Shown piece after piece: positions 1-64,000 of a stretch of DNA of 64,000 nucleotides. A model generated the notes under the pieces. That model was not told the DNA's origin. It saw nothing but the letters and a program-made list of their open reading frames with translations, and ran no database searches. The DNA lies in contig OY282460.1 of assembly GCA_958296295.1 (NCBI GenBank), positions 3,704,291 to 3,768,290 of the forward strand, read 5' to 3'. Numbering within the stretch: position 1 is the stretch's first letter; every line of letters starts with the position of its first letter. The DNA is from an uncultured Pseudomonadales bacterium (GTDB lineage: Bacteria; Pseudomonadota; Gammaproteobacteria; Pseudomonadales; Azotimanducaceae). The translations under genes were made by a program, and so were the position numbers.

Positions 1-618
1 AGAGAGACGCGGGACCTCCGGGTACGCACAGGGGTCGCCGTGACCTCGCACCGGTGCGACATACTCGATGAAGATGGCGGCGTCTCGTTGCTCGACACGC
101 TCGATTCCCTGCCCGAGGTGGCGGTGTGCGTCGTCGGGCTGCTCGGCGACCAAGCGGAAGGCCAGCGCGACGGCGCCATCGCGGAGCGGGTGATGCGCAC
201 GAACTATGTCGGGCCCGCGTTGTTGATGGGGGCGTTGGCCGAGCGCTTCGAGCGGCGCGGCGGCGGCGTCTTGGTCGGCGTCAGCTCCGTGGCCGGCGAA
301 CGGGGACGTGCCGCGAACTACATCTATGGCTCGGCGAAGGCGGGGTTCACCGCGTTCCTCTCCGGTCTGCGCGGCCGGCTGGCCGCCTGCGGCGTCCACG
401 TCGTGACGGTGAAGCCGGGCTTCGTGCGGACACGCATGACTGACGGGCTGGACTCGCCGGCCCGGCTGACCGCGACCCCCGAAGAGGTCGCCGCCGCGGT
501 CGTGGCAGCGATTCGCCGACCCCGCGACGTGATCTACGTGCGCCGGGTCTGGCGTCCGATCATGTTCGTCCTGCGCGCCGTCCCGGAGCGCTTGTTCAAG
601 CGGCTGAGTCGCCTGTGA
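1..618 (+). CDS. SDR family oxidoreductase, 5'-truncated by the window edge
   Basis: This is the C-terminal part of a short-chain dehydrogenase/reductase. The frame is open from base 1 and reads as SDR sequence before the first possible GTG at 40, so the true start and the N-terminal glycine-rich NAD(P)-binding motif lie outside the window. Visible features are VVGLLGDQ at the position of the usual NNAG segment, a serine in the GVSSVAGERGR segment and the catalytic pair in YGSAK (Y-x-x-x-K intact), followed by KPGFVRTRM. The GLLGDQ-like segment and basic tail resemble the DprE2-like group that reduces decaprenylphosphoryl 2-keto sugars, but the substrate cannot be read from this fragment. The next gene follows after about 120 bases on the same strand. 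Confidence 0.85.
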   Translation, partial: RETRDLRVRTGVAVTSHRCDILDEDGGVSLLDTLDSLPEVAVCVVGLLGDQAEGQRDGAIAERVMRTNYVGPALLMGALAERFERRGGGVLVGVSSVAGERGRAANYIYGSAKAGFTAFLSGLRGRLAACGVHVVTVKPGFVRTRMTDGLDSPARLTATPEEVAAAVVAAIRRPRDVIYVRRVWRPIMFVLRAVPERLFKRLSRL

Positions 619-723
619 AAGGCCCCGAAAGAAGCTGGCCCCACGGTCGGCGCCGAAAGCCAAGCAGGTCGCGCAGGCGTTGCGAGAGGGTACACTTGCG
701 CCTTTCCCAGGGGTGGCACCTTT

Positions 724-751
724 GCCGTGTGCCTGATGCCGTGTGCCTGAT
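724..751 (+). repeat. Perfect 14-bp tandem duplication at the NRDE gene start
   Basis: Two exact head-to-tail copies of gccgtgtgcctgat occupy 724-737 and 738-751. Each carries a GTG-TGC-CTG start-like segment. The second copy leads into the NRDE protein. The first, 14 bases earlier and out of frame, reads GTG followed by six codons and then TGA inside the second copy. Confidence 0.9.
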
Positions 752-1562
752 CTTGTTTGCCTATCGAACGCGATTTGAGCGACCGCTGGTGGTGGCGGCC
801 AACCGGGACGAGTTTCACGATCGCCCCGCGTTGGCGGCGCACTGGTGGCGCGACGCGCCGAACATCCACGGCGGACGCGACCTCCAGGCGCAGGGGACAT
901 GGCTTGCGGTTTCCCGCGACGGGCGCTTGGCGGCCGTCACGAATTGGACCGATAAGACCGGTGCCAACGCAACCGCGCGAGCGCCCAGATCCCGCGGCGA
1001 CTTGCCGCGCGCCTTCCTCGCCGGCCACACCTCGGCGATGGCGTTCGCCCGGGCCATCGATGGTGGGCAATACGCCGGCTTCAACTTCATCGCATACGAT
1101 GGCGAGGCCCTCGTGTACGCATCGAACCGCACCGGCGAGACGCGATCGCTGCCGCCGGGCACCTACGGCCTCACCAACACGCGCCTGGGCGCCGGATGGC
1201 CTCGTGACGGCAATGCGCCAGCAGGCGCCGGGCAATGGGCGAAAGCGCGGTTGGGCGCGCAGGCGCTGCGCGACATCGCCGCCACCGCCACCACCGACGA
1301 GCTGCTGGCGCTGCTCGCCAAACCTCTGACGCCGATCGCCACGAACGAGCACGCGCCGGAACATGGCCCGGAACCCGCCCATTCGCCGGCGTTCATTCGC
1401 GGCGCCGAGTACGGCACGCGGGCCAGCACCGCCGTGCTGTTCGAGGGCGAAGGCGCGTGGTTCGTGGAGCGCCAGTACGGGCCGTTCGGCAAACCCGGAC
1501 GACGCGCCGCAACCGCCTTCCGGTTCGCCGCCAAGCTGCCAACCCTCAAGGAAACCGCATGA
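741..1562 (+). CDS. NRDE (TANGO2-like) family protein
   Basis: The 273-residue product belongs to the NRDE/TANGO2 family, named for the N-R-D-E motif seen here near residue 19 (VVAANRDEFHDRPA). The family is suspected of handling haem or acyl-lipid substrates, but no firm biochemical role is established. The GTG at 741 is preferred because family members begin with M-C-L-I, matching VCLILFAYR here. The longer open frame from 615 is basic, unconserved sequence. An N-terminal cysteine directly after the start is typical and could be exposed after Met removal. The stop overlaps the ATG of the next SDR by 4 bases (ATGA), implying translational coupling. The 14-bp duplication at 724-751 sits over the start. 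Confidence 0.88.
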   Translation: MCLILFAYRTRFERPLVVAANRDEFHDRPALAAHWWRDAPNIHGGRDLQAQGTWLAVSRDGRLAAVTNWTDKTGANATARAPRSRGDLPRAFLAGHTSAMAFARAIDGGQYAGFNFIAYDGEALVYASNRTGETRSLPPGTYGLTNTRLGAGWPRDGNAPAGAGQWAKARLGAQALRDIAATATTDELLALLAKPLTPIATNEHAPEHGPEPAHSPAFIRGAEYGTRASTAVLFEGEGAWFVERQYGPFGKPGRRAATAFRFAAKLPTLKETA

Positions 1563-2341
1563 ACACGGATCTCACCGGCAAGACAGCCCTTGTCACCGGC
1601 GCCAGCTTGGGGCTTGGCCGCGCGATGGCCGCGGCGTTCCACGAGGCCGGCGCCAACGTGGCGATGCTCGCCCGCCGCGAGGGCCCGCTGCGGGAAGCCA
1701 AGGCCGCCGTTGACGCCCGCCCGGGCGGCCAAGTGAGAACCTACGTCTGCGACGTGACGGATCCGGTCATGATCCAAGACGCCGTCTCTGCCGCCGAGGC
1801 CGACTTGGGGCCGGTGGACATCTTGGTGAACAACGCCGGCCAGAGCCAGACCGGCCGTTTCGAGGACGTAACGGACGCGGTTTGGCAGGCGGATCTCGAT
1901 CTCAAGCTGTTCGCCGCCATCCGTTTTTGCCGCCTGATCTTCCCCGGCATGAAGACACGCCGCTGGGGGCGCATCGTGAACATCCTGAACACGGCGGCCA
2001 AGGCGCCGCCGCCCGGTTCGGCGCCAACGTCCGTCTCCCGGGCCGCGGGCATGGCACTCACCAAGGTGCTGGCCGGCGAAGGCGCGCCGCACAACGTCTT
2101 GGTGAACGCCTTGTTGATCGGCAGCATCAAATCCGACCAGATCCGCCGCGCTTACGACCGTTCGGACCGCAAAGCGAGCTTCGAGGAGTTCACGAAGGCG
2201 GCGGGGAAGGCCTTGCCGATGGGCCGAATGGGCGAAGCCGAGGAGTGCGCCAATGTGGCGCTTTTCCTCGTCTCGGAGGCGTCCTCCTACCTCACCGGCT
2301 GCGCCATCAACATGGATGGCGGCCTGTCGCGGGTGGTCTGA
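1559..2341 (+). CDS. SDR family protein with non-canonical catalytic residues
   Basis: The 260-residue protein has the full SDR Rossmann layout: TGASLGLG (residues 14-21) for the cofactor, a CDVTD segment, NNAG near residue 90, and a C-terminal GCAINMDGG typical of FabG-like SDRs. At the active-site helix, where Y-x-x-x-K is expected, the sequence reads PTSVSRAAG, so the catalytic tyrosine and lysine are replaced by other residues. A group of SDRs with a PTSVSRAAG-type sequence is known to me, so this looks like subfamily character and not decay. The chemistry may therefore differ from a standard ketoreductase. The gene overlaps the NRDE gene by 4 bases and precedes two crotonases, which suggests a coenzyme-A or acyl-chain pathway. 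Confidence 0.85.
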   Translation: MNTDLTGKTALVTGASLGLGRAMAAAFHEAGANVAMLARREGPLREAKAAVDARPGGQVRTYVCDVTDPVMIQDAVSAAEADLGPVDILVNNAGQSQTGRFEDVTDAVWQADLDLKLFAAIRFCRLIFPGMKTRRWGRIVNILNTAAKAPPPGSAPTSVSRAAGMALTKVLAGEGAPHNVLVNALLIGSIKSDQIRRAYDRSDRKASFEEFTKAAGKALPMGRMGEAEECANVALFLVSEASSYLTGCAINMDGGLSRVV

Positions 2342-2370
2342 GCGAAGCCACGACACACCGACGCGCCAAT

Positions 2371-3132
2371 ATGGACATCCGCAAACGAGACGCCATCACC
2401 ACTGTGGATTTCGGCGGTCAGTTGCTGAACTACGCGGCCATCGAAGCCCTGCGCGAGGCGGTTCTGGAAGCGCACGCGGACGAGACCGTTCGCCTTCTGG
2501 TGCTCGAGTGCAGCAGCGGTGGCGACGACTGGACGAACATGGGCGACTGGCCGGCGCGCCTGGCGCATCGACGACCCGCCGGCTCGCATGGCCCAGGGCC
2601 GCTGCCGGAACAGGACGTCGTGCGCGCGCTCCGGGCGTTCATGAAACCCACGCTGGCGCTGGTGAGGAAAGACACCTTGGGGCTGGCGCTAGACTTCGCT
2701 TGCCTTTGCGATCTCCGCCTCGCCTCCGCCGCCGCGCAGCTGGGCGATCCGCGCGTTCGACAAGGACGTGCCGCGGCCACTGGAATCGCCTATCTGCTGC
2801 CGAAGCTCATCGGCCAGTCCCAAGCCATGCGGGTGATGCTGCTGGGCGAGACGCTGAACGCCCAAGAGGCGCGGCGCATCGGCCTGGTACACGAAGTGGT
2901 CGAGGCAAAGGCGTTCGATGCCCGCGCCGCCGAACTCGCCGACCAGATCGCCGGCATGGCGACGCGGGCGTGGGAGATTCACAAGATGCAAGTGCTGCCC
3001 CAACTGGACTTGCCGTTCGAGGCGGCGATGACGCACTCCCTGGGCGTGCGCCAGACGCATGTGATCGAAGACCGCGTGGAAGGCATGCGGGCTTGGCGCG
3101 AGCGTCGCGAGCCCCGGTTCCGAGGCCGGTGA
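2371..3132 (+). CDS. Enoyl-CoA hydratase/isomerase (crotonase) family protein
   Basis: This 253-residue protein has the crotonase fold signatures: a DWTNMGDW stretch at the oxyanion-hole region, GLALDFACLCDLRLAS around the central helix, and the C-terminal GLVHEVV followed by a trimerisation helix. The ATG at 2371 begins MDIRKRDAI, just before the first conserved strand. The two acid positions used by classical enoyl-CoA hydratases do not look standard: one aligns with Asp in LALDF and the other with Arg in GDPRV. It may thus be a decarboxylase, isomerase or ring-opening crotonase rather than a hydratase. A second crotonase starts 4 bases downstream, so the two probably form a pair. Confidence 0.85.
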   Translation: MDIRKRDAITTVDFGGQLLNYAAIEALREAVLEAHADETVRLLVLECSSGGDDWTNMGDWPARLAHRRPAGSHGPGPLPEQDVVRALRAFMKPTLALVRKDTLGLALDFACLCDLRLASAAAQLGDPRVRQGRAAATGIAYLLPKLIGQSQAMRVMLLGETLNAQEARRIGLVHEVVEAKAFDARAAELADQIAGMATRAWEIHKMQVLPQLDLPFEAAMTHSLGVRQTHVIEDRVEGMRAWRERREPRFRGR

Positions 3133-3136
3133 GGCG

Positions 3137-3856
3137 ATGAGCGGGAGTTCGGCGCTGCTGGTGCGGGACGACGGCCCGGTGCGCCATCTCGTCCTCAACC
3201 GCCCGGACAAGCTGAACGCCTTGGACCTCGATCAGCATGTGCGCATCCTGCGCGCGGTGGCGACCGCCGCCCAGAACGACGACATCCGGGTGCTCGCGCT
3301 TTCCGGCGAGGGACGGGCGTTCTGCGCCGGTGACGATCTGCGCGCCGGCGAGCTGCAGGAGGCGGATCCGCTGCGCGGCAGGCGCGTGGACTTGGAAATG
3401 GGGCCAGGCCCCGCGTTCCTCCTCGAATCGGCGGCGGCGTTGCGGTTCTGCCCGAAGCCGACGGTGGCGCTGCTGCACGGCCACGCGCTCGGCTCCGGCT
3501 ACGACTACAGCCTGTCGTGCGACTTTCGCCTCGCCACCCGGGATGTCAACTACGGCGACCCGCGCATCCATAGGGCGCTGTGGGCGGCGGAGGGGTGGGC
3601 GTACAAACTGCCGCGCCTGGCGCATCAGGCCGCGGTGGCGCCCATCGCCTACCTTGGCGAAACCATGGACGGGGCAACGGCGCACGAGGCGGGGCTCGTG
3701 CATGGCGTCTTTCCCGCCGGGGCGGATATCCGCACGGCGGCCAAGCCGTTCTTGCACGGCTTGGCGGCTTTGGACGCGGCCGCCTACGCCGAGACCAAGG
3801 CGCGCCTCTTGGCTTCCGGCGATCTCGCCTTCGAACACGCGATCTGCCAGCGGTGA
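3137..3856 (+). CDS. Enoyl-CoA hydratase/isomerase (crotonase) family protein, second copy
   Basis: The 239-residue protein shows clear crotonase features: LNRPDKLNALD near residues 20-30, the oxyanion-hole segment GRAFCAGDDLR, and GHALGSGYDYSLSCDFRLAT in the core. Its core is divergent, with Asp/Tyr where hydratases carry the first catalytic Glu and GDPRIH at the second acid region, so the exact reaction is unclear. The start at 3137 is preceded by GAGGCG, which overlaps the end of the previous gene. Its TGA overlaps the GTG of the dioxygenase gene (GTGA). Two adjacent unequal crotonases suggest sequential steps or a heteromer on one CoA thioester. Confidence 0.86.
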   Translation: MSGSSALLVRDDGPVRHLVLNRPDKLNALDLDQHVRILRAVATAAQNDDIRVLALSGEGRAFCAGDDLRAGELQEADPLRGRRVDLEMGPGPAFLLESAAALRFCPKPTVALLHGHALGSGYDYSLSCDFRLATRDVNYGDPRIHRALWAAEGWAYKLPRLAHQAAVAPIAYLGETMDGATAHEAGLVHGVFPAGADIRTAAKPFLHGLAALDAAAYAETKARLLASGDLAFEHAICQR

Positions 3857-5475
3857 CGCCAGACACTGCAAGGGCGGCGCGACCACAACAGCCGCCGGTG
3901 CTGCTCGACGACGAGCAGGTGCGCGAGTTCGTCACCAACGGTTTTCTGCGCCTGACGCCGGACGTGCCGGCGCAAGTTCACGCCGAAGTGGACGCCTTGC
4001 TGCGCCACGCCTGCGAGCGCGAGACGTGGTACGGCAACAACATCCTCGCCCGGGTGCCGAAGATGCACGTCGTGCTCGACTGTCCGGTGGTGCGCGGCGC
4101 GGTGATCTCGTTGGCCGGCGAGGGCTTCCACCTGCATCCCCATCGCGCCGTACACAGCAGCACGCCGACGACGGTCGCGGACAGCGCCCTGGGGCCAACG
4201 ACGGACGCGCCCGCCATGGGCAAGGGCTCCAGGGCCGGGTCGGGATGGCACCAAGATGCCCAAAGCCCGCTATCCCGCGCGCGCCACCATGTGCCGCGCT
4301 ATCTCATCGGTTTCTACTTCCCTCACGCCACGCCGCTCGCGATGGGGCCGACGCGGATGCAGGCCGGCAGCCACCTGTTCGCCCAGCCGGTGCCATTGAC
4401 GGACACGGCCCAAGCGCGCACCGTGGTGTTCAAGGACGTGCCGGCCGGCGCGTTCTTCCTGTTGCATTTCGACATGGTTCACGCCGGTTTTCCGAACCGC
4501 ACCGAGAGCGTGCGCTACATGGTGAAGTTCGTTTTCGCTCGCACCCGACGCCCGCTGGCGCCGAGTTGGCGCAACGCCGACGCATCGTGGCGCCGGCCCC
4601 GGGCAGCGATCCCGGAGTTCGACCTGCCAGCCACTTGGGGCCACATCTGGCATTGGATGCGTGGCGAGGCGGCACGGCCCGCCAACATGGAACATGCCGA
4701 GCCGGGCTTCGCCGACGGCGACAGCTTGGACCAGCCGGCCCGTCTGGAACGCATTTACCGGTGCGACGCCACGCTCCCGCAGCTGCGCGCCGCGCTCTTG
4801 AACCACGCCGGGCAGAATAAGCACGAACGAACCCTGGCCCGCAACGCCAAAGGGCAAGTGATCGCCATGGACGACGTGCGCGGCTACCCGCGGCGCTGGA
4901 ACGAACGGGCCGTTGCGATGGAAGACGCCACCTACGCCCTCGCGGCGCGAGGCGACGCCGCCGTTCCCGTACTTCTGGAACTCGTCGATCACGACGATTC
5001 GTGGATTCGCATCAACGCCGCGTTCGCGTTGGGCGAAATCGGCGCAACAAGCGCGGTTCCCCGGCTCGCCGCGCTGCTCGCCGACCCGCATCAGCAAGTG
5101 GTGCGGCAAGCGCTGGACGCTTTGGCCGCCGTCGGCGAGGGCCTGGCGCCGGCGCTGCCGGCCATCGAGCGGCTACTGACCCGAAGCAACCCCGACTGGC
5201 AGGAGGCCCAGGTGATGCGCGGCTGGACCGGCGAGGATCAAGTGCGCCTGAACGCGGTGTTCGCGCTGCTCTGCGCTGTTTCCGCCGGCGAGGACCTGGC
5301 CGCCATCGAACCCATCGCCATCGCCGCGCTCGGCGACAAGAACGGTTACGTGTCTGCGGTGGCGATAGACGTGCTGGTTCGCATAGGCACACCTGCGGCG
5401 CATGCCGCGGCGCTGCGTTTTCTGGCCGAAAGGCGTTGGGACGACACGTTGATCGGAGGCGTGAATCCGTTCTGA
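3853..5475 (+). CDS. PhyH-like Fe(II)/2-oxoglutarate dioxygenase fused to HEAT repeats
   Basis: This 540-residue protein joins a phytanoyl-CoA dioxygenase-like domain (about residues 15-300) to a C-terminal HEAT-like repeat domain (about 350-540). Iron ligands are visible as H-x-D in GWHQDAQ and a distal histidine in LLHFDMVHAGFPNRTESVR, where the following Arg would bind 2-oxoglutarate. The C-terminal part has repeated helix pairs such as DDSWIRINAAFALGEIG and ALGDKNGYVSAVAIDVLVRIG, typical of PBS/HEAT scaffolds. The start is the GTG in the GTGA overlap with the upstream crotonase; the longer frame from 3580 only shadows that gene. A hydroxylase with a protein-binding tail next to SDR and crotonase genes suggests a lipid or small-acid oxidation pathway. 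The substrate is unknown. Confidence 0.85.
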   Translation: MTPDTARAARPQQPPVLLDDEQVREFVTNGFLRLTPDVPAQVHAEVDALLRHACERETWYGNNILARVPKMHVVLDCPVVRGAVISLAGEGFHLHPHRAVHSSTPTTVADSALGPTTDAPAMGKGSRAGSGWHQDAQSPLSRARHHVPRYLIGFYFPHATPLAMGPTRMQAGSHLFAQPVPLTDTAQARTVVFKDVPAGAFFLLHFDMVHAGFPNRTESVRYMVKFVFARTRRPLAPSWRNADASWRRPRAAIPEFDLPATWGHIWHWMRGEAARPANMEHAEPGFADGDSLDQPARLERIYRCDATLPQLRAALLNHAGQNKHERTLARNAKGQVIAMDDVRGYPRRWNERAVAMEDATYALAARGDAAVPVLLELVDHDDSWIRINAAFALGEIGATSAVPRLAALLADPHQQVVRQALDALAAVGEGLAPALPAIERLLTRSNPDWQEAQVMRGWTGEDQVRLNAVFALLCAVSAGEDLAAIEPIAIAALGDKNGYVSAVAIDVLVRIGTPAAHAAALRFLAERRWDDTLIGGVNPF

Positions 5476-5567
5476 CTTGCCGCGGTTGAACGTTCAATTG
5501 GCCGCTGCGGTGGCGGTTGTTGGCCTTGGAGCGTGCGCCGCCGTTAGTCGGCGGATCACTCGGCGCG

Positions 5568-6707
5568 TCATCTGGGTAGTGTCTCCACCGTCGCATTGCA
5601 GTCCACGACTTGCCGCGTGAGCGCTTTTGGCGGCAGCACGCGCGAACTGCGCACCGTGGTTTGCAGAACCGCCTGCGGAATACCTGCCTTCGCGCTGCTC
5701 GATGGCGTGAGGTGAAAGAAACTGTTGGCGCCGCTCACGTACCCGATGTCGATGGCCGCCAAAGCCCCAAGGCGAACCGGAGAGACCGGCACGCGGTCTG
5801 GCGCAAACGTCGGTCACGGCTTCCACCGGCGGCGGACGCGAGCGATCCGCGGCATCCGCCCCGGTCAAGTACAACGCTCGTAGCCGGGGGCCCAACAGAT
5901 AGGGCCGCAGACGACGGCGCCAGCCGTTTCGCCACTCGGCGACATCGACTTGGACGCTAGCGCGCGGCGGCGCGAGTTCCGGCCGGATCGCGTCTACAGC
6001 GGCGAAGCCGATCTCGCGAGTGGCGCCGCCAAAAACCGTCCGCGAGCAAGAGCCGGCAATTCTCCGAGGGGCGCGGGAACAGCTTGCGCCTCACGGCAAC
6101 GACGCGAACTTCTTGGAAGCGGCCAACCAGGTGATCCAACAGCGGGCCGGCGCAAGGGGCGTGGCCGATTGCCGCCGGCGCCACGAAAGCGGCGCGGCCG
6201 CCCGGCCGCAGCAGGTTGGCGGCCACCACCAGAAAGGGTGCCCATGAAGCCGACAAACCGGAAAACGCGACGCCGAGTTTCGCACACAGCGCCAAGGCTC
6301 GGCGGCGCGCATCGCCGTTGAACGTCTGGTAGCGAATGAACGGCGGATTGCCGACAAAGCAGTTGAACCGCTCACCGGTGCGCTCGGCCCACGCGAAGAA
6401 CTCGTCGTTGCACACCCGCACCCGGGGCGCCCGCTGGGCAGCCACGCTGGCCGCCTTCCCATCCTGCTCCACACACACCAATGCTCTCACCGTGATGGAC
6501 GAGGAACCGACCGTCGCCACACGACGGGTCCAGGAGGAGATCGTCCGGCGAACGCACGGTCGAGCGCACCAGCATGGCCGCCACCGCCTCCGGGGTGTAG
6601 TAGACGCCATTGCGCCTGGGCGCCGGGACCTCTGTTGCTTTGCGGCTCTCGGCCACTCTCTCGGCCACTGGTGTTGATGGCTTCAGTTGGAAGCTGATTA
6701 CACACAC
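5568..6707 (-). pseudogene. Degraded N6-adenine DNA methyltransferase (Eco57I/TaqI-like)
   Basis: Pieces of one N6-adenine DNA methyltransferase lie in order on the minus strand but in different frames. The N-terminal piece holds GVYYTPEAVAAML and the SAM-binding motif LLLDPSCGDGRFL (about 6600-6500). The frame shifts near 6495. The next piece carries VEQDGKA and the catalytic NPPF in FVGNPPFIRYQTF. A second shift falls in an A/T run at 6031-6035: skipping one base restores GFGGATREIGFA. A third shift near 5790 precedes IDIGYVSGANSFFHL, the start of the target-recognition region, which then stops early at 5568. At least three frameshifts and a short C-terminus make a functional product very unlikely. 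GTG 6707 is a possible original start. Confidence 0.85.
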
Positions 6708-6798
6708 AGTGCCTTCGGGTTCGCCGAAGTGACCCTGTCGGCAACGGCGCACGGTTGGAAGACGGATGCGCACGAGCCTCCAGACCGTTGGAGAAGCG

Positions 6799-8112
6799 CT
6801 AGCCGGGCGCCGCGCCCCCCGGTGCCCGGTAGCTGCAAACACCGGTGCGGATGTGGGCCTGGAAGTCGTCGCGAAAGTAGCGCAAGGCGCTGGCCAGGGG
6901 CTCTATCGCGCCCGGGGCGTGCAGGCAAAACGTGTTCGTCGTCCCGCCAATGAACATCGCGTTGCGTTCCAAGAGCGCCAAGTCGTCTTCGGCGGCGCGC
7001 CCTTCCTCGATGTCCGTCAGCAGCGCCTCAACCCACGGCAGACCCTCCCGGCACGGCGTGCAGAAACCGCAGGACTCCTGGGCGAAGAAGTGCTCCAGAT
7101 TTCGGCACATGTCCACCGGGCAGATGGAGTCGTCCATCAGGATCATCGTGCCGGTTCCCATGCGGCTGCCGGCCGCTTGGATGGTGCCGTAGTCCATGGC
7201 GAGATCGAAATGCTCCTCCACGAGGAAATCCGTGGAAGCGCCGCCGGGCAAGAGGCCGCGCAGCTTGTAGCCTTCCCTCATGCCGCCGGCGTGTTCCTCG
7301 ACGATTTCGCGGATGGTGGTGCCGATGGGCAGTTCCCACAAGCCGGGCCTTCGCACGCGGCCCGAAACGCCGTAGAGCTTGGTGCCCGAATCGTCGCCCT
7401 TGCCGAGGCCCTGGTACCACTTGGCGCCGTTGCGCACTATCGCCGGCACGTTGCAGAACGTCTCCACGTTGTTGACGATCGTGGGCCGTCCCCAAGCGCC
7501 GCTCGCCGGCGGGAACGGCGGCTTTTGCCGAGGTTGGGCGCGTTTGCCTTCCAAGGCGTTCAACAACGCCGTTTCCTCGCCGCAGATGTAGCGCCCGGCG
7601 CTCCGGTGGATGCGCAGATCGAAGTTGAAACCGGTGCCGAATATGTTCTTGCCGAGGTGGCTTTTGGCATAGGCCGCGTCGATGGCTCGGCGCAACTGGC
7701 GGTAGGGCTCGTGATACTCGCCGCGCAGGAACACGTAGCCTTGTTCGGCTTGGATCGCCCAAGCCCCGATGATCATTCCTTCCACCAGCAGGTGCGGATT
7801 GCGCTCCAGCAGAAAACGATCCTTGAACGTGCCCGGCTCCATCTCGTCCGCGTTGCAGACCAGATATTTCACGCCGCCGTCGGCATCGTCCCCCTGGCGC
7901 ACGAAACTCCACTTGAGGCCGGTGGAGAAACCGGCGCCGCCGCGGCCACGCAAATTGGCCGCTTTGACCAGCTCCACCACATCCGCCGGCGTCATGGAGA
8001 CGAGCGCCGCGCGCGCGCCCGAATAGCCGTCGCCGGCCTCGTAGGCGGGCATGTCCACCACGCCTCGCGTCTTTTCCACTAGTCCGGTAAGCGGTTTCTC
8101 TTCGGCGGTCAT
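6799..8112 (-). CDS. nuoF: NADH-quinone oxidoreductase subunit F (NuoF), stand-alone
   Basis: NuoF carries the FMN, the NADH site and the N3 [4Fe-4S] cluster of respiratory complex I on the cytoplasmic side. The 437-residue product has the NADH-binding segment GRGGAGFSTGLKW (56-68), the FMN-region segment YLVCNADEMEPGTFKDR (83-99), GRYICGEETALL and the four cluster cysteines at about 348, 351, 354 and 396 (ESCGFCTPCREG and NTFCLHA). All key residues look intact. The ATG at 8112 starts MTAEEKPL; the open frame upstream is Arg-rich and unconserved. No nuoE, nuoG or other nuo gene is adjacent, which is unusual. It lies 153 bases downstream of addA on the same strand. A role in another diaphorase complex cannot be excluded. 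Confidence 0.9.
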   Translation of the reverse strand: MTAEEKPLTGLVEKTRGVVDMPAYEAGDGYSGARAALVSMTPADVVELVKAANLRGRGGAGFSTGLKWSFVRQGDDADGGVKYLVCNADEMEPGTFKDRFLLERNPHLLVEGMIIGAWAIQAEQGYVFLRGEYHEPYRQLRRAIDAAYAKSHLGKNIFGTGFNFDLRIHRSAGRYICGEETALLNALEGKRAQPRQKPPFPPASGAWGRPTIVNNVETFCNVPAIVRNGAKWYQGLGKGDDSGTKLYGVSGRVRRPGLWELPIGTTIREIVEEHAGGMREGYKLRGLLPGGASTDFLVEEHFDLAMDYGTIQAAGSRMGTGTMILMDDSICPVDMCRNLEHFFAQESCGFCTPCREGLPWVEALLTDIEEGRAAEDDLALLERNAMFIGGTTNTFCLHAPGAIEPLASALRYFRDDFQAHIRTGVCSYRAPGGAAPG

Positions 8113-8265
8113 TGGCCCTTGCTGATCCTTCGATTGCCTGCGCTGCGATGCGCTGCGCCGCGGCGGTCTTGCGCGGCTTGGCGCGTTCGCTCGGCACGCC
8201 CGATTACGACACGGCGGCACCATACCCGTGTGAGCGCCGAGCGGCAAGGCGGGCGCTCGCCGCGA

Positions 8266-11200
8266 CTACGCGGCTTCGCCGAACCGCACCTCCACCAAGC
8301 CCCCGGTGACGGCGAAATGGATGTAGCAGGCCGCTGGTTGGCGTCCGGCGGCGGCCAAGGCGTCGCGGTACGCCTTCAGTTGGCCGCCGTGTTTCAGCGC
8401 CTCGTCGCGCCAAGTGGATTTGCGCTGCGGCGAGGACTTGTGGTCCACGATCAACCAGCCGGCGGGCGTTTCGGCCAAGAGATCGATGGAACCGCGCACC
8501 ACGCGGCCATCGCCCAGTTCAAGGCGGACCGGCACTTCCACTTCAATGCGCGACGGTGCGAAGCGGGCGTTCACGAAGCGTTGAAATCGCCTTGCCGCGG
8601 CCAAAGCGTCGGTACCGTTCAAGAGGCCATTGACGCGGTGGCCGATCAACATCTCCTCGGCCCGCGCCCGCGCCTCGCGCTCTGGCAACGGGTTGACGAA
8701 CTCCGCCGCGAGGATGGCGTGCAGGCCGTTGCCGACATCGGCCATCTCGTTGCCGCCAAGCCGAATGCGTTCGCCGAAATCGAACACGTGGCCGATTGTT
8801 CCGATCCCGGCAGCCGCTGGCGCAAGCGACGACGGTTGCAGGAACTTGCGGGTTTGGGTTGGCCGCTCGCGACGGTGGAACCAACGCGCTTGGTAGGCGG
8901 TTGTCGCACGCGGCTCGGTGGACGCCGCGATGGCTTCGCACGCGGTTGGAATGCGAATCCCGTTGGGCAACGCCGTGCCGTCGCTCGTGGGAATGGCGAA
9001 CTCCTGCAGGAAACTAGCCATCCACTCGCCTTTGCCGGCGCTTTTCCCCGCGCCCTTGCCGGTAGCCTTCCCCGAACTCTTCCCGGCGCCCCTCGCAGCG
9101 CTTTCGGGCAGAGCGAGCACGAGCCGGTCTCGGGCGCGTGTCATGCCAACATAGGCCAGCCGACGCTGCTCGGCGATGGCAACCTCTTGCCACTGCTTGC
9201 CCTCCTCCGAGGCGACGATGGCGTCCAGCGCCGGCAAGCCGCTCTTACGTCTTCCGAACACGTTGGGCCAATAGCGAAGCTGACGCGCGGCAAGTGGCGC
9301 GGAAATGTCGAAGCGCTTCATCAACCTCATGCGGGTGTCGAATATCCGCAACCGCTCCGAGTAATCGAAGTCCGCGCAGATCACTACCGGCCACTCCACG
9401 CCCTTGGCGCGGTGGTAGGAGAGCACATGCACCGCATCGCCGCTGGTGACTACCGGCTGCAAATCCAAATCCGGGGAACTCGGATGCTCCAGCCAGAACA
9501 AAAAGCCGGTTAGCGTGCCCGGATCATGGTGCGCGGCGGCGTGCTTTTCGTACTCGACCGCCAAATCGAGCAACGCATCCAGGTTCTTCTGTCGTTGCGC
9601 GGCGCGGATGGCGTCCGGCCCCCACGCGGCAACGATGCGGCGGATGTCCACCTCGTTCAGCACCCGGGCGACGATCTCCACCGGCGAACGCAAGGCGCTT
9701 TCCTCGCGCAGCTCTTTCAGCCGGCGGATGACGGGATGGTTTTCTTCGCCCCATGCGATGGATTCGTTGCCGTCTTCCAGCCATTGCAGGCGGTCGGCAA
9801 GCCACTGCTCCGGCGCCGCGCAATCGGCCAACGCCAATATCTCCGCGCTGGCCAAGGTGTCGGCGCGGTCGGCCACGCGCCGCAGGCAACTCTTCGCCAG
9901 CGTTATCTCCGCCGTGGTCGACAAGCCCTGAAGTGTCATCTTCATCGGCAACTGCTTTGCGCGTAGCGCGCGGGCGATTTCTTCCACATGGGCGTTGGTG
10001 CGCGCCAAAACGGCGATGTCGCCAAAGCGCGCGGGGCGCGGTTGTTCGGATTGCGGATCGACAACGAGTTCGCCCTCGGCCACTAGCCGGGCCACGCCGT
10101 CGGCAAGGGCGACGCGTTGGTCTTCCTTCGTGCCTTGCAGCCGCCAAGTCGCAACCGCCGGCCCGGCAAGCGCGTCGCGCTTCGCTGCCAATGTCACCGC
10201 GTGTCGCTCGATGGGCTGTTTGCGGTCGCCGCCGAAAGCCGCGGCGAACAATTCGTTCAAGTAATGCAGCAAATTGCGTTGCGAGCGATAGTTGTCAGGC
10301 AGAACGTCCTTGCCGGCGTTGCCGGCGGCGAGGCCGTCAAGCGTGGCGAATACCAGCGTCGGGTCGCAGCCGCGAAACTCGTAGATCGCTTGCTTCACGT
10401 CGCCAACGAAAACGGCTTTTTCGGCCAGCGCCGCGAGTTTCAGAAACAACGCCAGCTGCATGGGGTTGGTGTCCTGGAACTCGTCCACCAGCAGCAGTTC
10501 CAATTCGTCGCGCAAGCGTTCTCGCACGGCCTCGTGATCCAACGCATGCAGCGTTAGCTGCTCCATGTCGGCAAAATCGATCAAGCCGTGATCGGTCTTC
10601 AACTGCTTGAACCGCCGCATGCAGTCCGCGGCGATTTCGTACACGGCGCGTGTGAACGTTCGCAAGTCGTCTTGGAAACGAGGGTGGTGTTCGTACAGAA
10701 CGGCAATTTCCTGAACGGGTGGCGAACACACCTTGGACTTCTTGCCAGGCGCACCGGTGGCCAAACGCATCCAGATTTGCCAAGGGCAGTCGTGTCGTCC
10801 CAACGACGTCTCGGCTTCCACCAGCAATTGGCGGTATTTCTTGGTTTGTTCAGTTGTGTCAGTTGGGTCGATGCCGTCCTCAAGCATCTTCGACGCCACG
10901 GCAACTCGCCGCCGCAATTCGTCGGTGGGATCGGCATCCAGCGTTTTGCCGAAGAAACGGAGCAATTCGGCGGCGTTGTCCTCTGCCATGCCGCGCAACT
11001 TGGTCGAGTCGATGTCGTTTTCCCGCGCCAAATCGACGACGCGCTTCACCGCCGCGTGCCACCTTGGCCCGTCACGCTCGGCCAAGCCGAGGCGAACGGA
11101 CAGCACGTTCATCTCTCGCACGCGCCGCAGGGCCAGCTCTTGGTCGAGGGCCTGGTTGAAGAACCGGGTACCGTCTTCAATGCTCATCACGTTGAGCTGC

Positions 11201-11508
11201 GGCGACAGGCCGAGCTCGAACGCGAACCGCTTGAGCAGTCGCTCGCAAACGCTGTGGACAGTGCCGATGAGGGACTCGGCGGATCGCTCCGCCAATTCCA
11301 AGTGGTCCGCCGCCAGCAAATGGTCTCGCACCCGCTCGCGGAGCTCCGCCGCGGCCTTCACGGTGAAAGTCGTGCCAATGACTCCCGCTGGCGTTGTGCG
11401 GCCTTCCAACAACGCTTTCTTCAGCTCCTGGGTAAGCCGGTACGTCTTGCCGCTGCCGGCGCCGGCGCTGATGAACATGACGTGGCTCCAGCCACGAGCG
11501 GTGCTCAC
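8266..11508 (-). CDS. addA: UvrD/RecB-type helicase-nuclease, AddA-like
   Basis: The 1080-residue protein is a superfamily 1A DNA helicase with a C-terminal nuclease domain, resembling AddA of the AddAB double-strand-break resection complex. Walker A is SAGAGSGKT (14-22), Walker B LLLVDEFQDT (338-347), and later helicase motifs include VGDVKQAIYEFRG and YVGMTRARDRLVLAL. The C-terminal PD-(D/E)XK nuclease shows GSIDLLAE followed by LIVDHKSS (about residue 1022). A Gly/Lys/Ala-rich linker (encoded near 9030-9095) separates helicase and nuclease. The GTG at 11508 overlaps the stop of the addB-like gene (GTGA), so the two are translationally coupled. The AddA name is by architecture and neighbourhood, hence moderate certainty on the symbol. 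Confidence 0.85.
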   Translation of the reverse strand: MSTARGWSHVMFISAGAGSGKTYRLTQELKKALLEGRTTPAGVIGTTFTVKAAAELRERVRDHLLAADHLELAERSAESLIGTVHSVCERLLKRFAFELGLSPQLNVMSIEDGTRFFNQALDQELALRRVREMNVLSVRLGLAERDGPRWHAAVKRVVDLARENDIDSTKLRGMAEDNAAELLRFFGKTLDADPTDELRRRVAVASKMLEDGIDPTDTTEQTKKYRQLLVEAETSLGRHDCPWQIWMRLATGAPGKKSKVCSPPVQEIAVLYEHHPRFQDDLRTFTRAVYEIAADCMRRFKQLKTDHGLIDFADMEQLTLHALDHEAVRERLRDELELLLVDEFQDTNPMQLALFLKLAALAEKAVFVGDVKQAIYEFRGCDPTLVFATLDGLAAGNAGKDVLPDNYRSQRNLLHYLNELFAAAFGGDRKQPIERHAVTLAAKRDALAGPAVATWRLQGTKEDQRVALADGVARLVAEGELVVDPQSEQPRPARFGDIAVLARTNAHVEEIARALRAKQLPMKMTLQGLSTTAEITLAKSCLRRVADRADTLASAEILALADCAAPEQWLADRLQWLEDGNESIAWGEENHPVIRRLKELREESALRSPVEIVARVLNEVDIRRIVAAWGPDAIRAAQRQKNLDALLDLAVEYEKHAAAHHDPGTLTGFLFWLEHPSSPDLDLQPVVTSGDAVHVLSYHRAKGVEWPVVICADFDYSERLRIFDTRMRLMKRFDISAPLAARQLRYWPNVFGRRKSGLPALDAIVASEEGKQWQEVAIAEQRRLAYVGMTRARDRLVLALPESAARGAGKSSGKATGKGAGKSAGKGEWMASFLQEFAIPTSDGTALPNGIRIPTACEAIAASTEPRATTAYQARWFHRRERPTQTRKFLQPSSLAPAAAGIGTIGHVFDFGERIRLGGNEMADVGNGLHAILAAEFVNPLPEREARARAEEMLIGHRVNGLLNGTDALAAARRFQRFVNARFAPSRIEVEVPVRLELGDGRVVRGSIDLLAETPAGWLIVDHKSSPQRKSTWRDEALKHGGQLKAYRDALAAAGRQPAACYIHFAVTGGLVEVRFGEAA

Positions 11509-14129
11509 TGCGAGGCCTCCACGCCGGTAAGCCACACGAAGTCGTCGAAACGGTCCTTAGCCCCAACGGTTTTCAAGGCGTCGGCTGGCGGCGCCGATCG
11601 GTCGTCCGGTTCGGCACCGGCGTTGACTTCGATTTCGCCCTGCGCCAGTTGCTCGAGCCGCCAAGCGCGGGCGGCAAGGCCCTTGTTCCAAACCAATTCC
11701 GCGCTGTCGACATCGGCCGCAGCCCGGGCGCGCGGAAAGAAATCCGCGTCCGTGGCCAGCACGTCGCCCGTAGTGACGATGTAGTAGCCGGTGGCCGGCC
11801 AACCGTTCTCGCTGACCGCGAAGCCGTATGTGGCCAACTGCAAGTGGCGGCCTTCCCGGATTTCCCTCGCCCGAGACGGCTGGCTGCCCCACTTCGCGTC
11901 GAGCACCGCGCGAGCGCCGTCCTCGGCGACGAGCAGCAAGTCCACATTGCCTTGCAACTGGCCGCCAGCGAACGCTCGTTCGATGCGATGTTCCGACTGC
12001 ACGCGTACGACGTTGGCTTCCCGCAAGTGCGTCAGAAGCCAATGCAGGGTATCCTCCAAAGTGGCTTCCACACGCTGGCGATCGATGCCGCGGCCGATCT
12101 CCAGCAATACGGCCCCTTCCTTTTCGACGAGATCGGCGATGGCTTGGCCCAGCCAGCGGTCCACCTCGTCGTTGCCCAACGCTCGCCAGTTCTCGTTGTC
12201 GCGGAAAAACCGTTCGAACAAGCGGTGCGCCAAGCTGCCATAAAGCAAAGACTTGTCGGCAACGCCGCCGATCCGGCTGCCGCGCAGCTTGGCGTGGTAG
12301 TTGAGCACCCATTCGTGCGGGTAGTAGTACAGCTTCGCAAGACTGGAATAGGACTCGACGTCGCGGGGCGGAATCGGCCGCGGCAATTTCCACCAACGCC
12401 TTTTGCCCGGCAACGGCTTCGCCGACAAAGGCGCCAAGGCCAGTCGCAGCGCGTCGACGGCGTTCGCATCACCGTACAACAGCGCATCGTCAAGACGCGC
12501 TTCGCGCCAGCCGGCCAGCGGTTCGACCGGCGTTTCGGTCCCCGCTTTGGCGAGTTGTTCGCCAATTCGCGCCAGCAACGGATGCCGACCTTCATCCTCG
12601 TCGTGAGCCACCAGCAACAAGCGTCGCCGGCAGTGCAGCACCGGCTTGCGCCAAGCACGGGTGGCGGCGGCGATGGTCTGCTCCGGGGTTGGCAGATGCA
12701 CGCCGGCCGCCGCCAAGCAGCGCCGCTCCGCGGGCGAGAAGGTGGCGGCCAGATCGAGTTGCGGCGGGCAGATGTCCCACCAGAACACCTCGTCCACCGG
12801 TGCCACGACATTGCCGGGATGACCGACCGCCCGGGCGTGGCCGGCTTCGGCGAAGCTGCTGTCGTCCGGCAGCGAGCGCGTTACCTCATCGACCAGCCGG
12901 TCCGTTTCGATCTTGGCGACGCGCTCGGCATCGAGCCGACCCGCGGCGTTGGCGAAGGCTTGCGCCTGGGCATGCGCCGCGCGAAAGACGGCTGCCGACT
13001 CGTCCCCGTCCGGCGCGTTGGCGCGCCGCCGCAGCCATTCGGCGCAACGCATCGCTCGCTCGCGCAGCGCCGCCACCGGCGCACCCTCGCGTACCGAATA
13101 CCGACGGGGCATGGTCCAGAACGCCACCTCGTCCCGCTCGTCGCCGATCTCCGCCAGCGCAGCCTGCCAAGCGGGGCCGCCGATGCCCGGTTCAGCCGCT
13201 ACCGCCTCGGCCAGCCGCGTTCGCGCATCCCACTTCAGCGGGCTTACCGGATGGATGAGAAATTGCAGCAAGCGGCGCGGTTCAAGCGGTTGCCAGAGGA
13301 GCGCCAATGCCAATTTCAGCACTTGGCTGGCGGCGCGAAACGGCGAGTAATGCTGGAAGCCGGCGCGCGGCAGCCCCACGCGCTCGAAGGCGTTGTCCAG
13401 CACGATGCCGTCGCGACTGGCGATGACGACGGCACACCCACGCCCTTGTTCGCGCACGATCTCGGCTAGCGCCTGGGCCGTCACGTCCCGAGACGACCCG
13501 CGCACGACAATCAGCGAACCATCGGCGGAGAGCGGCCGCGCCTTTTCGCCCATGAGCAATGCCTGCAGCTTGCCCAGATCGGAATCCGGCGGTGCCGCCG
13601 GCGCCGGCTCGGCAAGCGCGGCGGCGTTCAGACGCTCCGCCAGCCGCCGCCAGAGTAGAGGCAGATCGTCCCGATGATCCAGCAACTCCAAAGCGCTGAT
13701 TTGCGTTCGCTGGGTGTTCAGCAGTTCGAGGACGCGCCGCAAGCGTTGACCGAGACACGGCGGAACGCGTTGGGCGGCGAGGGTTTCCACCGCCGCCATG
13801 TCACCCAAACGCGCGGGCGCCCGCGGCGGGAAAGTGCCATCCCAGCCGTGCAAGTGCCACGCTCGCCGCCAATCCAACAGCGTTCCAGCAGTTCCCACCG
13901 GGTCGACTTGGAAAGAACGGAGGTAGAAGCGCGACAGATCTTCGCATTCCGCCAAGCACTCGCGATACAGCGCCACCTCTTCGGCCGGATGGGCCTGCGC
14001 CGGCGCGATTCCCAGATCGCTTTCCAGCAATCGAACCAAGCCGCGAGGCCCAACGGTGATTTCGCCAACCGTGGCGCTTCCAGACGCAAGGTCGAGACCG
14101 TCACCCGCCAAGCCAAAACGTACACGCAT
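11505..14129 (-). CDS. addB: PD-(D/E)XK nuclease family protein, AddB-like partner
   Basis: The 874-residue protein has a divergent helicase-like body and a C-terminal RecB-type nuclease domain. The latter shows GNVDLLLV followed by AVLDAKWG (about 728-748) and the helix HLQLATYGFA, the usual D-(x)n-D-x-K plus Q-x-x-x-Y layout. A segment YSSLAKLYYYPHEWVLNYH precedes it, in the position where Cas4/AddB-type nucleases often carry an iron-sulphur cysteine; here I see Tyr, not Cys, so the Fe-S staple seems absent. No Walker A is visible, as in other inactivated AddB helicase parts. It overlaps addA by 4 bases. Together they probably form a heterodimeric end-processing nuclease in place of RecBCD. 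Confidence 0.78.
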   Translation of the reverse strand: MRVRFGLAGDGLDLASGSATVGEITVGPRGLVRLLESDLGIAPAQAHPAEEVALYRECLAECEDLSRFYLRSFQVDPVGTAGTLLDWRRAWHLHGWDGTFPPRAPARLGDMAAVETLAAQRVPPCLGQRLRRVLELLNTQRTQISALELLDHRDDLPLLWRRLAERLNAAALAEPAPAAPPDSDLGKLQALLMGEKARPLSADGSLIVVRGSSRDVTAQALAEIVREQGRGCAVVIASRDGIVLDNAFERVGLPRAGFQHYSPFRAASQVLKLALALLWQPLEPRRLLQFLIHPVSPLKWDARTRLAEAVAAEPGIGGPAWQAALAEIGDERDEVAFWTMPRRYSVREGAPVAALRERAMRCAEWLRRRANAPDGDESAAVFRAAHAQAQAFANAAGRLDAERVAKIETDRLVDEVTRSLPDDSSFAEAGHARAVGHPGNVVAPVDEVFWWDICPPQLDLAATFSPAERRCLAAAGVHLPTPEQTIAAATRAWRKPVLHCRRRLLLVAHDEDEGRHPLLARIGEQLAKAGTETPVEPLAGWREARLDDALLYGDANAVDALRLALAPLSAKPLPGKRRWWKLPRPIPPRDVESYSSLAKLYYYPHEWVLNYHAKLRGSRIGGVADKSLLYGSLAHRLFERFFRDNENWRALGNDEVDRWLGQAIADLVEKEGAVLLEIGRGIDRQRVEATLEDTLHWLLTHLREANVVRVQSEHRIERAFAGGQLQGNVDLLLVAEDGARAVLDAKWGSQPSRAREIREGRHLQLATYGFAVSENGWPATGYYIVTTGDVLATDADFFPRARAAADVDSAELVWNKGLAARAWRLEQLAQGEIEVNAGAEPDDRSAPPADALKTVGAKDRFDDFVWLTGVEASQ

Positions 14130-14468
14130 GGACGAGAAGGTTACAGCACGCCTCGCACTTGGGCAGGCGGGTTCTGTTTAAAGCGACAGGAGGCTCGGAA
14201 CAGGTTCGTCCTTCGCCAAGGGCACCACAGTTCGGGCCAACCCGACCGTTGCGAAACGACTCGCCGACGCCCGCGGCCTTGGGGCGACTTCACGCCTCGC
14301 CATCGTCTTTTTCACTGCGGCTTCCGCCAAGTGCCCGAAGCGAACCTCCACTTCATCCAATGTGGGTGAGACCCTATGGCGCCTTCGCCAGCCGCACGAC
14401 TGAGCACCTGGCGCGGGTTCGCCGGCACCGGCGGTCCGTGCCTTGTTGTGCCTTGGGGCGTCTTTGCG
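14130..14468. other. Intergenic region with no supported gene
   Basis: This stretch separates the start of the addB-like gene from the C5-methylase stub. It contains only a 60-codon minus-strand frame (14178-14360, MDEVEVRFGHLAEAAVKK at its start) that I cannot match to any family, and no convincing hairpin or promoter. The addB promoter should lie here. Confidence 0.5.
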
Positions 14469-14627
14469 ATGGCGACGATACGGTCGTTGACAGCCGTGGA
14501 CCTATTCTGTGGCTGCGGCGGTATTTCCGCCGGCTTGAGAAGCGCCGGGTTTGAAGTGCTGGCCGGCATAGACTTCGAACCGAGGTATATGGCCACCTTC
14601 GAGCGCAACAAGTTGAAACCCGCGTCC
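14469..14627 (+). pseudogene. 5' remnant of a C5-cytosine DNA methyltransferase
   Basis: The ATG at 14469 starts about 50 residues of clear Dcm-type N-terminus: TAVDLFCGCGGISAGL (motif I, the SAM-binding FxGxGG) followed by FEVLAGIDFEP. Homology then stops around NKLKPAS; no PCQ catalytic motif IV or any later motif appears in any frame up to the glcF stop at 14792. The remaining 14628-14791 shows nothing recognisable. The gene is thus a truncated stub rather than a working enzyme. Confidence 0.8.
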
Positions 14628-14791
14628 GGGCAACGTCAAGAACCGGCTGAACCCGAGCCCGGACCGGTGCGCGGCGACGATAGCACTGCTGTCGAAGGCC
14701 CTCGCGGCCACGGAACACGCCGCCAGCCAAGGTCTTCTTCAGCATCGCCGAGAACATGCGGCGGCAAACCGCCAGCGACAACGCCCGGGTT

Positions 14792-16015
14792 TCAGGCGAG
14801 CAGCTCCAGCCAATGCACGACGGGCACGTCCAGCCCGGCGGCGAGGTGCATCTGGCAGCCGATGTTCGCCGTGGCCACCGCCTCCGGGGCGTGACGCGCG
14901 AGCGCCGCCACCTTGCGTTGGCGCAGTTCGTCGGCGAGTTTTGGTTGCAGCAGGCTGTAGGCACCGGCCGAGCCGCAGCAGACGTCCGCGTCCGCGACGG
15001 GCACAAGGTGGTAGCCGGCGCCACGCAGCATTCGCTCCACCTCGCCCCTCAGGCCTTGGCCGTGCTGCAGCGTGCAGGGCGGATGCCACGCGATGCGCGC
15101 GAGTTCCCTTCCGGTCACCGCTCGTTTGGAGAAGTCGAATCCGGCCAGCACCTCGGAAACGTCGCGCACCTTGGCCGCGAACGCTTCCGCCTGCGGTTCC
15201 GCCAGCAGACGTCCGTAGTCCTTCAAGGTTGTGCCGCAGCCGCTGGCGGTGGATACCACCACGTCGGCATCCACCGCCGCCAACGCCGCCACGTTGCGGC
15301 GCATCCCGGCCCTGGCTTGCTCCGAACACCCGTAGTGCAGGGCGAGGCCGCCGCAACACCCCTCTTGGGCGGCGGTCGCCACGGCCACGCCTCGGGCTTG
15401 GAGCAGCCGCGCCAAGTGAGCGTTCACTTCTGGCGTGACGACCCGCTGGGCGCAGCCTTGCCAGAGCAAGGCGCGACGCATGGCGGCGGATGCGTGTGGC
15501 TTGGCCGCGGGCACGGCCGGTAGCGGTGCGTCACCACGCGTGAGCGCCCGGTGGGCGGCGCCGCTCGGCAGCAAACCGCGGCGCAGGCGGCGAGGCAGCA
15601 GCCAGCGACACGCGCGCGCCAAGGCGACCAGCGGGCCGAACAGCTTGGGCCTTGGCACTATTTGCAGCACCAGGCGCATAAACCACCCCGGGCCTGAACC
15701 TTGCTCCTGCAGGAGCTCCCGGCCGATCTCGGCCAGCTCGCCGAAGCGCACGCCCGAAGGGCAGGTGGTCTCGCAGGCGCGACAGGTGAGGCAACGGTCA
15801 AGGTGTTTTCGCGCCACCGGATTGGGCGCGCCGGACTCCAGCATGTCTTTGACGAGGTAAATGCGCCCGCGCGGGCCGTCCAGCTCGTCTCCCAGCAGCT
15901 GGTAGGTCGGGCAAGTCGCGTTGCAGAAGCCGCAATGCACGCAGCTGCGGAGAATCTCGTCCGCCCGCTGTCCGCTCGACGAGGCGAGAACCGTGTCGGC
16001 GAGTCGCGTTCTCAT
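14792..16015 (-). CDS. glcF: Glycolate oxidase iron-sulphur subunit GlcF
   Basis: GlcF passes electrons from the flavoprotein subunits of membrane-associated glycolate oxidase. The 407-residue protein has two N-terminal ferredoxin-type clusters, CVHCGFCNATCP (25-36) and CLTCRACETTCP (about 74-85), followed by two CCG-type domains (QEGCCGGLALHYG and DVCCGSAGAYSL). It is the last gene of a D-E-F set transcribed on the minus strand and lies 24 bases after glcE. All cluster cysteines look intact. Confidence 0.93.
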   Translation of the reverse strand: MRTRLADTVLASSSGQRADEILRSCVHCGFCNATCPTYQLLGDELDGPRGRIYLVKDMLESGAPNPVARKHLDRCLTCRACETTCPSGVRFGELAEIGRELLQEQGSGPGWFMRLVLQIVPRPKLFGPLVALARACRWLLPRRLRRGLLPSGAAHRALTRGDAPLPAVPAAKPHASAAMRRALLWQGCAQRVVTPEVNAHLARLLQARGVAVATAAQEGCCGGLALHYGCSEQARAGMRRNVAALAAVDADVVVSTASGCGTTLKDYGRLLAEPQAEAFAAKVRDVSEVLAGFDFSKRAVTGRELARIAWHPPCTLQHGQGLRGEVERMLRGAGYHLVPVADADVCCGSAGAYSLLQPKLADELRQRKVAALARHAPEAVATANIGCQMHLAAGLDVPVVHWLELLA

Positions 16016-16039
16016 CTAATCGTCGTGCCGGCCGCAAGG

Positions 16040-17131
16040 CTACGAGGCGATACCGGGGTTGAGCACGCCGTCCGGGTCGAAGGCGCGACGCAAACGGCGG
16101 GCGTAGTCGGCGGTGTTCCCGGCCCCGGCGGCGCCGACGGGCTCGCCCCGGAAGACGGTCGCGAACGCGCCTTCTGGCAGTTCGTCCGGCGGCGACTCCG
16201 AGAGCCACGCTTGGCAGCCGTTCCACTCGATGAGGGCGTCCTCGCGCAAGAACCGGCGGTTGCGCGGCACCGAGACGCGCGTGAGCGGGCCAGCGGCCGA
16301 TTCCAAGAAGAAGGCGTGCCTGTGATCGCGCACCTCTTCCCACACCGCAGGATCGTCCTCGGTCGCCAGCGCCATTTCCGCGCGCGCCACGGCCACCGCC
16401 TGCGAACTGCCGGAGAGGCGCACGCGCAGGGCGCCGGCGAGGAAACAAGTGCCCGTGATGGGCAGCGGCAGGCGCGCCCAGCGGCGGCAGTTGGCGTCCG
16501 CTTGTTCCGCGTCGCATTCCAAGCGGTAGGTCTTCTCCACCGCCGGCGCCGGTTGCAGGCGCACGCTGGCGCTCAGGATCAGGCCAAGCGTGCCGCGGGC
16601 GCCGGCCATCAGACGCGACACGTCGTAGCCGGCGACGTTCTTCATCACGGTGCCGCCGAAACGCAACCGCTCGCCCAAGCCGTTCACGATCTCCACGCCG
16701 AGCATCGCGTCGCGCACGCCACCCCGCCAAGGCCGCGCCGGGCCGGCAAGACCACAAGCGATAGCGCCCCCGAAGGTGCCTTCGCCGCCAACGCCGCCCG
16801 CGAAACGCGGTGGGTCGAATGGCAGGATCTGGCCGTTTTCGGCCACCGCGTGGGCCACTTCGGCGAGGGGCGTCCCGGCGCGCGCGGTGAGCGTCAGCTC
16901 CTCCGGGCGGTAATCCACGATGCCGCGGTGGCCGAGCGTGGAGAGCGGCTCGCCGCCTGGCCCACCGAGGAAGGCCTTGCTCGCGTGGCCAACCATGCCG
17001 AGCGGGCGGCGAATCCGGCGAGCCTCGGCCACCGCCGCCCGCAACGCTTCCGCTTCGTCCACGGCTAGCGTCCCGACCGCCAGCCGTAAACCGTCGGGTC
17101 GCGGCCAAGCGTCGCCGCGAGGCTCGCCCAT
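16040..17131 (-). CDS. glcE: Glycolate oxidase FAD-binding subunit GlcE
   Basis: The 363-residue protein is a short FAD-linked oxidase of the VAO/PCMH fold, as expected for GlcE. Visible FAD-domain segments are PLGMVGHASKAFLGG, the central GGVGGEGTFGGAIACGLAGP and GGTVMKNVAGYDVSRLMAG. The C-terminus ends RRAFDPDGVLNPG, the usual flavoprotein tail. It sits between glcD and glcF in the same orientation, separated by only a few dozen bases, so all three are probably one operon oxidising glycolate to glyoxylate. Confidence 0.92.
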   Translation of the reverse strand: MGEPRGDAWPRPDGLRLAVGTLAVDEAEALRAAVAEARRIRRPLGMVGHASKAFLGGPGGEPLSTLGHRGIVDYRPEELTLTARAGTPLAEVAHAVAENGQILPFDPPRFAGGVGGEGTFGGAIACGLAGPARPWRGGVRDAMLGVEIVNGLGERLRFGGTVMKNVAGYDVSRLMAGARGTLGLILSASVRLQPAPAVEKTYRLECDAEQADANCRRWARLPLPITGTCFLAGALRVRLSGSSQAVAVARAEMALATEDDPAVWEEVRDHRHAFFLESAAGPLTRVSVPRNRRFLREDALIEWNGCQAWLSESPPDELPEGAFATVFRGEPVGAAGAGNTADYARRLRRAFDPDGVLNPGIAS

Positions 17132-17159
17132 GTCACGATCAATCGGCTCGCACCGCCCA

Positions 17160-18611
17160 CTAGAAGCGTTCCAAGTGGGGGAACGGCAGCTTTCCCGCGT
17201 GAACGCGCATCCCGCCGAGCTCCGAACAACGCGCCAGCGAGGGCACCGCTTTGCCGGGGTTCATCAGGCCGCGCGGATCGAACGCCGCCTTCAAGCGGTG
17301 GAACTGATCGAGTTCGGCGGCGCTGAACTGCTCGCACATGGCGTCCAGCTTTTCCACGCCGACGCCGTGCTCGCCGGTGACGGTGCCGCCAGCCCGCACG
17401 CAGAGGCGAAGGATCGCGTCGCCGAGCGCGCGCGCCCGGTCGGCCTCGCCCGGCTCGTTGGCGTCGAACAAGATCAGCGGGTGCAGGTTGCCGTCGCCGG
17501 CGTGGAACACGTTGGCCACGCGCAAGCCGTGCTCGGCGGACAGTTCGGCGATGTCGCCCAGCACTTGCGCCAAGGCCGAGCGGGGAATCGTGCCGTCCAT
17601 GCAGTAGTAGTCCGGCGCCAGCCGCCCCATCGCGGGAAACGCGGACTTGCGCCCTTTCCAAAGGCGCTCGCGTTCGGCCTCGTCCCGCGCGACCCGCACC
17701 GCCGCCCCGCCGGTCTCGAGCAGTTGGCGCACGCGCTCGGTGTCGGTTTCCACTTGCGCTTTCGGGCCGTCGAGTTCGCACAGCAGAACGGCGGTCGCAT
17801 CGCGCGGATAGCCGGCGGCGGCGAAATCCTCCGCGGCGCGGATGGCGGGGTTGTCCATCATCTCGAGGCCCGCCGGCACGATGCCGGCGGCGATGATGGC
17901 GCTCACCGCGTCCCCCGCGGCTTGCAGATCGCCAAAGGCGGCGAGCAGCACCCGTTTGACGGGCGGCAGCGGCAGCAACTTCACGGTCACTTCCGTGATC
18001 ACGCCCAACATGCCTTCGGAACCGATCATCACCGCCAGCAAATCCAAGCCCGGTTGCTCCAGCCCCTTGCCGCCGAGCACGAGCTCGTCCCCGGCGATGG
18101 TCTGAACGCGCAGGCCCAGCACGTTGTGAACCGTCAGTCCGTATTTCAGGCAATGCACGCCGCCGGCGTTCTCGGCCACGTTGCCGCCGATGCTGCACGC
18201 GATCTGCGAAGACGGATCCGGCGCGTAGTGCAGGCCGTGCTCCCGCACCGCCTCGCTGATGGCGAGATTGGTGACGCCGGGTTCCAACGTCGCGGTGCAG
18301 GCGTCCAAGTCCACTTCCTTGACGCGGCGCATTTTGCTCAAGGTGAGCAGCACGCCGTCTCTGCGCGGCCGGGCACCGCCCGAGAGCCCCGTGCCGGCGC
18401 CGCGGGTTACCACCGGCACGCCTTCGTCGCGGCAAACGCCCAGCACGGCGCGCACTTGCCCGGCGGTTTCGGGCAAGGCCACCGCCCAAGGACGTTCCCG
18501 GATCGCCGTGAGCCCATCCGTCTCGAACGGGCGCACGGCGTGGGCGTCCGTGATAAGGCCGCCGGGCGACAGGCACGCGGCCAAGCGGCGAAGGACATGC
18601 GGTTTGGGCAT
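17160..18611 (-). CDS. glcD: Glycolate oxidase catalytic subunit GlcD
   Basis: GlcD is the FAD-dependent catalytic subunit that oxidises glycolate (or D-lactate) to the keto acid. The 483-residue product carries the PP-loop VTRGAGTGLSGGA, the FAD segment DPSSQIACSIGGNVAENAGG and the C-terminal metal/substrate segment NVFHAGDGNLHP, then GEHGVGVEK. The ATG at 18611 (MPKPHV) is chosen; a TTG two codons earlier is the alternative. It is the first gene of glcDEF and is divergent from pyrC, with only about 50 bases between the two starts. Confidence 0.93.
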   Translation of the reverse strand: MPKPHVLRRLAACLSPGGLITDAHAVRPFETDGLTAIRERPWAVALPETAGQVRAVLGVCRDEGVPVVTRGAGTGLSGGARPRRDGVLLTLSKMRRVKEVDLDACTATLEPGVTNLAISEAVREHGLHYAPDPSSQIACSIGGNVAENAGGVHCLKYGLTVHNVLGLRVQTIAGDELVLGGKGLEQPGLDLLAVMIGSEGMLGVITEVTVKLLPLPPVKRVLLAAFGDLQAAGDAVSAIIAAGIVPAGLEMMDNPAIRAAEDFAAAGYPRDATAVLLCELDGPKAQVETDTERVRQLLETGGAAVRVARDEAERERLWKGRKSAFPAMGRLAPDYYCMDGTIPRSALAQVLGDIAELSAEHGLRVANVFHAGDGNLHPLILFDANEPGEADRARALGDAILRLCVRAGGTVTGEHGVGVEKLDAMCEQFSAAELDQFHRLKAAFDPRGLMNPGKAVPSLARCSELGGMRVHAGKLPFPHLERF

Positions 18612-18621
18612 GGGCAACTAC

Positions 18622-18627
18622 TATAAT
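18622..18627 (+). promoter_or_regulatory. Candidate -10 element for dihydroorotase
   Basis: A perfect TATAAT lies 34 bases upstream of the pyrC GTG, in the short gap between divergent glcD and pyrC. No good -35 hexamer is visible at 16-18 bases, so the promoter would need an activator or an extended contact. Confidence 0.4.
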
Positions 18628-18661
18628 CGCTGCCCGAACGTGCCACCGGCTGTCCGCCCAA

Positions 18662-19993
18662 GTGACCGACTACATCCTGCGCAACGCCGCCGTCGTCGAT
18701 GAAGGGCGTTGTTTCGACGCCGACGTCGCCGTGAGAAAAGGCCGCATCGCGCAGATCGGCGGCCACATGGCGACCGGCGGCGCCAGGGAGATCGATCTCG
18801 CCGGCGCTTGGCTGCTACCCGGCATGATCGACGACCAAGTGCATTTCCGCGAGCCCGGGTTCGAGCACAAGGGCACCATCGCCACGGAATCCCGCGCCGG
18901 GGTGGCCGGCGGCATCACCAGCTACATGGAGATGCCGAACTGCCAGCCGCAGACCATCGACATGCCGAGGCTGCTGGACAAACACGCGCGCGCCGCCCGG
19001 CATTCGCTGCTCAACTACGCCTTCTACCTCGGCGCCACGAACGACAACCTGGAAGCGGTGAAGAGCGTGGACACAACCAAGGCGTGCGGCCTCAAAGTGT
19101 TCATGGGCGCCTCCACGGGCAACATGCTGGTGGACGACGAACGCGCCCTGGAGGGCATCTTCGCCACCAGCCCGCTGCTCATCGCCACCCACTGCGAGGA
19201 CACGCCGACGGTGCTCGCCAACGAAGCCCGCGCCCGCGCCCAATTCGGCGACGCCATTCCGATGCGCGAACATCCGCGCATCCGCTCGGCGCAAGCGTGC
19301 CTGAAATCCTCCTCGCTCGCGGTGGGGCTGGCGAAACGGCACGGCAGCCGGTTGCACGTGCTGCACATCACCACGGCGCGCGAACTGGATTTGTTCACGC
19401 CCGGCCCGGTGGCGGGCAAGCGCATCACCGCGGAGGCCTGCGTTCACCACCTGTTTTTCGACGAATCCTGGTACGCGCCGCTCGGCGCCGACATCAAGTG
19501 CAATCCCGCCATCAAGACCCAGGCGGATCAAACCGCGCTCATGCAGGCGGTGCGCGACGATCGCATCGACGTCATCGCCACCGATCACGCGCCCCACACG
19601 AAGGCGGAGAAGACGAACCTCTATGCCGACGCGCCGGCCGGGCTGCCCCTCGTGCAACACGCCTTGCTAACGCTGGTCGAACACGTGAAGGCCGGCGAAA
19701 TGGCGATCGAGGACGTGGCGCGCAAGACAGCGCATGCCCCGGCGGAGCTTTTCGGCGTGCGCGAACGGGGTTTCGTGCGCGAAGGCCATTGGGCGGATCT
19801 CGTGGTGGTGGACGGCGGTGCCCAAACCGTCGTGGACGATGAACCCGTGCACGCGAAGTGCGGCTGGACGCCGTTTCGCGGCTTCACCTTCCGCTCGCGG
19901 ATCACGCGCACCTTCGTGAACGGCGAGTTGGCGTTCGAGAACGGCCGCATCAACGACGCGGTGCGCGGCAGGGCGTTGGTTTTCGATCGTTGA
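18662..19993 (+). CDS. pyrC: Dihydroorotase
   Basis: Dihydroorotase cyclises carbamoyl-aspartate in pyrimidine synthesis. The 443-residue protein is an amidohydrolase-fold enzyme of the long type I class: the metal loop reads IDDQVHFREPG, then SYMEMPN, a KVFMGAS segment with the carbamylated-lysine-type position, THCED, HVLHITT and the catalytic VIATDHAPH. The first histidine of the classical H-x-H is Gln here (D-Q-V-H), a variant I associate with a known subgroup of these dihydroorotases. The GTG start at 18662 gives MTDYILRNA. It is divergent from glcD. Confidence 0.9.
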   Translation: MTDYILRNAAVVDEGRCFDADVAVRKGRIAQIGGHMATGGAREIDLAGAWLLPGMIDDQVHFREPGFEHKGTIATESRAGVAGGITSYMEMPNCQPQTIDMPRLLDKHARAARHSLLNYAFYLGATNDNLEAVKSVDTTKACGLKVFMGASTGNMLVDDERALEGIFATSPLLIATHCEDTPTVLANEARARAQFGDAIPMREHPRIRSAQACLKSSSLAVGLAKRHGSRLHVLHITTARELDLFTPGPVAGKRITAEACVHHLFFDESWYAPLGADIKCNPAIKTQADQTALMQAVRDDRIDVIATDHAPHTKAEKTNLYADAPAGLPLVQHALLTLVEHVKAGEMAIEDVARKTAHAPAELFGVRERGFVREGHWADLVVVDGGAQTVVDDEPVHAKCGWTPFRGFTFRSRITRTFVNGELAFENGRINDAVRGRALVFDR

Positions 19994-20050
19994 TCGCCGG
20001 CCGCGAGGTCATCGATCCGGCCAACCCGCTGCTGCGCCCAGAGACGGCCC

Positions 20051-20857
20051 TCAACCGTGCATGGCGTCGGATTCCACCCAGTGCATGGCGTAGGCGAGGC
20101 CGATTCCGGCCAAGAAACTCAACGTCAGCTTGCCGCGGTCGTGGCTGTGGAAGTGTACTTCCGGCAACAGATCGCTGAGCGAAATACACAAGAAAGCGCC
20201 GGCGGAGAACGCCAGCGCCCGCCCCACCACAGCTTCCTGCCCGCCGCCGAGCAACCCGACGCCCCAAAATGTCAGCAAGGCGGCTGCCGGGCACAGCGAG
20301 GCGAAACAAGTATTGGCGATGACGCGAGCGCGCCGGCCGAGGCGGGCGGCTTGCATTGCGCCGGTGATCGACAACGCATCCAACGGTTTGTGCAGGAGGA
20401 TCGCCAAGAACACGCCGCTTGCCGCGAGGCCGGTCGCGCCGAGTTCGGGTTCGGCTTGGACGCTGGTGGCGAGCGCCACGCCCTCGATCGTCGAGTGCAG
20501 GCCCAAGCCGATGGCGATGCCCGCCCAACTGATGGGATTGGCGCCCGCATGCTCGTGGGCGTCGCCGCTGAAATCGTGTTGATGGAAGCGAAACACCCGC
20601 AGCAACAGCACCATGAACACCATGCCGAGCAGCATCCACCACACCGCCACGTCGATGGCGCCGCCGAGCTGCGCCAGGCCGTGCGGCAGCAGGTGATAGA
20701 GGGCGACACCCAAGATCAACCCGGCCACCAGCGTCATCGCCAACTGCACGCGAGCGTGCGTCATGCGAATGGCGGAAGGCAACCAGCCGCCGAACAGCGA
20801 CGCCGCCGCGATGGCGACAGCGTAGCCTGCCAACAGCGCAAAAGCGCCGTTCATCAA
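20051..20857 (-). CDS. ZIP family metal transporter
   Basis: The 268-residue integral membrane protein has about eight hydrophobic segments and the ZIP signatures: GLGLHSTIEGVALATS in TM4 and FLAILLHKPLDALSI in TM5, where His and Glu/Asp form the metal site. A histidine-rich cytoplasmic loop (FRFHQHDFSGDAHEHAG) lies between TM3 and TM4. ZIP proteins import zinc, iron or manganese into the cytoplasm; the ion is not readable here. It points toward pyrC (convergent) and stands alone. Confidence 0.88.
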   Translation of the reverse strand: MMNGAFALLAGYAVAIAAASLFGGWLPSAIRMTHARVQLAMTLVAGLILGVALYHLLPHGLAQLGGAIDVAVWWMLLGMVFMVLLLRVFRFHQHDFSGDAHEHAGANPISWAGIAIGLGLHSTIEGVALATSVQAEPELGATGLAASGVFLAILLHKPLDALSITGAMQAARLGRRARVIANTCFASLCPAAALLTFWGVGLLGGGQEAVVGRALAFSAGAFLCISLSDLLPEVHFHSHDRGKLTLSFLAGIGLAYAMHWVESDAMHG

Positions 20858-20896
20858 CGAACCAGCTTGCCGGATCGTCGCGACGCCCCGCGCGCC

Positions 20897-21340
20897 CTAG
20901 GGGTCGCCCATCGCCGCCATGCGTTTTTGGATCTCATCCGGCAGCAGTTGTTCGACCACGGTGCAGATCGTCCAACGGTTGCCGCCGGCGTCGCTGACGG
21001 TTGCCGAGCGGTAGCCGTAGAACTGATTGGCGGGCGCCGCCAGGGACTTCGCGCCCGCTTCCAGCGCCCGCTGGTAGGTGGCGTCCACCGCGTCGGCATC
21101 GTCGACATGGAACGAAAGCACTGCCGGCATCGGTTGGTCGCCCGGCATCGGCTCGCCGAGCATCACCACGGAATCTCCGATCTTGACTTCCGCGTGCGCC
21201 ACCGAACCGCCCGGCCCGTCGTAGCGTTCAACCAACGCGCCACCGAACGCCCGCTCGATGAATTGGATCACCTCGGCCGCATTGGGCACGGAAGCGCCCG
21301 GCGTTAGGACGTGATGGCCATCGGGACGTTGAAAGGACAT
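20897..21340 (-). CDS. VOC (glyoxalase/PhnB-like) family protein
   Basis: The 147-residue protein has the two beta-alpha-beta-beta-beta units of the VOC fold, with AEVIQFIERAFGG, VAHAEVKIGDSVVMLGE and a C-terminal GNRWTICT. It is closest in pattern to PhnB-like proteins, often annotated as glyoxalase/bleomycin-resistance/dioxygenase relatives, without a reliable substrate. The ATG is preceded by AGGAAG at good spacing, and a TATGAT-like -10 sits about 35 bases upstream (plus-strand 21371-21376). Confidence 0.82.
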   Translation of the reverse strand: MSFQRPDGHHVLTPGASVPNAAEVIQFIERAFGGALVERYDGPGGSVAHAEVKIGDSVVMLGEPMPGDQPMPAVLSFHVDDADAVDATYQRALEAGAKSLAAPANQFYGYRSATVSDAGGNRWTICTVVEQLLPDEIQKRMAAMGDP

Positions 21341-21407
21341 CGCTGCTTCCTAGACTTTTATCCAAAGCGCATCATAACGCCCGCACGCGAGCGCAACCCC
21401 ACGCACG

Positions 21408-22598
21408 TCAGATCGCGCCGCCGGCCCGCAACCGCGCGATTTCGGCGTCCGCGTACCCGGCCGCGCGCAAGACCTCGTCGGTGTGCTCGCCAAGTTCGGG
21501 CGCGCGGGCGCCGGGCGCGAGCGGCGTCGCGCTCATGCGGATGGGCGGGCCCACGACCTTGCCCAATGTGCCCGCGCCATCCCTCGCTTCGGCGAAATAC
21601 CCGTTCGCCCAAGCGCCGGCGTCTTCCGCCACTTCGGGATGTTCGCGCACTTGGGCGTAGCGCACGCCGGCGGCCTGCAACGCCGCGCACCAGTGGGCGG
21701 TGCCGCGGGTGCGGAACACCGCTTCGAGTTCGCTGCGAAACCAAGCCAGCGCGTCCGGATGCACGGCGACGCCCAGCAACCGTTCGTCAAGCGCGAGTTC
21801 GGGACGGTCGAGGGCCAGGAAGAAGGCGTCGCGCGCTTGCGGCGGCACGCCGATGATGCCGATCCAGCCGTCCGCGGTCTCGAACAGGCCGTACACGGCC
21901 TTGATGAGCGGGTGGCCGAGATTGGCCCGGCCGGCGGCCCTGCCGGTGAGCAGGTAGTGCGTGTATTCCGTCGCTTGCGCCCAGATCTGGCCGCCGAGCA
22001 GGGACACGTCTATCGATTGGCCGCGGCCGGTTTCGGCGCGGGCGTGGAGCGCCGCGAGAATGCCGGCCACCATGTTCAGCGAGCCGATGTGGTCGGCCAC
22101 GAACGCGCCCGCCGGGGATGGCGGATCCCCGTCCCGGCCGGTGCCGCTGGCCAATCCGCCGGCGGCTTGGCCGGCCAAGTCCGCGCCTTCCCGGTCGGCG
22201 TCCGGGCCGAGCGGCCCGAAAGTGCTGCCCTGGGCGCAGACGATGCGCGGGTTGAGCGCCGCCAACTGCTCGTGGCCGAGGCCCCAGCCCTCCATGGTGC
22301 CGGGCTTGAAGTTGCTTATCACCACATCGGCGTCGCGCGCCAACGTCTTGAAGACCGCGGCGCCTTGCTGGTGGCGCAAATCCAGCGTTATGCCGCGCTT
22401 GCCGCGGTTGCAGGCGGCGAAGACGGCGCTGCGCGAATCCCCGGGGCCGACGTGAATATGCCGGCTGTGATCGCCAACGCCCGGCAGTTCCACCTTGACG
22501 ACGTCGGCGCCCATGTCCGCGAGCAACGCCGCCGCCTGCGGGCCTTGGATGAGCAGCCCCGCCTCCAAGACGCGGATGCCGACGAGGGGCCCGGCCAT
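21408..22598 (-). CDS. Family III CoA transferase (CaiB/BaiF type)
   Basis: The 396-residue protein is a family III acyl-CoA transferase, which moves CoA between carboxylic acids through an aspartyl-CoA thioester. Evidence is the N-terminal GIRVLEAG, LLADMGADVVKVELPG, NRGKRGITLDLR, the NFKPGTMEGWGLG segment and the central GQSIDVSLL. The probable catalytic aspartate lies in the usual helix before it (FVADHIGSLNMVAG, about residue 170). Neighbouring amidohydrolase and NIPSNAP-like genes suggest a small catabolic cluster. The substrate is unknown. Confidence 0.9.
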   Translation of the reverse strand: MAGPLVGIRVLEAGLLIQGPQAAALLADMGADVVKVELPGVGDHSRHIHVGPGDSRSAVFAACNRGKRGITLDLRHQQGAAVFKTLARDADVVISNFKPGTMEGWGLGHEQLAALNPRIVCAQGSTFGPLGPDADREGADLAGQAAGGLASGTGRDGDPPSPAGAFVADHIGSLNMVAGILAALHARAETGRGQSIDVSLLGGQIWAQATEYTHYLLTGRAAGRANLGHPLIKAVYGLFETADGWIGIIGVPPQARDAFFLALDRPELALDERLLGVAVHPDALAWFRSELEAVFRTRGTAHWCAALQAAGVRYAQVREHPEVAEDAGAWANGYFAEARDGAGTLGKVVGPPIRMSATPLAPGARAPELGEHTDEVLRAAGYADAEIARLRAGGAI

Positions 22599-22788
22599 GT
22601 CGCGCTAAGAATCTACGCCGAAAAAACGGCGCGGACTCTTGGTGCCAATGTGAGCGCAACGAACGTTGGACACGTGCTTTGGCACGCGCTGGCCCAGCCT
22701 ACGCGTCGGGCGGCAGCTTGCCAACCCCGCGCCCAGCCCAAACGCGGCAGGCGCTCATGGCGTCACCCGCGGCCGCGAGCGGTGTCGG

Positions 22789-23793
22789 TCACAGCCGGTA
22801 CACGCGCGCCGCGGTGCCGTAGAACATGGCGTGTTTCTCGTCTTCGCTGAAGTCCGCGGCGATCTTCTTCAAGCCGTTCCACAGCACATGGTAGGAGATG
22901 GAGAGCTTGTCCACCGGAAAGTTGCTCTCGAACATGCAACGGTCGGGGCCAAAGCAGTCTATGGCGTGCAGATAGTAGCGTTTCTGCGCTGCCACGAACT
23001 CGTCCGACGTGGCCGGGGTGTCGCGTTTGTCCCAACCGAAACCGTTGTCCGGCATGGCGAGGCCACCGAGTTTGGCCACCACGTTCGGACACTCGGCAAT
23101 GGCGGCGATGTCCTCCTTCCACTGCGCGAAGATCTCTTCCTGCTTGCCGGCGTAAGCGCCAACACCGAGCGGCGTGCCGAAATGATCAAGGATCATCGTC
23201 GTTTCCGGAACGCTCTGCGCCAGCGCGAGATAGTCGCGGTTCTGGTGGAAGAAGTGCCACGTGTCGTAGGTGTAGCCGAGTTTGCCGAGGGTGTGCACGC
23301 CGGCGCGGAACCTCTCGTCGCCGTACGGACAGGGCAAACCGCGGCCGGCGTTGGTGAGGGTGCCGGTGCTGTCGGACGGCCCGGCGTGGCGGATGCCGCG
23401 GAACAGCCCTTTGCCGGCCTCCTCGTGGGCGGCCAGCACTTCCTCGACCGCTTCGCCCAAGCCCAGGTTGGCGTGGCTGACAATACCGGCGATGGTGGCG
23501 GCACCGTCCCGACAGGCGCTTGCGGCCGCGACGCCGGCGACGAACTCCGTCTCGCCCACGGGCTTCAAGTGCGCAGGGCCCTCGGTGCGGTAGCCGGAGC
23601 GACAGTCGATGAAAACCGTCTTCTCGATGTTGTGGCCGGATTCCGTGTCGTCCCACAGATCTTCGAGGACATAAACGCCCCACGTCGACGGCTTCTCCCA
23701 CAAGTGGTGGTGGGGGTCCACGATCGGACGTTCGGGCTCGATGATGTCCTCGACGACAGCGGCGTACCACTCGGAAGTTCGCGGTGTTGGCAT
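22789..23793 (-). CDS. Metal-dependent hydrolase of the amidohydrolase_2 (TIM-barrel) family
   Basis: This 334-residue protein fits the amidohydrolase_2 family, which includes 2-pyrone-4,6-dicarboxylate lactonase and ACMSD-like decarboxylases. It has the N-terminal metal motif PIVDPHHHLWEKP, a central FRGIRHAG, MILDHFGTPLG near residue 190 and the C-terminal RCMFESNFPVDK, where the usual acidic residue is seen as the Asn/Phe-rich variant. The ATG at 23793 is preceded by GGAGAAGAC; the longer upstream frame is unconserved. It lies between a CoA transferase and a NIPSNAP-like gene on the same strand, consistent with breakdown of a ring-opened or lactone intermediate. Confidence 0.87.
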   Translation of the reverse strand: MPTPRTSEWYAAVVEDIIEPERPIVDPHHHLWEKPSTWGVYVLEDLWDDTESGHNIEKTVFIDCRSGYRTEGPAHLKPVGETEFVAGVAAASACRDGAATIAGIVSHANLGLGEAVEEVLAAHEEAGKGLFRGIRHAGPSDSTGTLTNAGRGLPCPYGDERFRAGVHTLGKLGYTYDTWHFFHQNRDYLALAQSVPETTMILDHFGTPLGVGAYAGKQEEIFAQWKEDIAAIAECPNVVAKLGGLAMPDNGFGWDKRDTPATSDEFVAAQKRYYLHAIDCFGPDRCMFESNFPVDKLSISYHVLWNGLKKIAADFSEDEKHAMFYGTAARVYRL

Positions 23794-23876
23794 GTCTTCT
23801 CCCTCCGCTCTCCACGGCGCGCCACAGCGCGCGCGCGTGGAGATTGTCGCCGATCCGGCTTCTCGCGCCGCGCTGG

Positions 23877-24470
23877 CTAGCGGTCGACCAGCAGGCGCGT
23901 CGCGTAGGCGATGGTGCCGCGCGTCAAGGCGTGGCGACGGCGGAACCCCGCCGCCGCGTCCGGTGGCGGCGTGCGCGACTGCTGCCACGAATTCAGCCCG
24001 TCGTACCATGTGCAGAGCAACATCCTGCCCGTCTCCGCGCTGCCGTCGTGCTGGCGAAAGAGCCCTTGCGGAACGGCTTGGTAGCCGTCGCCGCCTTCGA
24101 AGCTCTTCCACGCTTGCGCCGAGAGGGCGACGATCTCGTCGACGTCCTTGTGCGCCACGTCAAAGAAGCGGAAGACGTACAAGCCTTCGCGCCGGCGCGG
24201 CGCCGCTTGCGTGGGCCGGGCGGTGGGTTCCAGCAGGAGCGTGTCCGCGCCAACCACTTGCGCGTGGTTCGCCAAGGCGTCCGCGACCCCGGCAACATCG
24301 CCGTAAGTGACCAAAATCAGCTCGTTGGACGCCACGCCGAAAAGCCCGTGGAACGCGCCCCAGACGTTCGCCGGGGCCAGCGCCGCGTATTCGTCGTGCC
24401 GCAGCGCGTCGTACAGGGAACGAAAGTCGCGCCCCGTCGCGCGCAGGCGGGAATAGGCGTAGACGACCAC
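23877..24470 (-). CDS. Hypothetical protein, possible NIPSNAP-like/dimeric alpha-beta barrel
   Basis: I do not recognise a precise family. The 197-residue protein reads as two similar ferredoxin-like halves: the first ends near LILVTYGD, the second starts LYVFRFFDVAHKDVDEIV and ends MLLCTWYDGLNSWQQSR. This pattern, with a strand-helix-strand and an aromatic-rich strand, resembles NIPSNAP or antibiotic-monooxygenase-type barrels. The GTG at 24470 has TAGGAG at good spacing. It is in the same direction as the amidohydrolase 84 bases downstream and probably shares its transcript. Function unknown. Confidence 0.6.
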   Translation of the reverse strand: MVVYAYSRLRATGRDFRSLYDALRHDEYAALAPANVWGAFHGLFGVASNELILVTYGDVAGVADALANHAQVVGADTLLLEPTARPTQAAPRRREGLYVFRFFDVAHKDVDEIVALSAQAWKSFEGGDGYQAVPQGLFRQHDGSAETGRMLLCTWYDGLNSWQQSRTPPPDAAAGFRRRHALTRGTIAYATRLLVDR

Positions 24471-24526
24471 AGTGCTCCTACATAGACGGCAAAGCGGCGG
24501 TCAGTATAGCCCGTGGGCACTTGCCG

Positions 24527-26170
24527 TCACGCCAGCAGCGCCACGATCTCCTCATGTCCCCGCCGTCGCGCCCAAGCCCCGGCAACCGCCCAGTCCGGTG
24601 TGTCCGGCCCGCTCGGCTTGAAGCCCCGGGCCAGCGCGAACCGGACGAACTCGGTCTGGCCGGTGCGGGCCGCCCAGCCGAGCGGCGTGGAGCGGTATTC
24701 CTCGTCGACGGCGTTGGGGTTCGCGCCGAACTCCAGAAACAGCCGCGCCGCGTCCAGCTGCCCGGTGTTGGCCATGTGGTGCAGCGGCGTCACCTGTTGC
24801 CAGTTCGGCAGGTTCGCGTCCATGCCGTGTTCCAGCAACAGGCGGGCCAAGGTCGGCTTCCGCCACAGGTAGGTTTGGCAGCCGGTCAGCGAAGCCGGCA
24901 CGCGCAGTCCTCGCGCCAGCATCAGCCGCACCAGGTCCTCGTGGCCGGCGGCCACGCTCAAGGTGAAGCCCTGCCCCACCTCGCTCTTGGTGAAGAGCGC
25001 GGGTTTGGCGTCCAGCAAGGCCGCGATCACGTCTATCTTGCCTTCGTGGAAGTGCTGCGCCAGCGGCGTCCGCCCGCCGTGCCGGAGCAGCAGCGCCCGC
25101 ATGGCGGCATCCTTGGCCGAACCCGTGGCGGAGCCGGAAGACTCCATCTCGGCGTTCGGATCGGCCCCGGCGGCCAGCAGCCGTTCCGCCACCTCGCGAT
25201 GGCCGAAATGGGCGGCGGCCCACAAGGCGTGGCCGCGTGGGCAATTCGCGCCCTCCGGCAAGTTGGGATCCGCGCCGGCGTCCAGCAAGGCGTTCACGAT
25301 GGCGAGGCGGCCGCGCTCGGCGGCCGCGGAGAGAGGGCGTTTACCGCCGGGTTCCTGGTCGTTGGCGAGCGCCGGGTCGCGCCGAAGCAGCTCCCGCACC
25401 CGCGCTTCGTCGCCCAGCGCGGCGGCGATGGTGATGGAGTAGGCCGCGCCGGCGCTCAGCAGCCGCCGGGCCATCGCGTAGTCGTTGCGCTGACGCCAGT
25501 ACGGGTGATGCCACAGCGCCAGCGCCACCGGGCGAAAGCCGTGGCTACCCAGCCGGTCGTCGCTGCTGAAACCGGTGGCGTCCACCGTCGCGCCGTGGCG
25601 CAGCAACAGCTCCACCATCTCCCCGGCAACCTCTCCAACGTCCCCAACGCCGCCAACGACGTAATGCAGCGGCCGGCGGCCGAGGGGGTCGCCGCGGTTC
25701 GCCAAGGTCTTGTCGGCGCGCAGCAGACGTTCCGCGGCGGCGAGGTCGCCGCCGGACACGGCATCGTGAATAAGATGTCGTCTGCCGTCGGACTGCGCCC
25801 GCTTCGCGTGTTCGGCGCGCAGCGCCTCGGCCACCGCCGCGTGGCCGCGGTCTTCGGCCATGTCGAGCAGCGTTTCCTTGCCGTAGCTGTACAACGTGCG
25901 ATGAAAGATGTCGGCACCGTGGTCGACCAGCACCCGCACAGCGTCCAAGTGGCCCTCGCGCACGGCGAAGTGCAGGGGCGGCGTGTACCAGAACTCCGCT
26001 TGAACCAAGCTGGCGTCCCGTTCCAGCAAGGCGCCAAGCTCGCGCGCGTCGCCTTCGCGGGCGGCCATCAGAATCCGCCAGATGTCCTCGCCCTGCCAGC
26101 GGCCGGTCCAATCCGGCGCGTCGGGCGCCAGTTCCCAAGGGCGCGAGAGTTCTTGCGCGGGCGTTTTCAC
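24527..26170 (-). CDS. Ankyrin-repeat protein
   Basis: The 547-residue protein is made of ankyrin repeats along most of its length, for example TPPLHFAVREGHLDAVRVLV, RPLSAAAERGRLAIVNALL, HALWAAAHFGHREVAERLL and TPLHHMANTGQLDAARLFL. No signal peptide, membrane segment or catalytic domain is visible, so it is probably a cytoplasmic protein-binding scaffold. Such proteins are frequent in host-associated bacteria but also occur in free-living ones. The GTG at 26170 follows the ispA stop by 7 bases with GAAGAGG upstream, so it is likely translated from the pspF-ispA transcript. Confidence 0.85.
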   Translation of the reverse strand: MKTPAQELSRPWELAPDAPDWTGRWQGEDIWRILMAAREGDARELGALLERDASLVQAEFWYTPPLHFAVREGHLDAVRVLVDHGADIFHRTLYSYGKETLLDMAEDRGHAAVAEALRAEHAKRAQSDGRRHLIHDAVSGGDLAAAERLLRADKTLANRGDPLGRRPLHYVVGGVGDVGEVAGEMVELLLRHGATVDATGFSSDDRLGSHGFRPVALALWHHPYWRQRNDYAMARRLLSAGAAYSITIAAALGDEARVRELLRRDPALANDQEPGGKRPLSAAAERGRLAIVNALLDAGADPNLPEGANCPRGHALWAAAHFGHREVAERLLAAGADPNAEMESSGSATGSAKDAAMRALLLRHGGRTPLAQHFHEGKIDVIAALLDAKPALFTKSEVGQGFTLSVAAGHEDLVRLMLARGLRVPASLTGCQTYLWRKPTLARLLLEHGMDANLPNWQQVTPLHHMANTGQLDAARLFLEFGANPNAVDEEYRSTPLGWAARTGQTEFVRFALARGFKPSGPDTPDWAVAGAWARRRGHEEIVALLA

Positions 26171-26177
26171 GGCCTCT

Positions 26178-27047
26178 TCAACTCGCGCGCCGCGTGAGAT
26201 GGTCGGCCAAAGCGGCCAGTTCCGTTCCGCGCTCGCCGAACACCGCCAGCGCGGCAAGCGCCGAGTTCCGCCGCTTCACCACTTCCGCTCCGGCGGCATC
26301 CACACCGAGCAGGCTGGCGTATGTGGACTTGCCCCGCCGGGCATCGCTGCCCAGCGGCTTCCCCAGCACTTCGGTGCTGCCGGTCTCGTCCAGCACGTCG
26401 TCGCGGATCTGGAACGCGAGGCCGATCTCGCCGGCGAACAAATTCAAAGAGCATGTCTCCCGAGCGGTGAGCGACCCCGCGCTGGCGCCAAGCATAACCG
26501 CGGCGTGGATCAGGGCGCCGGTCTTGCGCCGGTGGGTTCGCTCCACTTCCCCCAAATCGAACGGCCGCGACTCGCCCTCCATGTCCAGCACTTGGCCGCC
26601 CACCATGCCGGCGGCGCCGGCGGCTCGCGTCAAAAGCGCGAGTTGCCGCCGCGCCACCTCGGCGTCGGTGTGGGCGCTGGCCAGGGTTTCGAACGCCAAC
26701 GCCTGCAGCGCGTCGCCGACCAGGATGGCGGTGGCCTCGTCGTAGGCGACATGAACGGTCGGTCTGCCTCGGCGCAGGTCGTCGTCGTCCATGGCCGGCA
26801 GATCGTCGTGAACCAGCGAGTAGGCGTGCAACAGCTCCACGGCCGCGGCGGCGGCGTCCAGACCCGGCGCATCGGCGCCGCTGGCCCGGCCGGCCGCGTA
26901 GACCAACCGCGGCCGGATGCGCTTGCCGCCGCCAAGCGTCGCGTAGCGCATGGCGTCGCGCAGCTTGGACGGCGCATCCGGCAGATTCAACGCCCGCTCC
27001 AACGCGGCGTTCACGCGGCACACGTCGGCGTGGAGTTCAGTCGCCAC
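26178..27047 (-). CDS. ispA: Farnesyl/geranyl diphosphate synthase (polyprenyl synthetase)
   Basis: This enzyme condenses isopentenyl diphosphate with allylic diphosphates to make short prenyl chains. The 289-residue protein has GGGKRIRP, the first aspartate-rich motif in HDDLPAMDDDDLRRG (the DDxxxxD of bacterial FPP synthases) and the second in FQIRDDVLD, plus KTGALIHAAV. The GTG start overlaps the pspF stop by 11 bases, an unusual site for ispA, which normally sits with xseB and dxs. Product chain length is inferred from size and motif spacing only. Confidence 0.88.
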   Translation of the reverse strand: MATELHADVCRVNAALERALNLPDAPSKLRDAMRYATLGGGKRIRPRLVYAAGRASGADAPGLDAAAAAVELLHAYSLVHDDLPAMDDDDLRRGRPTVHVAYDEATAILVGDALQALAFETLASAHTDAEVARRQLALLTRAAGAAGMVGGQVLDMEGESRPFDLGEVERTHRRKTGALIHAAVMLGASAGSLTARETCSLNLFAGEIGLAFQIRDDVLDETGSTEVLGKPLGSDARRGKSTYASLLGVDAAGAEVVKRRNSALAALAVFGERGTELAALADHLTRRAS

Positions 27048-28035
27048 CGCGCACCTCGGCCTCGTACTTCTTCAGGTAGCCGCGTAGCGAGTGGTAGGTG
27101 AGGCCAAGCTGCGCCGCGGCCCGGCGTTGGTTGTACTTGGCCGCCGCCAGCGCCTTGTTGATGACGTCGATTTCCAGTTTCTGCACCGCCGCCTTGAGAT
27201 CCAGAGGCAGCGCCAACCCCGGGCGCGCGCCGGGCGCCTGCTCGGCGGCCGGTCGAAACGGCGAGCGGAACGGATCGAGGGTGATCTCTTCCACCGCCTC
27301 GCCCGGTTCGGCGCGATAGACGGCGCGTTCCACCACGTTCTTGAGTTCGCGCAGGTTGCCGGGCCAATGGTGCGTTTGGAGCGCTTGCGCGGCGTCGGCC
27401 GCGAAACCCGGGAAATACTCCCGCCCGAGTTCCTTGGCCATGTTCGTGGCGAAGTACTCGGCCAACAGCGGAATGTCTTCCGGTCTTTCGCGCAGCGGCG
27501 GCAGAGTCACCACGTCGAACGCCAGCCGATCCAACAGGTCCAGCCGAAAGCCGCCTTTGGCGGCGAGGGCCGGCAAATCCTCGTTCGTGGCGGCCACCAC
27601 GCGCACGTCCGCCCGTTGCGTGCGCCGTCCACCCACCCGTTCGAACTCGCCGTACTCGATGACGCGCAGCAGTTTCTCTTGCACGAGGCCGGACGTGTTC
27701 GCCAGCTCGTCCAGGAACAGCGTGCCGCCTTCGGCGCGCTCGAAACGGCCTTGGTGGGTGCGCGAGGCGCCGGTGAAAGAGCCGGCCTCGTGGCCGAAAA
27801 GCTCGCTCTCGATGAGGGTGTCGCTGATGGCCGCGCAGTTGAGCTTCAGGAACGGGCCTTCCCAGCGGCTAGAGAGATAGTGCAGCCGGGCGGCCACAAG
27901 CTCCTTGCCGGTACCGCGCTCGCCCACCACCAGCACCGGCTTGTTGAGCGGCGCGACCTTGGAAACGGCGTCCAAGGCAAGGCGAAACGCCGGCGATTCG
28001 CCGACGAGGCGGTCTGGTTCAGGGCGTTTGGGCAT
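27037..28035 (-). CDS. pspF: Phage-shock regulator PspF (sigma-54 activator)
   Basis: PspF activates the psp promoter with sigma-54 RNA polymerase and is held inactive by PspA. The 332-residue protein lacks an N-terminal sensor domain, as PspF does, and starts directly with the AAA+ module: Walker A GERGTGKE (38-45), Walker B GGTLFLDELA, arginine-finger region DLLDRLAFDVVTLPPLRERP, then a C-terminal Fis-type helix-turn-helix (NQRRAAAQLGLTYHSLRGYL). The sigma-54 contact loop reads GSFTGA (85-90) where GAFTGA is expected. It is divergent from pspABC, confirming the assignment. Confidence 0.92.
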   Translation of the reverse strand: MPKRPEPDRLVGESPAFRLALDAVSKVAPLNKPVLVVGERGTGKELVAARLHYLSSRWEGPFLKLNCAAISDTLIESELFGHEAGSFTGASRTHQGRFERAEGGTLFLDELANTSGLVQEKLLRVIEYGEFERVGGRRTQRADVRVVAATNEDLPALAAKGGFRLDLLDRLAFDVVTLPPLRERPEDIPLLAEYFATNMAKELGREYFPGFAADAAQALQTHHWPGNLRELKNVVERAVYRAEPGEAVEEITLDPFRSPFRPAAEQAPGARPGLALPLDLKAAVQKLEIDVINKALAAAKYNQRRAAAQLGLTYHSLRGYLKKYEAEVRGGD

Positions 28036-28054
28036 GGGCTTGGGCCGATTCTAG

Positions 28055-28065
28055 CCAACTGTTGG
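28055..28065. promoter_or_regulatory. Perfect palindrome CCAACTGTTGG in the pspF-pspA gap
   Basis: An 11-base palindrome lies 20 bases upstream of pspF and about 100 bases upstream of the pspA promoter. Its position fits an upstream activating sequence for PspF, but it is a single short site and no second copy is obvious. Confidence 0.35.
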
Positions 28066-28157
28066 TTGTTTTCGCCACCAGCCAAGGCCACTTGCCGTTG
28101 CCGCCGAATCCGTAAAATGCCCCTACATTTCAGACAGTTAAATGCGAAAAACGAGGT

Positions 28158-28174
28158 TTGGCACGATTTCTGAA
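28158..28174 (+). promoter_or_regulatory. Sigma-54 promoter of pspABC
   Basis: The sequence TTGGCACGATTTCTGAA holds a perfect -24 element (TTGGCACG). At the right 10-base distance the -12 element has G followed by A instead of the usual GC. It ends 40 bases before the pspA ATG. Together with divergent pspF this is the expected PspF-dependent promoter. Confidence 0.7.
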
Positions 28175-28214
28175 ACATGGCGGACGAAGGCAACCCAACG
28201 TGGAGGCAAGCGCA

Positions 28215-28910
28215 ATGAGCGTATTTTCCCGCATCACCGACATCGTCAACTCCAACCTCAACGCCTTGTTGGACAAGGCCGAGGACCCGGAGAAGATGGT
28301 GCGCCTCATCATCGGCGAGATGGAGGACACCTTGGTGGAGGTGCGCACCACGTCGGCGCGCGCCATCGCCGACAAGAAGGAGCTCGCCCGGCGCAGGGAG
28401 CAGCTCGCCCAGGAAGCGGCGGACTGGGAAACCAAGGCCGAGCTCGCCATTTCCAGAAAACGCGACGACTTGGCGCGCGCGGCCCTCGTGGAGAAGTCCA
28501 AAGCCGACGAGATGGCGGCAACCGTTGCCGCCGAACTGGTCGTGCTCGACGAGACGCTCGCCAAACTCGGCGACGACATCCACGCCTTGCAGCAAAAGAT
28601 CAAGGACGCCAAAGCCCGCCAGCAGAGCATCGTCGTGCGCGGCCAAGCGGCCAAGACGAGGCTCGGCGTGCGTCGGCAACTGCACGATCACAACATCGAG
28701 GACGCGATGGCGCGCTTCGAGCAGTACGAGCGCAAGATGGACAACCTCGAAGGGCATGTGGAATCCTACGACCTCGGCCAGCGCTCGCTGAAGGATCAGA
28801 TCGACGATCTCGCGGTGGACGAAGAGGTGGACGAGGAACTGCGCCAGCTCAAGCAGCGGATGAAGTCCGGCGCGGCGTCCAAAAGCGCGGACGGCAAGGC
28901 GGGCGCTTAG
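28215..28910 (+). CDS. pspA: Phage shock protein A (PspA/IM30)
   Basis: PspA is a peripheral membrane protein of the ESCRT-III-like family that binds stressed inner membrane and inhibits PspF. The 231-residue protein is almost wholly coiled-coil: MSVFSRITDIVNSNLNALLD (the amphipathic membrane helix), PEKMVRLIIGEMEDTLVEVR and later long charged helices. The ATG at 28215 has GTGGAGG 9 bases upstream. It starts the pspABC operon behind a sigma-54 promoter. Confidence 0.94.
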   Translation: MSVFSRITDIVNSNLNALLDKAEDPEKMVRLIIGEMEDTLVEVRTTSARAIADKKELARRREQLAQEAADWETKAELAISRKRDDLARAALVEKSKADEMAATVAAELVVLDETLAKLGDDIHALQQKIKDAKARQQSIVVRGQAAKTRLGVRRQLHDHNIEDAMARFEQYERKMDNLEGHVESYDLGQRSLKDQIDDLAVDEEVDEELRQLKQRMKSGAASKSADGKAGA

Positions 28911-28940
28911 GAGGCCCGCGTGACCGGAGGGATTTGGATC

Positions 28941-29174
28941 ATGCCCGAATGGCTTTTCGTCCTCGCCATCATCTTCTTGGCGGTCGTGGCCCCGCTTTGG
29001 ATCCTCATGCACTACCTCACCGGGAAACGGCGTTCCGCAAAAGGGTTGGCGGCCGACGACCGCGCCGAGTTGGAGCGCCTTGCGCAGTCCGAGGCGGCGA
29101 TGCGCGAACGAATCGCCACCTTGGAATCCATCCTGGACGAGGAAACGCCCCACTGGCGCCGGAAGACGGACTAG
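28941..29174 (+). CDS. pspB: Phage shock protein B (PspB)
   Basis: PspB is a small inner-membrane protein that works with PspC to sense envelope damage and draw PspA off PspF. The 77-residue product has one N-terminal membrane segment (LFVLAIIFLAVVAPLWILMH) followed by a charged leucine-zipper-like helix. The ATG at 28941 is preferred over the GTG at 28920 because GGAGGG stands 9 bases before it and the membrane segment then starts at once, as in known PspB. It lies between pspA and pspC. Confidence 0.87.
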   Translation: MPEWLFVLAIIFLAVVAPLWILMHYLTGKRRSAKGLAADDRAELERLAQSEAAMRERIATLESILDEETPHWRRKTD

Positions 29175-29190
29175 CGGGACCGGATCGGAG

Positions 29191-29856
29191 ATGACAGTGA
29201 CCAAGGCGAGCAACCAAAACGACCCGAGCGGGGAGCGGCGGCGGCAAAGGCCCCGCGAGTCGCGTCTTGAAGCCGCCGTCCGCGAACTGGTGGCGCTTGC
29301 CGGCGACGAAGCCGCGCGCCATGTGGAACGGGCGACCGAACGGCTGCGAGCGGTGGCCGGCGACGAGTCGGCCACGCGCCATCCGCTGTGGTTTTGGTCC
29401 AACCAGCCTCGTTCGCGCAAGTTGTATCGGGCGGCCCGGGGCCGCGGAGAAGCCAAGCTGCTCGGCGTTTGCGCCGGCATCGCGAATTGCTACGGCATTG
29501 AACCCTTGGTGTTGCGCTTGGCGCTGGTCGCGACGATTTTCCTTACCCAGGGGCTGGCGATCCCGGCCTACTTGGTCGTGGCTTTGCTGATGGATGTCGA
29601 GCCCGCCGCCGAAGCGTCCGCCCGCCGGGGCGACGCTGCCCCGATGCCGGCTCGCGCGCGGCGCGGCAAGAACGCGAAAGCCGCGCCAAACCACAATCCG
29701 TCGGGCAGCGCGTCCGCGCAAGTCGATACCCGCCAGGTGCGCCGCAGCTTCGCACATTTGGAACAGCGGCTGCGGCGGCTGGAAGGGTTCGTCACGTCCG
29801 AGCACTTCGACCTGCACCGCGAACTCGCCAAGATGGCGCCGGTTGGGCAACGGTGA
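29191..29856 (+). CDS. pspC: Phage shock protein C (PspC domain)
   Basis: The 221-residue protein has a charged N-terminal helix, then a PspC domain (about 75-130) with LYRAARGRGEAKLLGVCAGI and the membrane segment LRLALVATIFLTQGLAIPAY, and a long basic/helical tail ending FAHLEQRLRRLEGFVTSE. PspC is the transmembrane sensor partner of PspB. It is longer than the E. coli protein (about 120 residues) at both ends. The ATG at 29191 closely follows the pspB stop. Confidence 0.86.
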   Translation: MTVTKASNQNDPSGERRRQRPRESRLEAAVRELVALAGDEAARHVERATERLRAVAGDESATRHPLWFWSNQPRSRKLYRAARGRGEAKLLGVCAGIANCYGIEPLVLRLALVATIFLTQGLAIPAYLVVALLMDVEPAAEASARRGDAAPMPARARRGKNAKAAPNHNPSGSASAQVDTRQVRRSFAHLEQRLRRLEGFVTSEHFDLHRELAKMAPVGQR

Positions 29857-29908
29857 ACCCGTCACCGCCCGCGAGGGCCGGCGCCACTAGCCGCTGAACC
29901 CTACCGCG

Positions 29909-30598
29909 TCAACAGGCGCCGCTCAGCCGGTCGGGGAAGTCCGTGAACACGCCGTCTACGCCCAAGGCCCGCAATCGCCGGGCTCGCCCGGCGCTGTTCA
30001 CCGTGTAGACCAGGCAGCGGCAGCCCCAACTCTTCACAGCCGCGACCCGAGCGGCTGTCGCGAGGCGTGCCGCGATGTGGACGCCCCAAGCCCGCAACGC
30101 CTGCACCGTCGCCGGCAAGCCGGCCGTCCATTCGCCCGCCAAGGGCGCAACCGGCGTACGCGGACAATGCTCGCGGAACACGGCCAAACGCTGGTGATCG
30201 AACGACGAGACCACGATGGGCCGGCGCAAACCGCGAAGCAGGCGGGCGGCGGGTACCGCGGTGCCCCGGCCTTTGAGTTCCACGTTCACCAGCACGCTGC
30301 TTGGCACCGCGGCGAGCGCTTCCCGCAAGGTGGGCACGCGCTCGCCGGCACCGGCGTCCAAGCGGCGCACGGACTCGAAGGTGGCGTCCTCGAGCCGTCC
30401 GCGACCGTCCGTCGTTCGCTCCAGACGGTCGTCGTGAAACACCAGCAGCTCGCCTTCAACGCATTGCACATCGAGTTCCACGCCGTCGACGCCGAGGGAA
30501 ACGGCCTTGCGAAAGGCCGCCAGCGTGTTCTCCGGGCGGATTCCCGCCGCGCCGCGGTGGCCGATGACTAGAAACTTGGCGTTGTCGTCCGTGCGCAT
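29909..30598 (-). CDS. Glycerophosphodiester phosphodiesterase
   Basis: The enzyme splits glycerophosphodiesters into glycerol 3-phosphate and an alcohol. The 229-residue protein has the GDPD signature VIGHRGAAGIRPENTLAAF with the catalytic histidine, then GVELDVQ and LVFHDDRLERTTDGRG with the second histidine and metal ligands, and ends GVDGVFTDFPDRL. The ATG at 30598 is chosen. No signal peptide, so it should act in the cytoplasm (UgpQ-like). It is convergent with pspC and divergent from dnaX. Confidence 0.9.
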   Translation of the reverse strand: MRTDDNAKFLVIGHRGAAGIRPENTLAAFRKAVSLGVDGVELDVQCVEGELLVFHDDRLERTTDGRGRLEDATFESVRRLDAGAGERVPTLREALAAVPSSVLVNVELKGRGTAVPAARLLRGLRRPIVVSSFDHQRLAVFREHCPRTPVAPLAGEWTAGLPATVQALRAWGVHIAARLATAARVAAVKSWGCRCLVYTVNSAGRARRLRALGVDGVFTDFPDRLSGAC

Positions 30599-30666
30599 AT
30601 CATCGTTGCCGCGGCCGCCCGCGGGCGCTGTTCGGCGCCGCGATTGGGGTAACATCGCCAGTCGTC

Positions 30667-32367
30667 ATGAGCTACCTCGTATTGGCGCGGAAGTACCGCC
30701 CCCGCACGTTCGCGGATGTCATGGGGCAGACGCCGGTGGTGCGCGCCCTGGCCAACGCCTTGGACCAGCAACGCCTGCACCACGCCTATCTCTTCACCGG
30801 CACCCGCGGTGTTGGCAAGACCACCTTGGCGCGCATTCTAGCCGCCTGTTTCAACTGCGACGCCGGCGTCACCTCCACGCCCTGTGGCACTTGCGGCGCT
30901 TGCGCGGGCATAGCCGCCGGCCGGTTTCTGGACCTCATCGAGGTGGACGCGGCTTCGCGCACTGGCGTGGACGATACCCGCGAGCTGCTCGAGGGCGCGC
31001 AGTTCCTGCCCGGCGAAGGCCGCTACAAGGTGTATCTCATCGACGAGGTCCACATGCTCACCGGCCACAGCTTCAACGCGCTTCTGAAAACCCTGGAAGA
31101 GCCGCCGGAACACGTGAAGTTCCTGCTTGCGACCACGGAAGCGAAGAAGATCCCCGTCACCGTGCTGTCGCGTTGTCTCCAGTTCCACTTGAAAAACATG
31201 CTGCCGGACGTGATCGAGAAGCAGCTCGCCAAGGTGCTGGCGGCGGAAAGCATCGACGCCGAACCCGCGGCCCTCGCGGCAATCGCCCGCGCCGCCGGCG
31301 GCAGCATGCGCGATGCGCTTTCCATAGCGGATCAGGCCACCTCGCACGGCGGCGGCTCGGTGACCGCCGCCAGCGTGAGCGACATGCTCGGCATCGCCGG
31401 ACGCGACGAAGTGGGGGCGCTGCTCGACGCCTTGGCGGCCAAGGACAGCGCGCGGCTGCTGGCGGCCGGCGACGATCTGGCCGGACGTTCCTTGGACCTC
31501 GCCGCGGTGCTTGGCGAGTTGCAACGGGCGTTCCACGACCTGGCGCTGGCGACGGAGCTTGGGGTTTCGCCGGAACCGCCCTACGAGCGTTTCCAAAGCG
31601 CCTTCGGCGCCGAAGATCTGCAGCTCTACTACCAGATCGCGCTGATGGGAGGGCGCGACATCGAATTCGCGCCGGACGCCAAGGTCGGCTTCGACATGAC
31701 GCTCATCCGGTTGGCTTCCTTCGAGCCCGCGGCCGAGCGGCAGAGCAAACCGGCTCAGCCGTCGCCGGCGCGCGCGCCGGCCCAAGCATCTGGACGGCCA
31801 ACCGAGGCTTCGCGGGAACAAGCGCCAAGGCCGCCGCCAGCCACTGCCGGTTCGCCGCCCGCGGACGCCGACCAAACGATGGCCCAGCCGCGCCAACCGG
31901 TTCCGCTTGCGGCGACGCCGACCACCGCCGTGCCGGCACCCGCCACCGCGTCCGCACCCACCACCGCGCCGGCGGGTGCCGAAGCCGTGCCGAACTGGCA
32001 CGAAATCGTGCGCCGGATGGCGCCGGAGGCCGTCACGGCCATGATCCTCACCAACGCCAACCTGCTCCGCCGCACGTCCAAAGCGTGGAAGCTGCTGCTC
32101 GATCCCCAACACGAGACCTTGCTGAACGACAAACAGCGGGCCGAAATCACCACCAAGGCCGCGGAGGTTGAAGGCGCCCCGGTGCGGGTGGACTTCCGGT
32201 TCGGCCCGCGGGTGGCCGAAACGCCGGCCGAACGCAAGACGCGGCTGACCGCCGAAGCGCTAGCCAAGGCCAAGGCGGTGCTCGGCGCCGACGCCGTGGC
32301 GCAAACGCTCATAAGCGATTTCGACGCCCGACTGGAATCCGCTCAGCTTGTCGCAAGCGGTTCGTGA
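30667..32367 (+). CDS. dnaX: DNA polymerase III subunit tau (DnaX)
   Basis: DnaX is the clamp-loader ATPase that ties the replicase together. The 566-residue protein has Walker A GTRGVGKT (45-52), the zinc cysteines 64, 73, 76 and 79, Walker B LIDEVHML and the sensor/arginine-finger segment TVLSRCLQF. A long Ala/Pro-rich linker (about 360-430) precedes the C-terminal tau domain that contacts the polymerase (PNWHEIVRRM onward). No A-rich slippery site for a gamma frameshift is visible. It is followed by ybaB and recR in the classical order. Confidence 0.95.
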   Translation: MSYLVLARKYRPRTFADVMGQTPVVRALANALDQQRLHHAYLFTGTRGVGKTTLARILAACFNCDAGVTSTPCGTCGACAGIAAGRFLDLIEVDAASRTGVDDTRELLEGAQFLPGEGRYKVYLIDEVHMLTGHSFNALLKTLEEPPEHVKFLLATTEAKKIPVTVLSRCLQFHLKNMLPDVIEKQLAKVLAAESIDAEPAALAAIARAAGGSMRDALSIADQATSHGGGSVTAASVSDMLGIAGRDEVGALLDALAAKDSARLLAAGDDLAGRSLDLAAVLGELQRAFHDLALATELGVSPEPPYERFQSAFGAEDLQLYYQIALMGGRDIEFAPDAKVGFDMTLIRLASFEPAAERQSKPAQPSPARAPAQASGRPTEASREQAPRPPPATAGSPPADADQTMAQPRQPVPLAATPTTAVPAPATASAPTTAPAGAEAVPNWHEIVRRMAPEAVTAMILTNANLLRRTSKAWKLLLDPQHETLLNDKQRAEITTKAAEVEGAPVRVDFRFGPRVAETPAERKTRLTAEALAKAKAVLGADAVAQTLISDFDARLESAQLVASGS

Positions 32368-32426
32368 CCGCGGCCCGGAGCACGTTGTCCCCGCAACCGC
32401 GAGATGAGGCAGGAAGGAGGCAGACA

Positions 32427-32744
32427 GTGAAACTTGACGAGATGCTCAAACGCGCCCGCGACATGCAAGCGCGCATGGAGGAGGCGCAAGCCGGTCTCAG
32501 GACGGCGAGCGCCACAGGCGAAAGCGGCGGCGGCCTGGTGAAGGTGACGCTCAACGGCAGCTACGAGGCGCTGCGCGTGGACATCGAGCCGGCCGCCTTG
32601 GATGAGGATCGCGCCGTGCTGGAGGATCTCATCGCCGCGGCCATCAACGACGGCGCGCGTCGCGTTGCCGCCCTGCAGAAGGAGCGCATGGGCGCAGTGG
32701 CCACGCAACTCGGCTTGCCGCCGGGCATCAAGCTGCCCATGTGA
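32427..32744 (+). CDS. ybaB: Nucleoid-associated protein YbaB/EbfC
   Basis: The 105-residue protein is a small DNA-binding tweezer-shaped dimer of the YbaB/EbfC family: long N-terminal helix ([16 protein letters not shown]), then [11 protein letters not shown] and a C-terminal helix pair. The GTG at 32427 with AAGGAGG upstream gives the family's usual length and start ([10 protein letters not shown]). It sits between dnaX and recR, overlapping recR. Confidence 0.93.
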
Positions 32745-33343
32745 TGCGGTTAAGCCCCCTGATCGATCGCCTCATCGAATCGTTGCAGGCCCAGCCCGGC
32801 GTGGGGCCGAAGACGGCGACGCGCACGGCCTTGCACCTTTTGCAGCACAACCGCGCCGGCGCCCAGGCGTTGGCCGCGGCCTTGACCGAAGCGGCAGAGC
32901 GCGTGGGCCGCTGCCGCGCCTGCCGCACGTTGACCGAAACCGAGGTGTGCGCCATTTGCGCGAATCCGCGCCGCGACGCGGCGGCCCTGTGCGTGGTGGA
33001 ATCCCCTTCCGACATCGTCGCCATCGAACAGGCCGGCGGCTTCAGCGGCCGCTACTTCGTCCTGCACGGGCGGCTGTCGCCTATCGACGGGGTTGGCCCC
33101 GAGGAGCTGGGCCTCGGCGAATTGCCGACGCACGTCCGCGAAACCGGCGCGTCCGAGGTGATTCTGGCCACAAACCCCACGGTGGAGGGCGAAGCCACAG
33201 CCCACTACATCAAGGAGTCCCTGCGCGGCACGGACGCCCAAGTGACGCGCATCGCCCACGGCGTGCCTATCGGCGGCGAGTTGGAGTACATCGACGGCGG
33301 CACCATCGTCCACGCGCTGCAAGGTCGGCGTTCCGTTGATTAG
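32744..33343 (+). CDS. recR: Recombination mediator RecR
   Basis: RecR acts with RecF and RecO to load RecA at gaps. The 199-residue protein has an N-terminal helix-hairpin-helix ([19 protein letters not shown]), a four-cysteine zinc finger ([18 protein letters not shown]) and a Toprim domain ([13 protein letters not shown]). ATG at 32744 overlaps the ybaB stop (ATGTGATG); a GTG one codon earlier is possible. The dnaX-ybaB-recR order is highly conserved. Confidence 0.95.
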
Positions 33344-33372
33344 AACTCTCGCCAGCCACCGCGACGGCGCAA

Positions 33373-34527
33373 TTGACTGAATGCCGGCAGCCGGCCGCCG
33401 CGGGCCGGCCAGCGGAGGCCGCTATCGTCGCCAAGGCGGCTGACGGCTTGCTCGACGCGGACGACGCGATCGCCGCTTTCGTCGCGACCCTCGGCGACGA
33501 AGCGGGCGTGGACACGGAGTTCATGCGCGTGCGCACGTTCCATCCGATCGCCGCGCTCTACCAGCTCGCCGGCGAAGGCGGCGTCGGCCTGGTGGACGCC
33601 GCCGCGCCCATCTCGTTCGCGCCCCTCAAGGCGTTGCTGCAAGACGCCGGGCGCACGAAGATCATGCATTCCTGCTCCGAGGACCTGGAGGTGATGGCGA
33701 GCCACCTCGGGGTGCGACCGCGCGCCGTGGTGGATACGCAAATCGCCCACGCCTTTCTGACCCCGGAACGCTCCGCCAGCTATGCCGCGCTAGCGGAGCG
33801 CTACGTCGGCGTCGCGCTCGACAAACAAGAGACCCGCTCGGACTGGCTGCTGCGCCCGCTGTTGCCGGCGCAGCTGACCTACGCCCGGCTGGATGTGGTC
33901 CACCTGCCGGCGATGTGGCGGGCCGAGCGCGAGGCGCTCGAGGCGACCGGCCGGTTGGCGTGGTTCGAAGAGGAAATGCGCCGCGTGCTGGCCGCGCCGG
34001 CGGAAACGCCGGAGACCTGGTACCGCAACCTCAAGGGCGTGTGGCGGTTCGACGCTCGCCAACTCGCGGTGCTGCGCAGCCTGGTGGCGTGGCGCGAACG
34101 CGAAGCCCGCAGTCGCAACCTGCCGCGAGCGTGGACGGTGCCCGACCACGCGCTGCTGGAGATCGCGCGTTGGAACCATATCACGGCGCAACAGGTGTGG
34201 GCCGCGTTGCCGGGGCGACGCGCCCGACGCTACGTGGCGGCGCTCATGGAAGCGCGTCGGCGCGGCCTGGACGACCCGGAACCGCCAAGCCGCGAACCGC
34301 GACCTCTGGGGCCGCAAGACAACTTGATCGTGAAGGCGCTGCGCGAAGTGGTGGCCCGCGAGGCCAGCAGGCTGGACATGGCGGCGCCGCTCTTGGCCAG
34401 CAGACGCGATTTGGAGGCGGCGTTGCGTCACCACCGCGAGCACGGCGAACTGCCCGAACAGTTCGCGGGATGGCGCGGCATCCTGCTCGGCGACAAGTTG
34501 CGCGACACGCTGGCCAACGCGCGATGA
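33373..34527 (+). CDS. rnd: Ribonuclease D
   Basis: RNase D trims tRNA 3' ends. The 384-residue protein has the DEDD exonuclease residues in DTEFMR, SCSEDLEVM, DTQIAH and the final YARLDV, followed by two HRDC-like helical domains (WYRNLKGVWRFDARQLAVLR and further). The start is a TTG at 33373, since no ATG or GTG in frame precedes the conserved region. It overlaps the next gene by 4 bases (ATGA). Confidence 0.93.
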   Translation: MTECRQPAAAGRPAEAAIVAKAADGLLDADDAIAAFVATLGDEAGVDTEFMRVRTFHPIAALYQLAGEGGVGLVDAAAPISFAPLKALLQDAGRTKIMHSCSEDLEVMASHLGVRPRAVVDTQIAHAFLTPERSASYAALAERYVGVALDKQETRSDWLLRPLLPAQLTYARLDVVHLPAMWRAEREALEATGRLAWFEEEMRRVLAAPAETPETWYRNLKGVWRFDARQLAVLRSLVAWREREARSRNLPRAWTVPDHALLEIARWNHITAQQVWAALPGRRARRYVAALMEARRRGLDDPEPPSREPRPLGPQDNLIVKALREVVAREASRLDMAAPLLASRRDLEAALRHHREHGELPEQFAGWRGILLGDKLRDTLANAR

Positions 34528-35159
34528 GCCCGCACGAGGCCGGCGACACGCCGGGCGGCGACGCGGCGGGCGGCGACGCGCACGGCCGGGACGCGACGCC
34601 GCGGCTCAAGGGCCAAGCGGCCGCAAAACACCCGCCAGGACGCGCCGCGCGCCTTGTCGCGTTCGTCAAGGGACTGGCGGCCCAAGGTCGGCGCGCGCCC
34701 CCGTTCTGGCAGCGAAAAACCTTGGCCGAGATGACGAGCCGCGAGTGGGAGTCGTTGTGCGACGGCTGCGGCCGATGCTGCGTGGTGAAGCTGGAAGATG
34801 CGGACACCGGCCGCGTGCATCCCACATCCGTGGCTTGCCGCATGCTGGACTTGGAAACCTGCCGCTGCCGCCACTACCGGCGGCGCCACGCGCTGGTGCC
34901 GGAGTGCCTGCCGCTCGACGCCGAATCTTTGCCGCGCTACGGCTGGCTGCCGGCCACCTGCGCGTATCGTCGCGTCAGCGAAGGGCGTGGTCTGGCCTGG
35001 TGGCATCCGCTGGTCTCCGGCGACCCGGAAACGGTGGTTCAAGCCGGCGTCAGCGTGCGCGGCAACGTGGTGTCGGAGAGCGCCGTGCATCCGGACGAGC
35101 CGTTGGACCGCTATGTGGTGCGGTGGGTGGACGCCGCCGACCATCCGGGCGGGCGCTGA
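34524..35159 (+). CDS. YcgN/UPF0260-type cysteine cluster protein
   Basis: The 211-residue protein matches the YcgN (UPF0260, CxxCxxCC zinc/iron cluster) family: PPFWQRKTLAEMTSREWESL, then LCDGCGRCCVVKLEDADTG and LDLETCRCRHYRRR. The extra N-terminal 60 residues are Gly/Ala/Asp-rich and poorly conserved. Function is unknown; metal binding is likely from the cysteines. It is translationally coupled to rnd, a neighbour pair I recall from pseudomonads. Confidence 0.88.
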   Translation: MSPHEAGDTPGGDAAGGDAHGRDATPRLKGQAAAKHPPGRAARLVAFVKGLAAQGRRAPPFWQRKTLAEMTSREWESLCDGCGRCCVVKLEDADTGRVHPTSVACRMLDLETCRCRHYRRRHALVPECLPLDAESLPRYGWLPATCAYRRVSEGRGLAWWHPLVSGDPETVVQAGVSVRGNVVSESAVHPDEPLDRYVVRWVDAADHPGGR

Positions 35160-35480
35160 ATGAGCGGCCAGCTCGTCGCGTGGTGCGTGATCGCGATAGC
35201 CGCCATCGGCGCCGCATGGCTGGTGTCCGTCGTCCTCCGGCGGCGACCGTTCTCGCGCTGGGTCGCGGCGGCCTTGGTGCTGGTGTGGACGGCAACCCCG
35301 TACCGGTTCGACGGCGAGCGCTTCGCGCCGGCGCTGGTGGTCTGGTTGTTTCGACTGCTGTTGGAAGACGGCGCCAATCCGCGCCCGCCGCTCGCGGCCC
35401 TGGTGTTGGCGACCATCGGTGTTCTCGTCGTCGGCCTGGTCATCGCCGGCGTTTCCTGGTTGCGCCGCCGCGCGCCCTGA
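35160..35480 (+). CDS. Small membrane protein of unknown function
   Basis: This 106-residue protein has three hydrophobic segments: VAWCVIAIAAIGAAWLVSVV near the N-terminus, ALVVWLFRLLL in the middle and ALVLATIGVLVVGLVIAG near the C-terminus, then an Arg-rich end. It begins immediately after the YcgN stop (TGAATG), so it is coupled. I do not recognise a family, though small membrane proteins downstream of ycgN are known. A hairpin repeat follows its stop. Confidence 0.65.
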   Translation: MSGQLVAWCVIAIAAIGAAWLVSVVLRRRPFSRWVAAALVLVWTATPYRFDGERFAPALVVWLFRLLLEDGANPRPPLAALVLATIGVLVVGLVIAGVSWLRRRAP

Positions 35481-35482
35481 CG

Positions 35483-35513
35483 GGCGCGTTGGCGGTTTGC
35501 TTCGCAAACTGCT
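35483..35513. repeat. 31-bp hairpin repeat, copy 1
   Basis: This unit contains GCGGTTTGC, a TTC loop and GCAAACTGC, forming a 9-bp stem with one G-T pair. A second copy at 37093-37123 differs by one base. It lies 3 bases after the membrane-protein stop and could act as a terminator or REP-like element, although there is no U tract. Confidence 0.75.
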
Positions 35514-35538
35514 GCGCTCGTGCGCCCTAGCGCGCCCT

Positions 35539-35547
35539 AACCCAACC
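35539..35547. repeat. Left 9-bp target-site duplication
   Basis: AACCCAACC directly abuts the left inverted repeat of the insertion sequence and is repeated exactly at 37084-37092. Confidence 0.85.
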
Positions 35548-35574
35548 GGGTGTGCGACGTTTTAGTGCGCGAGC
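35548..35574. repeat. Left terminal inverted repeat of the IS
   Basis: The 27 bases starting GGGTGTGCGACGTTTTAG are the exact reverse complement of 37057-37083. Confidence 0.9.
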
Positions 35575-35576
35575 CG

Positions 35577-36978
35577 TCAGGCGGCCATTGGCGGCGGTTT
35601 GCGCCGACGGCGCCAGAAGTCGTCGTACCGTTCGTCGCGGACGCACGAACGCAACGCCATGACGTCGTTCGCGCCGGCCCGGCTCCAGCGCATGCCGGAG
35701 CACTTCAGTCGCTCCCCGACCAGCGTCCGGCAGGAGCTTTCCACCATGCCCGAACCGATCAGCAGCCCCATCTCCCGGTACGCGGGGTAGCGCATCCGGC
35801 TCCGGTTGTTCTCCACGTATCCGACGCACTGGTCGGCGGTCTTGTCGCCGGCGTGCCGGCGCAGTTCCCGCAGCACGTCGTCCACGCGCCCTTCGGAGAG
35901 CGCCGCGCAGACCTTCTCCGACCACGCCCGGCACAGCTCCGTGCCGGCGCCGTACACCGAGCGCCCCACTTCCCAGAGCCGCTCCCTGGCGTGCCAGATG
36001 TCGACAATGCAAACGGCGTTCGGGAACAGTTCCGCGGCGGCGTTCCAGATCCACTTCGCGCCGTCGGCGACCACCACCTGCCGCTTCGCCGCCGCGAACC
36101 CGAACCGCTCCGCGGCCCGCCAGAGCCGCCGCGCGAACGCCGACGGCTCCGCGTCCACGTCCCTCGACGCCGCGCTGTCGATCGCCGCCGTGTGCCGCGC
36201 CGAACCCGCGTCGCGCTCCGGCAGGCCGGTCTTCGCGTTCCGCCGCTCCGCCGTGTGGAACACCGCCACCTTCGCCTCCCGCGTCTTCGACGGCCGGCCG
36301 TCCTCCGCCGTCCCCGCGTCCCGCCGCACCACCGGCACGCCGGTGCCGTCCGGGCTGCAGTACATCGTCTCCGCCGGCGCCTCGCGCAACGCCGGCGCCG
36401 CCTCGTCCCACGCCGTGATCTCCCGTCCGACCTGCTTCGCGGCCCGCTCCGCCCGCTTCGCCGTCGCCACGACGCCGGCCAGCCGGCCCAGGCGCGCCGC
36501 CGCCTTCCCGAGCTCGCGTCCGACGCCAGATCCGCCAGCGCCCACAGGACCGCCGGCGTTCCCCGCACGCCGTCCCGTCCCGCGATCCCCAGCGTCTCGT
36601 CCAGAACGTGCCGCCCGCCCTTCGAGCACCCGCACGTCCAGTAGCCGCGCCGGAGCCGCAGCGGGCCGAACAGCGACAGCGGCGCCGTCGAACGGGTGCC
36701 GCGCCGAATCATCGCGGAGCCGCAAGCCCCGCACGCCGGCGCCCCGGACTCCGCGTCCAGCGCCGACAGACCCTCCGAAACCGCCGCCGCCGCGCCGCCA
36801 AGCAGAGCGCCCCGCAGGTCCAGCTCGAACTCCCGGAACCCCCGCCCGCCGCCCAGAACCTCCCGGCAAAGCTCCCGGAACTCCGGCGACGACGCCAGCA
36901 TGCGGAGAACCTTCTCCCCGGAAAAGCCCACGCCTTCTTGCGCTCCAGCGCGTCCCGCGCCAACATGCCTTCCGTCAT
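35577..36978 (-). pseudogene. Frameshifted ISKra4-family transposase
   Basis: Three reading frames together give one transposase. The ATG at 36978 starts MTEGMLARDALERKKAW; the frame changes near 36925 into EKVLRMLASSPEFRELC and a zinc-ribbon segment CGACGSAMIRRGTRS, then CGCSKGGRHVLDETLGIAG. A further one-base change near 36521 (where LADLAS meets GRELGKAAARLG) leads into the catalytic part: DGTGVPVVRRD, VVVADGAKWIWNAAAELFP, IVDIWHARERLWEVG and the C-terminal RYPAYREMGLLIGSGMVES. These are ISKra4 signatures with probable Asp/Asp/Glu residues. Programmed frameshifting is possible but two shifts argue for an inactive gene. Confidence 0.8.
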
Positions 36979-37056
36979 CGCGATTCCCTTCGCTGTGGTG
37001 GTTGACACCCTCAGCGTAACCGGGAATCGCGATGACCCTCCGAACCCCCGCGGCCC

Positions 37057-37083
37057 GCTCGCGCACTAAAACGTCGCACACCC
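37057..37083. repeat. Right terminal inverted repeat of the IS
   Basis: The 27 bases ending AAAACGTCGCACACCC pair exactly with the left repeat at 35548-35574. Confidence 0.9.
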
Positions 37084-37092
37084 AACCCAACC
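37084..37092. repeat. Right 9-bp target-site duplication
   Basis: AACCCAACC directly follows the right inverted repeat and matches 35539-35547 exactly. Confidence 0.85.
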
Positions 37093-37123
37093 GGCGCGTT
37101 GGCGGTTTGCTTTGCAAACTGCT
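37093..37123. repeat. 31-bp hairpin repeat, copy 2
   Basis: This is the second copy of the unit at 35483-35513, with TTT instead of TTC in the loop. It overlaps the stop codon of the LLM oxidoreductase gene and begins right at the IS target duplication. Confidence 0.75.
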
Positions 37124-38141
37124 AGGAGGCTGCGCCGTCTTCCCCCAGCCCGAACTCGCGGGCGAGCAGCTCGTAGGACCGCAGCCGGTCCTCGAACGAT
37201 GGCGTGATGGTGAGGACGATAACCTCGTCGGCGCCGGACTCCGCCACCAAGGCTTCAATGCCCGCCTTCACCTGCGCCGGCGTGCCGACGATCTGGCGGG
37301 AGCGACGGCTGCGCATGTGTTCCAGCTGCTCGTCCGTGAACGGATGGGCCACGGCCTCCTCCAGCGTGGGCGGCGGCCCGCGCACGCCGCGGTCGCGGCG
37401 GATTCTCGCGAGTTCGCGCAGCCGCAGAAACGCATCGGCGCGCTCGGCGTCCTCCGCGGCGATGGCGAACACGCCGATGGACGAGTACGGGGCGCGCAGG
37501 TGTTCCGGCGCGAACGCCTCCCGATATTGCTTGAGCGCTTGCACGGCCGGTTCCGGCGCGATGAAGTGCGCGTGCGAGTACGGCAGGCCGAACCGGGCCG
37601 CGTACATGGCGCTGTCGAAGCTGGAACCGAGCATCCACACTTCGGGCGCGGTGGTTGCCAGCGGCGTCGCCTTGAGGCCTTGGAACGCTTCGGTGAGCGG
37701 CGGCCGGCCGGAGACGAACGCCACCATGTCCTTCACCTTGGCCGGGTAGTATTCGATGCCGAGCGGATTGCCGTAGGCCAGCGCCGCTGCGGTCAGGCCG
37801 TCGCTGCCGGGCGCCCGGCCGACGCCCAAGTCGATGCGCCCGGGAAACAGCACTTCCAGCATACGGAAGTTCTCGGCCACCTTGTAAGGCGAGTAGTGCG
37901 AGAGCATCACCCCGCCGGAACCAACCCGCATGCGCTTCGTCTCCCCGGCGAGCCGGGTGATGAGGATTTCCGGCGAGGAACTCGCGAGCCGGTCGCTGGC
38001 GTGATGCTCGGCGACCCAGTAGCGCCGATAGCCGAGCGCGTCGCAACGTTTCGCCAACGCGGTGCTGTGCGCGATGGCGTCGGCGGCGCTCTCGCCCAAG
38101 CCGATGGGCGATTGATCAAGCACGCCGAGCGGTATGGACAC
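37122..38141 (-). CDS. LLM class flavin-dependent oxidoreductase
   Basis: The 339-residue protein belongs to the bacterial luciferase-like monooxygenase class. The N-terminal SIPLGVLDQSPIG, GYRRYWVAEHHASDRLASSS with the conserved H-H, and FPGRIDLGVGRAPGSD match the single-component luxA-like group (YhbW type). The GTG at 38141 is chosen because homology starts there. The substrate is unknown; members act with reduced FMN or F420. The stop is embedded in hairpin repeat copy 2. No partner gene is apparent. Confidence 0.9.
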   Translation of the reverse strand: MSIPLGVLDQSPIGLGESAADAIAHSTALAKRCDALGYRRYWVAEHHASDRLASSSPEILITRLAGETKRMRVGSGGVMLSHYSPYKVAENFRMLEVLFPGRIDLGVGRAPGSDGLTAAALAYGNPLGIEYYPAKVKDMVAFVSGRPPLTEAFQGLKATPLATTAPEVWMLGSSFDSAMYAARFGLPYSHAHFIAPEPAVQALKQYREAFAPEHLRAPYSSIGVFAIAAEDAERADAFLRLRELARIRRDRGVRGPPPTLEEAVAHPFTDEQLEHMRSRRSRQIVGTPAQVKAGIEALVAESGADEVIVLTITPSFEDRLRSYELLAREFGLGEDGAAS

Positions 38142-38235
38142 GCCTACCGGTACCGCGAAGTCGCCAAGATCACTTGCCGCACGCACTCCCGGCCCGTGGC
38201 GCTTGCGCGCACGGCCACGCGGGTTGGGCAGCGGA

Positions 38236-38862
38236 TCAGCGCCGGCACCTCCGAAGCTGTCTCGCGTAGCTTTCGGCGCGACGGGCCACCCGCGCCGCGG
38301 CATCCTTCAACCACGCGTTGCTCTTCCACACGCCACGCTGGTAGCCGCCGATGCCGGAGTAGTACGCCAAGTATTGGCTGCGGGCATCGGACATGGCGAT
38401 GCCGGCGCGCTGGTGGGCGGTGTGCAAGTACCATCCCACGAAGTCTACGGCGTCCGCGAACCTGTCGCGCTTGGCGCGGCGATTGCCCGTGCCCCGCTGG
38501 TAGTCCTTCCAAGCGGCGTCCGTGGCCTGGGCGAAGCCGTAGGCCGAGGATTCCCTCGCGAAGCGCGGGATCACGCCGAGCAGCTTCTTGCGCGGCGGCT
38601 TGGCGTCGTGGCGGTAGCTCGACTCCTTTTGCATCACCGCCATCATCACGGCGATGGGCGCGCGCCAGCGCCGCTCGGCGTCCTTGGCCGCGCGGTGCCA
38701 GCGCGGTCGTTCCTCGAACACGGCGCACAGATCGTCCGGCTTCGCCGGCGGGGCGGAAGCGCAACCGGCCAAGCCGAGGGCCGCCACCGCCACAGCCGCG
38801 CCGGCCAGCACGCGCGTTCGCGCACCGCCGCCACACGACCCCGTCGCCCGTTCCCGTTCCAT
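38236..38862 (-). CDS. Lytic transglycosylase (SLT domain) lipoprotein
   Basis: The 208-residue protein has a lipoprotein signal: a basic start, the hydrophobic run LAGAAVAVAALG and the lipobox LAGC (Cys about residue 34). The mature part is an SLT/EmtA-like domain with catalytic Glu in VMQKESSYRHDA, then SSAYGFAQATDAAWKDY and YSGIGGYQRGVW. It should cleave peptidoglycan glycan strands while anchored in the outer membrane. The ATG at 38862 lies 56 bases after the ligA stop on the same strand. Confidence 0.88.
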   Translation of the reverse strand: MERERATGSCGGGARTRVLAGAAVAVAALGLAGCASAPPAKPDDLCAVFEERPRWHRAAKDAERRWRAPIAVMMAVMQKESSYRHDAKPPRKKLLGVIPRFARESSAYGFAQATDAAWKDYQRGTGNRRAKRDRFADAVDFVGWYLHTAHQRAGIAMSDARSQYLAYYSGIGGYQRGVWKSNAWLKDAAARVARRAESYARQLRRCRR

Positions 38863-38918
38863 ATCGCACCCGCCTTTCGCCACTCTCTTCACTTGCCCTT
38901 TTCTCTTCACTTGCCCTT

Positions 38919-41012
<2,094 letters not shown>

Positions 41013-41026
41013 TCAGGTGGTCGGTG

Positions 41027-41857
41027 CTAGGCGCGCAGATTGACGCGCTTGAAATCGCGGATGCGTTGGCGGCAGTGCTCCACGGTCTGGCCGCTAAGGT
41101 CGTTCGTTTGTTCGTCCTTCAGATCGCCGCCCAAGGTGCCCGCCACGTTCTGCGCCACATCGAGCATGTCCTCGAATGCCGGCATCGGATCGAGCAACGC
41201 GCCGAGGCGCAGCAGGAACACCAGCCGGGGAGTCGCCAGCGAATCCGCATCCGACAAGTCGAACGTGCCGGGCTCCACGCCGTTGGCCACTGTGAACCGC
41301 TGCTGGCGGGTGTTGGGATCCAGCTTGTGGAACACGTTTTCGGAATAGGTCAGCTCGTTGTCCGTCAAGGCGCGCAGCAGTTCCTGGCCGTTGAACGTGC
41401 CGGACTTGGCCAAGATCCAAATCACGATGACATCGCCCATGTCGTCCGGCGGGCCGTGCTTGTCAGACCATGTCGGTGACGCGTAGGCGTCTCGCCCGTT
41501 TTGGTAATCCCGATCGCCGCGCGGAACCGTGGGCTCGGTGCGCCGGCCGGCGACCGGAATGCGGCGGCCATGACGAACGGCCTCCGGCTGGGGGCCGGCG
41601 GTTTGCAATCCCTCGTCGCCACCGGCCGGAATGTCGATCCCCGCGCCCTGATCGCGGTAGTCGTCCTGGACGTCCGCACCGGTCTCGGCATCGAATTCCA
41701 TGCTCATTTGCTCGGCCGGCGGGCGGTCCAACGTTTGGCCGCGAGACCGTCGCGCCAAGCGGCCGCGCAGGTTGATCCACAAGCCGTGCAGCACGACCAA
41801 TGCGATCAACGCGCCACCACCCCAAAGGATGTACTGCGTGTATTCCGTAATGTTCAT
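41027..41857 (-). CDS. zipA: Cell division protein ZipA
   Basis: ZipA anchors FtsZ rings to the inner membrane. The 276-residue protein has an N-terminal membrane segment (YILWGGGALIALVVLHGLWI), a basic/charged region, a flexible Gly/Pro/Gln-containing linker and a C-terminal FtsZ-binding domain starting near VIVIWILAKSG, with FNGQELLRALTDNELTYSE and LRLGALLDPMPAFEDML typical of ZipA. The ATG at 41857 has GGAGGC upstream. It lies between smc and ligA. Confidence 0.92.
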   Translation of the reverse strand: MNITEYTQYILWGGGALIALVVLHGLWINLRGRLARRSRGQTLDRPPAEQMSMEFDAETGADVQDDYRDQGAGIDIPAGGDEGLQTAGPQPEAVRHGRRIPVAGRRTEPTVPRGDRDYQNGRDAYASPTWSDKHGPPDDMGDVIVIWILAKSGTFNGQELLRALTDNELTYSENVFHKLDPNTRQQRFTVANGVEPGTFDLSDADSLATPRLVFLLRLGALLDPMPAFEDMLDVAQNVAGTLGGDLKDEQTNDLSGQTVEHCRQRIRDFKRVNLRA

Positions 41858-41897
41858 CACTACGAGCCTCCCTGTCTCGCCCTGCGCATTCTTGCGC

Positions 41898-44800
41898 TCA
41901 GCCCGCCGCGGCCATGCTGGCCGCCTGCTCCACATCCACGGACACCAATCTTGAAACGCCCGCCTCCTGCATGGTAACGCCAAGCAGGTGATCGGCCATC
42001 TCCATCGTTTGCTTGTTGTGCGTGATCAACACGAACTGCACGTCGGCGGAAAGTTCCCGAATGAGGTCAGCGAACCGGCCGACGTTGGTGTCGTCGAGCG
42101 GCGCGTCCACTTCGTCGAGCATGCACACGGGGCTTGGGTTCATCTGGAAAATCGAGAAGATGAGCGCCACCGCGGTCATCGCCTTTTCGCCACCCGACAA
42201 CAGATGGATGCTGGTGTTGCGCTTGCCCGGCGGTTGCGCCATCAGCGTCACGCCGGTGTCCAGCCAATCCTCGCCGGTCAGCTGCAAGGAAGCGCGACCG
42301 CCGCCGAAGAACTTCGGAAAGAGCGCCTGCAGATGCCTGTTCACCTGATTGAAGGTGTCCTTGAACCGCGCCCGCGTCACGCGGTCGATGCGGCCGATGG
42401 CGCCTCGCAGGGTGGCGAGGGCCTGTTCCAGATCCTCGTGCTGGCTGTCCAGATAGCGCTTCCGCTCGGATTGCGTTTCGTACTCGTCAATGGCGGCGAG
42501 GTTGATCGGCCCAAGCCGGGCGATGCGGGCGCCGAGCCCCGAGAGGATCTCCTGCCACTTCGCCTCGTCCGGCGCGACGCCGTCGGCCGTCTGGGCTTGG
42601 TAGCCGGCGCGGGCCTCCTCCAAGTCGATGCCGGTCTCGTCGAGCTGGGCGCGCAGGTGGTCGCGTTTCTCGCGCAGGCGCCCGTGCTCCACGCGGGCCG
42701 CCTCCAAGCGAGAGCGGATGGCGTCCGCCTCGCGCTCGCTTTCGGTGCGGGCGGCAAGCGCTTTCGCCATCTCGGTGTTGATGGCCTCCAGCCGTTCCCG
42801 CAGCCGCTCAAGGCGCTTCTCCACGTCCGCGCGTTCCGAGAGCCTCGCTTGCAGTTGGACGCGCCGCTCCGGGGCCGCGGTGTCGATTTCAGCGATGGCC
42901 TTGCGTTGCTCCTGCATTCGGGCGCCGAGTTCGCGCTGTTGCTCCAGCAGCCGCCCATGCGCGGCTTCCACTTCCGCCAGGGACGCCGCCAAGGTCTGCG
43001 ACTGGGCGTTCTTTCGGTGGTATTCGTCGCGCGCTTCGCGGGCCTCTCGTCGGGCCGCCTCCAACGCCTCGGTGTGCTGCTCGCCGACGGCGCGCACCGC
43101 CTCGCCGCTGGCGGACAGTTGCTCGGCCTCGGCGGCGAGCTCGGCAAGCCGCTCGCCGGCCGCGGTAGCCGCCTTTGCCTGCGCGTCGATACGCGCTTCC
43201 AGATCGCGCCGCTCGGCCGCGTTGCGGCGCTGGCGCGCTTGGGCTTCTTCCTGGCGGACGCGCCGAACATCGTGGGCGTTTTTCACCCGCGCCAGTTCCG
43301 CCGCGGCCTCGCCGTGGCGCGAGCGCAAGGTCTCGCGTTGCTGTTCCAACTCCAAGACCGCTTGCCGGGCCGCCTCGGCGAGCGCGGTCTTACGGTTCAG
43401 ATCCGCTTGCGCCTCGGCCACCTTGCCGACGAGCGCCTCCAGCTCCCCGGCGCGACGGAGCACGCCTTGCTCCTCCAGCCCTTCATCCACCCGTACCCAA
43501 TCCACGCCAAGCCAAACGCCTTCGCGGGTGATGACGCTTTCGCCGGGCGCCAGGCGCGCCCGCGCGGTCATGGCCGCGGCCAGGGAATCCGCCGCGTACA
43601 CCCCGGCGAGGAGCGAGCCGGCATCGCCGACCACCAAGCCGGCCAGCGGCGGACAGGATGGAGCCGGGGGCGTTCCTCCGCCGGCGTCGCCCCCGGCGCG
43701 CGGCAAAACCAGCGTTGCGCGGCCGGCCCCGTTGGCCGCGCCCGCCAATGCGGCAATTCCCTTGCCGAAAGCCTCTTCCTCGTCGACCAGGACGGCCTGC
43801 ACATCGTCGCGCAACACCGTCTCCACCGCCCGCTCCCAGCCCGGCTGCGCGGCGAGGTTCTCGCCCAGCCGCGGGGCGTCCGTCAACCCCGCCGATTCAA
43901 GCCATTCGCTGGCGCAATCGGCGGTTGCGGCGCGTCCCAACGCCGCTTCCTGCGCGGCGGCGAGGGCGGCGCGCCGCCCTTCCCGGCGCAAGCGCTCTTC
44001 CCGGGCGTGTTCGAGCGCGGCCTCGCCCTCGGCGCGATGCCGTTTCGCGGCCTCGAGCGCTTCGGTGTTGGTTTGCACGGCGCCGGCCAAGGTGCTGAGT
44101 TGGCGCACGGTTTGGCCGATGGCGCGCGCCAGTTCGGCCAGCTCGGCGTCTTCCTCCGGTTCGGGCTCCGCGGCCGTTTTCGCCAAGCGCGAACGCAGAT
44201 CCGCCAACACTTGCTCGCCGTACTCGGCGCGGCTGCGCTGAACGCGCGCCTCGCTGTCGTTCTCGTTGACGCGGCGGCTGTGCGCTTCCCGCTCGGTTTG
44301 CCGGGCGCGGTCCTGGCGCTCCAGATCGGCCAAGTGTTGCGCGGCAGCGGCGTCCCGCGTCTGGCTGGCGCCGAGCGCTGGGCGCGCCGCCTCCAATTGG
44401 CCGCGCAGCGACGCCACGCGCTCGGTGTCCCCCGCCAGCTGGGCTTCGATTTCGCGTTGTCGGCCTTCCAGCACCCGGCCTTCGCGCGCCAGCTCGTCTT
44501 TGCGCTTGCGGTCGAAGTCGATGGCTTGCTCCAACTTGGAAACGGCGGCGGCGCGGTCGTAGGACTGGGCTTGAGCGTCGCTCACGGCGTCCGTCGCTCT
44601 CGCGTGGGCGGCGCGGTTGCGCTCCAACGCGGTGTCTATCGCTTGGCGCGCGCTCTGCGCCTCGGCGTGCTCCACCTCCAACTTGGTGGCGGCGGCGGCT
44701 TGCGCTTGCAACGCCTCCTGCAAGGCCGTAAGCCGGATGGCATGGAGTTGCGCGGTGCGTTGGCGTTCCTCGGCTTTCAGTTCGCGGTAGCGTTCCGCGG

Positions 44801-45455
44801 CCCGCGCTTGGCGTTTCAAGTGCGCCAACTGGCGGGCGAGCTCCTCGCGGACATCGTGCAAGCGGGTGAGGTTTTCCACCGTGTGGGCGATGCGATTGCT
44901 CGTCTCGCGCCGCCGTTCCTTGTACTTGGTGACGCCGGCCGCTTCTTCGAGGTAGCCGCGCAACTCGTCGGGCTTGGCGTCCGCCAGTTCCGAGATCATC
45001 CCTTGTTCAATGATCGAATAGCTGCGCGGCCCGAAGCCCGTGCCCAGAAAGACGTCCGCGATGTCGCGCCGGCGGCAACGGCTGCCGTTCAAGTAGTAGG
45101 TGGACTGCGAGTCGCGGGCAACCTCGCGGCGGATGGCGATCTCCGCGTAGTTGGCGAGTTTGCCCTCCACCAACGAGCCGCCGACGCGCCCGGCGCGATT
45201 GTCGAAAATCAGTTCGATGGAGGCGAGCGAAGCGGGGGAGCGTACGGACGAGCCGTTGAAGATGACGTCGGTCAGCGACTCGCCGCGCAGCTGCCGGGCG
45301 GAGCTTTCGCCCATGACCCAGCGCACCGCGTCGATGATGTTGGACTTGCCGCAGCCGTTGGGGCCGACAACGGCGCAACGGTTGCCGGGCAGCAACACCG
45401 TCGTGGGGTCGACGAAGGATTTGAAACCCGCGAGCTTGACTTCCTTAAGACGCAT
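41898..45455 (-). CDS. smc: Chromosome segregation ATPase SMC
   Basis: SMC dimers organise and segregate the chromosome. The 1185-residue protein has the N-terminal ATPase half with Walker A GPNGCGKSN (31-39), long Glu/Arg/Ala-rich coiled coils, a hinge near residues 520-650, and the C-terminal half with signature HLLSGGEKAMTAVAL and Walker B CMLDEVDAPLDDTN. The ATG at 45455 (MRLKEVKLAGFKSF) is the family start; the frame upstream stays open to 46136 only as the shadow of the lipoprotein gene. It heads smc-zipA-ligA. Confidence 0.96.
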   Translation of the reverse strand: MRLKEVKLAGFKSFVDPTTVLLPGNRCAVVGPNGCGKSNIIDAVRWVMGESSARQLRGESLTDVIFNGSSVRSPASLASIELIFDNRAGRVGGSLVEGKLANYAEIAIRREVARDSQSTYYLNGSRCRRRDIADVFLGTGFGPRSYSIIEQGMISELADAKPDELRGYLEEAAGVTKYKERRRETSNRIAHTVENLTRLHDVREELARQLAHLKRQARAAERYRELKAEERQRTAQLHAIRLTALQEALQAQAAAATKLEVEHAEAQSARQAIDTALERNRAAHARATDAVSDAQAQSYDRAAAVSKLEQAIDFDRKRKDELAREGRVLEGRQREIEAQLAGDTERVASLRGQLEAARPALGASQTRDAAAAQHLADLERQDRARQTEREAHSRRVNENDSEARVQRSRAEYGEQVLADLRSRLAKTAAEPEPEEDAELAELARAIGQTVRQLSTLAGAVQTNTEALEAAKRHRAEGEAALEHAREERLRREGRRAALAAAQEAALGRAATADCASEWLESAGLTDAPRLGENLAAQPGWERAVETVLRDDVQAVLVDEEEAFGKGIAALAGAANGAGRATLVLPRAGGDAGGGTPPAPSCPPLAGLVVGDAGSLLAGVYAADSLAAAMTARARLAPGESVITREGVWLGVDWVRVDEGLEEQGVLRRAGELEALVGKVAEAQADLNRKTALAEAARQAVLELEQQRETLRSRHGEAAAELARVKNAHDVRRVRQEEAQARQRRNAAERRDLEARIDAQAKAATAAGERLAELAAEAEQLSASGEAVRAVGEQHTEALEAARREAREARDEYHRKNAQSQTLAASLAEVEAAHGRLLEQQRELGARMQEQRKAIAEIDTAAPERRVQLQARLSERADVEKRLERLRERLEAINTEMAKALAARTESEREADAIRSRLEAARVEHGRLREKRDHLRAQLDETGIDLEEARAGYQAQTADGVAPDEAKWQEILSGLGARIARLGPINLAAIDEYETQSERKRYLDSQHEDLEQALATLRGAIGRIDRVTRARFKDTFNQVNRHLQALFPKFFGGGRASLQLTGEDWLDTGVTLMAQPPGKRNTSIHLLSGGEKAMTAVALIFSIFQMNPSPVCMLDEVDAPLDDTNVGRFADLIRELSADVQFVLITHNKQTMEMADHLLGVTMQEAGVSRLVSVDVEQAASMAAAG

Positions 45456-45633
45456 GTTGCAACCGACTATCCATGTCGTTGCGGCGAGTGTAGCGAATTT
45501 CGGCGCCGGGTGGAACCAAAAAAAACCTGGCAAACCTGGCGAGTCTACGAGCGTCAGGGGCAATCCCTTAGCCAAGCGTAAAGCGCCGGCGGCAGGGCGA
45601 GCGGTTTGACATCCGCGCCGATCTTTGGTTTGG

Positions 45634-45646
45634 TGCAAGCGTTGCA
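45634..45646. promoter_or_regulatory. Palindrome TGCAAGCGTTGCA upstream of the first lipoprotein
   Basis: A 13-base palindrome with 5-bp arms lies 17 bases before the ATG, between the divergent smc and lipoprotein starts. It might be an operator; the matching site at the second lipoprotein keeps only GCAAGCG. Confidence 0.3.
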
Positions 45647-45662
45647 ACGACGAGGCATCGTC

Positions 45663-46097
45663 ATGGTTGTGTTGTCTCCCCGCCAAGGGCACCGGCGCAC
45701 GCCATCGTGGGCGATATCCGTTCTGCTGTCCCTTTCGTTGGTCGCCGCCGGCTGCACCACCATGAAACCGCTTGACATGTCCTCGGACGAGTTGCGCGTG
45801 GCGATCCGCGCCGGCGAAATCGGCCAGCCAGGGCAACAGATGATGGCCGTCACGGCGGATGGCGAACGCCACGCTTTCGCATTCCAAGGCGTCGACACCA
45901 CGCAGGATGTCGTTCGCGGGGAAGGCAAAGCCGGCGAAGCGGTCGCGGTGCCCATCGGGGACATCGTCGCGCTGCGGATGCCGGGCGTGAAAGGCTTGCC
46001 AACCGCGTTGCTGATCGCGGCGGCCACTTATGCCATCGCTGTCGTGATAGGGGCCTCGATGGGAGAGGAGCTCTACGATATTTTCGGCGGCGGGTGA
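45663..46097 (+). CDS. Uncharacterised lipoprotein, first of a tandem pair
   Basis: The 144-residue protein has a lipoprotein signal (hydrophobic ISVLLSLSLVAAGC; lipobox VAAGC) and a mature domain starting MKPLDMSSDELRVAIRAGE, then VTADGERHAFAFQGVD, a segment that reads like small lipoproteins with a beta-rich domain binding some ligand, and a C-terminal hydrophobic segment (ALLIAAATYAIAVVIGASMG). No function is known to me. The ATG at 45663 is preferred on signal-peptide layout. The next gene is a clear paralogue. Confidence 0.78.
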   Translation: MVVLSPRQGHRRTPSWAISVLLSLSLVAAGCTTMKPLDMSSDELRVAIRAGEIGQPGQQMMAVTADGERHAFAFQGVDTTQDVVRGEGKAGEAVAVPIGDIVALRMPGVKGLPTALLIAAATYAIAVVIGASMGEELYDIFGGG

Positions 46098-46227
46098 GCC
46101 GCCCATAGCCTGACAGCTAGCGCACCAAGGTCGCAAACCGGAGTCGTTTCAGAGTCGCTGGCCCTTGACAGGCGCGCTTGGAATCTGGCCTAGTGGCAAG
46201 CGCCCCGACAATCTTGGAGGAATCGCC

Positions 46228-46668
46228 GTGGTCGAGTGTTGTTTCTTTCCTCGGATGCGTCGTCGTACACCGTCGCGGGCGACCACCGCCGTCTTGGTGG
46301 CTCTTTCGGTGGTCGTCGCCGGCTGCACCGCCATGAAATCCGTCGAGATGTCCTCGGAAGAGTTGCGTACGGCGATCCGCGCCGGCGAAGTCGCCCAGCC
46401 AGGGCAACGGGTGGTTGTGGTCACGGCGAATGGCGACCGACACGCTTTCACCTGTCAAGGCGTCGACACGGCGCAGGATGTGGTCCGCGGGGAAGGCGCG
46501 GCAGGTGAGCCAGTCGCCGTGCCCATCGGGGACATCGTCGGACTGCGCATGCCGGCCACGGATGGCGTGAAAACCGCGGCGGTGATCGTCTCGGTAGTGC
46601 TCGCGGTGTTCCTCGCCATAGCGGCAGACGCCGCCGAGGACTTCGTTGAGATCTTCGACTTCAGGTGA
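46228..46668 (+). CDS. Uncharacterised lipoprotein, second of a tandem pair
   Basis: The 146-residue protein closely parallels the previous gene: lipobox VVAGC, then MKSVEMSSEELRTAIRAGEV, VTANGDRHAFTCQGVDTAQD and VVRGEGAAGEPVAVPIGDIV, and a hydrophobic C-terminal segment. The GTG at 46228 has TTGGAGG 7 bases upstream. It differs mainly in the C-terminal membrane-like helix and in an extra cysteine. A recent tandem duplication is the simplest explanation. Function unknown. Confidence 0.78.
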   Translation: MVECCFFPRMRRRTPSRATTAVLVALSVVVAGCTAMKSVEMSSEELRTAIRAGEVAQPGQRVVVVTANGDRHAFTCQGVDTAQDVVRGEGAAGEPVAVPIGDIVGLRMPATDGVKTAAVIVSVVLAVFLAIAADAAEDFVEIFDFR

Positions 46669-46821
46669 ACCGAACTGCAAAAGCGCCACCGCTCGCCGCT
46701 GATCGGCGGGGCCATTCTGAGCGCTAAAGCCGCTCAACCGTAGGCCGGCCGAACGGGGAGACACGCTCCGCAACGGCGCCAATTCGCATACGGATGCGCG
46801 TTAGCGCATACTTCGGCCGGC

Positions 46822-47724
46822 ATGCCTTTGTGGAAACGAAACCCTTGGTCGGCGCGGCAGCCCACGGCTGCCCGCGAGCCTCGCCCCGCACCTGCGCCGA
46901 GGCGCCCCGACCGAGCCGAGGCGGTCACGCAGCCGGCGCCTCCGGTGCCGAAGACGCCGGCGGCGATCGACAAGATGCGGGCGGCCGGGCGCGCCGCGGC
47001 GAGCGTCTTGGAGATGATCGGCGAACATGTGCGCCCCGGCGTCTCCACGGAAGAGCTGGACCGCATCTGCCACGACTACATCGTCGGCGAACTCGATTGC
47101 GTGCCGGCGTGCCTCAACTACCCGGGCGGCGAGCATCAGCCGCCGTTTCCGAAGTCCATCTGCACGTCCGTCAACCATGTCATCTGCCACGGCATCCCGT
47201 CGGCGACCAAAGTGCTGCGCCGCGGCGACATCCTGAACATCGACGTCACCGTGAAGAAGGACGGTTTCCACGGCGACACCAGCAAGATGTTCTTCGTCGG
47301 CAAACCGAGCGTGCTCGCCCAACGCCTCGTGGAAGTCGCGCAGGAGTGCCTCTACACGGGCATCCGCGCCGTGCGCCCCGGCACCCGCTTGGGCGACATC
47401 GGCCACGCCGTCGCCGCCCACGCCCGCGCGCATCGCTTCTCCGTGGTGCGCGAATACTGCGGTCACGGCATCGGCGAGGTGTTCCACGACGAACCGGAGG
47501 TGAGGCACTACGGCAAACCCGGCGACGGCTTGGCGCTGCAAGCCGGCGTCACCTTCACCATCGAGCCGATGATCAACGCCGGCCGGCGGCACACGCGGGT
47601 ATTGCCTGATCAGTGGACGGTGGTGACCCGGGACCACAAGCCCTCCGCGCAGTGGGAGCACACGCTGCTGGTCACCGAGGACGGCGTCGAGGTGCTCACC
47701 CGGCGCGCCGAAGAGACGATCTGA
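46822..47724 (+). CDS. map: Methionine aminopeptidase, type I
   Basis: Map removes N-terminal methionine. The 300-residue protein has the metal ligands in DILNIDVTVKKDGFHGDTS, HGIGEVFHDEP, TFTIEPM and a final QWEHTLLVTEDG. Compared with the usual 264 residues it has about 45 extra Pro/Arg/Ala-rich N-terminal residues before KTPAAIDKMRAAG and a short insert (GGEHQPPF) before the conserved KSICTSVN. A later start is possible but no better one is obvious. It overlaps glnD by one base. Confidence 0.92.
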   Translation: MPLWKRNPWSARQPTAAREPRPAPAPRRPDRAEAVTQPAPPVPKTPAAIDKMRAAGRAAASVLEMIGEHVRPGVSTEELDRICHDYIVGELDCVPACLNYPGGEHQPPFPKSICTSVNHVICHGIPSATKVLRRGDILNIDVTVKKDGFHGDTSKMFFVGKPSVLAQRLVEVAQECLYTGIRAVRPGTRLGDIGHAVAAHARAHRFSVVREYCGHGIGEVFHDEPEVRHYGKPGDGLALQAGVTFTIEPMINAGRRHTRVLPDQWTVVTRDHKPSAQWEHTLLVTEDGVEVLTRRAEETI

Positions 47725-50477
47725 TGCGCGGCCGCGCCGCACCGGTGCCGCAAGCGAACGGCGCACCGGCGACGCGAGGCGGCAGCGGGCGTTCGTTGGC
47801 GGAAATCGCCGACCTCAAGCGGCGCATCGATCTGGCGGACGCCGGCTTCGCCGACCGGTTCTGGGCCGGCGAGGACGTGGACGTGCTGGTCGCGCAGCGG
47901 GCGCGAACTCTCGACGCCTTCCTCGCCGAGATTTGGCAACACTGGTTCGAGCGCAACGACAATCTGGCGCTGTTGGCGGTGGGCGGCTACGGGCGCGGCG
48001 AACTGCATCCGCACTCGGATGTGGACCTGTTGATTCTGGCCCGAAAGCCGCAGGCCGCGCGGGATCAGATCGCGGCCTTCGTGCGCCTGCTGTGGGACCT
48101 CAAGCTGGACATCGGCCACAGTGTGCGCACCGTCGCCGATTGCCGTCGCGAGGCCGCGCACGACATCACCGTGGCGACCACGCTGATGGAACGTCGGCGG
48201 CTTGCCGGTTCGGCTCGCTTGGCGGCCAAACTGGACCGGCTCTTGGCGCGCCGATCGTTCTGGCCAAGCGCCCGCTTCTTCCGCGCCAAACGCGGCGAGC
48301 AGGAGCAGCGGCATCAGCAGTTCGACGAGGTGGACCACGGCTTGGAGCCGAACATCAAGAGTTCGCCTGGCGGCCTGCGCGACATCCAAACCGTGCAGTG
48401 GATAACGGCCCGCCACCAGAAATCGGAAGGCGTGGCCGCCAAAGGGGACACGGGAACGGGCTCCACGACCATGAATCCGCCGACGCTGGTGGCGGCCGGC
48501 TTTCTCACGCCGCTGGAGGCGCGCTGGCTCCACGACGGACGGCGTTTCCTGTGGCGCGTGCGCTTCGGCCTGCACCTGCTGGCCGGACGCCGGGAGGATC
48601 GGCTGCTGTTCGACCACCAGCGCGAGCTGGCGCGGCGGTTCGGCTACGAGGACACGCCGGCGCAACTGGCGGTGGAGCAGTTCATGCACCACTACTACCG
48701 GCACGTTCTGTTGCTGCGCGAGGTGAACGACATCCTGTTGCAGCACTTCGACGAGGCCATTGTCCGCGCCGGCGAGAGGCCGCGCATCGAGCCGCTGAAC
48801 GCGCGATTCCGCGTGCGCAACCACTATATCGAAGTGACGGCCGACGACGTGTTCGCGCGCCAGCCGGCGGCGTTGATGGAGATTTTCGTGCACATGGCCG
48901 GGCGCGACGACATCGCCGGCGTGCGCGCCGCCACGATCCGCCTGGTGCGCCAGCACCTGCACCTCATCGACGATGCGTTCCGCGCCGACCCGGAGGTGGC
49001 CGCGCAGTTCATGGCCCTGTTGCGGGCGACGCACTCGCTGTCAAGCCAGCTCACGCGAATGCGGCGCTACGGCGTGCTCGGCCGCTACATCCCGGAGTTC
49101 GGCGCGGTGATTGGCCAGATGCAGCACGATCTCTTCCACATCTACACGGTGGACGCCCACACGATGATGGTGATCCGGCAGCTACGCCGTTTCCGTCGCG
49201 TGGAGGAGCGGGAGCGGTTCCCGGTGGCGTCGCAAGTGGTGCGGACGTTGCCGAAGGTGGAGCTGCTCTACATCGCCGGCCTCTTCCACGACATCGGCAA
49301 GGGACGGGGCGGCGACCACTCGGCCCTCGGCGCCGAGGACGCGGTGCGCTTTTGCCGGCGCCACGGCTTGAGCCCAAGCGACACGGCGTTGGTGGAATGG
49401 CTGGTGCGCGAGCACCTGACGATGTCCACCATCGCCCAGCGCAAGGACATCGCGGACCCGGACGTCATCCACGATTTCGCCACTCGCGTGGGGACGGCGA
49501 CGCGCTTGGACTACCTCTACGCGCTCACCGTGGCGGACATCAACGCCACCAATCCCACGCTGTGGAACTCGTGGCGGGCCACGCTGATGCGCCAGCTGTA
49601 CCACAACACCCGCCACGCCCTGCGCCGCCGCTTCGACGCCGCCACGGAGCGGCGCAAGCGGGCCGCCGCCTGCCGCGCCGCGGCGTTGCGCAAGCTGAAC
49701 GACGCCGACGTGCCGGCGCCGTGGGCGCGCAAGCTCTGGAAGGGCGTGGGCGAGGATTTCTTTTTGCACCACGCGCCGGCGCAAGTGGCCGCCATCACAA
49801 CCGCCATTCACGAACATCGCCTCGACGACGGCCCGCTGGTGACCCTCGTCGACGTGGGCGGGGAAGGGCGAGGCGGCCACCGGGAAGGCGCGACGGAGAT
49901 ATTCCTGCACGCCCGCGACCGCGACAACCTGTTCGCCGACAGCGTGGCCGCCATCGACCGGGCGGGACTGCGCATCGCCGCGGCGCAGGTGTACACCAGC
50001 GCGTCCGGTCTCTCTTTCAACGCCTATGTGGTGCTGGACCGGCAAGGACGGCCTTTGAGCGCCGACCAGACGCGCCGGCGGCGTCTGGTCGCCAAGCTCG
50101 CGGCCGACATGGCGGGCGGCGCGCAGGCCAAGCAAGGCGCGTCGCCGCGGGTGTCGCGCCAGCTCAAGCAGTTCGTCGTACCCACCGAGGTGACGTTGGA
50201 GACCGCGCCGGGGGCCCGGGCGTCCACGCTGCGCGTGGTCGCCGCCGACCGGCCCGGTTTGCTCGCCACGCTGGGGGGCCTCTTCGCCGAGTTGGACATC
50301 GGTGTGCGCCGGGCGCGCATCACGACGCTCGGCGAGCGGGTGGAGGACGTGTTCGAGATCACGAACCGGGCCAAAAGGGCCATCACCCACACCGGACACG
50401 CGCAGACCATCACCGCCGCCATCCGCGCCCGGCTGGATGTGGAGGTGGCCGGGCCCAAGGCGTCCGCACGCCGATGA
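47724..50477 (+). CDS. glnD: PII uridylyltransferase/uridylyl-removing enzyme GlnD
   Basis: GlnD senses glutamine and modifies PII proteins. The 917-residue protein has the nucleotidyltransferase motif GGYGRGELHPHSDVDLLIL (residues about 90-108), the HD hydrolase segment GLFHDIGKGRGGDHS and two C-terminal ACT domains (FADSVAAIDRAGLRI and VVAADRPGLLATLGG). All catalytic acids look intact. A short Gly/Thr-rich insert (GVAAKGDTGTGSTTM) lies between the two catalytic halves. ATG overlaps the map stop, as in other gammaproteobacteria. Confidence 0.95.
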   Translation: MRGRAAPVPQANGAPATRGGSGRSLAEIADLKRRIDLADAGFADRFWAGEDVDVLVAQRARTLDAFLAEIWQHWFERNDNLALLAVGGYGRGELHPHSDVDLLILARKPQAARDQIAAFVRLLWDLKLDIGHSVRTVADCRREAAHDITVATTLMERRRLAGSARLAAKLDRLLARRSFWPSARFFRAKRGEQEQRHQQFDEVDHGLEPNIKSSPGGLRDIQTVQWITARHQKSEGVAAKGDTGTGSTTMNPPTLVAAGFLTPLEARWLHDGRRFLWRVRFGLHLLAGRREDRLLFDHQRELARRFGYEDTPAQLAVEQFMHHYYRHVLLLREVNDILLQHFDEAIVRAGERPRIEPLNARFRVRNHYIEVTADDVFARQPAALMEIFVHMAGRDDIAGVRAATIRLVRQHLHLIDDAFRADPEVAAQFMALLRATHSLSSQLTRMRRYGVLGRYIPEFGAVIGQMQHDLFHIYTVDAHTMMVIRQLRRFRRVEERERFPVASQVVRTLPKVELLYIAGLFHDIGKGRGGDHSALGAEDAVRFCRRHGLSPSDTALVEWLVREHLTMSTIAQRKDIADPDVIHDFATRVGTATRLDYLYALTVADINATNPTLWNSWRATLMRQLYHNTRHALRRRFDAATERRKRAAACRAAALRKLNDADVPAPWARKLWKGVGEDFFLHHAPAQVAAITTAIHEHRLDDGPLVTLVDVGGEGRGGHREGATEIFLHARDRDNLFADSVAAIDRAGLRIAAAQVYTSASGLSFNAYVVLDRQGRPLSADQTRRRRLVAKLAADMAGGAQAKQGASPRVSRQLKQFVVPTEVTLETAPGARASTLRVVAADRPGLLATLGGLFAELDIGVRRARITTLGERVEDVFEITNRAKRAITHTGHAQTITAAIRARLDVEVAGPKASARR

Positions 50478-50559
50478 ACGCGCCGCGCCGGCATCGCGCC
50501 ACCGGCTGCTCGGCCAAGGGCCGGTCGCGCCGGCGGGCGTCAGCCGCAAAGGGCCTTTG

Positions 50560-51729
50560 ATGGCAACGCAGGACGATTGGACGCCGGCCGTGCTGGCGCT
50601 GGCGCAGGCCCTCATCGCCAAGCGTTCCGTATCACCCGCGGATGCCGGTTGCCAACCGCTCCTGATGGCGCGCCTGCGCGCCGCCGGCTTCGCCGTCGAA
50701 CCCATGCGCTTCGGCGCCGTGGACAACTTCTGGGCCGTCCACCGCTCCGACGAAAGCAAACGAACGCCGTGCCTCGTGTTCGCGGGGCACACCGATGTCG
50801 TGCCGAGCGGGCCGGAGGCGGCGTGGCGCACACCGCCGTTCGAGCCGACGATGACCGGCGAACACCTCTACGGGCGCGGCGCCGCGGACATGAAATCCAG
50901 CTTGGCCGCGATGGTGTGCGCGGCGGAGCGGTTCGTGCGCGAGCATCCGCGTCACCGGGGCACGCTGGCGTTTCTCGTCACCAGCGACGAGGAGGCGGAC
51001 GCGGTGGACGGCACGGCGCGGGTGGTGGACGCGCTGACGCAACGCGGCCAGCGCATCGACTACTGCGTGGTGGGCGAACCGTCCGCCACCGCCGCTGTGG
51101 GCGACGTGATCCGCGTGGGACGCCGCGGCTCGCTCTCCGGCGCCGCCACGGTGGCCGGCGTGCAAGGCCATGTCGCCTATCCGCAGCAGGCGGACAATCC
51201 CATCCACCGCGCCTTGGCGCCACTTCACGCCTTGGCGACCCGGCGCTGGGACGATGGCGACGACGATTTCCCGGCGACGACCTTCCAGATCTCCAACATC
51301 CACGCCGGCACCGGCGCCGGCAACGTCATCCCCGGGCACTTGGAGTGCCGCTTCAACTTCCGCTTCAGCCCGCGTTGGACGCCGGACGCGCTGAAAGCCG
51401 CGGTGCGCGAGACGTTCGCGGCGCACGGCGCCGATTGCGACATCGCCTGGCATCCGCCGGGCTTGCCGTTCATCACCCGCGGCGGCCCGCTGCTGGCAGC
51501 GACCCAAGGCGCTATTGCCGAGGTCACCGGGCGAACGACGCGCACCTCCACCTCCGGCGGCACCTCGGACGGCCGCTTCATCGCGCCCACCGGCGCCGAC
51601 GTCGTGGAGTTCGGGCCGGTGAACGAAACCATCCACAAAGTGAACGAGCGCGTGCGCGTCCGGGACCTCGCGCCGCTCGCGCGCGTGTACCAGCGCATTG
51701 CCCAACGCCTGCTCGTTGCCCGGCCATGA
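50560..51729 (+). CDS. dapE: Succinyl-diaminopimelate desuccinylase DapE
   Basis: DapE removes succinate in lysine/diaminopimelate synthesis. The 389-residue M20 metallopeptidase has the zinc ligands in FAGHTDVVP and GRGAADMKSS, the catalytic SDEEADAV, the dimer domain and the C-terminal TSTSGGTSDGRFI with E-F-G-P-V-N. The ATG at 50560 (MATQDDW) matches family length. The last base overlaps gspN (ATGA). It is not adjacent to other dap genes here. Confidence 0.94.
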   Translation: MATQDDWTPAVLALAQALIAKRSVSPADAGCQPLLMARLRAAGFAVEPMRFGAVDNFWAVHRSDESKRTPCLVFAGHTDVVPSGPEAAWRTPPFEPTMTGEHLYGRGAADMKSSLAAMVCAAERFVREHPRHRGTLAFLVTSDEEADAVDGTARVVDALTQRGQRIDYCVVGEPSATAAVGDVIRVGRRGSLSGAATVAGVQGHVAYPQQADNPIHRALAPLHALATRRWDDGDDDFPATTFQISNIHAGTGAGNVIPGHLECRFNFRFSPRWTPDALKAAVRETFAAHGADCDIAWHPPGLPFITRGGPLLAATQGAIAEVTGRTTRTSTSGGTSDGRFIAPTGADVVEFGPVNETIHKVNERVRVRDLAPLARVYQRIAQRLLVARP

Positions 51730-52505
51730 CAGCTGTTCGCTCCAGCCGGCGGCGGGCAACGCTGGGTTTCATTCTGCTCGGCTTGGTGGCTTTCGCGGTG
51801 TTCGCTGCGGCGCGCGTCCCGGCCACCGTCTTGACCAACGCGGCGCAGCGCGTGGACGGCGTGGCGTTGCGTGAAGCGACCGGCACGATTTGGCGAGGCG
51901 CCGCCGCGCTCTCGGTGGGGGGGGAGTCGCTTGGCCGCATCGACTGGCGGTTCGCGCCGGCGGTTCTCTTCTCCGGCGCTCTCGGCGCGGATTGGCGGCT
52001 GCGGCACCCGGACTTCCAGTTGGAAGGCGACCTCGGCGTCGGCCCGCGTTCGGCTTGGGTGACCGCCTCCGGCGCCATCGACGCCGTGGCCTTGAACCGC
52101 TTGCTCGGCAAATACCACATTCGGTTGAGCGGCGAGTTCACCGTGGACGGCTGGCGCGTGCGCCGGGTCGAGGGCGAAGCGGGCGACGTTTTGGACGCCG
52201 CCGGCCAGTTGCGTTGGAGCGGCGGGCGAACCAGCTACCGTCTTTCGGGTCAAAGCCACGATGTGGACTTTCCACCGCTTGCGGGTGAACTCGCCGCGCC
52301 GGACGGAGAGCCGCGGCTGGCCGTGTTTCTGCGCCGCGAGCCGGGCGCGAAGCCGCTCCTCAGCGCCCGTCTGGACAACGACGGATGGCTGCACATCAGC
52401 GTGACAAGGCGTTTCACGCGCCTCGCCGGCAAGCCGTGGCCGGGCGCCGGCGAAGACGACGACGTCGTCGTGACGGTGTCCGAACAGGTGTTGGACGCAT
52501 TATGA
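51726..52505 (+). CDS. gspN: Type II secretion system protein N (GspN)
   Basis: GspN is an accessory inner-membrane protein of the general secretion pathway. The 259-residue product has one N-terminal membrane segment (LGFILLGLVAFAVFAAA) and a periplasmic domain with VALREATGTIWRGAAAL and GRIDWRFAPAVLFSG, which match GspN. It overlaps dapE by 4 bases and is followed closely by gspC and gspD. The GspN assignment rests on pattern and neighbours. Confidence 0.82.
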   Translation: MTAVRSSRRRATLGFILLGLVAFAVFAAARVPATVLTNAAQRVDGVALREATGTIWRGAAALSVGGESLGRIDWRFAPAVLFSGALGADWRLRHPDFQLEGDLGVGPRSAWVTASGAIDAVALNRLLGKYHIRLSGEFTVDGWRVRRVEGEAGDVLDAAGQLRWSGGRTSYRLSGQSHDVDFPPLAGELAAPDGEPRLAVFLRREPGAKPLLSARLDNDGWLHISVTRRFTRLAGKPWPGAGEDDDVVVTVSEQVLDAL

Positions 52506-52518
52506 TGGCCTCTTCAGG

Positions 52519-53568
52519 GTGCCGGTGACAGCGTTCATGGCTGATCCGCGCAAACCGCTGCCGAAGTGGCTGGTGAACAAATGGCTGGTGCGCATGGCGC
52601 AGGTGTTGTGCATTCTCGCCATCGCCTCCACCGCGGCCAATTCCGCCCACTATTTCTGGAACGGGCCGCAACACTGGAACGGCCCGCAACTCTGGAACGG
52701 GCCGCAACTCTGGGATGCCGCTCTCTGGAACGGCGCGTTTCCTTGGAGCAGCTCACAGGACGATGCCGCGCCGCCGCGTGCCGGCTCGGCGCCTGCCGCG
52801 GCGTCGGCCGCAAGCGCGCGGACAATTCGGGACAGCGACGTGTCGATCGACCAACTGCGCGCCATGCACTTGTTCGGCCGGGCGCCGTCGCCAGCGCGGC
52901 AGGCGTCCACTGAAAACCTGCAAGAGACGAAGTTGTCCTTGACGCTGGTGGGGGTTTTCGTGGGCCAAGGCGCGGATTCCCGGGCATTGATCGCCCGCAA
53001 AGGCCGCGCCGCCGAAACCTACGCCGTCGGCGACCGTTTGCCAGGCAACGCCAAGCTGGTCGCCGTGCATGCGGACCGCGTCGTCATCACCCGGGGCGGT
53101 GTGCGCGAGCTTATCCGCTTTGCGGAGATCTCGCTTTTTCGCCCGGTGGCCGGCGCGCCTCGACAAGGAGCGAGCGCGGTGAATCCGTCGGCGGCCACGG
53201 CATCCGACGTCCGATCCGTGCCCGGTTCCATTGCGCGAGGCGATCGCCCGCGGACCGCCAAAGAGTTCGTCGCTCGACATTGGGAAGCGATAGAACGCGA
53301 CCCCGCCAAGCTGCTGCGCGAACTTGGCGTGGGCACGGCCGAAGGCCGCGGGGCCGGCAAGGGCTACCCGCTCGGCACCTTGGCGAATCGCCCGGAACTG
53401 AACCACACCGGTCTGGAGTCCGGCGACCGGTTGCTTTCCGTCAACGGACATCCGGTGGGCGATCCCGAAGCGGATCGAGACCGCCTTGCGGATTTGGTCG
53501 CGCAAGGTTCCTTGCGTCTGGAAATCCAGCGCGGCGAACGCCGCATGTTCATCACCGTGGCGCTGTAG
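52519..53568 (+). CDS. gspC: Type II secretion system protein C (GspC)
   Basis: GspC links the inner-membrane platform to the outer-membrane secretin. The 349-residue protein has one membrane segment (MAQVLCILAIASTAANSAHY), a tandem WNGPQ repeat linker, the homology region (SLTLVGVFVGQGADSRALIA) and a C-terminal PDZ-like domain (NHTGLESGDRLLSVNGHPVG). An ATG at 52537 is an alternative start. It precedes gspD by 47 bases. Confidence 0.88.
   Translation: MPVTAFMADPRKPLPKWLVNKWLVRMAQVLCILAIASTAANSAHYFWNGPQHWNGPQLWNGPQLWDAALWNGAFPWSSSQDDAAPPRAGSAPAAASAASARTIRDSDVSIDQLRAMHLFGRAPSPARQASTENLQETKLSLTLVGVFVGQGADSRALIARKGRAAETYAVGDRLPGNAKLVAVHADRVVITRGGVRELIRFAEISLFRPVAGAPRQGASAVNPSAATASDVRSVPGSIARGDRPRTAKEFVARHWEAIERDPAKLLRELGVGTAEGRGAGKGYPLGTLANRPELNHTGLESGDRLLSVNGHPVGDPEADRDRLADLVAQGSLRLEIQRGERRMFITVAL
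52657..52710 (+). repeat. Three 18-bp tandem repeats inside gspC
   Basis: Three near-identical 18-base units encode WNGPQH, WNGPQL and WNGPQL in the periplasmic linker just after the membrane segment. Single-base differences show they are slightly aged. Confidence 0.85.
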
Positions 53569-53615
53569 CGTCGCCCATCGCGGACGAACGCGGCCACAGA
53601 AACGGAACGGCAACC

Positions 53616-55643
53616 ATGAAACCGCACTCACATCTCGCTCGGCGCCCGGCAGGCAATGGCGCCCGACAGATCGACCGGCGGAGCAGACCCGGCCTCTTCC
53701 GTCGTCTGGCGTTGGCGGCGGCGGTTCTCGCCTGGGCCGCCACGTTGGCGCAGGAGCCGACCACTTGGACCATCAACGGCCCGGCCATGCCGATTCGCGA
53801 GTTCATCGCGCAGGTCGCCGAGATCACCGGCAAGACCATCGTGGCGGATCAGCGCGTGAAGAATCAGGAAGTGACGATCTTCTCCAGCGTTCCGCTGCAG
53901 CGGGACGCCGTGTACGAGCTGTTCTTGACGGTGCTCAAGGTCAACAATTTCATAGCCAGCGAAAACGAGGGCGTGGTCACCGTCGCGCCGGCGCAAACCG
54001 GCAGGTACAACGTCAAGGCGGTGATGGACGAAACCGAACATCCACACGATCTCATGGTCACGCGAGTGGTGCCGGTCAAGCATGTGGCCAGCACGGAACT
54101 CGTCAAGACGATGCGTCCGCTCATCAACAACTCCTTCGCCCACATCGCCGGCATCGAAAGCCCCAACGTCGTCATCGTCGCGGACTACGCCGGCAACATG
54201 CGCCGGATCTTGTCGATCATCGAGCAGATCGACATGGTGGACGCGGACGAGATCGTCCACCGCCCGCTCACGCACGCGTGGGTGGGCACCGTTGCAACCG
54301 TGCTGGAGGAGATAGACCCGGACACGTTCGGCCGCGGGGCCAAGGGGCCGGGACGGGTGCAGATCGTCGCCAACGAACGCAACAACTCGCTGATACTCAA
54401 GGGCAAGCCGCGACCCATCGCGGACGTGTTGCGGCTCATCGACGGGCTCGATGTGCCGGAAACCAGCACCGTCGGCGCCACGGTGATTCATCTCAACCAC
54501 GCCGATGCCAGCGAAGTGGCGGAATTGCTGACCAATCTCGTCCAAGTGTCGGGCGCCGAGAGTGCCCAGCCGGTCGCCAACATCCAAGCGGACACCTCTC
54601 TGAACGCCCTGATCGTGCGCGCCGATCCTTCCACGTTGAACGAATTGCTCGCCACGATCAGCCAGCTGGACGTGCGCCGGGCGCAAGTGCTCATCGAGGT
54701 CGCCGTCGTCGAGGTCTCGGTCAACGACGTGGACGCCCTCGGCGTGGAGCTGGGCGGCGGCGACGCGCGCGGATCTTCCGTGCCTTTGGTGACGACGACG
54801 CTGAACGGCATCATCGGCGGTCTGCTGACGCGCATCGGGCAGACAGGCGAGAACGCGAGCATCGATCCGGTTGCCGTCGCGGCCGGGCTCACGTCGCCGA
54901 CCTTGGCCGTCGCCAAACTGGATCGCGACGGCATCTCTTTCGGGGCCGTGATCACCGCCATGATGAGCGATACGCGCGCCAACCTGCTTTCAACGCCAAG
55001 CGTCCTCACACTCGACAACGCCGAAGCGGAGTATTTTTCCGGTCAGCAAGTGCCGTTCATCGCCGGCTCGTTCACGACGGCCACCGACGGTTCGCGCAAT
55101 CCGTTCCGAACCATCCAACGCGAGCAAGTCGGTGTGACGTTGAACGTAACGCCGCATGTTCACGATGACCTCTCGATCCGCATGGTGATCGAACTGAACG
55201 TGGGCAACGTCGTCAATTCGGCGGAAACCGGCCCGACGTTCCAGGATGTCGTCACCGCCGAACGCAAGTTGACAACCACCGTGCTTGCCGACGACCGCCA
55301 GATCATCCTGCTCGGCGGTTTGATCCAGGACGACTACCGCGACATCAGACGCAAAGTGCCGCTGCTTGGCGACATTCCAGTGCTTGGCCGCGCTTTCCGG
55401 TCGCAACGCAAGACGCTGGTGAAGAGTCATCTGCTCATGTTCCTGCGCCCGACGGTGCTGCTCTCGGGCGAGGAGGCCGAAGCGGCCGCGCTGCGTCGCT
55501 ACGAGGGCATCTACCGCTTGCGCGACCACCCGGACGCCTCTGTCTCAGAGGATCTGAACAACATGTTCGAGGGCAAAATGCTCCCGGAGGAGGAGTCGCT
55601 CGAGAACCCCGAAAACGAGCAAGCGCCGGCGGCTGCGCCTTAG
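53616..55643 (+). CDS. gspD: Type II secretion system secretin GspD
   Basis: GspD forms the outer-membrane channel of type II secretion. The 675-residue protein has a signal peptide (LALAAAVLAWAATLAQ), the N0 domain (WTINGPAMPIREFIAQVAEI), N1-N3 repeats and the C-terminal secretin core ending with DIPVLGRAFRSQRKTLVKSH, LLMFLRPTVLL and an acidic tail. No lipobox is seen. The remaining gsp genes (E-M) are not in the window. Confidence 0.95.
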   Translation: MKPHSHLARRPAGNGARQIDRRSRPGLFRRLALAAAVLAWAATLAQEPTTWTINGPAMPIREFIAQVAEITGKTIVADQRVKNQEVTIFSSVPLQRDAVYELFLTVLKVNNFIASENEGVVTVAPAQTGRYNVKAVMDETEHPHDLMVTRVVPVKHVASTELVKTMRPLINNSFAHIAGIESPNVVIVADYAGNMRRILSIIEQIDMVDADEIVHRPLTHAWVGTVATVLEEIDPDTFGRGAKGPGRVQIVANERNNSLILKGKPRPIADVLRLIDGLDVPETSTVGATVIHLNHADASEVAELLTNLVQVSGAESAQPVANIQADTSLNALIVRADPSTLNELLATISQLDVRRAQVLIEVAVVEVSVNDVDALGVELGGGDARGSSVPLVTTTLNGIIGGLLTRIGQTGENASIDPVAVAAGLTSPTLAVAKLDRDGISFGAVITAMMSDTRANLLSTPSVLTLDNAEAEYFSGQQVPFIAGSFTTATDGSRNPFRTIQREQVGVTLNVTPHVHDDLSIRMVIELNVGNVVNSAETGPTFQDVVTAERKLTTTVLADDRQIILLGGLIQDDYRDIRRKVPLLGDIPVLGRAFRSQRKTLVKSHLLMFLRPTVLLSGEEAEAAALRRYEGIYRLRDHPDASVSEDLNNMFEGKMLPEEESLENPENEQAPAAAP

Positions 55644-55670
55644 GCGGCCCGGCGGCGAAACAGCGAGGCG

Positions 55671-58220
55671 ATGTTGACCGCTTGGAAGCGATTCAACTAC
55701 GCCCTCGCGCTGCGCTTTCTGCGTTGGTGGGCGAGGCCCGTCGTCGGTGGCGTCGAACGGGTGCAACAGAATAGCGCCAACGCGCCGGCCGAACTCGTCT
55801 ACGCGCTCGCCAACCGCTCTCTGGCGGACATCCTGCTGCTCGACATCATCGCGGAGCAGAACGGCTTGCCAAGCCCGGTGGCGCCACTGCCATCGTTCGA
55901 CGAGGCGCGACGTTTCTTCTTTCTCAACCGGCCCACGGGGCTTTGGCGGCGCCACACGATGCGCAGCGCCGCCGCCTCGTCCGCCAGGATGCGGCGACTG
56001 CAAGCGAAACTGGGGGGCGGCAAAAACCGCACGGAAAGCGGGAACGGCGTCCAAGCGCTCCGGCTGGCGCCGGTTTCGATTTTCTGGGGACGCGCGGCAA
56101 ACAAGGACCGGTCTTGGATCCGCTCGCTCTTTTCCGAAGGCTGGGCGGTGTCGTCGCGGCTGCGCCGGTTGCTCATTCTGCTGTTCAACCGCCACGACAT
56201 ACTCGTCGCGTTCGCCGACCCGCTGCCGTGGCACGACATTGTCAAAGCCGGCGGAGAAGAGCTCGGCGAAACCCGTCTGACACGCCGAACGGCGCGGCTG
56301 TTGCGGGCGAAGTTCCGCAACGAGAAAGTTGTCGCGCTTGGCCCCGATCTCTCCCACCGGCGCACGCTCGTGGCGCAGATCCTGCGCAGCCCGGCAGTGG
56401 CCGCGGCGATCGACACCGAGGCCAGTGGCGAAAGGAGCCGCGACCGTTTGGTCCGCAAAGCGCGCAAGGCGGCTTTCGCCATTGCCGCCGACATGTCCTA
56501 TCCCGCCGTGCGCTTTCTCGATCGCCTGCTCACTTGGCTTTGGCACCGGGTGTATCAGGGCGTGCGCGTCTGCGGCTTCGACGGCGTTCGGGCTTTGGCC
56601 GAGACCCACACCTTGGTCTACGCGCCCTGCCACCGTTCGCATATCGACTACCTGCTGCTTTCGCACGTCCTGCATCACCGCGGCCTCATGCTTCCGCATA
56701 TCGCCGCCGGCGACAATCTCGATCTGCCACTGGTCGGTGGCGTGTTGCGCGGCGGCGGCGCGTTTTTCATGCGCCGCAGCTTCGCGCGGGACCGCGTCTA
56801 CACCGCCGTCTTCAACGAGTACGTGTATCAAGTGTTCCGCCGCGGCCACAGCATGGAGTACTTCGTTGAAGGCGGCAGAACGCGCACCGGACGCCTGCTG
56901 CCGCCGCGTTCGGGTCTGTTGCAGATGACTCTGGACGCGCATCGGCGCGGACTGCCGCGGCCGCTGGCGTTCGTGCCCGTCTATTTCGGCTACGAAAAGG
57001 TCATTGAAGCGGGCAGCTACATGGACGAGCTGCGCGGCGCGAGCAAGAAATCCGAAACGATGGGCGACGTGTTGCGCGGATTGCGGCTGGCGCGGCAGTT
57101 CTACGGCACCGCGCAGGTGTGTTTCGGCGAGCCCCTTCGGCTGGAGGACTTCCTGGCCAGCGCCGAAGCCGGCGCGGCCGAATATCCGGCGCGGCTGCTC
57201 GGCACCCGCATTCTCGCCGGCGTGAACCGCTGCGCCTTCGTCAACGCCACCAACCTGGTGGCCCTGGCCACGCTTTCCACACCGCGGCAAGCCATTGAGG
57301 AAGAGGCTCTCGTCGCGCAGATCGCCCTTTATCGAAAGTTGATTCTGCGCTCGCCACCGGGGACGAGATACGAAGTGGAAGACGCGCCCGCCGAAGAAAT
57401 GGTGCGTCGCGTGGAACGCCTCGGACTACTCGACAGAGAGGCGTCTTTTGGCGTCGGCGTTGTGCTAAGCCACGACAAGTTCACCTCGGTGTTGATGACC
57501 TGGTATCGCAGCAACGTGGCGCATGTGCTGGCGGCGCCGGCGTTCGCCGCGTGCCTGGTGGCGAACCGGCGCCGGGCGATTCGCGGCGCCCATGTCCGCC
57601 GCCTTTTCGCAACCGTGTTTCCCTACTTGGCGAGCGAGCTGCGACTCGAGGGCACCGGCGACGCCGACCATTGGCTGGCCGAACTCGAGGCGGCCGGCGT
57701 GATCGAACCGCGCGGCGACGGCTTCCTGCCGCCGGCGGACGCGACGGATCGTTTTCGTTTACGCCTGCTCGCCAATACGGTCATGCCCATTCTCGAACGC
57801 TTCTACATTGCCGCCATCCTGCTCCTCAACACCGGTGCCGGCGTGGTCGACCGCCGAGCGCTGCTGGCCGGTTGCCGCGCGAACGCGCAACGGATTTCCA
57901 AGTTGCACGGCATAGGCGCGCCGGAGTTTTCGGACGCGCGCCTGTTCGAGGGCTTCTTGCAAGGGCTTCTCAACAATGGCGTCGTGACCACGAACGCCGA
58001 CGGCAAGTTCGAGTTCGACGAGCGCATCGGCGAGATCGCCCGCGCCGGCCGCAGCGTCATCGCCGTGGAACTAAGGCAAGCGCTGGAAGACCGATCGGTG
58101 GCGGCCATCCCAACAGACGCCCCTGAAGACGCGAAAGCCAAGGCGGCCGCTTCGGCGGCCGTGCCCGCATCAACGGCCGCATCCGCGGCCGCGCCGGAGC
58201 AAAGCCCGCCCGCAACCTAG
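55671..58220 (+). CDS. plsB: Glycerol-3-phosphate 1-O-acyltransferase PlsB
   Basis: PlsB starts phospholipid synthesis by acylating glycerol 3-phosphate at the inner membrane. The 849-residue protein has the acyltransferase block I CHRSHIDYLLLSHVL (H-x4-D), block II GGGAFFMRRSF, block III VEGGRTRTGRLLPPR and block IV PLAFVPVYFGYEK. Length is typical. The C-terminal 40 residues are Ala-rich low-complexity. Its TAG shares CTAG with the rsmJ stop on the other strand. Confidence 0.95.
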   Translation: MLTAWKRFNYALALRFLRWWARPVVGGVERVQQNSANAPAELVYALANRSLADILLLDIIAEQNGLPSPVAPLPSFDEARRFFFLNRPTGLWRRHTMRSAAASSARMRRLQAKLGGGKNRTESGNGVQALRLAPVSIFWGRAANKDRSWIRSLFSEGWAVSSRLRRLLILLFNRHDILVAFADPLPWHDIVKAGGEELGETRLTRRTARLLRAKFRNEKVVALGPDLSHRRTLVAQILRSPAVAAAIDTEASGERSRDRLVRKARKAAFAIAADMSYPAVRFLDRLLTWLWHRVYQGVRVCGFDGVRALAETHTLVYAPCHRSHIDYLLLSHVLHHRGLMLPHIAAGDNLDLPLVGGVLRGGGAFFMRRSFARDRVYTAVFNEYVYQVFRRGHSMEYFVEGGRTRTGRLLPPRSGLLQMTLDAHRRGLPRPLAFVPVYFGYEKVIEAGSYMDELRGASKKSETMGDVLRGLRLARQFYGTAQVCFGEPLRLEDFLASAEAGAAEYPARLLGTRILAGVNRCAFVNATNLVALATLSTPRQAIEEEALVAQIALYRKLILRSPPGTRYEVEDAPAEEMVRRVERLGLLDREASFGVGVVLSHDKFTSVLMTWYRSNVAHVLAAPAFAACLVANRRRAIRGAHVRRLFATVFPYLASELRLEGTGDADHWLAELEAAGVIEPRGDGFLPPADATDRFRLRLLANTVMPILERFYIAAILLLNTGAGVVDRRALLAGCRANAQRISKLHGIGAPEFSDARLFEGFLQGLLNNGVVTTNADGKFEFDERIGEIARAGRSVIAVELRQALEDRSVAAIPTDAPEDAKAKAAASAAVPASTAASAAAPEQSPPAT

Positions 58221-58795
58221 CGCGATGGATCGCGTTGCGCCAGCGAACGATAGACGTCGAAACGCACGCTCCTGCCCCGCACCGACCAATCCGGCTCGCC
58301 AAGTCTCGGGCCATTGGCGCGCCGCTTCACCACCACGCGGTCCTTGGCCTGCGCCTCGGCCGCCTCGATCAACGCGACGAGTTCCGCGTCCGATGTCTCC
58401 CGGGCCAGTTTAGCGAGCATACGCATACGTTTGGCCGGCGCCGCGGATTTCGGGTGCGGGCCGAACATGGGATCAAAATAGATCACATCGAACGTGGCCT
58501 TTGCCCAAGCGTCGCGGCTGTCCTCGCAAGCAGTCGTCACCGCGCCGGTGTGCTTGGCGTGTGCCGCCACGGCTTCGACCCGCTCGCCCAGCAATCGATG
58601 CACGAGGGTTTCACATTCGCTCATGTGAACCACGCAGCCGAGCGCCGCCAAAACCAGTCCGTCGGTTCCCCATCCGGCCATGGCGTCGTGAACGCGCAAC
58701 CCCGGCGCGGCGCCGCACGCTTTGGCCAAAGCGGCGCGCCGGCCGGCCCGGGCGCGGCGCCAAACCACCGCGAGATCAAGATCGGGAGTCGCCAT
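58217..58795 (-). CDS. rsmJ: 16S rRNA (guanine1516-N2)-methyltransferase RsmJ
   Basis: RsmJ methylates G1516 of 16S rRNA. The 192-residue protein has the SAM motif HDAMAGWGTDGLVLAALG and the catalytic-region DVIYFDPMFGPHPKSAA, both close to RsmJ. It is shorter than the E. coli enzyme (about 250), starting at the second structural element; the ATG at 58795 overlaps the tsaB stop by 4 bases. The longer frame is a shadow of tsaB. The name rests on pattern plus its classical position near plsB. Confidence 0.82.
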   Translation of the reverse strand: MATPDLDLAVVWRRARAGRRAALAKACGAAPGLRVHDAMAGWGTDGLVLAALGCVVHMSECETLVHRLLGERVEAVAAHAKHTGAVTTACEDSRDAWAKATFDVIYFDPMFGPHPKSAAPAKRMRMLAKLARETSDAELVALIEAAEAQAKDRVVVKRRANGPRLGEPDWSVRGRSVRFDVYRSLAQRDPSR

Positions 58796-59544
58796 CAGAC
58801 GCCCGGTTCGGGCGTGTTCGCCGCGGAGACTCGCCAAGGGCTGTCGCCTTCCACATAGTACGGCAACGCTCGCGCCGGCGATGTCGCCGTGGCAATGCGT
58901 TTCGCCGCGACGGCGGCAAGGATGCGCGGGCTGACCGAGAGCTGCGAGCAATCGATCACGTCTTTGTCAATTTGCGTGGCGGGGGCGGGGGTGGGGGTGG
59001 GGGCGGGGGTCGGTGTTGGCGTTGGTGTGGGTGTTGGGGTGGGCGTGGTTGGGGTCAACCGATCGAAATCCAAACACTCCACTCCCGTTTTCGAGAATCG
59101 ATAGCGCGCCAAGTAGCGCCAGCCAACGCGAGAGGGCCGCGACAGCCATCGAACACCGGTCATGCCGGTCGCCAACCGCACCGCTTCGGCAGCGACCTCC
59201 GAGCTCGGGACGGCGATCACTTGGGCGCCGACCGCGAACGCCAGCCCCTGCGCTACCGCCGCGCCGATGCGCACGCCGGTGAAAGACGCCGGCCCTGCGC
59301 TGAACGCCACAAAGTCGAGATCGGATCGATCCATCGCGGCGCCGCGAATCACGTTGTCCACCATCGACAACAGGTGCTCGCCCTGCATCCTCGGCGCGAA
59401 GCGCGTATGCTCCACGCAGTCCGTCGCAGGTACCGCCACCCTTGCCTCCGCTTTTGACTCCGCAGTTTCCGCAACGGTTTCCGAGCGGGAAAGAGCCACC
59501 GAGCAAACGTCTGTCGTCGTGTCTATGGCGAGCAGATTGATCAC
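58795..59544 (-). CDS. tsaB: tRNA threonylcarbamoyladenosine biosynthesis protein TsaB
   Basis: TsaB is the scaffold protein that activates TsaD in making t6A on tRNA. The 249-residue protein shows LLAIDTTTDVCSVAL, HLLSMVDNV and FSAGPASFTGVRIGAAVAQGL with the family glycine pattern. Unusually a Thr-Pro repeat (about residues 163-190) is inserted in the C-terminal half. The GTG at 59544 is 18 bases from the divergent moeA start. The downstream rsmJ overlaps it by 1 base. Confidence 0.9.
   Translation of the reverse strand: MINLLAIDTTTDVCSVALSRSETVAETAESKAEARVAVPATDCVEHTRFAPRMQGEHLLSMVDNVIRGAAMDRSDLDFVAFSAGPASFTGVRIGAAVAQGLAFAVGAQVIAVPSSEVAAEAVRLATGMTGVRWLSRPSRVGWRYLARYRFSKTGVECLDFDRLTPTTPTPTPTPTPTPTPAPTPTPAPATQIDKDVIDCSQLSVSPRILAAVAAKRIATATSPARALPYYVEGDSPWRVSAANTPEPGV
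58981..59009 (+). repeat. Five G5 runs separated by single bases, in tsaB Thr-Pro repeat
   Basis: Five runs of five Gs are separated by single C or T bases, a very strong G-quadruplex pattern on the plus strand (template strand of tsaB). It belongs to a longer GT-rich tandem tract to about 59055 that encodes the Thr-Pro insert. Confidence 0.85.
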
Positions 59545-59562
59545 GCCGTTGCCATCGTCGCC

Positions 59563-60813
59563 ATGCTAGAAGCCCGCCCCTCTGAGTTGTTGAACATCGA
59601 CCGCGCGGTCGAACGGTTGCTCGCGTTGGCAAGTTCGGTGACCGAAGTGGAAACGGTTGCCCTGTCCGAAGCTGTCGGCCGCATCAGCGCCGAGGAAGTG
59701 CTCGCGCCGTGCGATCTGCCGCCTTTCGACGCTTCCGCAATGGACGGCTACGCGGTGTCCGCGGCGGGCGCGAACAACACCCGCGTGAAACGGTTTCGCG
59801 TGGTCGGCGAGAGCCTGGCCGGTCATCCGGCCACTTGCCCCGTAACCGAAGGCGCCGCGGTGCGGATCTTCACCGGCGCCGTCTTGCCAACCGACGCGGA
59901 CGCGGTGTTGTTGCAGGAAGACGCCACCACCGGCCGAGGGTTCGTGTCGACTGCCGAGCCGGTGCGTTCCGGGCAGCATGTGCGTCGTCGCGGCCACGAC
60001 ATCGCCACCGGCGCCACCCTTTGCGCCCCGCACACGAAGCTCTCGGCCTACCACGCCACTTGGCTGGCGGCATGCGGTATCGCTTCGGTGCGCGTCAAAC
60101 GTCGCGTGCGGGTGGCCGTCGCTTCCACCGGCGATGAACTGACAGCGCCGGGCCAGCCGCTCGGAATGGGCCAGATATACGATTCCAATCGCTTCGCCTT
60201 GTCCACGCTGCTCGGCCAAAAAGCCTGCGACATCGTTGATTTGGGTTGTCTCGCCGACGACCGCGAAGCCGTTCGAGAAGCGCTGGCGAACGCCGTCCGA
60301 CACGCGGATCTGATCGTGACGAGCGGCGGTGTTTCCGTGGGCAGCGCGGACTTCGTCAAGGACGTGATAGCCGAATTGGGCGAAGTGGAGTTCTGGCGCA
60401 TCGCCATGAAACCGGGCAAGCCGCTGACCGTCGGGCGTATCGACCAAGCGTTGGTGATCGGATTGCCGGGCAATCCCGTCTCCACCATCGTGACCTACCT
60501 GCTTTTCGTCGCCCCGGCCATAGACAAGACCGCGGGCGCAAAACCTCCCGAACCACTGATCTTGCGAGCGCGGCTTGAAAGGCCGGTGCGCCACACGCTT
60601 GGCCGCCGGGAGTATATGCGCGGTGATTTGCGCACGAGCGATGGCGAACTGCTCGTGCGCACCACGGGAGACCAAAGCTCGAACCGCCTAAGCACCTTCG
60701 CAAACGCGAACTGTCTGGTGATCATCGACGAAAACGTGAGCGACATGGCCGCCGGCGAAACGGTTGGCGTGATTCCGCTGCAAGACGAAACGGCGCATCT
60801 GCTCTGTAAATGA
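59563..60813 (+). CDS. moeA: Molybdopterin molybdenumtransferase MoeA
   Basis: MoeA inserts molybdenum into molybdopterin-AMP. The 416-residue protein has PFDASAMDGYAV, EGAAVRIFTGAVLPTDADAV, the MoCF domain VASTGDELTAPG, TSGGVSVGSADFVKDV and GLPGNPVSTIV, covering all four structural domains. The start at 59563 (ATG) is 18 bases from the divergent tsaB. No other molybdenum-cofactor gene lies in the window. A hairpin follows its stop. Confidence 0.94.
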   Translation: MLEARPSELLNIDRAVERLLALASSVTEVETVALSEAVGRISAEEVLAPCDLPPFDASAMDGYAVSAAGANNTRVKRFRVVGESLAGHPATCPVTEGAAVRIFTGAVLPTDADAVLLQEDATTGRGFVSTAEPVRSGQHVRRRGHDIATGATLCAPHTKLSAYHATWLAACGIASVRVKRRVRVAVASTGDELTAPGQPLGMGQIYDSNRFALSTLLGQKACDIVDLGCLADDREAVREALANAVRHADLIVTSGGVSVGSADFVKDVIAELGEVEFWRIAMKPGKPLTVGRIDQALVIGLPGNPVSTIVTYLLFVAPAIDKTAGAKPPEPLILRARLERPVRHTLGRREYMRGDLRTSDGELLVRTTGDQSSNRLSTFANANCLVIIDENVSDMAAGETVGVIPLQDETAHLLCK

Positions 60814-60819
60814 CACGCC

Positions 60820-60852
60820 TTTCAATAGGGCTGTCAATGACGCCCTATGAAA
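60820..60852. terminator. Hairpin downstream of moeA
   Basis: TTTCAATAGGGC pairs with GCCCTATGAAA (one bulged A), with an inner GTC-AAT-GAC stem-loop. It starts 7 bases after the moeA stop. There is no U tract, so it is only a possible (Rho-assisted or bidirectional) terminator. The rest of the 60853-60997 gap holds nothing I can name. Confidence 0.5.
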
Positions 60853-60997
60853 CCCCGGCGAATGACACGGCTAGAGCCTAGGCGTTGAAGACCCCGCTTT
60901 GGGCCCCTGTCGTTCAAATCCCGTTGATGCGACAAGTGCGCGTCGATCGGGCGGGCTGAAGCTGGCACGCAAGCCCCGCCCGAACTCCGCCTAGCCG

Positions 60998-61852
60998 CTA
61001 GCTGGCGGCGCGCCGGCGGCGCTTCTTCCTCGGTTTGGGTTCCAACGTCGCTTGGGCGGCTTTCAACTTTGCGGCTTTCTCTTTTTCCAGCGCCTTGAAG
61101 GCTCGCGTCGCGACCTCCTCGCGGGCCTTCGCCTTCTTGGCTTCCGCCTTCGTCAGCTCCGCGAGTTTGCCGCCGCGGAATTTCTCAACCGCTCGTTCGA
61201 GCTTGGCGTTGATGCGATCGGTCGCCGCCAGTTCCGCTTGGCGCAAGCGCACCGAGACGGCGTTGGCCTTGGCCTTGTAGCGGTCGTCCGCTCGCAATTC
61301 GGCTACCCGCGCCTTCGCTTCGCGCGTTTGCGCCCGGTACGCTTCGGCCTTGTTCTTGGCGCGCGCCACTTTCGCGCGCATCTTCTTCACTGCCGTTTTG
61401 TCCGCCGCGGTACCACTCGCTTTCGCCTTCGCCCGGGCGGCGGCAGCCGCTTTCTGCACATCCAGCACGACTTGGCGGGCACCCTTGAGCAACGCCACGG
61501 CGCGTTTCGCCGCACCGTCGGCGCGCACCGTCTGCGGAGAAACGGGAATGCGCCGACCGTCAACGGCAGGCGGCGCCTTCGGCTTGCGGCCGCCACGCTT
61601 CACGGCCGGTTGGGCGCTCTTGGGCGGCCTGCCGAGACGTTTCTTTGGCGCGCCTTTCGCTTCCTTCGCGCCGGCCGCGCTCTTCGCGCCAGCCGCGCCA
61701 GCCGCACGAGCCACCTTGCCCGCCTTGGCCTTTTTCGGCGCCGCACTTTTCGCCGGCGTCTTCACGGCCGCGGCGGCGGCCTTCTTGGGCGGTCTGCCAC
61801 GACGCTTTTTCGGCGCGCCGGCAGGTGCCGCTTTGGATTTCGCTCTTGCCAC
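60998..61852 (-). CDS. Histone H1-like Lys/Ala-rich AT-hook protein
   Basis: The 284-residue protein is very basic and rich in Lys, Ala and Arg. The N-terminal half carries AT-hook-type cores (KKRRGRPPKK, KKRLGRPPK, RGGRKPK) between KAAP-like repeats; the second half is a long charged helix (KAKAREEVATRAFKALEKEK). This resembles AlgP/H1-like nucleoid proteins of pseudomonads. It probably binds AT-rich DNA minor grooves. The GTG at 61852 is chosen on the start of the basic region. Low complexity limits homology claims. Confidence 0.8.
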   Translation of the reverse strand: MARAKSKAAPAGAPKKRRGRPPKKAAAAAVKTPAKSAAPKKAKAGKVARAAGAAGAKSAAGAKEAKGAPKKRLGRPPKSAQPAVKRGGRKPKAPPAVDGRRIPVSPQTVRADGAAKRAVALLKGARQVVLDVQKAAAAARAKAKASGTAADKTAVKKMRAKVARAKNKAEAYRAQTREAKARVAELRADDRYKAKANAVSVRLRQAELAATDRINAKLERAVEKFRGGKLAELTKAEAKKAKAREEVATRAFKALEKEKAAKLKAAQATLEPKPRKKRRRRAAS

Positions 61853-61989
61853 AGATCCCTCGCCTAATTGCAAATCACGATGCGGCAATGGTAGTGCAAT
61901 TCCGCAAGATGTCTACCCCTTTCTCACCGCTGTCACCGCTGCCACACACCTTGCCGGGGCACGACGCCGTTTCGTGCTTCGACCATCTG

Positions 61990-62640
61990 CTACACACCTG
62001 TCAGAGCGGCAGCGATGGCGTCCTTGGTTTCTTCCACCGTGCCATCGCCGTCGATAGTGGAATAGCGTGTGGCGGAAGTGGCGGACATGTTCGTGTAAAA
62101 ACGCACCAGCGGCCGGGTTTCAGCGTGGTAAAGGCGCAGCCGTTGCCGCACCGTGTTCTCGTTGTCGTCGGCGCGTTGGGTCAACGGCTCGCCGGTTTCG
62201 TCGTCCACATCCGGCGTGCGCGGCGGATCAAATACGACGTGGTAGGTGCGTCCGCTCGATTCGTGAACGCGACGGCCGGTAATGCGCCGCACCACCACAT
62301 CGTCGGCGACATGCACTTCCACAACATGATCGATTGCGATGCCCGCATCCACCAGCGCTTGCGCCTGCGCGATGGTGCGCGGAAACCCGTCAAACAGAAA
62401 ACCGGATTGGCAATCCGGCAAGGCGATGCGCTCTTTGACCAGCGCGACGATAGTCTCGTCGTCCACCAAACCGCCGGCAGCCATGATGTCGCGCACTTTT
62501 TCCCCCAAGCGCGTTCCCGCCGCGATCGCGGCGCGCAGCATTTCCCCGGTGGAGATCTGCGCTATGCCTTGGTCTTGGCAGATGAACTCCGCCTGCGTGC
62601 CTTTGCCCGCTCCCGGCGGCCCCAACAGGATGATCTTCAT
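61990..62640 (-). CDS. adk: Adenylate kinase
   Basis: Adk interconverts ATP plus AMP with two ADP. The 216-residue protein has the P-loop GPPGAGKGTQ (7-16), STGEMLRAA and DGFPRTIAQAQAL. The LID domain starts GRRVHESSGRTYHVVFDPP and lacks zinc-binding cysteines, the form usual in gammaproteobacteria. It is 41 bases downstream of relA on the same strand. Confidence 0.96.
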   Translation of the reverse strand: MKIILLGPPGAGKGTQAEFICQDQGIAQISTGEMLRAAIAAGTRLGEKVRDIMAAGGLVDDETIVALVKERIALPDCQSGFLFDGFPRTIAQAQALVDAGIAIDHVVEVHVADDVVVRRITGRRVHESSGRTYHVVFDPPRTPDVDDETGEPLTQRADDNENTVRQRLRLYHAETRPLVRFYTNMSATSATRYSTIDGDGTVEETKDAIAAALTGV

Positions 62641-62681
62641 TACTTCGTTGGCCGATCTTTGTGCTGTGGAAGCGCGGCTAA

Positions 62682-64000
62682 TCAGCTTCGCCGCGAGCGA
62701 CGCACATCCGCCACATCCGGCACGCGCCGAATCGCGTTTATGACGCGGGCCAGTTCGGCGACGTCGGCAACCTGCAACCGCATCGTTATCGTCGCGCTGA
62801 CGCCCGGCACTTCGGCGGTGGCGTTGGCGGCAACCACGGATATGGAGAGCTCGGCCATCACAGCCATGACATCGCGCAACAAGCCGTCGCGGTCGCGTCC
62901 GCGCACCACCACCGCTTGCCAGCCCTCCACGCCGGCGCCCGCTTCCGCGGTTTCGGCCGGCACGTCACGAGCGGTGTGCCCGCTCGACAACAACCGCACC
63001 AAATCGAACACCAGCTGATCGCCAACCCCCACGGCCAAGAACAACGCCTCGGCGGAATCGTAGCCGGCTCGCTCGGCGAGCGCCGCAAACGCATCGGCAG
63101 AGGAAAGCTCCTCCGCCAAACCCAATCGGGCGGTCGTGTCTTCCAGCAAAGCGCGGCCGGCGCGAACGTTGGAGTCCGCCAACTGGTTCTTGAACCACGT
63201 TTGGATCTTCTCGCGGGCTCGAGACGTTTTCACATAGCCGAGCGCCGGATTCAGCCACTCGCGTTTCGGCGCCGCCTCGTCACCTGTTTCTATTTCGACA
63301 CATTCGCCGGTGGCGAGTCGCCTGTTCAAGGGCACCTTGCGTCCATCCACCCGCGCGCCGCGGCATTGGTGGCCGATTTCCGTATGAACGCGGTAGGCGA
63401 AATCCACCGCGGTGGCACCCGGCGACAAATCCAACACATGGCCTCCAGGCGTCGTCACGAACACCCGCTCCTGCGCCATGTAGCCACCGTTCGCGGCGCT
63501 GCCGACTTCGTCGTGCCAATCGAGGACGCTGCGCAGCCAGTCGACTTTCTTCGACCACAACGCGCCAGCCCTGTTCGGCGCCTCTTCCTCTTTGTAGGCC
63601 CAGTGGGCGCACAACCCCAGTTCGCTTTCCTCGTGCATTTCCCGAGTGCGTATCTGCACTTCCAAGGTCTTGCCCGTCGGGCCAATGACGGCGGTGTGGA
63701 TGGAGCGGTAGCCGTTCTCCTTGGGGCTGGCGACGTAATCGTCGAACTCGTTGCGGATATGCGGCCACGACGTGTGTACCACGCCCAGCACGCGGTAACA
63801 CGCTTCAACGGTGTCCACCAGCACGCGAACGGCTTGCATGTCGCGCACTTCGGAAAGGTCGATCGCCTTGTGGTTCATCTTTTGCCAAATGCTGTAGATA
63901 TGCTTGGCGCGACCATGCACTTCGGCGGCAATTCCCTCCGCCGAAAGCCGGAACTCCAAATCTTGGCGAATGGCCTCCACCTGTCTCTCCCGGGCCTCCC
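62682..64000 (-). CDS. relA: RelA-type (p)ppGpp synthetase, 5' part outside the window
   Basis: The frame is open through base 64000, so the N-terminal domain is missing. Present are the synthetase part (RDMQAVRVLVDTVEACYRVL and DDYVASPKENGYRSIHTAV), the TGS domain (VFVTTPGGHVLDLSPGATAV), the helical region and a C-terminal ACT domain (GRDRDGLLRDVMAVMAELSI). The synthetase loop is closer to RelA than SpoT in my reading, though the hydrolase domain needed to decide is not visible. Confidence 0.88.
   Translation of the reverse strand, partial: EARERQVEAIRQDLEFRLSAEGIAAEVHGRAKHIYSIWQKMNHKAIDLSEVRDMQAVRVLVDTVEACYRVLGVVHTSWPHIRNEFDDYVASPKENGYRSIHTAVIGPTGKTLEVQIRTREMHEESELGLCAHWAYKEEEAPNRAGALWSKKVDWLRSVLDWHDEVGSAANGGYMAQERVFVTTPGGHVLDLSPGATAVDFAYRVHTEIGHQCRGARVDGRKVPLNRRLATGECVEIETGDEAAPKREWLNPALGYVKTSRAREKIQTWFKNQLADSNVRAGRALLEDTTARLGLAEELSSADAFAALAERAGYDSAEALFLAVGVGDQLVFDLVRLLSSGHTARDVPAETAEAGAGVEGWQAVVVRGRDRDGLLRDVMAVMAELSISVVAANATAEVPGVSATITMRLQVADVAELARVINAIRRVPDVADVRRSRRS

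Follow-up and report, generated by a model that had tools for sequence, protein, structure and literature searches.

TsaB (YeaZ) is a subunit of the tRNA t6A-modification complex. Two forms of the protein have been described: a long form with an insertion in the C-lobe, found in E. coli, Salmonella, and P. aeruginosa, and a short form, found in T. maritima and A. aeolicus. The C-subdomain of known TsaBs varies in length and fold, and Lu and colleagues described a 20-residue beta-alpha-beta insertion in E. coli TsaB relative to the proteins of A. aeolicus and T. maritima (PMC11648230). Contacts with TsaD, TsaE, and tRNA have been placed at the GPGSFTGVR motif and the C-terminal tail (PMC9654439, PMC11648230). 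Bacterial LCRs are enriched in Pro and Ala and occur frequently in E2 subunits and TonB (PMC6821194). A search of the literature for reports of a proline-rich TsaB insertion yielded nothing relevant.

In this study, we analysed a tsaB gene that lies in a 64,000-nucleotide stretch of DNA (hereafter the window) and encodes a Thr-Pro/Ala-Pro repeat within the C-lobe. We consider, with a probability of about 0.8, that a hexanucleotide repeat expanded in frame, and specifically in this lineage, within a surface loop that tolerates it, and that this single-copy TsaB is otherwise ordinary. The features are collected in Table 1.

Table 1. Positions of the tract, its host gene, and the neighbouring genes in the window.
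Feature	Positions	Strand	Basis or remark
tsaB, 249 aa, GTG start, t6A complex subunit TsaB/YeaZ	58795..59544	-	ORF, TIGR03725, fold match
Thr-Pro/Ala-Pro repeat, 26 residues (residues 164-189)	58978..59055	-	Sequence and frame check, TRF; without counterpart in 15 congeners
Strict (T/A)P x11 core, eleven 6-bp units	58981..59046	-	Direct sequence reading
Five G5 runs with one-base loops, G-quadruplex sequence pattern on the template strand	58981..59009	+	Sequence and G4Hunter 3.27
GnT motifs: G5T x3, G4T x2, G3T x1	58987..59055	+	Predicted T-to-G point-mutation hotspots, rule of PMC12344412
rsmJ-like methyltransferase (PF04445)	58220..58795	-	Conserved neighbour; start overlaps tsaB stop as TGATG
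moeA, divergent neighbour	59563..60813	+	Conserved neighbour
plsB, convergent with rsmJ	55671..58220	+	Conserved neighbour

Results

Host gene and neighbourhood

An earlier note on this DNA had assigned the gene to tsaB, and the assignment was borne out by the TsaB equivalog model TIGR03725 (102.6 bits; cut-off 69.3) and by the predicted fold. PF00814, the Pfam model of TsaD/TsaB, also matched the protein. When the model of the window TsaB was searched with Foldseek, TMt values of 0.73-0.79 to most TsaB chains were obtained; VIA Z values to solved TsaB chains were 19-24, that of P. aeruginosa YeaZ being 23.6 over 189 residues at 2.2 A. The helical-bundle motif GPGxxTGxR reads GPASFTGVR with one mismatch (the near-invariant Gly at residue 86 is Ala), and the likewise near-invariant pair H54-N55 is Q-G in the alignment. 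Judging from these residues, Q-G at 54-55 and Ala at 86 could indicate an altered rather than ordinary TsaB function.

Only one tsaB was found in the genome, which also encodes the partner TsaE (126.7 bits, over the cut-off). A second, TsaD-like match lies in a 523-aa open frame and is presumably TsaD. The gene order moeA-tsaB-rsmJ-plsB is common to most congeneric species. Further along the window, a Lys/Ala-rich ORF (60998-61888, minus strand) has repeated RGRPPK motifs and by eye resembles AT-hook or histone H1-like proteins.

Sequence of the tract

On the minus strand, the tract peptide is found in the context FDRL-TPTTPTPTPTPTPTPTPAPTPTPAPA-TQIDKD. The earlier note had given the Thr-Pro/Ala-Pro repeat a length of about 28 residues; the repeat itself stands, and its length is corrected to 26 residues. 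TRF detected a period of 6 with 11.3 copies. In the (T/A)P core, the third bases are mixed in the 5' half, and the 3' half is near-pure (ACC/GCC)CCC. The overlapping frames that are open across the tract (ORFs of 221 and 318 aa) showed no other sign of being genes, and dual coding was set aside.

The five G5 runs with one-base loops of the same note were all recovered; they start at 58981, 58987, 58993, 58999, and 59005, and each spacer is a single C or T. Its claim of a strong G-quadruplex pattern on the template strand likewise holds as a sequence pattern: G4Hunter gave 3.27 for the G5 part and 3.16 for the best 25 bases in the tract, the runner-up in the 64 kb being 1.88. Three overlapping matches to G5N1G5N1G5 were observed, against none in 200 simulated windows generated by a first-order Markov model of the window. 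The tract is the sole site with at least four GGNGTN units in the 4.33 Mb genome, and a genome-wide search for G-quadruplex patterns showed no other cluster of five G5 runs.

Codon pattern and probable growth of the repeat

The differences between units were compared by codon position. Adjacent units differ 10 times at position 3, three times at position 1, and never at position 2 (binomial p 0.0016), and departures from the majority base occur at 9/22 sites of position 3 and 2/44 elsewhere (Fisher p 0.0005); both p-values are optimistic because slippage copies units, whereas the tests treat copied units as independent. The differences are concentrated at position 3; therefore, the frame and the (Thr/Ala)-Pro alternation were kept while silent sites drifted. 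The Pro codons of the core are CCC (6), CCA (4), and CCG (1), whereas CCG makes up 57% of the Pro codons in three neighbouring genes. This CCC/CCA-rich core therefore points to copying of units, not to residue-by-residue evolution. The near-pure 3' half and the mixed 5' half suggest that the most recent growth occurred at the 3' end.

Because the units are 6 bp long, gain or loss of whole units changes the length of the loop, stays in frame, and cannot switch the gene off. A contingency-like locus, at which gain and loss of units between strains tunes TsaB by length, would be consistent with the period-6 repeat, the near-pure 3' half, and the absence of the tract in related species. However, a 6-bp unit in the middle of a coding sequence can switch neither the frame nor promoter spacing, the degenerate 5' half should lower slippage, and the genome has a MutS-type gene; we regard such a locus as unlikely. 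The MutS-type gene also speaks against loss of mismatch repair as the cause of the expansion.

G-runs on the template strand

The G-quadruplex pattern is mainly a side effect of codon usage, in that the G5 runs come from CCC codons placed directly after ACC or GCC. As the template strand is the G-rich one, the mRNA is C-rich and would not itself carry a G-quadruplex. A quadruplex may form in the DNA at the tract, to judge from the base pattern. Such a structure in the template could have been selected to slow transcription or replication and thereby regulate tsaB-rsmJ, as the tract is the top G4Hunter place of the window and the only five-G5 cluster in the genome-wide search. Against this, the half of the tract at 59010-59046 has few long G-runs, yet its peptide pattern is the same; changes at position 3 break the G-runs and keep the peptide; the orthologues of relatives do without these G-runs; and the G5 runs follow from the codons. 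Selection on the G-rich strand is hence very unlikely.

A T that follows a G-run mutates to G faster, by about 5-fold to more than 1000-fold depending on the flanks (PMC12344412). The plus strand of the window contains six G5T motifs, three of which are in the tract, and a T-to-G change at five of the six GnT motifs of the tract would turn Thr into Pro. The persistence of these motifs suggests either youth of the tract or selection.

Longer G-runs were seen elsewhere. The genome of the window has poly-G runs of 14-21 bases at 1936954, 2052265-2052295, 2956451, and 3441953 (L091-L094). The second of these, a G21-A-G9 tract, belongs either to the region directly upstream of an ORF for a family 2 glycosyltransferase or to an N-terminal extension of that ORF; it may be a homopolymer of variable length or an artefact of sequencing. 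A related draft genome (G014) has poly-G runs of 49 bases (C26:19808-19856) and 37 bases (C33:11745-11781), one at a contig end and the other adjoining Ns; both are probably sequencing or assembly artefacts.

G-runs are error-prone, and poly-G beside contig ends or Ns in that draft raises the question whether the tsaB tract is itself an artefact of sequencing or assembly in a G-rich stretch. This is highly improbable, because the reading frame is open through the tract and continues in frame into the conserved YVEGDSPW tail; moreover, the 5' half of the tract is not rich in homopolymers.

Comparison with relatives

TsaB was present in all 15 other species of the genus that were compared, with one genome per species, and the tract was found in none of the 15; the tract thus varies between species, and it may, as the earlier note proposed, also vary in length within one. 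A genus-wide habit of Thr-Pro repeats was also considered and rejected, as the window genome has the pattern only in tsaB; GGNGTN matches in three congeners did not fall within clear (T/A)P genes. In the wider bacterial family, long (T/A)P-type tracts occurred in 6/61 genomes, each at a different locus. By eye, the other five look like an E2 acyltransferase linker, two lipoprotein-like linkers, a membrane-protein-like linker, and one doubtful short open frame.

The tract occupies a slot that follows a strand with FDxL at its end and precedes the next conserved helix. The slot is short in the congeners, and in the alignment of other, long-form relatives it is filled by a longer segment with a G-x-x-x-x-W strand. 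Long-form relatives and E. coli-type TsaB have about 20-26 extra residues there, and Salmonella TsaB aligned with a genus-rich profile showed a 26-residue insertion at the tract slot. The 20-residue E. coli insertion of PMC11648230 is likely to lie in this same slot. The C-lobe span between the R motif and the YVEGDSPW tail is 67-72 residues for short forms and 89-110 for long forms; the tract takes that of the window TsaB to 92, a value within the range of the long forms. The description of tsaB as a usually compact gene is therefore misleading at this site, where alignments, spans, and the published comparison (PMC11648230) show the slot to differ by 20-30 residues among ordinary TsaBs. One further tsaB match (L060, JAGWBL010000141.1) has an in-frame stop after residue 143, likely a draft frameshift or sequence error.

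In the tree, the long forms were set apart from the rest at 97/97, and the window TsaB fell on the short-form side with G013 as the nearest row. When the tract was masked and poorly filled columns were removed, the long forms still separated at 98/100. Support for the branch joining the window and G013 was 88/82, and 65/70 with the tract masked. Because the window groups with the short forms, the tree makes it more likely that the long-form segment was lost first and the tract arose later. However, the tract may also be a transformed or degraded remnant of that segment, as an AU test of grouping the window with the long forms gave p 0.099, short of a formal rejection.

Predicted structure of the loop

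An AlphaFold2 model of the window TsaB was built from a 24-sequence input. The pLDDT was at least 90 for 144/249 residues and below 50 for residues 171-174 and 176-191, which lie between the strand of residues 155-165 and that of residues 196-198. In the sister species, a well-modelled 8-residue loop joins the equivalent strands (141-152 and 161-163). Because the same two elements are joined in this way there, the tract is best read as an enlarged surface loop. The earlier note had proposed a structural model as a check on whether the insert is a surface loop, and the two models taken together predict a disordered surface-loop segment in the window TsaB. In sequence, the tract is away from the GPGSFTGVR motif and the YVEGDSPW C-terminal tail. 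A second insertion of about 19 residues (window 59430-59490, TsaB residues ~19-38) lies in the loop preceding the third strand and was modelled with low confidence; among the species aligned it was present only in that of the window, L051 having a 4-residue one.

The loop could instead be a functional replacement for the C-lobe segment lost by the clade, in which a stiff, extended (T/A)P stretch fills the slot. The slot is shared with the long form, the length is similar, and the Thr/Ala-Pro alternation has been kept. Furthermore, the 20-residue E. coli insertion has been suggested to prevent a TsaB-TsaB sheet of the thermophile type (PMC11648230), and by analogy the tract could block edge-to-edge pairing of TsaB with itself. 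On the other hand, 15 congeneric species live with the short form, AlphaFold2 gives the tract no structure, and the match in length may be chance. We consider a functional replacement improbable. That the repeat replaced a lost structural element, restored the size of the protein, and altered the pairing of TsaB with itself or with TsaD, TsaE, or tRNA seems quite improbable.

Discussion

Taken together, these findings are best explained by growth of an in-frame hexanucleotide repeat in a surface loop of TsaB. The starting point was probably a short loop rich in Pro, Thr, and Ala, on which replication slippage would then have acted. On the models, an 8-residue surface loop of the C-lobe would have grown into a disordered loop of about 30 residues, at the site where the clade has a shorter segment than long-form TsaB. 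The expanded loop is likely to be extended, or polyproline-II in character. TsaB presumably tolerates the tract because the loop lies between C-lobe elements, outside the conserved GPGSFTGVR helical-bundle region and the YVEGDSPW tail. Selection has preserved the frame and the (Thr/Ala)-Pro alternation as third bases drifted, and the G5 runs are mostly a by-product of the codon sequence.

With this history, the locus is a clean, tree-placed example of how a compact core enzyme can gain a disordered loop through in-frame growth of a repeat, here at a site of existing length differences among natural TsaBs. It allows one to ask, in a testable form, if TsaB places no constraint on its C-lobe slot or if assembly of the t6A complex depends on what fills it. 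The locus also illustrates that codon choice in a GC-rich genome can, as a side effect, produce a striking G-quadruplex pattern.

The window protein resembles known TsaBs in family score, fold, the GP(G/A)SFTGVR region, the R motif, and the C-terminal tail; it differs from them in the Thr-Pro/Ala-Pro repeat that fills the slot and in its substitutions at the near-invariant H-N pair and at the Gly of GPGS. In composition and predicted disorder, the tract is similar to the bacterial Pro/Thr/Ala-rich linkers of E2 acyltransferases, of TonB, and of post-lipobox regions. Unlike those linkers, it does not connect two domains but is embedded in a globular domain of a cytosolic enzyme. The feature is of an ordinary kind, and what is unusual is its host protein, an enzyme that is compact and cytosolic and carries the tract within one domain. 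A further parallel is found in the amino-acid tandem repeats of Borgs (PMC9879509), which share with the tract a unit divisible by three, an in-frame position, a Pro/Thr-rich composition, and disorder, which for the TsaB tract is predicted. In contrast to the Borg repeats, which are nearly perfect at the nucleotide level, the DNA of the TsaB tract is degenerate at third bases, lies on a bacterial chromosome-sized contig of 4.33 Mb, and is a single case in its genome.
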